A stretch of DNA of 26,277 nt from Gemmatimonadota bacterium (lineage in GTDB: Bacteria > Latescibacterota > UBA2968 > UBA8231), in NCBI GenBank assembly GCA_002712305.1, contig PATE01000036.1:1-26277 (forward strand), read 5' to 3'. A program made the position numbers and the translations under genes. Below are positions 1 through 26,277 of this stretch, piece by piece. The notes beneath the pieces were generated by a model. That model saw nothing but the letters and a program-made list of their open reading frames with translations. It had not been told where the DNA came from and did not search any database. The stretch's first letter is position 1; every line of letters starts with the position of its first letter.

Positions 1-539
1 GCCAGGTCGTGAATACCGCGTTCCGCCAGATATGCGTGGGGGTCGGGGCCGGAAGGGTGGACTCTCGCCCGCCAGCCGAAGGTCGTCTGCAGGCCAAATG
101 CGGGCTTGCCAAGCGACCCTTCGCGCACGAGTCGAGCCATGGTGACATGGACTGCACTGTAGCGGGCATTTTGACACACGGCCACTTTGACCCCTAGCTC
201 TTCGGCCTCGTCGACGACCTGCTGAGCATAGTCGAGTTGTTTCGTGAAGGGTTTCTCCACCAGTACGTGTTTACCGGCTCGTACCGCATCGAGGCACTGG
301 CGCGCGTGCATGTCAGGAGGTGTGATGACGACGACAGCGTCGGCTTCCACTGCCTCGAGGGCGTCTTCAAGCCGCTGGAAACAAGCCTCCGGGCCCAGGC
401 CCGATGTCTCTTGAGCGGAGGCGAGACTGTCGGCGTTGACATCAACCAGAGCGACGGACTCGAAATCGTCACGCTCGGGGATCTGCCGGATGGGCCACGC
501 ACCACGCCCGCCAACACCGAGATGGATCGTACGAATCAT
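1..539 (-). CDS. Gfo/Idh/MocA-family NAD(P)-dependent oxidoreductase, N-terminal part (cut by window edge)
   Basis: The reverse strand reads open from an ATG at 539 to the window edge, giving 179 residues. The N-terminus is a Rossmann fold with the dinucleotide motif GVGGRG at residues 8-13 and an acidic strand end at D33. The family signature EKP is at residues 95-97 within HVLVEKPFT, where the lysine is the usual catalytic or nicotinamide-contacting residue. Further on, residues read ERGIHDLA, near where the C-terminal substrate domain begins. A purine-rich ribosome site (GAAGAAGGTG) lies just before the ATG. Family members oxidise or reduce sugars, inositols and related polyols; the substrate here is unknown. 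The gene diverges from the enolase-superfamily operon that starts at 601, so the 61 bp between them should hold promoters for both. The C-terminal half lies outside the window. Confidence 0.9.
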   Translation of the reverse strand, partial: MIRTIHLGVGGRGAWPIRQIPERDDFESVALVDVNADSLASAQETSGLGPEACFQRLEDALEAVEADAVVVITPPDMHARQCLDAVRAGKHVLVEKPFTKQLDYAQQVVDEAEELGVKVAVCQNARYSAVHVTMARLVREGSLGKPAFGLQTTFGWRARVHPSGPDPHAYLAERGIHDL

Positions 540-600
540 CTTCACCTTCTTCGGAAGCGGCGCATCGCCGCAGATGGATGAGATCACAGGGGAGTGCATC

Positions 601-1761
601 GTGAGGATCAGCGATATAAAGCCGTTTCCCACATGGGTTGGCAACCGCAATCAGCTCATCGTGAAGGTGGAGACGGACGACGGTTTTCACGGTTGGGGTG
701 AGTCGGGCCTGTCAGGCCGTGAGCTGGCCGTGGCCGGCGCCGTGAGTCACTACCGTGAGTTCCTTGTAGGTCGGGACCCTCGCCAGATTTCTCGACACTG
801 GCAGGAGATGTATCGAAGCCAATACTTCGAGGGCGGACGTGTGCTGACGGCAGCGATTTCAGCCATCGATATAGCCCTGCACGATATCATGGGTCGTGTT
901 CTTGGCGTGCCCGTGTATCAGCTTCTCGGCGGCAAACAGCGAGATCGCATCCCCTGTTTCGCCACCACTGGAGGTGCATCCTTTGATGACGCGCTCGCCA
1001 ATTGCAGAAAGCTGATCGACAAGGGCTGGGAGGTCCTACGAGTCGGCGCGGCATCCCGGCGCACGTACGAGGAGCCCGACACCTACGAACCGCGCGACAC
1101 GATTGGCGCCACAGCGGAGCAGTTCATCCAGCTGCGCGAAGCCCTCGGATCGGATCCGGTCCTGGGGATCGACTATCACCACAAACTGTCCGTCGCTGAG
1201 ACAGCGTCCTTCTGCCAGCGAATGCCTTCGGGTACCCTCGATTTCATCGAAGAGCCGATCCGCGACGAGTGTCCTGAGGCGTATGAGAGTTTGCGTACGA
1301 TGGTGGATGTGCCTTTTGCGATCGGTGAGGAGTTCGCCAGCAAGTGGCAGTTCCAGCCTTATCTCGAACGTGGCATCACGCAGTTCGCGCGTCTCGATGT
1401 GTGCAACGTCGGAGGCTTCACCGAGGCGATGAAAGTGGCGAGCCTGGCCGAGACGCACTACATCGATCTGATGCCTCACAACCCCCTCGGGCCGATCTGC
1501 ACAGCCGCTTCAGTGCACTTTTCCGCGGCGGTACCCAACTTCTCCTGGCTCGAACATCGCGTCTCTCCGGGTGAAGACATCATGTCACAGGATCAGGAGC
1601 TGTTCCCCACGCAGGTGGAACAGGAAGGGGCCATGCTCGTGGTTCCCGAGGCGCCCGGGCTCGGTGTAGAGTTCAACGAAGAGTTGGCCCAGCAGCAGGA
1701 ATTCAAGTACTGGGAAGCGCCCCATCTGCAGCGCCCCGATGGATCGTACACCAACTGGTAA
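601..1761 (+). CDS. Enolase-superfamily acid-sugar dehydratase, D-galactonate-dehydratase-like
   Basis: Predicted Mg-dependent abstraction of a proton alpha to a carboxylate, leading to dehydration of an aldonic-type sugar acid. The reading frame is open upstream, but the GTG at 601 has a strong ribosome site (AGGGGAG, 6 nt spacer) and gives a normal N-terminus, MRISDIKPFP, for a 386-residue protein. Metal ligands are D191, E217 and E243, with H193 two residues after D191 and the dyad D266/H293 in MPHNPLGP. These spacings (26, 26, 23 and 27) equal those I recall for E. coli DgoD (D183/H185, E209, E235, D258, H285). The second-strand position has R147 rather than the KxK of racemases, also as in DgoD. 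It is first gene of a four-gene operon, with 13 nt to the next gene. The exact substrate is inferred only. Confidence 0.88.
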   Translation: MRISDIKPFPTWVGNRNQLIVKVETDDGFHGWGESGLSGRELAVAGAVSHYREFLVGRDPRQISRHWQEMYRSQYFEGGRVLTAAISAIDIALHDIMGRVLGVPVYQLLGGKQRDRIPCFATTGGASFDDALANCRKLIDKGWEVLRVGAASRRTYEEPDTYEPRDTIGATAEQFIQLREALGSDPVLGIDYHHKLSVAETASFCQRMPSGTLDFIEEPIRDECPEAYESLRTMVDVPFAIGEEFASKWQFQPYLERGITQFARLDVCNVGGFTEAMKVASLAETHYIDLMPHNPLGPICTAASVHFSAAVPNFSWLEHRVSPGEDIMSQDQELFPTQVEQEGAMLVVPEAPGLGVEFNEELAQQQEFKYWEAPHLQRPDGSYTNW

Positions 1762-1774
1762 TGGGAGCTATTCG

Positions 1775-2794
1775 ATGAGTCTGCGAACGGTCCCCCTCAA
1801 CACGCCGGCCGCCTGGCATGGGAGGGATCTACGTTCCAGGCAGGCGTGGACGGTCCAGCTCGAGGCTGAACAGGTGACTCAGTTGCAGCAGGAAACCGAC
1901 GCGCTGCTGGCACGTGGTGAGACCTGGCAGACGGTGACGCGGCAGCACCTCACCCTGCCTTCATGGGACGGTCTCGTGCAGGATCTTCAGCACGAACTGG
2001 AAGGTGGGAGGGGATTCGCATTGATCAGTGACCTGCCCGTCGACGAGTTGTCCCTCGAGCAGGCGCGCCTGATGCTCTGGGGCATCGGACTTCGTGTAGG
2101 ATATCCCGAACCCCAGGATGCGGCGGGGAATCTTCTGCACGATGTGCGAGACACGGGGAAGGATCTGAAAGGCGACAACATTCGGGCTTATCAAACGAAT
2201 CTTCCCATCAACTACCACAACGACGGGGCCGATGCTTTTATGCTCTTGTGTTACCGGTCGGCGAGCTCCGGTGGCGCGTCGAAGTTGGTCAGTGCTGTGG
2301 CGGTCTTCAATGAAATCCTACGGCGCCGGCCGGATCTGGCCGGCGTCCTGCAGGAGCCCTTCGACTTCGATGCGCGTGGCCAGCAGCGACCCGGCGCACC
2401 TGCCTACCAGCGTGTGCCGATCTACAACGCGCACGAGGGGCTGATAAATGTGCTCTACAAGCGGGAATACATCGATCTGGGACAGCGCTTCGATGACGTG
2501 CCGGCGTTAAAAGCTGAACAGGTGGAGGCGCTGGATCTGATGGATGAAGTCTGCGACGAGCTGGCTCTGTCCTTTCACCTGGCGCCCGGAGAGATCGTCG
2601 TGGCCAACAACTACGATGTCCTCCACGCCCGGGCCGCGTTTCAGGATCAAGCAACCGAACCGGTTGCGAACCGACACATGCTCCGGCTATGGCTTTCGCT
2701 GCCCAACGGACGGGCCCTGCCGCCAGTATTCGAGCGGACGAGAGAGTTCCACTACAGTTACGCACGCCGAGCAAGCGGTTCCGCCAGCGACTGA
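1775..2794 (+). CDS. TauD/TfdA-like Fe(II)/2-oxoglutarate-dependent oxygenase
   Basis: A predicted cytosolic non-heme iron oxygenase of 339 residues. The iron-binding HxD is H148-N-D150 in the sequence YHNDGAD, and the distal histidine is H284 in VLHARAAF. A conserved arginine in MLRLWLS near the C-terminus is the likely 2-oxoglutarate carboxylate contact. The spacing of about 136 residues between HxD and the distal histidine fits the TauD family (PF02668). The ATG at 1775 is preferred over an upstream frame opening at 1739 because GGGAG lies 7 nt before it and it follows the preceding stop by 13 nt. Such enzymes hydroxylate, desaturate or cleave small carboxylates, sulfonates and amines. In this operon it may modify a substrate upstream or downstream of the enolase-family steps; the substrate is unknown. 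Confidence 0.85.
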   Translation: MSLRTVPLNTPAAWHGRDLRSRQAWTVQLEAEQVTQLQQETDALLARGETWQTVTRQHLTLPSWDGLVQDLQHELEGGRGFALISDLPVDELSLEQARLMLWGIGLRVGYPEPQDAAGNLLHDVRDTGKDLKGDNIRAYQTNLPINYHNDGADAFMLLCYRSASSGGASKLVSAVAVFNEILRRRPDLAGVLQEPFDFDARGQQRPGAPAYQRVPIYNAHEGLINVLYKREYIDLGQRFDDVPALKAEQVEALDLMDEVCDELALSFHLAPGEIVVANNYDVLHARAAFQDQATEPVANRHMLRLWLSLPNGRALPPVFERTREFHYSYARRASGSASD

Positions 2795-2807
2795 CCTTCG
2801 AAAGCTC

Positions 2808-3635
2808 ATGGACATCCACCACATCGTTTTCCTGATCCATCCCTGCTGCTACGAGCCGATCGATGCCGACACGATTCGCAGGGAGGGGTACCAGCTTTAC
2901 CTGGACCGCGAGGAGCAGGTGAAAGCGCGTTGGCTTGCCGAAGTCGCCGAACGAGACGCCGATACCCTCTACGTCCAACTCGGTGGGCCACGATACCTGG
3001 CCGAGGCAGCAGCGGCTGCCCTTGGTGAAGACCGTGCGCTGTTCCTGACGTTCCCCTTTCCGGAGAGTGCAGATCTCCATGTCTATTACGGGGGATTGGT
3101 CGCCGAAATTCGGACTCATCTTAAATCACATGACCTCGAGATCGACGTCGAAGAGGTGACGTCCGAACTGTGGGGTGAGTCCTTCGAGGGGTGTGTCCCC
3201 GGTTATGGGGGTGCCTTCGCTCAGTATCTGGGCCTGAAGATCGCACCAACGATGCGCTACGAGATGACGGTCTATGACAGCCGCTTCCTGTTCCAGAGCC
3301 GCAACCTGGAAGTGCTCTCGATTCCCAACAGCGACGTGGAAGCATGGCTCTTCGAGTGCTACGACGGAACCAGTGCTGCGACGTTCCAGCCGCGCCACAC
3401 GGCTCAGTGGTTGGACGAGCGCCTCGTCTGTCTCCGTTTGCACGATCGGAAGCACCAACTCACCGACAAACTGGGTCACACCGTCTGGCCACCGGAGCCC
3501 TGGTCGAAAGGAAAGCCGGAGCTGGAACACGACGTGACGGTGGCCATGAAGGAGTGGGTCAGCCGCTGGGTCCGAGGAATCGGTACAGATCTGGGCAGTT
3601 TCCGCGACGTCATCGCCACGGCCCGCGTCGAATGA
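2808..3635 (+). CDS. Protein of unknown function in the enolase/TauD operon
   Basis: I do not recognise this 275-residue protein. It starts at the ATG at 2808, 13 nt after the TauD-like gene, and ends 36 nt before the next enolase-superfamily gene, so it belongs to the same transcription unit. There is no signal peptide or clear membrane segment, so it is probably cytosolic. The N-terminus (IVFLIHPCCYE) looks like a buried beta strand followed by a loop with adjacent cysteines at residues 13-14. An alanine-rich helix lies near residues 65-72, and a second strand ends in FLTFPFPESAD. The C-terminal third is charged and tryptophan-rich. The ribosome site is weak, which suggests translational coupling to the gene before. 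Position and coding character support a real gene; no function is claimed. Confidence 0.75.
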   Translation: MDIHHIVFLIHPCCYEPIDADTIRREGYQLYLDREEQVKARWLAEVAERDADTLYVQLGGPRYLAEAAAAALGEDRALFLTFPFPESADLHVYYGGLVAEIRTHLKSHDLEIDVEEVTSELWGESFEGCVPGYGGAFAQYLGLKIAPTMRYEMTVYDSRFLFQSRNLEVLSIPNSDVEAWLFECYDGTSAATFQPRHTAQWLDERLVCLRLHDRKHQLTDKLGHTVWPPEPWSKGKPELEHDVTVAMKEWVSRWVRGIGTDLGSFRDVIATARVE

Positions 3636-3671
3636 ACATCACCTGAGTTTTCACTGAAGCGAGATGGCACG

Positions 3672-4862
3672 ATGAAGATCACCGACCTGAAGTGCGCCGT
3701 CATCGGCTCCAATCCCGTCGTGCGCATCACCACCGATGCGGGCATCGATGGATACGGACAGGCCGAGAACAGCAAGCGATACCTCAAACCCCACATCATG
3801 TTCTATCGCGATCGCATCATCGGGCAGGACCCACGTGACGTGGAGCGGGTGATGCTGGGCATCCGCCGACTCGGCAGTTTCAAACCCTGGGGTGCAGCAG
3901 TCAGCGCCATCGAAATCGCCTTGTGGGATATCGCCGGAAAGGCGGCGGGCGTCCCGGTGTATCGATTGTTAGGCGGCAAGGTGCGGGATCGGGTGCGCGT
4001 CTACAATGGGGGCGTCCGTTTTCCCATGGAGGGCGACTCGCCGGCCGCCTACGCCGAAAACATGGCGCAGATGAAGGAATCACCTGAAGGCTTCTCCATC
4101 ATCAAGCAGGGCGTCGCCTTTCACAGCGGCATGCCGAGGGATGTGGACGGCTTCTACTATGGGGACCCCTCGGACGGTCACCTGCATCTGAATCGCGGCG
4201 CCCTGACAGAGAAGGGGATGAACTACCTCGTCGAACGCATCAGGGCCATGAAAGAGGTCTGCGGAGAAGAGGTCGGTCTCGCCCTCGATTGTGGTCCGGG
4301 GATGATGGTTCAGGATGCCAAGAGACTCGCGCAGGCGGTGGAGCCGTTGAATGTGGCATGGCTCGAGGACATGATCACCGGCGACTACATCCCCTACGTG
4401 CAGGCTGATCTCTATCGCGAGGTCACCCAGAGTACGACGACGCCCGTTCATACGGGTGAGCAGATCTATCTGCGGCAGAATTTCACCGATCTGATCGAGA
4501 AGCGAGCCGTCGACATCGTCGGTCCGGACCCCTGCGATATCGGGGGTATCGCTGAATTGAAGTGGGTTGCCGAGTATGCTGATCTGCACGGCATTCTCAT
4601 GGCCCCCCACGGTGTCATCGACGGCATCTTCGGGCTGGCGGCCCTCGTCAACGTCTGCGCCACCATGCCGGCCAACTTTCTGGCCTTCGAGTACACGACT
4701 GCCAGACCCGAGTGGTGGTACGACATCGTCGATGGGTTGCCCGATCCCATTGTAACCGACAGTCACATCGACGTATGGGACCGACCCGGCCTGGGCGTGG
4801 AGTTCCGGGTGGAGGCAGCGAAGAAGTACCTGAATGAGGACGAGAAGGACTTCTTCGACTAA
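3672..4862 (+). CDS. Enolase-superfamily (mandelate racemase/muconate lactonizing-type) enzyme
   Basis: A 396-residue protein with the two-domain family layout: an N-terminal capping domain (about residues 1-120, opening MKITDLKCAV) and a TIM-like barrel. Predicted metal ligands are D206 (in ALDCGPG), E232 (in LEDM) and E263 (in TGEQ). The acid/base dyad is D286 and H313 (in APHGVIDG), 27 residues apart as in acid-sugar dehydratases. K145 (in IIKQG) lies at the second-strand base position. Unlike the enzyme at 601 it has glycine, not histidine, two residues after the first ligand, so the two are not simple duplicates and probably act on different substrates. It is the last gene of the plus operon. 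Its stop lies 9 nt from the convergent stop of the C-N hydrolase, leaving almost no room for a terminator. Substrate unknown. Confidence 0.88.
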   Translation: MKITDLKCAVIGSNPVVRITTDAGIDGYGQAENSKRYLKPHIMFYRDRIIGQDPRDVERVMLGIRRLGSFKPWGAAVSAIEIALWDIAGKAAGVPVYRLLGGKVRDRVRVYNGGVRFPMEGDSPAAYAENMAQMKESPEGFSIIKQGVAFHSGMPRDVDGFYYGDPSDGHLHLNRGALTEKGMNYLVERIRAMKEVCGEEVGLALDCGPGMMVQDAKRLAQAVEPLNVAWLEDMITGDYIPYVQADLYREVTQSTTTPVHTGEQIYLRQNFTDLIEKRAVDIVGPDPCDIGGIAELKWVAEYADLHGILMAPHGVIDGIFGLAALVNVCATMPANFLAFEYTTARPEWWYDIVDGLPDPIVTDSHIDVWDRPGLGVEFRVEAAKKYLNEDEKDFFD

Positions 4863-4871
4863 TTCGGCGTG

Positions 4872-5759
4872 TTATCCTTCGCCGTCGAGTCGCTGGACAA
4901 GCTTCAAGCCTTCCCGGATCCACTCTGCGTATTCGGGATGCTCGCAGCCGGTCCCGTAGAGTTCTGCGCCACCTCCTTCTCCGAGGGTTCGACGAGCGGG
5001 GTCACCCGTGCTCTTGTTCAGGTCCAGCCGCGCCACAACCAGCCGTTCTTCGAAACTGGTGGCTTCATCCAGTACGTCGCCCCACAGGTCGACGATCATC
5101 GAGTTGCCATGGGACGAGTTGCTCCGATGCATATCCTCGGCGTCAGCCGGCGCATTGGCCATGACGGCCCAGGCAAGATTCTCCGTGGCGCGTGAAATCT
5201 GCATCGAGCGATACCCAAGCAGTTTGAATTCGGCTGTCAGGCCTGACTCGTTGTTGGCGATGAAGACGATCCGCGCGCCGGCGGCCACGCCCAATCGTGT
5301 CAGTTCGGGATACCGCAAGTCGTGGCAGATGATGGCCGTCGCCTCGACACCACACACGTTGAAGATGGCCGGACCTGACCCCGCGCCATACCAGGGCTCT
5401 CCAGCTCGCCAGGTCTTTGCGTATCGACCTAGACGACGCCCATCGTTATCGATGATGAGCAGGTCATTGTAGATCTGACCCTCGCGTTGGCCCGTGGTCC
5501 CTACGAGCACGGCGATGGCCAGTTCGCCTGCCCACTGCTGAATCGACGATTCCGCTGCTTCTACGGCGGCAAAGTCGAGCTGCTCGGCGCGCTCGGCATC
5601 GGGATATCCGGTGAGACATCCCTCGTGAAACAGCAACACCTGAACGCCGCGATCGGCCGCTTCGCGAATTCGAGTTTCGATCTTGGTCAGATTCTGTGCG
5701 AGATCTGCATTCGTGCCGATCTGGGCAGCGGCGACAAGAAGAGATTCGGAATCAGTCAC
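4872..5759 (-). CDS. Carbon-nitrogen hydrolase (nitrilase superfamily), second of a tandem pair
   Basis: A 295-residue cytosolic amidase/nitrilase-fold protein. The catalytic triad is visible as E46 (in FHEGCLTGYP), K115 (in YAKTW) and C145 (in IICHDLRYP), in the order and spacing of the CN_hydrolase family (PF00795). The start is a GTG at 5759 that overlaps the TGA of the upstream hydrolase in the four bases GTGA, so translation is probably coupled. The family hydrolyses amides, carbamoyl compounds or nitriles. The HEG and CHD contexts are closer to amidase/carbamoylase-like branches than to true nitrilases, but that is a soft inference. It is the last gene of the minus operon that begins with the PhyH-like oxygenase. 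Confidence 0.88.
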   Translation of the reverse strand: MTDSESLLVAAAQIGTNADLAQNLTKIETRIREAADRGVQVLLFHEGCLTGYPDAERAEQLDFAAVEAAESSIQQWAGELAIAVLVGTTGQREGQIYNDLLIIDNDGRRLGRYAKTWRAGEPWYGAGSGPAIFNVCGVEATAIICHDLRYPELTRLGVAAGARIVFIANNESGLTAEFKLLGYRSMQISRATENLAWAVMANAPADAEDMHRSNSSHGNSMIVDLWGDVLDEATSFEERLVVARLDLNKSTGDPARRTLGEGGGAELYGTGCEHPEYAEWIREGLKLVQRLDGEG

Positions 5760-6568
5760 TCGTACCTCGGCGCATCGAAGCGGGTTTGTGCGGATCGATG
5801 ATCCGTATCGGTTAGCGGGCCATACAGGTCAGGGCGCCGATTCTCGAGATGATTTCCCTCGTGAACCTGAGCCAGATCGATCGTGTGCACGAGCACGTCG
5901 GGCTCGTTCGATTCGAGTTTCGCCTCCACCTTTCCCTTTGGATTCGTGATCAAGCTGACGTTGGGATGGGTAAAGCAGACAAACATCTGGTTTTCGTAGG
6001 ATCGCGTGCGCATCCACCACTCATTCTCATCTCCCCACATGCCATAGGTCGGCATCAGGCAGATCTCGGCGCCCCGTAACCGAAGGGTGCGGATCGACTC
6101 GGGCCAACGCCGATCGGCGCAGATGACCATACCGACTCTGCCGACGTCCAGATCGAAGGCGTCCAGATGATCGCCGCGATGGAATCGGTGGTCGTGGCTC
6201 AATAGGTGGGTCTTGTGGTATTTACCTGCCATGTTTCCTGATCGGTCGATCAGGAGCGCGCAGTTGTAGAAGCCACCGTCGAGTTTCTCGGTGAATCCAA
6301 ACACGATGGCTGTGTCGTGTTCCTTGGCCAACGTGCGCAGGTCGTGGATCCGATCATCGTCAACGCTGAGGGTGACCTGTGCAAAACGCTCCACGGTCCA
6401 ATCCTGCTCGGTGACGGCGTATCCGTCGAAGTAACACTCCGGCGTGATGAAGATGTCCACATCACCCCCATGCCGATCGAACTGCTCGCAGAACACAGAC
6501 CAGTTTCGTTCGCTGTCCCATTTGGCGGGCACATCTTTCAACATCCCTATCGTGACAGGGCGTTCCAT
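5756..6568 (-). CDS. Carbon-nitrogen hydrolase (nitrilase superfamily), first of a tandem pair
   Basis: A 270-residue protein with the full nitrilase-superfamily triad: E44 (in ITPECYFDGY), K119 (in KYHKTHL) and C150 (in VICADRRWPE). The N-terminus, MERPVTIGML, is a typical first strand of the fold, so the ATG at 6568 is accepted. It differs from the hydrolase that follows around every motif (PEC against HEG, CADRRW against CHDLRY), so the pair is not a recent duplication and probably has two substrates or a heteromeric role. It lies 52 nt after the epimerase gene and overlaps the next hydrolase by 4 nt. The predicted activity is hydrolysis of a C-N bond in a small amide or N-carbamoyl compound. 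Confidence 0.88.
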   Translation of the reverse strand: MERPVTIGMLKDVPAKWDSERNWSVFCEQFDRHGGDVDIFITPECYFDGYAVTEQDWTVERFAQVTLSVDDDRIHDLRTLAKEHDTAIVFGFTEKLDGGFYNCALLIDRSGNMAGKYHKTHLLSHDHRFHRGDHLDAFDLDVGRVGMVICADRRWPESIRTLRLRGAEICLMPTYGMWGDENEWWMRTRSYENQMFVCFTHPNVSLITNPKGKVEAKLESNEPDVLVHTIDLAQVHEGNHLENRRPDLYGPLTDTDHRSAQTRFDAPRYE

Positions 6569-6620
6569 GGCAGCGATCCGGTTCGTGGAGAGTCAGCTCA
6601 AGGCAGGGTGCGACTGGTGT

Positions 6621-7610
6621 CTAACCTGGATACCAGATCTTGCGAGGGTCATCGGCTTTGCGTTCATAGTCCCAGGCATTGTCGATCAGATCGTCGAGGT
6701 CGACCTCCGGTCGCCAGTCGAGGAGGAACTTCGCTTTGCTGTTGTCGAGCCAGGTTCGGTGGAACGCGGTCGGGACATCAACACTCGGTAAACCGCGGGT
6801 TTCGTAGAGGTAGTCTGCCATAATGCGATAGTCGACCGGTTCATCCATACAGATGTTGAACAACTGCTGCCGTGCGGCCGGATGATCGAGGGCCGACATC
6901 ACGGCCGACGTGAGATCGTCGACATGCACGAAGTTGCGCAGCATCGATTCGCCGTCGGCGTCGAGCATGACCGGCACGGTGCCCTCGGCGACATACGCGC
7001 CGGCTTTCTGGGCGCCCACCAGATCCCGCCAGCGGGGTTCCCCGAAGACATCCTCACCAAAGGAGAGGGTGTATTTGAAGTCGTCCTTCTCCATGATCCA
7101 GGGGGCACGCAGACAGCAGCCATTGAAGTCATACTGCACGTAATACTGCTTCAGCATGACCTCTTCGAGCACCTTCGACAGGGCATAACATCCTTCGTAG
7201 GCGCTGTGCTCCTGTGTTTCCACCACAGGGACCGGATGGGGATAGACGAAGTGGCCTATGCCCGCATCACCGCCGATGAGGATCAGTTGCTCGAAGGTCG
7301 GTGAGAGCCGGCATTCTTCGAGGAGCCAGAACATGCCCTTGATGGCCACGTCCATCACATCGTCGGGGGTTTCCTTGCACGTGGCCATGTGCAACACATG
7401 AGTGACGCCTTCCACGGCACGGGCAACGACGGATCGATCCGAAATCGACCCGCGGACGATCTGAATTCGTTCGTCATCGTCGATCACCCGATTGTGGCAC
7501 AAAGCACGCACCTTGGCGTTTCTCCACGCCGTATCTGCCAGAAACCGCTGCAGGAAGGCCTGACCCACCTTGCCGGTGGCCCCCGTGACCAGGACAACTC
7601 GCTCAGCCAT
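6621..7610 (-). CDS. NAD-dependent epimerase/dehydratase (extended SDR family)
   Basis: A 329-residue nucleotide-sugar-epimerase-like protein. The N-terminal Rossmann motif is TGATGKVG, with glycines at 10, 13 and 16, and the active-site YxxxK is Y142-A-L-S-K146. It may act on a nucleotide sugar or a free sugar/uronate as a dehydrogenase. The frame allows a GTG start at 7616, but the ATG at 7610 is preferred because AAGGGAG lies at a proper distance before it. That start overlaps the end of the PhyH-like gene by 8 nt, so translation is probably coupled. It lies within the minus operon of PhyH-like oxygenase, SDR and two C-N hydrolases. In sugar-acid loci such SDRs are often uronate or aldose dehydrogenases; this is context only. 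Confidence 0.85.
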   Translation of the reverse strand: MAERVVLVTGATGKVGQAFLQRFLADTAWRNAKVRALCHNRVIDDDERIQIVRGSISDRSVVARAVEGVTHVLHMATCKETPDDVMDVAIKGMFWLLEECRLSPTFEQLILIGGDAGIGHFVYPHPVPVVETQEHSAYEGCYALSKVLEEVMLKQYYVQYDFNGCCLRAPWIMEKDDFKYTLSFGEDVFGEPRWRDLVGAQKAGAYVAEGTVPVMLDADGESMLRNFVHVDDLTSAVMSALDHPAARQQLFNICMDEPVDYRIMADYLYETRGLPSVDVPTAFHRTWLDNSKAKFLLDWRPEVDLDDLIDNAWDYERKADDPRKIWYPG

Positions 7611-8517
7611 CGACACCGACTCCCTTCATCTGCAGTGCGATCGATCCCTGATTGTGCTCCTTGAAGGATTCGTCGAGGGGGCGACGTTCGAAGAACTGAT
7701 CCGAGTCGTAGAGAAAGTCGTAATCACCCTCCCTTCCCAGACCCGCTTCGAGGGCGGTGGTGTTGATCTCGGCGATCCGGGGGTAAGCAGGCCACAACAC
7801 GCCATGTTGACAATAAGACACGTCGATAAAATACCTGGCGTGGTCCTCGCCTCCGGGTTTCGGGCGTCGAGCGTGCCATAGCGCCGAATGCACGATGATG
7901 GCAGAGCCTGGCGGGAGATCGTCGACGACGAGCGATCCAGGAAGGTCGTGGGTGCCGAACAGGCCAATCCCTCCATTGGGGACGACGAGATTCTGTGATC
8001 GCGGCAGAACCAGCAGGTCACCGACGGTGCCATTGAGTCCATTCAAGTAGTAGAAGACATGGACCATGATGTGAGAGCGGTTCGTCTGTGGGAACTGCTC
8101 GTAGTCCTGGTGCCAGTTGACACCACCATTGCCGGCCTCGTGACGGGCCGAGTGGATGTGGTGCATGGCGAAGCGCGGCCCTATCAAGGCCTTGAGTCGT
8201 TCGATGATCGGTGGGTGTGACGTGAGTAATCCCATCTGCTCATAAGACACGATCATGCGGTGGTCTTTCGCCTGGCGATGGAGCACGAGCTCATCCAGTT
8301 CGTCGATCAGGCGAGTATTGAAGTCACTGTCGATGAGAGAGGGCAGAACCAGATACCCTTCCCTGTGGAAGAATTCCTGATCAGCTTCACTGACCAGATC
8401 GGGTGCGGAAGATGGTGTCACGGCAGCTTTGTCTCTCCGAAAAAGGGGCCTACTCTTAGAATCCCCGTGATCGAGCATCTGGGCCATGATCGGCGGTTGC
8501 ACGGTGCGGGTCGCCAC
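7603..8517 (-). CDS. Phytanoyl-CoA dioxygenase (PhyH)-like Fe(II)/2-oxoglutarate oxygenase
   Basis: Up to 304 residues, first gene of the minus operon. The iron-binding HxD is H136-Q-D138 in NWHQDYEQ, and the distal histidine is probably H215 in HSALWHARRP. R228 (in HARYFIDVSY) is a candidate for binding the 2-oxoglutarate carboxylate. The stretch EFFHREGYLVLP at residues 48-59 is a hallmark of the family N-terminus (PF05721). The start is uncertain: GTG at 8517, ATG at 8487 and a later GTG near residue 33 all lack a strong ribosome site, and the first 40 residues are not family-like. Environmental PhyH members hydroxylate many substrates, so no specific reaction is assigned. The gene diverges from the lyase gene at 8615. 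Confidence 0.85.
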   Translation of the reverse strand: MATRTVQPPIMAQMLDHGDSKSRPLFRRDKAAVTPSSAPDLVSEADQEFFHREGYLVLPSLIDSDFNTRLIDELDELVLHRQAKDHRMIVSYEQMGLLTSHPPIIERLKALIGPRFAMHHIHSARHEAGNGGVNWHQDYEQFPQTNRSHIMVHVFYYLNGLNGTVGDLLVLPRSQNLVVPNGGIGLFGTHDLPGSLVVDDLPPGSAIIVHSALWHARRPKPGGEDHARYFIDVSYCQHGVLWPAYPRIAEINTTALEAGLGREGDYDFLYDSDQFFERRPLDESFKEHNQGSIALQMKGVGVDG

Positions 8518-8614
8518 GTGCGGGCTACAATAAGTGAAACCGCCTGCCTCGGTGCCATTCGGGCTGCGCTAGACTGCGTCGCCGTGCATTGAAGAGTCGA
8601 ACCAGGAGAGCAGC

Positions 8615-11600
8615 GTGGCAGGCCTACCGAGCCGTGTTCGCGTGACAGGAGTGTTGATCATGGCAGCGATCATTACAGGTTCGCCCACGGCCGCATCGGC
8701 CAAAGACGGTCCGACCTACTACACGCCCGAACGCATCGCCACGGCGCGCGAGAATCTCGAGCATTACGACTGGGCCCGAGCGGCCTTCGAACGTGTCAAA
8801 ACCGGAGATGGTTTCCGCTACTACATCGGGCCCGAGTTTGGCCCTGCCGAGATCTACGCCGAACAGAGCGACGAATTCATGTGGTTGCTGCAGCCGACCA
8901 CGAAGATCGCACGCTCCATGGAGCACGAAGCGCGCGCCATCTGTCCAGTGCACGGCACCGATGTACGCGATATCAGCCCCTGGTGTCCGTATCGGATCGA
9001 TCCGATCAATCACCCGTACAAGATTCAGTGCATGCTCGGCGGCGAATGGTATCCGAGCAACGACTACGCCGCCGGTGACATGACCTCCGGTGACTACCCG
9101 GATGACGGCAGTGGCTGCGTCATCGATGGTCGTCGCTACTACTTCCTGCGCGAATACGCCCACATGGCGTATGGATCGGCCGTCATTCCCGGGCTTCGGT
9201 CGTTGTCCCAGGCCTACGTCATCACGGGCGACGCACGCTACGGTCGCAAGGGCACGATCCTGCTGGCCCGCCTGGCGAGCGAGTATCCGAACCACGACGA
9301 CCGCACGGACCGGCTCTTCTACGCCCCCTTTCCTGATGGGCGGGATCCACACTACCGGTGGAAGACGGGCGGCATGATCACCGACCTGATCTGGGAGACG
9401 TTCTGTCTGGAGGGGGCCGTCTACGCCTACGATGGGTTGTTCAGTTATATGGATCAGGACCCAGAGATGCTGGCCTTTCTGAAGTCAAAAGGACTGTCAA
9501 TCGACACGGCCTCGGACCTGCGACAGTACATCGAGCATTATCTGGTACGCGCTGGCATGGTGGGTCTGCTGAATGGGGCGATCAAAGGCAACGAAGGGCA
9601 CCACCAGGCTGCGGCGCTCGCTTGCGCGCTGGTCCTGGATGACTACGCCACGGACTCGTCGCCGAACTCGGTGGATATGGTGGACTACACCTTTCATGGG
9701 CAGGGGCACGCAGTTCATCTACTGGTGAATGGACTGACGAGGGATGGTGGTGGGCACGAGAGCCCGAGCTACAATCGCATCAAGCTCGATCTGATACGCG
9801 TGGATCAGGCGATGGAATCGATTCGGGAACGGCGGCCGGAGCTGTTCCCCGTGGATCGATATCCGGATCTGTTCGGCGAGCCCAAGGCGAAGATGATCTT
9901 CGACTGGTTCGTGGACATCACCATGCTCGACTACTACCTGCCGTCCATCGGTGATACGGGAGGTGTTCCGGAGCTTCGACGCGTCGATCCCCAGTGGCAC
10001 TCCATGCTGACCACCCAGAATCTCTTCGCCTTCAAGCGCTACGACGATCCGCGACTCGCCCGTGCGGCGACAGGGATGGACGGCAAGCCCTTCGAAGGGG
10101 AACTGTTTGAACACTATCCTGCCGATGAGATCGCCGCCGCGCTGCAACAACCCGAATCGCATATCGATCGCGATTCCCGTGTTCTGGATGGGTATGGCAT
10201 CGGCATTCTCTCCTCGGGCGAAGGCGAGCAGAGACGGGCGCTCATGCTCAACTACAGTTCTCTCCTCGGGCATCGACAGTGTGACCACTTGTCGTTGGGA
10301 TTCGTCGCCCGGGGCGTCGACTGGATGCCGGATCTGGGATATCCCGTGTCCTGGGACTACCGCTGGCAGTGGGATTCCAACTCGATGGCGCACAACACGG
10401 TCACCGTCGATGAAACGCAACCACGGCAGGACTTCGGTGGCATGGGGCGGCTATTCGCCAGCGCCGGCGGTGTGCATGTGGTCAGCGCGAGTCACGATCC
10501 GTATCCCGTCGATCGGGTCGAGCCGGCACGAGAGCATGCAAAGCCGACGCAGCTCTTCGAACGCCACGTGGTGCTGGTGGATGTCGACGATCACCGATTC
10601 TACGCGGTGGATCTGTTCGCCGTCGATGGGGGAGAGCAGCATGATCAGAGCTGGCACGGGCCACTAGTACCCGTTGCAGCCCCCGACCTGAACTGGCGAG
10701 TGCAGGATGGGGGCACACTTGCCGGACCAGACGTGGAGCAGTTCGACACGTGGACCGATCAGTGGGGGCGTGAGCGCGATGATTTTCCGTCGTATCTAAC
10801 TAACATTCAGCGGGCGACGCTGGATAGACCGGCAGCCTGGACCTGGTCGTCCGATTTCGAAGAAGGGGACGGACTCCGACTCCACGTGGTGCCGGTGGAC
10901 GGTCCCGTGGAGGTCATCGGCGGAAGCGGCCGTTCGCCGGCTCGACCCGATGACTGGGGATTGGACTATGTGCTGGTGCGCAGGCAGGTGGAGGACGGCG
11001 CGCCATCGGTCTTCGTGAGTGTCCTGGATGCATATCAGGGTGACCCTGTCGTGAAGGGTGTGCAGGTCGTGGAGCGATCGCCACTGATCCTCGAAGTCGA
11101 GCGTGAGGGTGCGACGGATCGAATTCACCTTCAGGTTCCGACCACACCGAGCACGACCACCGCGCATCGGTCGATCGGTGTACGTGTGCACACACAGAGT
11201 GCCGATCGTGCAAGTGATGCGCAGACGACGCGCGACGTACGGGTGGGGGCGTGGGCGTCGGAAGAGACGGGGTATCTGACGGCCTCGATTCAGGCCGTCG
11301 ACTACGAGGCCCATCGTGTTGGCATTGCCGCCGGAAAACAGATGAGGGAGGCGCTGCAGATTGGCCGGACGCTGCGGCTGTACAACGACGGCCGCGCAGC
11401 GCTCTACGAGGTGACCCACGTGACAGAAGAAGAGGGCCTGCTCTGGATCGATCTCGGCGGGACCGCGTTACTGGGGAGAGGACCGGTGGGTGGTGTTGAA
11501 GACGGCCGAGTGAGCTTGAACGCCTATCTGACCTTCGCGCAGCGACGACCCGTACGTGATGATCAACTGCTGCCGGGTCCAGACTACTATGCCGGTAGCT

Positions 11601-11821
11601 GGCTCAGCGACGGAGAGCGTGCCTTTCAGGTGGCAGGCGCCTGGCAGGGCGGAGACGCCGACGACGAGCGCAATTTCGTGAAGTTCACTGAAGATGTCCC
11701 GGCGGTGGATCTACAGCATGTGTTTGCCGATCGAACGGTGTCCATCTGGCAATACGGCGTGGGAGATCGGCTGGAGATCGCCCGTGTCGAGGCGATGCTC
11801 AGCGGAGCGTCCACGGAATGA
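8615..11821 (+). CDS. Exported heparinase II/III-family polysaccharide lyase
   Basis: A 1068-residue predicted exported lyase. The GTG start at 8615 follows AGGAG with a 6 nt spacer. It gives a Sec signal peptide (arginine near the N-terminus, hydrophobic VLIMAAII, alanine-rich cleavage region TAASA, residues 1 to about 27). An (alpha/alpha) toroid follows, with NEGHHQ at 326-331 and DGGGHESPSY at 377-386. Y386 is a candidate catalytic tyrosine by analogy with heparinase II and alginate lyases. The beta-sandwich region has AHNTVTVDE, with H593 the likely second catalytic residue (PF07940 region). Family enzymes cleave uronic-acid polysaccharides by beta-elimination. It is longer than many relatives, with some 400 residues after H593, partly extra beta-rich sequence. 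No T9SS-type C-terminal domain is visible. First gene of a three-gene operon. Confidence 0.85.
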   Translation: MAGLPSRVRVTGVLIMAAIITGSPTAASAKDGPTYYTPERIATARENLEHYDWARAAFERVKTGDGFRYYIGPEFGPAEIYAEQSDEFMWLLQPTTKIARSMEHEARAICPVHGTDVRDISPWCPYRIDPINHPYKIQCMLGGEWYPSNDYAAGDMTSGDYPDDGSGCVIDGRRYYFLREYAHMAYGSAVIPGLRSLSQAYVITGDARYGRKGTILLARLASEYPNHDDRTDRLFYAPFPDGRDPHYRWKTGGMITDLIWETFCLEGAVYAYDGLFSYMDQDPEMLAFLKSKGLSIDTASDLRQYIEHYLVRAGMVGLLNGAIKGNEGHHQAAALACALVLDDYATDSSPNSVDMVDYTFHGQGHAVHLLVNGLTRDGGGHESPSYNRIKLDLIRVDQAMESIRERRPELFPVDRYPDLFGEPKAKMIFDWFVDITMLDYYLPSIGDTGGVPELRRVDPQWHSMLTTQNLFAFKRYDDPRLARAATGMDGKPFEGELFEHYPADEIAAALQQPESHIDRDSRVLDGYGIGILSSGEGEQRRALMLNYSSLLGHRQCDHLSLGFVARGVDWMPDLGYPVSWDYRWQWDSNSMAHNTVTVDETQPRQDFGGMGRLFASAGGVHVVSASHDPYPVDRVEPAREHAKPTQLFERHVVLVDVDDHRFYAVDLFAVDGGEQHDQSWHGPLVPVAAPDLNWRVQDGGTLAGPDVEQFDTWTDQWGRERDDFPSYLTNIQRATLDRPAAWTWSSDFEEGDGLRLHVVPVDGPVEVIGGSGRSPARPDDWGLDYVLVRRQVEDGAPSVFVSVLDAYQGDPVVKGVQVVERSPLILEVEREGATDRIHLQVPTTPSTTTAHRSIGVRVHTQSADRASDAQTTRDVRVGAWASEETGYLTASIQAVDYEAHRVGIAAGKQMREALQIGRTLRLYNDGRAALYEVTHVTEEEGLLWIDLGGTALLGRGPVGGVEDGRVSLNAYLTFAQRRPVRDDQLLPGPDYYAGSWLSDGERAFQVAGAWQGGDADDERNFVKFTEDVPAVDLQHVFADRTVSIWQYGVGDRLEIARVEAMLSGASTE

Positions 11822-11840
11822 CCTGACATGAGGATCTGAT

Positions 11841-13274
11841 ATGACTGACCTCGACATGATCGATCCGAAGACCCATCGCCAGCTCTTGATCGACGACGGC
11901 GCCATCGAGATTAGGGAAGGCGTGTCTCGTGTGCTCGAGAAGCCGACAAAGTGTGGTCCCATGATTCGCGGAGGGGTGCAGAGTCGGGCGACGCCTCTGT
12001 GGAATCCGGAGAAGTCGCTGTGGGAGTGGTGGTACATGGGTTCGCACACGAACTACGCCACGTCGCCAGACGGCGAAAACTGGGAGTTGCCGTCGCTGGG
12101 TCTCTACGAGTTCGAAGGCTCACGAGACAACAATATCGCCTGCGATCCGGATCAGCCGCGCATGTATCACATCGTGCGCGATGAGGCCGAGCCGGACCAG
12201 AGCCGTCGTTACAAGGCTCTGTTCGGTCACAACGGCCGGCAGTTGGGTGTGTCCCCTGATGGTTTCGACTGGACCTTGCTGGAAGAAACCATCCCCAGTC
12301 AGGACGAGTCGCAGTTCACCTACGATCCGCAGACCGGCCAGTATCTGGCCTTCGTGAAACTTGCCACCGAGTGGGGCAGGTCGGTGTGGCTGTCGAAGAG
12401 TGATGACTTCCGTTCTTTCAGCGAGCCGGAGCTGATCTTCCACGCCGATGAGGTGGACTGGGAGAACTGCCGGAAACGCGTGCGCGAAATCGTGGACAAT
12501 CCCGCCTATCTGACGCCCTTTCTCGTCGACGACGAAGACTACAAGGCTCAGATCTACAACATGGCCGTCCTGCCCTACGAAGGCCTCTACGTAGGATTCC
12601 CGACGGTGTTCAATCCGATCGGGGCGATCCCACCTCCGGCGACGAACTACACCCGTATCAATCAGATCGAGATGTCCGTTTCGCGTGATCTGCACCAGTG
12701 GGAGCGTGTGGCCGATCGAGACGTGTTCATCGGCGTCGAACCGTGGAGGGGAGACAACTACGGCACGAGCCAACTACTGCCGGCGGGGCATCCTGTCGTG
12801 CGAGACGATGGCGAGATCTGGTGTTACTACAACGCGCTGCGGCTGCCGGGAAGCCGCGAACAATATCGCGAGTTCAATCGCAACAAGGAACCGTTCAGAC
12901 TCAACGTGCAGGGCGAGGCCTTTGACGATGGGGGAGCCCTGTCGCTGGCCAAACTGCCGGCGGATCGGTTTGCGGCGCTTGCGGCAGATGAGGCCGGGCA
13001 GATTCTGTCGAAATCTTTCGACCTGAAGGGCGAAGATGTCTACATCAACGCCGATGCCACGTGGGGGAAGATCTTCGTAGAGATCGTCGATGCTCAGACG
13101 CGGCGTCCCCACGATGGTTTCTGGGTACCGGGTGAGACGCCCGAACCCTTCGTGGGCAACGAGACCAGAGCAAAGGTGCGGTGGAAACCTAAACACGATC
13201 TTGTGTTCGACAGACCCGTGCGCCTGCGCTTCTATCTGCACCAGGCACGACTGTTTTCCTTCTGGATCGAGTAA
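11841..13274 (+). CDS. Predicted beta-propeller glycosidase-like protein (GH32/GH43-like fold)
   Basis: A 477-residue protein with no signal peptide. It opens with RQLLIDDGAIEI and RVLEKP, a pattern I associate with planctomycete-type and related hypothetical proteins annotated as five-bladed-propeller glycosidases. Blade-like stretches recur: WEWWYMGSHTNYATSPDGENW, then a YDPQTGQYLAFVK turn, then MSVSRDLHQWERV. These resemble the blades of GH32/GH43/GH130-type propellers. I cannot assign the catalytic acids with confidence, so activity is inferred from fold resemblance only. The ATG at 11841 follows GAGGA with 6 nt spacing, 19 nt after the lyase stop. Context between a lyase and an enolase-superfamily enzyme suggests oligosaccharide trimming. 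Confidence 0.65.
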   Translation: MTDLDMIDPKTHRQLLIDDGAIEIREGVSRVLEKPTKCGPMIRGGVQSRATPLWNPEKSLWEWWYMGSHTNYATSPDGENWELPSLGLYEFEGSRDNNIACDPDQPRMYHIVRDEAEPDQSRRYKALFGHNGRQLGVSPDGFDWTLLEETIPSQDESQFTYDPQTGQYLAFVKLATEWGRSVWLSKSDDFRSFSEPELIFHADEVDWENCRKRVREIVDNPAYLTPFLVDDEDYKAQIYNMAVLPYEGLYVGFPTVFNPIGAIPPPATNYTRINQIEMSVSRDLHQWERVADRDVFIGVEPWRGDNYGTSQLLPAGHPVVRDDGEIWCYYNALRLPGSREQYREFNRNKEPFRLNVQGEAFDDGGALSLAKLPADRFAALAADEAGQILSKSFDLKGEDVYINADATWGKIFVEIVDAQTRRPHDGFWVPGETPEPFVGNETRAKVRWKPKHDLVFDRPVRLRFYLHQARLFSFWIE

Positions 13275-13308
13275 GAGAAATCACGACAACGCATAGAGGC
13301 TAAAAACC

Positions 13309-14490
13309 ATGTCCAGTACGATCACTTCTGTCACCGTCACCGAATTCGAATTCACCGTCGACAACATCGGCCTGGAACAGGCCGCCGCCGGTGTGGGGAA
13401 CATGGCCTACGTGAAGGGGGGGAAGTTTCCCGCGCGACGGTTTGCTGTCCGAATCTCTACGAGCGATGGTGCCACTGGAGAGTATGTGGCCCACTGGGTC
13501 GGTACCCCGGCCTCGTTCGCCCAGGTCTGCATGCTGTCGCCCTTGCTGGTTGGACGCGATGCGGATCAGCGCGAGAAGACCTACGACGATCTCAAGCGTG
13601 AACTGCGCGCCTACGACCACATGGGTCACGGCGTGCTGGACAATGCCCTGTGGGATCTGGCAGGAAAGAAGCAGGGCGTTTCGGTGGCCACCCTCCTGGG
13701 AGGGTTCAAGGACCGCCTGCCCACCTACGCCAGTACCTATCACGGACAGGAATCACCGGGCGGTCTCGATACGCCGGAGGCCTTTGCCGACTATGCACAG
13801 CAGTGCAAGGAACAGGGGTTCCACGGCTTCAAGATTCACGGTTGGAACAACGGCGACGTGGCCCGTGAGGTGCGCAATGTGCTGGGCGTGCGCGAGCGAG
13901 TCGGTGACGACTGGCGCCTGATGGTCGATCCCGCCTGCCAGCTGCGTACCTGGATGGATGCGCTTGCCGTGGGCGAGGCGTGCGACGAGGCAGGTTACTT
14001 CTGGTACGAGGACCCCTATCGCGACACCGGTGTGTCGGCCTATGGGCACCAGCGTCTGCGGGAGAAGATCAAGACACCGCTGCTGGTGAGTGAACACGTG
14101 CGGGGGCTGGAGCAGAAAGCCTCCTTTCTGCTCGGCGGCGGTTGTGACATGATTCACGCCGACCCCGAATACGACATGGGCATCACGGGCGTGATGAAGA
14201 TCGCCCACTTCTGCGAGGGCCTGGGGCTCGATTTGCAGCTCCACGCGTGTGGGCCAGCACATCGGGCATGCAATTCGGCCATTCGCAATACCCACATGTA
14301 TGAGATGGCCCTCATGTGTCCGGGCATGCCCAATATCGTTCCGCCTGTGTACACGTGTGGCTACTCCGATCAGCCGGAGGATCTCGGCAGCGACGGCTGC
14401 GTCCCCGTGCCAGATGGCCCCGGACTCGGCGTCACGTATGACTGGGATTTCATCGAGGCCCACAAGACGCAGCACGTCGTCTTCGACTAG
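13309..14490 (+). CDS. Enolase-superfamily (mandelate racemase-type) enzyme
   Basis: A 393-residue third enolase-superfamily protein. Metal ligands are D207 (in MVDPAC), E234 (in WYEDP) and E262 (in VSEHVRG). The dyad is D285 and H312 (in LQLHACGPA), 27 residues apart as in the other two copies. On the second barrel strand it carries K175-I-H177, a KxH variant of the KxK/KxH motif, so both faces of the active site may hold bases. That would allow epimerisation or dehydration. The start ATG at 13309 is preceded by AGAGG 9 nt upstream. It is the last gene of the lyase operon, 34 nt after the propeller gene. Its motifs differ from those at 601 and 3672, suggesting a separate substrate. Substrate unknown. 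Confidence 0.87.
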   Translation: MSSTITSVTVTEFEFTVDNIGLEQAAAGVGNMAYVKGGKFPARRFAVRISTSDGATGEYVAHWVGTPASFAQVCMLSPLLVGRDADQREKTYDDLKRELRAYDHMGHGVLDNALWDLAGKKQGVSVATLLGGFKDRLPTYASTYHGQESPGGLDTPEAFADYAQQCKEQGFHGFKIHGWNNGDVAREVRNVLGVRERVGDDWRLMVDPACQLRTWMDALAVGEACDEAGYFWYEDPYRDTGVSAYGHQRLREKIKTPLLVSEHVRGLEQKASFLLGGGCDMIHADPEYDMGITGVMKIAHFCEGLGLDLQLHACGPAHRACNSAIRNTHMYEMALMCPGMPNIVPPVYTCGYSDQPEDLGSDGCVPVPDGPGLGVTYDWDFIEAHKTQHVVFD

Positions 14491-14560
14491 ACATGCGCTT
14501 TTGTAGACCTGCGCCTTTGCGGATTCGTTCTGTCACAGTAAGACTGCAAGATTCGGTGGT

Positions 14561-15410
14561 CTAGCCGGCTGCTGCTTCTACTCGATAGACGTCGAAATCC
14601 ACGTTCTGAATCCGGAACTCCCGGAAGCACACGAGTGCCAGAAAGCTGTAAATACAGACACGTCGTCGTCGGGGAGAGACTCTGCATTTCCAGCGCGTGA
14701 AGACCGATCTCGAGGCTCACAAAGATTGTCGCTGCCATCCCTACCCATACCAGGGATTTCACACCGAGCTCGATCTGCCGGTCTCGGTCCTCATGGGTCT
14801 GATAGGGATCCTTGCGCTGCCCATGCATGAGTCGAGCGATCAGGGCGCCGAAGAAGACGTGGATCACGCTGATACCGACGATGTTCAGATATCCGCCAAA
14901 CCATGGGAATTCGAACTGATCGATGTACACGATGAACAGTACAAAAGCGACATAGACGAGGTCGGCCGCCCTAAAAGAGCTGGTGAGACATAGTCCATCA
15001 ACCGGCGTCGGCGTAGTTCGGCCGTTCGCGTGGAACGGGGGTCTGTCGCCCTCTTCGCGTTGAACTAGGTGAATCCCTCGCTGGTGGCGAGGATGAGGGG
15101 CAGAAACTGAAAGAGGAAGTAGAACGCGAGAACGCTTCCCGTATCCCATCCGAGTAATTCCTCGCCTCGTGATAGGATGGCCATTGCGATCAGTCCGAGC
15201 CCCATCATCAGCGCGACGTGATTCAGGATTCTGTAGGTGCGCTGGACCTTCTCTATCGCCTCAACAGAAGCCGGATACAGCCGAGGATGGGTCGCCGGCG
15301 GATAGGGTCTCGACGATGAACTTCATCCTTCCAAGGACAATGCGGGGAAATACGAAGGAGATGAGGATAATCTGGCTCAGGAAAACGATATAGAATGTCA
15401 GTTCCTGCAT
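14561..15410 (-). pseudogene. Decayed multi-pass membrane protein gene (three frameshifts plus a stop)
   Basis: Read on the reverse strand, four successive segments in alternating frames form one membrane protein of about 280 residues. Segment A starts at the ATG at 15410 (MQELTFYIVFLSQIIL). A frameshift near 15286-15293 fits a 4-nt insertion that turns GACCC-TCGG into GACCCATCCTCGG. Segment B (PRLYPASVEAIEKVQRTY onward) runs through an in-frame TAG at 15065-15067 and continues as FNAKRATDPRSTRTAELR. A second frameshift lies near 14971-14990 and leads into segment C (ADLVYVAFVLFIVYI onward). A third, near 14661-14682, leads into segment D, which ends at TAG 14561-14563. Hydrophobic runs suggest about six or seven transmembrane helices. 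The gene starts 9 nt after the GntR-type regulator, so the two formed an operon. The protein family is not recognised. Confidence 0.8.
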
Positions 15411-15419
15411 AGTGATCTC

Positions 15420-15803
15420 TCAACTTTCCCGACGATTCATTACATCGCCGAAGGCAATTCGAATCTCCGAATCCGTCACACCCGAGCCTCGGAGTTCTTC
15501 CACGGTTGCACTCAGTTTCGACACGACCAGCGTGCACAGGTCTACGGCGCTGTTGGTCTTTGCATCCGGGTGGACGAACGTTCCTCGATAACCCTTGGTT
15601 TGTATCACCGCATCGCGCTCCAGCAGGCGATAGGCCTTGGCCACCGTCTTGTTATTCAGTTGAAGGTCATTCGCCAGTTGTCGAATCGACGGAAGGGCGT
15701 CTCCTGGACTGAGTTTGTCAGTCAGAACCGCCCCCTTGATCTGCTCGATCAGCTGGGCAAACTGCGGTACTGCATCGTCGATATCGATGATGATTTCTAT
15801 CAC
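15420..15803 (-). CDS. GntR-family (YtrA-type) transcriptional regulator
   Basis: A 127-residue short GntR regulator. A winged helix-turn-helix spans about residues 10-78: a first helix, then LSPGDALPSIRQLANDL, the recognition helix NKTVAKAYRLL and the wing KGYRGTFV. The C-terminal tail of about 50 residues is a helical dimerisation segment without the ligand domain of FadR/HutC types, which fits the YtrA subfamily. The start is GTG at 15803, with a purine-rich GAGAGAAGA before it. YtrA-type regulators typically repress their own operon with membrane or ABC transporter genes. Here the partner membrane gene directly downstream is broken, so the regulator may be an orphan. It could also act on the divergent amidohydrolase. 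Confidence 0.88.
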   Translation of the reverse strand: MIEIIIDIDDAVPQFAQLIEQIKGAVLTDKLSPGDALPSIRQLANDLQLNNKTVAKAYRLLERDAVIQTKGYRGTFVHPDAKTNSAVDLCTLVVSKLSATVEELRGSGVTDSEIRIAFGDVMNRRES

Positions 15804-15905
15804 GGTCTTCTCTCGCTTGTGCCATTAGTACCCGTTGTACCCTGCGTATGAATGGCACATCGCGCTATACTAAAAGCAACCCCCATGCCCTTTTCTGGTG
15901 AAAAC
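15804..15905. promoter_or_regulatory. Divergent control region between the GntR regulator and the amidohydrolase
   Basis: This 102 bp spacer holds an 8-bp inverted repeat, GTGCCATT at 15819-15826 and AATGGCAC at 15851-15858. Between the arms, GTACCC occurs twice (AGTACCCGTTGTACCC), giving a GTAC-N5-GTAC symmetric core. A TATACT box at 15866-15871 is a possible -10 for the amidohydrolase; no good -35 at 16-18 bp was found. Symmetric GTAC-containing elements beside a GntR gene are natural operator candidates. That role is inference. Confidence 0.45.
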
Positions 15906-17207
15906 ATGACTTCAACGGTGTATCGCGCTGATCGCATCTTCGACGGAGAGCGCGTGCTCACAGAGCACGCGGTTCTCGTGGATGACAAGAGGATCGTCGA
16001 TGTCGTCCCCCTCTCCGACGTAGCGTCAGACCTTCCCGTGGAGGAACACGCCGGCTGCACACTGCTTCCCGGTCTGATCGACACGCACATGCACTTCATG
16101 GGTTGGCAGGGGGCCGTCTTCCTCGCCTACGGCGTGACCACCATTCGAGACACGGGCAATGATCTGTCTTGGATTCTGCAGTGCCGCGAGGAGTGGCGGC
16201 AGCGCGATTGGCCACGCATCATCAGTCTTGGACCGCTGCTCGATGGCACGCCGCCCAATCATGACCAGGTCGCTCGTGCCGTGTCCGACACCGATTCGGC
16301 CGTCGCCGCTGTGACAGAGACGGCCGCCGCCGGTGTGGACGGGATCAAACTCTACGCCAGCATCGCCGCCGAGTGGATCGAGCCGATGGTCGAGGCCAGC
16401 CACGCGGCAGGCCTCAAGGCCTCGATGCACTGTCTACCCCACGGCGTGCTCGTCGCCGCACGCGCCGGAATCGACGAGTTCTACCATCTCGATGGAATCC
16501 TCGCTGACGTCTGGCCCGATCGCCCACCTGGTTGGCTGAACGTGTGGGGTGATCCGGGTTTTGATCAGACCTGGGACCGCCAGCAGGAGGTGGCAGATAC
16601 GCTCGCCACCACCGAGATCGTCTCCACGCCGACGCTGGCCTACTGGGACAGTCAGTGGCGCATTCGAGTGGAGGGACCCTATCCGCAAGAGCGCCGCTAC
16701 ATGCCGGACGATCTGTTCGAATGGTCTTCTGCGACACCGGATGCAGAATTGGGAGCCATGTGGCGTCGTGCCTGGGAGGCGGCGCTTGCCTTTCAGGGTT
16801 TGCTGAATGAACGCGGTGTGCCCACGCTGGCGGGCAGTGATACACCGTGTGGTGGCATCCTGCCCGGACAGAGTCTCTGGCGGGAACTGCAACTTCTGGT
16901 CGCCACCGGGTTGAGTTCGAGACAGGCGCTGACCTGCGCGACCTCCGCCGCCGCCGACTTCCTCGACCGCCCCGAACTGGGGCGCCTGCGAGAAGGGGCA
17001 CATGCAGACCTCGTCATCGTCGGCGGAGATCCGACCGAGGCGATCCCCGACCAGCCCGACGTGAGAGTCGTCGTACGCGACGGGGTGCGCTACAACCCAG
17101 ACGAACTCCTGCGACCGGCGGACACCCTCGATTCAACATGGCGAGACGAGCCATGGGGGCGTCAGTTTGCTCAGCATGGAGAAAAGCGCCGAGCACAGGG
17201 TGACTGA
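15906..17207 (+). CDS. Amidohydrolase-family metal-dependent hydrolase (imidazolonepropionase/prolidase-like)
   Basis: A 433-residue protein starting at the ATG at 15906 (MTSTVYRADRIFDGERV). That start is preferred over in-frame ATGs at 15852 and 15885 because GGTGA lies just before it and the first strand of the composite beta domain begins there. The metal-binding HxH is H61-M-H63 in GLIDTHMHF. Other expected ligands are K148 (in DGIKLYA, a candidate carboxylated lysine), H175 (in SMHCLPHG), H194 (in FYHLDGI) and D312 (in AGSDTPCGG). This set fits the amidohydrolase superfamily (PF01979) with a binuclear centre. Members of this branch hydrolyse cyclic amides, dipeptides or related C-N bonds; the substrate here is not predictable. 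No signal peptide. It is followed after 26 nt by the Rof-like gene. Confidence 0.87.
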   Translation: MTSTVYRADRIFDGERVLTEHAVLVDDKRIVDVVPLSDVASDLPVEEHAGCTLLPGLIDTHMHFMGWQGAVFLAYGVTTIRDTGNDLSWILQCREEWRQRDWPRIISLGPLLDGTPPNHDQVARAVSDTDSAVAAVTETAAAGVDGIKLYASIAAEWIEPMVEASHAAGLKASMHCLPHGVLVAARAGIDEFYHLDGILADVWPDRPPGWLNVWGDPGFDQTWDRQQEVADTLATTEIVSTPTLAYWDSQWRIRVEGPYPQERRYMPDDLFEWSSATPDAELGAMWRRAWEAALAFQGLLNERGVPTLAGSDTPCGGILPGQSLWRELQLLVATGLSSRQALTCATSAAADFLDRPELGRLREGAHADLVIVGGDPTEAIPDQPDVRVVVRDGVRYNPDELLRPADTLDSTWRDEPWGRQFAQHGEKRRAQGD

Positions 17208-17231
17208 CGAAGGACACACGACGGAGAGGCC

Positions 17232-17263
17232 ACATGCCAGGAAGCGACATGCCAGGAAATGAC
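17232..17263 (+). repeat. 15-nt tandem duplication carrying the start codon and an AGGAA site
   Basis: Two consecutive copies of ATGCCAGGAARYGAC, starting at 17234 and 17249, differ at two positions. Each supplies an in-frame ATG and an AGGAA. The AGGAA of the first copy is correctly spaced to serve the ATG of the second. The duplication adds five residues (MPGSD before MPGND). Confidence 0.8.
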
Positions 17264-17506
17264 AAGACAGACGAGTACCAACCGATCGCATGCTCCTTCC
17301 ACGATCGATTGGAGGCGGCAGCAGTGACCCGCACCGAGTGCGAACTCGTCTACCGAGGGTCCGACGGTGCACAGGCGACAGAGGTCCTGCGTATTGCCGA
17401 TGTCTTCTCACGCGACGGTGCGGAGTACATCACCAACGACGCGGGAGAGCAGATCCGGCTGGACCGGATCATCTCCCTCGACGGAGTCGCCCTTCCCCCT
17501 GACTAG
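17234..17506 (+). CDS. Rof-like Rho-binding antiterminator
   Basis: A 90-residue protein resembling Rof (PF07073). The recognisable order is YQPIACSFHDRLEAAAV, a stretch of strands with TECELVY, then VFSRDGAEYI and the end motif IRLDRIISLDG. E. coli Rof has matching YQPI..., ...VEYL and ...LRLDKITSF segments, as I recall them. Rof binds Rho and blocks its action, so the predicted role is modulating transcription termination. The start region is a 15-nt tandem duplication (ATGCCAGGAAGCGAC then ATGCCAGGAAATGAC), giving two in-frame ATGs at 17234 and 17249. GGAGAGG precedes the first, and AGGAA inside the first repeat can serve the second. It lies 26 nt after the amidohydrolase, probably co-transcribed but functionally unrelated. 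Confidence 0.75.
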   Translation: MPGSDMPGNDKTDEYQPIACSFHDRLEAAAVTRTECELVYRGSDGAQATEVLRIADVFSRDGAEYITNDAGEQIRLDRIISLDGVALPPD

Positions 17507-17549
17507 GTGGTCGATCTGTGACCGCACTGTTCGACTGCAGAAATGTGAC

Positions 17550-17574
17550 CCACGACTGAGAGGTGAGTCCGTGG
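17550..17574. terminator. Possible bidirectional hairpin between convergent genes
   Basis: CCACGACT and AGTCCGTGG can pair as an 8-bp stem with one bulged base and an 8-nt loop, in the gap between the Rof-like stop and the stop of the minus-strand 587-residue gene. There is no T-tract on either strand, so intrinsic termination is doubtful. Confidence 0.25.
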
Positions 17575-17580
17575 CCCTCC

Positions 17581-19344
17581 CTACGCCGTCCGATCCCAGG
17601 GGAAGGCGAAGCTCGGCTGACTGGTGTAACGCTGTGTACCGATCTTCAGCGTCGCGCCAGCACCCGGGGCCAGTTCGACGGCGAAGGAGGTTCCATCCAC
17701 CTCGATCAGCTCGCCATTCACAGACACACTGTCGAAACGATGCTCCCCGTAGGCGCCTCCCTGCACGATGACGCGTCGGCCGCTGACCTGATCAGTATTC
17801 ACGAGCGTGACCGTCGTGGAGTCTGCTTCGAGTTTTTCGACCAAAGCGCCTACACCGTCGGGCATACCAGGCCGATGCTGCTCGGGGTCGAAATAGCGCA
17901 GGCGGCAGTGCAGCGGACAGCCGTGCCTGGGCGCCATGCCTCCAAGCATGAGTTCGACGAGAGAACCGATCGTGGCCGGGTTCAGGGGATTCGGATTGTC
18001 TGACAGGCGGGTGTCCGGTGTGGTCGTGTCGTTGTGCACTTTCTCCATCTGCCCGCGCACACGTTCGAAGTCTCGCTGCAGAGCCGCGACGGGATAGTCG
18101 CCGTCATTGCCTTCGAGGAATCCGATCCAGCCACCGTCGGTGTTCAGACGCTTCAGGTCGTCGCGCTCCATGGACCAGTAATAGACGTCGAGGGCGCCGA
18201 GCGAATACGGTGCGGTTGAGTAGTTATACCAGCCCTCGTCGCCAAACATGTGTGGATACTGCTGTTCGCCGTCGATCGTCTTCGCATGGCTGTTGATCTT
18301 GTCGATCATCTGCCGCCACACATCGACGTACCGCTGATCGCCACTGAACAGAAGAGCATTGCCGAAACCCGCGATACCAAGGTGGTGGGTATTGCGACTG
18401 GAGAGGCCGCCAGTCTGTGGTACGGTGACAGTGAAGGCCCAACCATAACAGCCGCCATACCACTTGCCGTCGCACTCGCCGCCGATGGTGCCGTCCAGGC
18501 CGATGTTGGTGGGGATGATGCCGTCGTTTTCGATCGTCCGCTGCCGCCAGGCCTCTGTGTATTCCAGCACCCAGTCGCGGAAACTCTCTTCACCGGTGAG
18601 GGCGAAGGCATTCAGGCCGAGGGTTGTCGCCACCATGTTAGAAGGGTGGTCGCCTGCGACGTCTGTATAGTCCTCGAAATGGGCGAGCATCTCGGCGAAG
18701 TTCCGTTCACCGTGGAGGGCGTTGAATCTGCCTTCGACTTCCTCCATTGGATCACCGGCCCAATCCAGGGCCGTCGCCTTGCGCAGCATGGGGCCGCGAC
18801 TGCCGTTGAGGAGGCTGCGAATGATCTTGTGTTCCTTGTCGTAATTGGGGGCTTGTGGATCGTCTCCCATATAGAACCCAGCGAAGCGCCGCGCGCGTTT
18901 GTCGAAATTGCGTGCCGTGGGGTCCATCAAGCCGTGCAGATTGAAGGTCGTGAGTCCCTCGCCATTGTGAACCCAGTCGAACATGACGGGAAACTCGCGG
19001 TAGTACATCCCATCGCGAGCAAAGGGGACCTCCGTGGTCTTGGCCTCTGTGTATTGCTTCAAATGCCCTTCCCAGCCCAGTTCACACATGGCGCGCAATT
19101 CGTCACCCCCGCCGAGCACATACAGGACAGGCCAGTTCACCAGGTTTTCGATGGCGTCATCGGGACCGTCGTTGCCACCCCAGCGCGGGATGCATTCGAG
19201 GTATCCACGTTCGTCGAAGTAACGCTCGAAGAATTCACCGCATGCACGTTCCTGCGCGCGGATCAACTCCCATTCCATCAGGGCCCAGGCAGGGGGGGCC
19301 ATGGGTGTATCGATGCGGACATGACTCTGCTTCAGATAGCTCAC
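17581..19344 (-). CDS. Uncharacterised 587-residue protein, predicted (alpha/alpha) barrel plus beta-sandwich
   Basis: The start is GTG at 19344, with AAGGA five nucleotides before it. No signal peptide is apparent, so the protein is probably cytosolic. The first 450 residues are rich in aromatic helices with glycine-containing turns (IPRWGGNDGPDDAIENL, GWEGHLKQYTEA, NTHHLGIAGFGNALLFSGD). This resembles six-hairpin glycosidase or lyase toroids. The last 90 residues alternate hydrophobic residues (TTVTLVNTDQVSGRRVIVQG), like a beta-sandwich. I associate this architecture with hypothetical proteins of planctomycete-like and FCB polysaccharide loci, but cannot name a CAZy family or catalytic residues. 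It stands alone on the minus strand and diverges from the porZ-like gene. A carbohydrate-related role is inference from fold-like features and neighbourhood. Confidence 0.7.
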   Translation of the reverse strand: MSYLKQSHVRIDTPMAPPAWALMEWELIRAQERACGEFFERYFDERGYLECIPRWGGNDGPDDAIENLVNWPVLYVLGGGDELRAMCELGWEGHLKQYTEAKTTEVPFARDGMYYREFPVMFDWVHNGEGLTTFNLHGLMDPTARNFDKRARRFAGFYMGDDPQAPNYDKEHKIIRSLLNGSRGPMLRKATALDWAGDPMEEVEGRFNALHGERNFAEMLAHFEDYTDVAGDHPSNMVATTLGLNAFALTGEESFRDWVLEYTEAWRQRTIENDGIIPTNIGLDGTIGGECDGKWYGGCYGWAFTVTVPQTGGLSSRNTHHLGIAGFGNALLFSGDQRYVDVWRQMIDKINSHAKTIDGEQQYPHMFGDEGWYNYSTAPYSLGALDVYYWSMERDDLKRLNTDGGWIGFLEGNDGDYPVAALQRDFERVRGQMEKVHNDTTTPDTRLSDNPNPLNPATIGSLVELMLGGMAPRHGCPLHCRLRYFDPEQHRPGMPDGVGALVEKLEADSTTVTLVNTDQVSGRRVIVQGGAYGEHRFDSVSVNGELIEVDGTSFAVELAPGAGATLKIGTQRYTSQPSFAFPWDRTA

Positions 19345-19629
19345 GAGGATCCTTGCTCCGTCGTTACGGAAGGAATGGCTGGTCGGATGATTGGCACACC
19401 GGATTCTGCATCATTCACTTGCGATTCGTGCCAAATCGAGGTTGTGAGATAAAGGGGCCACCACAAGACGGTCAAGGTTCGTCCTGCTTGTTGCTGGTCA
19501 TTCGACGTGCTAGCTTTCCCATGCGAATCCCGGTGCCGTGTCGGGCGTCAAATCGACGAGCAACAACCACACCGCCGAAACGGCACCCACTTGCGCAGTC
19601 TGGCCATTCAACCCAATAGGAACCTGCTC
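19345..19629. promoter_or_regulatory. Divergent intergenic region upstream of the porZ-like gene
   Basis: This 285 bp gap lies between two divergent starts. It holds an imperfect inverted repeat with 14-nt arms (12 of 14 matching) at 19486-19499 (GCTTGTTGCTGGTC) and 19555-19568 (GACGAGCAACAACC), with a 55-nt loop. The porZ frame stays open back to a GTG at 19507, but that stretch does not look like protein. I found no convincing -35/-10 pair. Confidence 0.35.
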
Positions 19630-21912
19630 TTGCGTCAGACCGCAGCCCACAGAATCGCGTTCGTTCCACGAAGTTTTCTGCGTACACATTGGGTTGCCCT
19701 CTTCGTTGGCTTTTGTCTCGGATTGCTGGTTACGGAAGCAGATGCGCAGGCCGGCGCATGGCGAGCGCTTACGAGCATGCGACCCGTCAACGCCCTGGCC
19801 GTTGTGGAAGGTGCCGTCTTCGGGGCCACACCAGGGGGCGTACTGCGCTACGATCCAGTGAGCGAAACGTACAGACGCTTCACCCGGGCCGATGGGCTGG
19901 ATGCCAATGTCGTTCTGTCCGTGAGCGCAGATTCGTCGGGCAGCCTGTGGTTTGGAACCGATGGGGAAGGGCTCCGCCGGCTGCGCCTTGCCGACGAACG
20001 ATTCGTGTCCACTCAAGGCGCACTGCAGGGCCTCAAGATCAACGCGATCGCAGTCAACGACGACAGACTCTTCGTGGGAACTGACGTTGGCGTCAGCGTC
20101 TATCTCGTGGCCAGCGGCCGGGTCAAGGAGACCTATCGCCAGCTCGGGAGTTTTCAGAAGGACACGGAGGTGCGAGCACTGGCCATTCACGAAGGTCAGC
20201 TCTTTGCGGCCACGAGCGATGGGATTGCACGCGCGCCGCTGCAGGCGACGAATCTACAGGATCCAGACAGTTGGGTGTCGACGCGCCTCATGGGGGACAG
20301 TTCGAGTCTCATCGTCCACAATGACACGCTTCTCAGTGGTGGAGCCTTCGCTGCATGGCGCTTCGACGACAGCCAGTCGCGCTGGCGCTCCTTCGCTGTC
20401 CTCGGCCAGGTAGAAGGCCTGGCCAGCTTCGGTAGTCCTGCGAGACTCGTGGCCAACGTCGACGGATCTCTGCAGGAGCGCATGTCAGATGAGACCTGGG
20501 AACCTCTCGAGTTCACCGGCGAGGTTCATTCGATTTTTGCTTCGGCTGACGAACTGTGGATTGGCACCGATACCGGATTGGCCGCCGTGGGACGACCTGC
20601 CCCGTCCCCTCTGCGGGATGCGCCCAGCAACGCGTTCTTCGACGTCGAAACCGGCGGAGATGGTGAACTATGGGTCGCCAGCACAGCCAGTGACAGGGAT
20701 GGTGTACCGGCCGGTGTCTTTCGCTTCGATGGCGACGGTTGGGAAGTCCACAACCGAACTCAGGGTCTGCCCTCCGATTTTGCCGTGGGGATCGCACAGG
20801 ATCCTTCACAGAACCTGTGGGTCACCACGTGGGGCTGGGGGATTGCTGTCCTCGACGACAACGAGGTCTGGCAACGATTCGATCATCGTAACTCTGCGCT
20901 TCGTGGAATCACGCAGCCGAGTGTTCCGGAGTTCGTAGTGGTCAGTGATATCCAGCCGGACGCGCAGGGGGCCATGTGGATGACGAATGTCCAGGCCGGT
21001 CTTGTGGTGATGGAGGGTTTTCCTGACGTCAGGAGTTTCCTGCACGATCTGGATGCACTCGGGCTTCCGGCGGCTGCGCACCTGAGTCGGGTTGCCATCG
21101 GACCGGACGCCCGCAAGTGGGTGGCGACGGCAACGGAAGGCTTCGTGTACTTCGACGACGGCGGTGACCCCTTCACAGCGGGCGTTGCCTCCGCGGTGGT
21201 CAGCCCCGCGACTGAGCCCCGGCTGCGCAGCGCCAACATTACTGCCATCGCTGTTTCTGCTGCCAATGTCGTCTGGGTGGGGACTGACAACGGACTCTAC
21301 CGACTCACATGGGCCTACAATTCCAGTACCGGGCGGCTCACATTTCCAACCTGGCGTGAGTATCGACTGGAGAATGGGCTCAACTCCAATTTCATTACAT
21401 CCATTGCCTTTGATGATCAGGGAAATGTCTGGGTTGGGACTCGGGCGGGGCTCTCCTGGCTCAGGACGACGGGGACGCTTGTCACCACCTTCACAACGGA
21501 CAACAGTGGCCTGATCCACGACCGCGTCCAATCGGTCACCTATGAAGTGGCGAATGGTTCGCTATGGATTGGCACTTTCGGCGGCCTCGGGCAGTTGCAG
21601 GTGGGGCTCAATCTCGCTGGCACCGATGAGCAAGCTGGCCCTGTCCTGTACCCAAATCCCTTCGTCATCGACGATGTTGAGAATTCGCGACTGACGCTGG
21701 CTGGTCTGCCACTCGACTCAGAGGTGACGCTGTACACACTGACTGGACAGTTGGTTCGTTTTCTGGAGCCCGAGCAGGGAGCGACGGTGATCGCCTGGGA
21801 CGGCACCGATCAAGACGGAAAGATCGTCGGACCGGGCATCTATTTTTATCGGGCTACGACGCGTGACGGGCGCTCGCTTCGAGGCAAGTTTGCGATTGTT
21901 CGTGCGCGCTGA
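19630..21912 (+). CDS. porZ: PorZ-like T9SS surface protein: two beta-propellers with C-terminal sorting-type domain
   Basis: The TTG at 19630 is chosen as start: AGGAA lies at 19618-19622 with a 7-nt spacer, and it places a Sec signal correctly (RSFLR, hydrophobic WVALFVGFCLGLLV, then TEADAQA). The upstream open frame has no ATG. The mature protein opens with WRALTSMRPVNAL and carries Reg_prop-type propeller repeats: LWFGTDGEG at 106, LWIGTDTG at 309, LWVTTWGWG at 396, VWVGTDNG at 548, VWVGTRAG at 600 and LWIGTFGG at 645. The last 90 residues begin at YPNPF (674-678) and have the strand pattern of a T9SS type A/FlgD-like C-terminal domain. At 760 residues the architecture matches PorZ, which binds A-LPS at the surface and works with PorU in Bacteroidetes. 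It overlaps the PorU-like gene. The symbol rests on architecture plus neighbour. Confidence 0.72.
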   Translation: MRQTAAHRIAFVPRSFLRTHWVALFVGFCLGLLVTEADAQAGAWRALTSMRPVNALAVVEGAVFGATPGGVLRYDPVSETYRRFTRADGLDANVVLSVSADSSGSLWFGTDGEGLRRLRLADERFVSTQGALQGLKINAIAVNDDRLFVGTDVGVSVYLVASGRVKETYRQLGSFQKDTEVRALAIHEGQLFAATSDGIARAPLQATNLQDPDSWVSTRLMGDSSSLIVHNDTLLSGGAFAAWRFDDSQSRWRSFAVLGQVEGLASFGSPARLVANVDGSLQERMSDETWEPLEFTGEVHSIFASADELWIGTDTGLAAVGRPAPSPLRDAPSNAFFDVETGGDGELWVASTASDRDGVPAGVFRFDGDGWEVHNRTQGLPSDFAVGIAQDPSQNLWVTTWGWGIAVLDDNEVWQRFDHRNSALRGITQPSVPEFVVVSDIQPDAQGAMWMTNVQAGLVVMEGFPDVRSFLHDLDALGLPAAAHLSRVAIGPDARKWVATATEGFVYFDDGGDPFTAGVASAVVSPATEPRLRSANITAIAVSAANVVWVGTDNGLYRLTWAYNSSTGRLTFPTWREYRLENGLNSNFITSIAFDDQGNVWVGTRAGLSWLRTTGTLVTTFTTDNSGLIHDRVQSVTYEVANGSLWIGTFGGLGQLQVGLNLAGTDEQAGPVLYPNPFVIDDVENSRLTLAGLPLDSEVTLYTLTGQLVRFLEPEQGATVIAWDGTDQDGKIVGPGIYFYRATTRDGRSLRGKFAIVRAR

Positions 21913-24900
21913 CAGACTTCGCACTCTCGCGACGACGGCGTTCGTGCTGTGGGCAGCCGCGGCGGATTCGATCCCGCCATCCGCCCAGATGTCGGTCCAG
22001 GTGCCGGCCGACCGGGTTCCGGGGATCCAGGCTCCGGCAGTCAAGGTTATTGGGGAGGGGGCGGGGTTCGTCCGCCTCGCACGCACGACGGATCGTCCCG
22101 ACGCGACCGGTCATCGTGCCCTCGTAGGAATTCCCCTCAGCGGCCTACTGAGCCTGCAGATCGCAGACGCACCCGCTTCACAGCAGGCCGCAGCGCGACT
22201 TGGGCGGGTCGGCTTTTTTCGAGACCAGCGTGTAGTGGAAGTCCTGTTCACACCACGTGCCGAGGCGAATTCGGCTCCCGTCGTTGTGGACCTCTCCTTC
22301 GACGCGACGACGAAACGGGTTCCCATCCCGCGCGCTTCCTTCTACGAAGACCTGACGTATCGAGGTGCCATCCTCAACCACGATCAGTCACGGATCTGGA
22401 GACGCGGACCTCAGGCTGCTAAGCGTGCCGGTTCATCCCAGGATTCCGGACTCGTAGGGCCCGCTTTCAAGGTGACCATACAGAAGGAGGGGATCTACCG
22501 TCTCACAGGTGAGGAACTGATGGCGGCGGGAGCGCCAGCCAGCATCCGCGTGTCCTCGATTGCCCTCTACAACGGAGGCGGTCAGCGGTTGTCCGAAGTG
22601 GGCGAGCCGGCGGTGCAGTTGCGGCCTGTGAGTTTCCATCTCGAAGATGGCGGCGACGGCCTGTTGGACGCCGATGACCATCTTCTGTTTTACGGGCAGT
22701 CCACCGATCGCTGGATTGCCGATCCTGATGGGGAGCGACGTTTCCTCACGAACCCCTTCACCGGATCGAATGTGTATTGGGTTTCCATCGGTGCAGGGGT
22801 GCCGACCGATTCAGAGACGATCGACGGGTCCCTGGTTGGCGACCCCGCAATACACACGACCTACACGGTACGCGAACACTACGAACTGCAGCGGGCACCA
22901 CTGAACATCGCGCCAGGGAGTATTCCTTCGGGGAAGGAGTGGTACTGGGAACTGCTGCAGCCTGGTGTGCCGCAGACGCTCGATGTCTCCCTCTCGGACG
23001 CTGCGTCGACCGCCGTGACCTTGCGAGTCGGAGTCACCACACATGCCCTTGGCGACGCGAGGGTACAGCTGTTGTGGGATACGAGGGTTGTGGCCACAAG
23101 TTCGCTGCCGCGTGATGAACTGACCGTCCTGCAGGACACGATCGAAGTCGAGGGCGGGGCAGGGCAGCTGAAGGTACGCGCTCTGGGGGACAGCACGGCT
23201 TTCCTCGACTGGTACGAAGTCGAGTACGAACGCCATCTGTCTACCGTCGATGGAATGCTGATCTTCGATGGCGCGTCGGCAGATCGGGCCGCCTATGCGC
23301 TGACCGGATTCGATACGGCACCGAGACTCTTCGACGTCTCCGACGAGGGGCTCACACAGATCACAGGGGCGTCGTTCGACGAGACCGCTGGGCAGCTCTC
23401 CTTCCAGGCGGCGGCGACTGACGGGATGCGGCGCTATGCCGCTGTGATCGACTCCTCATTGATGACCGTTTCCAACGTGCAAGCTCGGTCCCTGGGTGAA
23501 CTGAGGGGGTCCGGTGGTGCCGACTACGTTGTGATCACCCACGCAGACTTCAGCAGCGCTGCACAGGATCTCGCCGATTGGCGAGCCACCGACGACCGCC
23601 ATGCACCGGCTCCCTCGGTGGCGTTGATCGATGTCGCCCAGATCTACGACGACTTCAGCGGTGGTCTGTTCGACCCCACCGCGATTCGCGATTTCCTCCG
23701 CCACGCCCACCAACACTGGAGTCCCGCTCCAAGTTTCGTGGTCCTGTTTGGCGATGGCACCTACGACTATCGAAATCACTCCGGCACAAGTCCCGGCAAC
23801 TGGATCCCGCCCTACGAAGATGGTGTGAGCACGTACGATGAGTGGTACACCTACGTCTCGGGTGATGACACCCTTCCTGACATGGCCATCGGCCGTCTCT
23901 CGGTGCAGACCGCCGACGAGGCTCAGACCGTCGTGGACAAGTTGATCGACTACGATCGAACGCCAGAGCTTGGCCCCTGGCAGGGGCGGATCCTGCTGGT
24001 GGCGGACGACACGTTCAACGCCGATGAGCCCCACCTGATCGAAACGATGTTTACCCACGACAGTGAAGACCTGGCGGCTCAATTCATGCCCCCGGGACTG
24101 GATCTTGAAAAACTCTACCTGGTGGAATTCCCTTTCACGGGTCGCTTCAAGCCGACGGCTCGCGACGCCTTCGTCCGGGCCTTCAACGACGGCGCTGTAC
24201 TTCTTACGTGGGTCGGTCACGGCAACTCACGTGTTTTCGCGCACGAACACATCTTCGTATTGCCCACCGATCTGCAGGCGATCGACAATAGCAGGCGATT
24301 GCCCTTCGTCTTCGCCGCAGCCAGCCAGATGGGTGTGTTCGATGATCCAGATCTGGACTCCATGCCGGAAGCTCTCGTCAAGTGGCCCCGAGGCGGGGCG
24401 ATCGGCATGATCGCGGCGTCGCGCATCGGTTTCCACAACAGCAACATGGCCCTTGCCCGCAACTTTCACGCGAGCATGTTCACCAGCGGTCGGCGTTTCG
24501 TACCTGTGGGCCTGGCCCTGCTGGAGGCGAAACTTGCGACGGATGTCTTCCGCGAGAACGAGAGACGATACACCCTATTCGGAGACCCGCTGACGCGACT
24601 TTCAATGCCCGCCCTGGGCATCCGATTGGTCACGGCCGACACACTGCAGGCCCTCGGCGTGGAGCGATTCGAAGGTGAGGTGGTTGGCGACGATGGTGTC
24701 CTTCTGCGCGGATTCAACGGTGAAGCTCGAGTGCAGGTCTTCGATTCGGTCGTGAACCGGCGCGAGCTTCGATCGGGGGAGCCCCTCGTCTACGATCAAC
24801 CTGTGGCAACCCTGTTCCGGGGGGTGGTTCCCGTCGTCGGAGGACGCTTCTCCGGGAGTTTTACCGTGCCGAAGGACATTACCTATCGGGGGGGGCGAGG

Positions 24901-25603
24901 CCGTATCAGCGTCTACGCGTCGGCGGCGCAGGTCGCTGCCTTCGGTTCGGTCGACGGGTTGGTCATGTCAGGCACAGCGCCGGATGCACAGCCCGACACC
25001 GATGGGCCGGATATCTCGATGGGTATCGCCGGCCAGTCCTTCAACTCCGGTGACTTTGTGCCTTCGAAGATTCGCCTTCACGTCACGATCGAGGACGTGA
25101 GTGGGATCAATATCGCTGGAGACGTGGGCCATGAGATCGTGCTCATCGTTGACGGTGATCGTCAGGACGTGACCTCCAAGTTCCAATCTGGTGAGGACTA
25201 CCGCGTGGGAGGTTTCGCCGTGGATCTACCATCGCTAGAGGAGGGGCGGCACGATATCTCCATCGAAGCATGGGATACGCACAACAACTGGTCAGAGAAA
25301 CGCGTGACGGTCCAGGTCTCTGCGGCGCAGGTGATCGAGGATGCCCTCTTTCATCCCAATCCCACTTCCGGGGCAGGACACTTTTCCTTCGCTCTGTCGG
25401 GGCCGGCGAACGTGAGAATCCGCGTCCACTCGGTGAGTGGCAGATTGGTCGACGAGGTCTCAGCGGCAGGGAATCGCGGGCACAATCAGATTCTTTGGGA
25501 GCCACCGGTTCGGCTCGCTGGCGGCAGCTACCTCTACCGCATCACCGCCATGGGGGATGCAGGAATGGCCACAGCGGACGGCGTCATACAGGTCAAACGG
25601 TGA
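21890..25603 (+). CDS. porU: PorU-like C25-family T9SS protein with Cys-to-Ser at the expected nucleophile
   Basis: A protein of about 1237 residues. The start is uncertain: TTG 21890 has GAGG 5 nt before it, while the frame opens at GTG 21863; either overlaps the PorZ-like gene. A signal-like LATTAFVLWAAAA follows. The N-terminal part has GIYRLTGEELMAAGAP and a later SIALYNGGG, as in PorU N-domains. The C25 region (about 545-900) has LFGDGTYDYRN (619-629), LPDMAIGRL near 665, TWVGHGN with H777, and FDDPDLDSMPEALV. Family members read about ATCEFxxFDDP at the nucleophile; here it is FAAASQMGVFDDP, with S812 (codon AGC) in that place. A sorting-type domain begins near HPNPTSG (1155). In P. gingivalis PorU is the sortase that cleaves cargo C-terminal domains and joins cargo to lipopolysaccharide. 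Whether this copy is active is open. Confidence 0.78.
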   Translation: MRLFVRADRLRTLATTAFVLWAAAADSIPPSAQMSVQVPADRVPGIQAPAVKVIGEGAGFVRLARTTDRPDATGHRALVGIPLSGLLSLQIADAPASQQAAARLGRVGFFRDQRVVEVLFTPRAEANSAPVVVDLSFDATTKRVPIPRASFYEDLTYRGAILNHDQSRIWRRGPQAAKRAGSSQDSGLVGPAFKVTIQKEGIYRLTGEELMAAGAPASIRVSSIALYNGGGQRLSEVGEPAVQLRPVSFHLEDGGDGLLDADDHLLFYGQSTDRWIADPDGERRFLTNPFTGSNVYWVSIGAGVPTDSETIDGSLVGDPAIHTTYTVREHYELQRAPLNIAPGSIPSGKEWYWELLQPGVPQTLDVSLSDAASTAVTLRVGVTTHALGDARVQLLWDTRVVATSSLPRDELTVLQDTIEVEGGAGQLKVRALGDSTAFLDWYEVEYERHLSTVDGMLIFDGASADRAAYALTGFDTAPRLFDVSDEGLTQITGASFDETAGQLSFQAAATDGMRRYAAVIDSSLMTVSNVQARSLGELRGSGGADYVVITHADFSSAAQDLADWRATDDRHAPAPSVALIDVAQIYDDFSGGLFDPTAIRDFLRHAHQHWSPAPSFVVLFGDGTYDYRNHSGTSPGNWIPPYEDGVSTYDEWYTYVSGDDTLPDMAIGRLSVQTADEAQTVVDKLIDYDRTPELGPWQGRILLVADDTFNADEPHLIETMFTHDSEDLAAQFMPPGLDLEKLYLVEFPFTGRFKPTARDAFVRAFNDGAVLLTWVGHGNSRVFAHEHIFVLPTDLQAIDNSRRLPFVFAAASQMGVFDDPDLDSMPEALVKWPRGGAIGMIAASRIGFHNSNMALARNFHASMFTSGRRFVPVGLALLEAKLATDVFRENERRYTLFGDPLTRLSMPALGIRLVTADTLQALGVERFEGEVVGDDGVLLRGFNGEARVQVFDSVVNRRELRSGEPLVYDQPVATLFRGVVPVVGGRFSGSFTVPKDITYRGGRGRISVYASAAQVAAFGSVDGLVMSGTAPDAQPDTDGPDISMGIAGQSFNSGDFVPSKIRLHVTIEDVSGINIAGDVGHEIVLIVDGDRQDVTSKFQSGEDYRVGGFAVDLPSLEEGRHDISIEAWDTHNNWSEKRVTVQVSAAQVIEDALFHPNPTSGAGHFSFALSGPANVRIRVHSVSGRLVDEVSAAGNRGHNQILWEPPVRLAGGSYLYRITAMGDAGMATADGVIQVKR

Positions 25604-25729
25604 TGTCGTTCTGAGATGACTCTCGTTCTGTTCGGCACGTTGTGTCCCACCCGCCGAAAGAATTACTCTTCACGCTCTTGAGTGACGCAATCTTTCTGGC
25701 CCCTAGTGGGTGGGTGGAGGAGAGTTCGG

Positions 25730-26277
25730 ATGGAAACACCCAGCAGCAGGATGCAGTATGCCGAACGGATGCTGCGTCGTCTGTGTACGGAGGTCGGGCC
25801 TCATCCTTCTGGCACGCCCGAATACGAACAGGTGGTCCGCATCATCCACGAGGATCTGTCTGCTTCGATTCCCGACGTGCAACTCGACCGATATCTCGAC
25901 TACTGGGCGGCGCTGTCACCCGAACTCAATCACCAGGGAAATCGACTGGCCGTCGGCGTTGCCGAGAATTGTTCGGGGACATCGGCAGCGGGCTTCGATG
26001 GCCGCATTCGTCACACACCCGATGGTGTCACAACCTTCGCGATCGAGAATGTCGAAACGGGTTCCACGGACGCAGTGATTCACGTAAGCACAGATGTAGG
26101 CGTGCGACCGGTCTATCTATTTGGCGACGCCGTTCTTGGGCCGCCCAGATTCATCGTCGGCATTCGAGATGTCCCCTTTCTGGAATTACTCGCCGAGACC
26201 GAAGCCGTCGTCCAAGCACGTCTTCGCGTGGTCCACTCGACCGATTGCCCGACGCACAACATTGTGGCTCGGATTCC
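25730..26277 (+). CDS. M28-type metallopeptidase, N-terminal part (cut by window edge)
   Basis: An ATG at 25730 with a perfect GGAGGAG ribosome site 7 nt upstream opens a frame of 182 residues that runs off the window. The N-terminus has [18 protein letters not shown], the usual opening of M28 peptidases. Around residues 115-160 comes a PA-like strand-rich insert ([31 protein letters not shown]). The visible part ends with [16 protein letters not shown], matching the strand that leads into the zinc-binding core (NVIA... then HxD). The zinc ligands themselves lie outside the window, so activity cannot be confirmed. There is no signal peptide. It lies 126 bp after the PorU-like gene, with no clear terminator between. 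Confidence 0.7.

Follow-up and report, generated by a model that had tools for sequence, protein, structure and literature searches.

Introduction

PorU, described as a cysteine enzyme, carries out an essential processing step in the type IX secretion system (T9SS). In P. gingivalis the attachment complex consists of PorU, PorV, PorZ and PorQ (PMC5562754, PMC8545088), and A-LPS is delivered to PorU by PorZ (PMC8545088). The C690A variant of P. gingivalis PorU is inactive and secretion-deficient, and the attachment complex is disrupted (PMC5562754, PMC5121618). The Cys therefore matters in this PorU, and this counts against an enzyme that works with Ser. The literature collection that was searched contained no paper on PorU2 in the T9SS and none on the T9SS in Latescibacteria.

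The DNA analysed here (the window) is a stretch of 26,277 nucleotides from contig PATE01000036.1 of assembly GCA_002712305.1 (Gemmatimonadota bacterium; Latescibacterota in GTDB). It encodes a protein that shares with P. gingivalis PorU (PG0026; 6za2; NF033707) full-length homology over the cut-off, the GHG His of C25, the N- and C-terminal domains and the porV/porZ neighbourhood, in a genome with SprA, PorV, PorZ, PorQ and sorting-domain cargo. It differs by a Ser nucleophile, by Thr in place of Asn four residues before the His, by the lack of any Cys, and by its duplication in some genomes. Gingipain R (C25; 1cvr, 4ief) has the same catalytic domain family and His motif, but it carries a Cys nucleophile and is a secreted peptidase, not a component of the T9SS. 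Trypanosoma brucei MCA4 is, like the window protein, a clan CD member with an active-site substitution, and is functional in the cell (PMC6657590). It belongs to an unrelated family and was reported to be an inactive pseudopeptidase, whereas Ser-PorU may be active.

Results

The Window Encodes a PorU with Serine at the Nucleophile Position

The earlier note on this DNA had described a PorU-like homolog, and this assignment is borne out: the whole protein scores 606 bits against the NCBIfam model for PorU (NF033707, cut-off 420), aligns to P. gingivalis PorU 6za2 with an E value of 3.7e-51, and is placed with PorU in the tree. The score against the PorU2 model (NF052324) is 122 bits, below the cut-off of 450. 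The features of the locus are as follows (residue numbers count from the GTG at 21863):

19507..21912, + strand: PorZ-like gene directly upstream, overlapping the porU start (NF052228 210 bits, E 4.8e-62, cut-off of 260 not reached)
21863..25603, + strand: porU orthologue with Ser at the nucleophile position (GTG start, 1246 aa, zero Cys)
23525..24601, + strand: Peptidase_C25 catalytic domain (PF01364 268.8 bits, model 1-374 complete)
24206..24208, + strand: T782, at position -4 from the His (Thr in 28/29 of the Ser clade; almost all Cys C25 proteins of the set have Asn here)
24218..24220, + strand: catalytic His codon CAC, H786, in GHG (TWVGHGN), on the PorU His in the 6za2 alignment
24323..24325, + strand: Ser codon AGC, S821, at the nucleophile position (6za2 alignment, family sequences)
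25355..25549, + strand: T9SS sorting-domain-like C-terminal tail of PorU (TIGR04183, cut-off 23)

In the alignment with 6za2, AAAS-Q-M-G-V-FDDP of the window ORF lies on TATC-D-F-A-N-YD without a gap, so that Ser (AGC at 24323-24325) falls on the Cys nucleophile C690. The replacement of the nucleophilic Cys by Ser was thus described correctly, and the remark that no other Cys is near understated the case, as the count is zero over all 1246 residues. The residues had been named H777 and S812; they are the right ones, but these numbers imply a start 27 bases downstream, and counted from the GTG at 21863 they are H786 and S821. For the PorZ-like gene, the ORF 19507-21912 probably contains the true start. 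The C-terminal tail scores 24.1 bits in a six-frame search and 19.2 bits by hmmscan, so the TIGR04183 cut-off of 23 lies between the two values.

By homology, sequence comparison makes the window protein a PorU; by its active site it has a Ser-His pair and no Cys in the protein, where an active cysteine peptidase of MEROPS C25 has a Cys-His dyad. An annotation as cysteine sortase would need a qualifying comment. AlphaFold2 models were too poor to place S821 relative to H786: residues 195-1246 gave a pLDDT of 52 (about 25 in the catalytic domain), and the catalytic domain alone gave 44, each from six sequences taken from the window and its related loci. Foldseek with the first of these models returned 6za2 as top match at E 3e-45, but with a TM of 0.26.

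Elsewhere in the window, three genes of the mandelate racemase/enolase family lie within 15 kb (436-1758, 3672-4862 and 13309-14490), alongside a TauD-like dioxygenase, nitrilase-like amidases and a heparinase-like protein. This group of genes is likely a catabolic cluster for sugars or polysaccharides.

Serine Is Found in All PorU Sequences of the Family

Four C25 genes lie in the source genome, which comprises 4.77 Mb in 146 contigs and is 90.9% complete. Three of them match PorU: the window gene (contig C57), a gene on C52 and a fragment at a contig edge (C40). All three carry Ser (3/3). The only Cys C25 protein of this genome is PorU2-like, 1.8 kaa long and encoded on C87. The earlier suggestion that a second C25 protein might exist was right; the other copies of PorU itself all have Ser.

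The phylum was represented by 64 genomes: 25 from the family of the window (f1), 22 from families f2-f4 and 17 from f5-f10. PorU over the NF033707 cut-off was present in 22 of the 25 f1 genomes, in some of them duplicated, and the nucleophile was Ser in 30/30 distinct PorU sequences from these 22 genomes. No Cys-PorU was found in the 25 genomes of f1. The three f1 assemblies in which PorU was not detected are 75-87% complete and consist of 690-780 contigs; in one of them the gene that usually comes after porU, namely porV, has its first base at base 11 of the contig, so porU of this assembly may simply be unassembled. The nucleophile was Cys in 16/16 PorU read from the six other families f5-f10, and likewise in the PorU2-like proteins, in P. 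distasonis PorU and in a Herpetosiphon C25 protein. The latter two were the only matches of a plasmid search, a search of viral contigs returned no relative, and the single scan of genome contigs gave close relatives only. None of the 22 genomes of f2-f4 had PorU over the cut-off; where any C25 protein was found there, it was PorU2-like alone. The His of the H786 column is invariant in 83/83 C25 sequences read. As a separate observation, a PorU of f9 (L103 4119-8087) has GHA instead of GHG at the catalytic His and keeps the Cys.

A sequencing error that hides a TGC at 24323-24325 is excluded in practice by the Ser in 30/30 distinct family members, and a shifted motif assignment is contradicted by the relatives, in which Ser lies within the ungapped block ending in FDDP. 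With 30 distinct sequences from 22 genomes agreeing, an error of sequencing or assembly, or a misplaced motif, has a negligible chance of being the explanation. The oddity seen in the single protein is real; what had appeared as one odd protein is a lineage-wide, fixed switch, followed by strong constraint. As judged from these comparisons, Ser-PorU is a real, fixed, lineage-wide variant of PorU.

A PorU2-like Protein Retains the Cysteine

The PorU2-like C25 proteins of the class have about 1.6-2.2 kaa with extra domains, and keep the Cys in SCLNG. They share with the window PorU the C25 domain, an N-terminal module and a C-terminal sorting-like domain, and differ by the Cys, the greater length and a separate clade (100/100). 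Almost all genomes of the class encode such a protein, even where PorU is lacking altogether; in f3 and f4 it occurs without PorU, PorZ and PorQ.

This distribution bears on a serious rival reading, to which we give somewhat less than an even chance: Ser-PorU would be a dead pseudosortase that serves as a scaffold, takes cargo from PorV and docks PorZ and PorQ, while the C-terminal sorting domain (CTD) would be removed by the Cys PorU2-like protein or not at all. The PorU2-like protein is present in the same genomes and could supply the catalysis, and TbMCA4, a clan CD protein with a comparable substitution, has been reviewed as a pseudopeptidase, inactive yet functional (PMC6657590). Against such a division of labour, the PorU2-like protein reaches only 182 bits with the NCBIfam PorU2 model (NF052324, cut-off 450) and may itself be T9SS cargo.

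The Serine Site Arose Once and Is under Constraint

Maximum-likelihood analysis of the catalytic domain unites the Ser proteins in a single clade (100/99). Its sister group is the Cys-PorU of the phylum, and the PorU2-like proteins are separated from it at 100/100. Within the Ser clade, genes of the main subclade (98/93) adjoin porV, and those of the window subclade, which is weakly supported (83/44), adjoin a porZ-like gene where this is readable. The Ser codons of the clade are AGC or AGT and no others, so a single change from TGY to AGY explains all of them; that the Ser codon is one base from TGC had already been pointed out. Tree and codons show, at the level of sequence, a switch from Cys to Ser that took place once, in the ancestor of the family, and has been frozen since.

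The tree length inside the Ser clade is 8.0 substitutions per site. By parsimony the Ser codon changed five times within the clade, each time synonymously between AGC and AGT, with no non-synonymous change; if the codon were neutral, the probability of this outcome would be about 1e-4 to 8e-4 (kappa 2-5). The domain has 17 columns with a Ser majority, and only two are invariant, the nucleophile column being one of them. G785, G787 and N809 are invariant in 29/29 sequences of the clade, and G907 and D908 in 28/28 wherever aligned. In the Ser clade, columns around the active site show stronger conservation than the remaining columns of the domain (0.70 versus 1.10 bits, p 0.006). Together with the nucleophile a second near-universal residue switched, the Asn four residues before the His, which became Thr. 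Clustering of fixed switches at the active site is weak (p 0.01 to 0.12 depending on the threshold), and we therefore do not rely on a claim of concerted remodelling.

The invariance of Ser and His in these sequences shows constraint, not chemistry. It nevertheless speaks against the dead scaffold, since loss of activity should have let the site drift, whereas both residues have stayed strictly the same despite duplications and about 8 substitutions per site.

PorU Is Retained Together with PorZ and PorQ

A check of the genome for type IX genes, proposed in the earlier note, recovered SprA and PorV, which occur across the phylum in the 64-genome set. Together with 46 sorting domains above the cut-off, they indicate that a type IX system is present in the source genome. 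GldM gave no match with TIGR03517 or PF12080 in the 64 genomes; TIGR03517 matched none of the control genomes and PF12080 matched E. coli only, below the cut-off, so that these negative results do not establish a lack of GldM. The T9SS motor of the phylum is either too divergent for these two Bacteroidota GldM models or replaced.

The PorZ-like protein encoded upstream of porU ends in a C-terminal sorting domain (TIGR04183, 27.3 bits). Pairs of porZ and porU recur on C52 and in other f1 genomes, and the source genome carries three genes of each kind, PorZ-like and Ser-PorU. PorZ-like genes are present in 24/25 genomes of f1, 0/22 of f2-f4 and 12/17 of f5-f10. PorQ-grade matches in f1 and f5-f9 mostly have E values of 1e-35 or better; those in f2-f4 are weaker (best E 2e-29), and many coincide with PorV-family matches. 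Throughout the phylum, these PorZ and PorQ matches stay below the NCBIfam cut-offs. PorU, PorZ and PorQ are thus jointly absent in f2-f4, where SprA and PorV are kept, and the loci read in f3 and f4 (L098, L099, L100) have porV and the downstream sorting-domain gene in place and lack porU. The co-absence of the three may represent one event, and is therefore counted once.

Because the porV and porZ neighbours are kept, and PorU, PorZ and PorQ are absent together in f2-f4, we infer from retention and gene order that Ser-PorU is part of a maintained attachment complex with PorV, PorZ and PorQ. For the scaffold reading these data cut both ways. SprA and PorV persist in families without PorU, so secretion in the class need not depend on catalysis by PorU. 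However, Ser-PorU is accompanied by PorZ and PorQ, which are known for presenting A-LPS to PorU, whereas the PorU2-like protein alone is not. That Ser-PorU has been kept along with PorZ and PorQ, and has strictly preserved Ser and His, tilts the balance towards a functional protein.

Cysteine Is Depleted in Ser-PorU

The median number of Cys per 1000 residues is 0.8 in Ser-PorU, 6.4 in Cys-PorU and 1.6 in the PorU2-like proteins, counts that include some upstream frame. Compared to the Cys-PorU of the sister families, depletion is strong in Ser-PorU and less pronounced in the PorU2-like proteins of the class, which retain their catalytic Cys despite the Cys-depleted background. A general loss of Cys from surface proteins is a possible driver of the switch.

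Discussion

Our preferred explanation is that the window encodes the true PorU orthologue of a family related to Latescibacterota. The nucleophile changed once in this family, from Cys to Ser, and has been frozen since, and the protein would still be a subunit of the attachment complex. Ser-PorU would use a Ser-His dyad to cleave the C-terminal sorting domain of exported cargo, with an acyl-ester as intermediate; the processed cargo would be handed to the glycolipid presented by PorZ or to water. We consider the chances about even that Ser-PorU acts as such a Ser-His CTD-processing enzyme, catalysis and its ester route being inferred, and slightly favour this, its hydrolase variant included, over the putative non-catalytic scaffold. 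The wider proposition, a T9SS sortase that naturally switched from Cys to Ser and works family-wide as a Ser-His clan CD transpeptidase or peptidase, possibly driven by a general Cys loss from surface proteins, falls just short of even chances.

An ester intermediate is less prone than a thioester to attack by amines. For this reason an active Ser-PorU could work by hydrolysis and set cargo free instead of anchoring it by transpeptidation, which would be a sub-case of the Ser-His enzyme. This shift follows from chemical reasoning alone and is compatible with all sequence data, but the fact that PorZ and PorQ have been kept speaks for a continuing role of glycolipid delivery, and we regard the shift as improbable.

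Annotation by NF033707 alone ("T9SS sortase") masks a lineage with a different active site. A clade with invariant Ser in which the other parts of the attachment complex are kept tests, in nature, the need for a thiolate in CTD processing, and the sister families without PorU, PorZ and PorQ but with SprA and PorV are the matching natural knockout.
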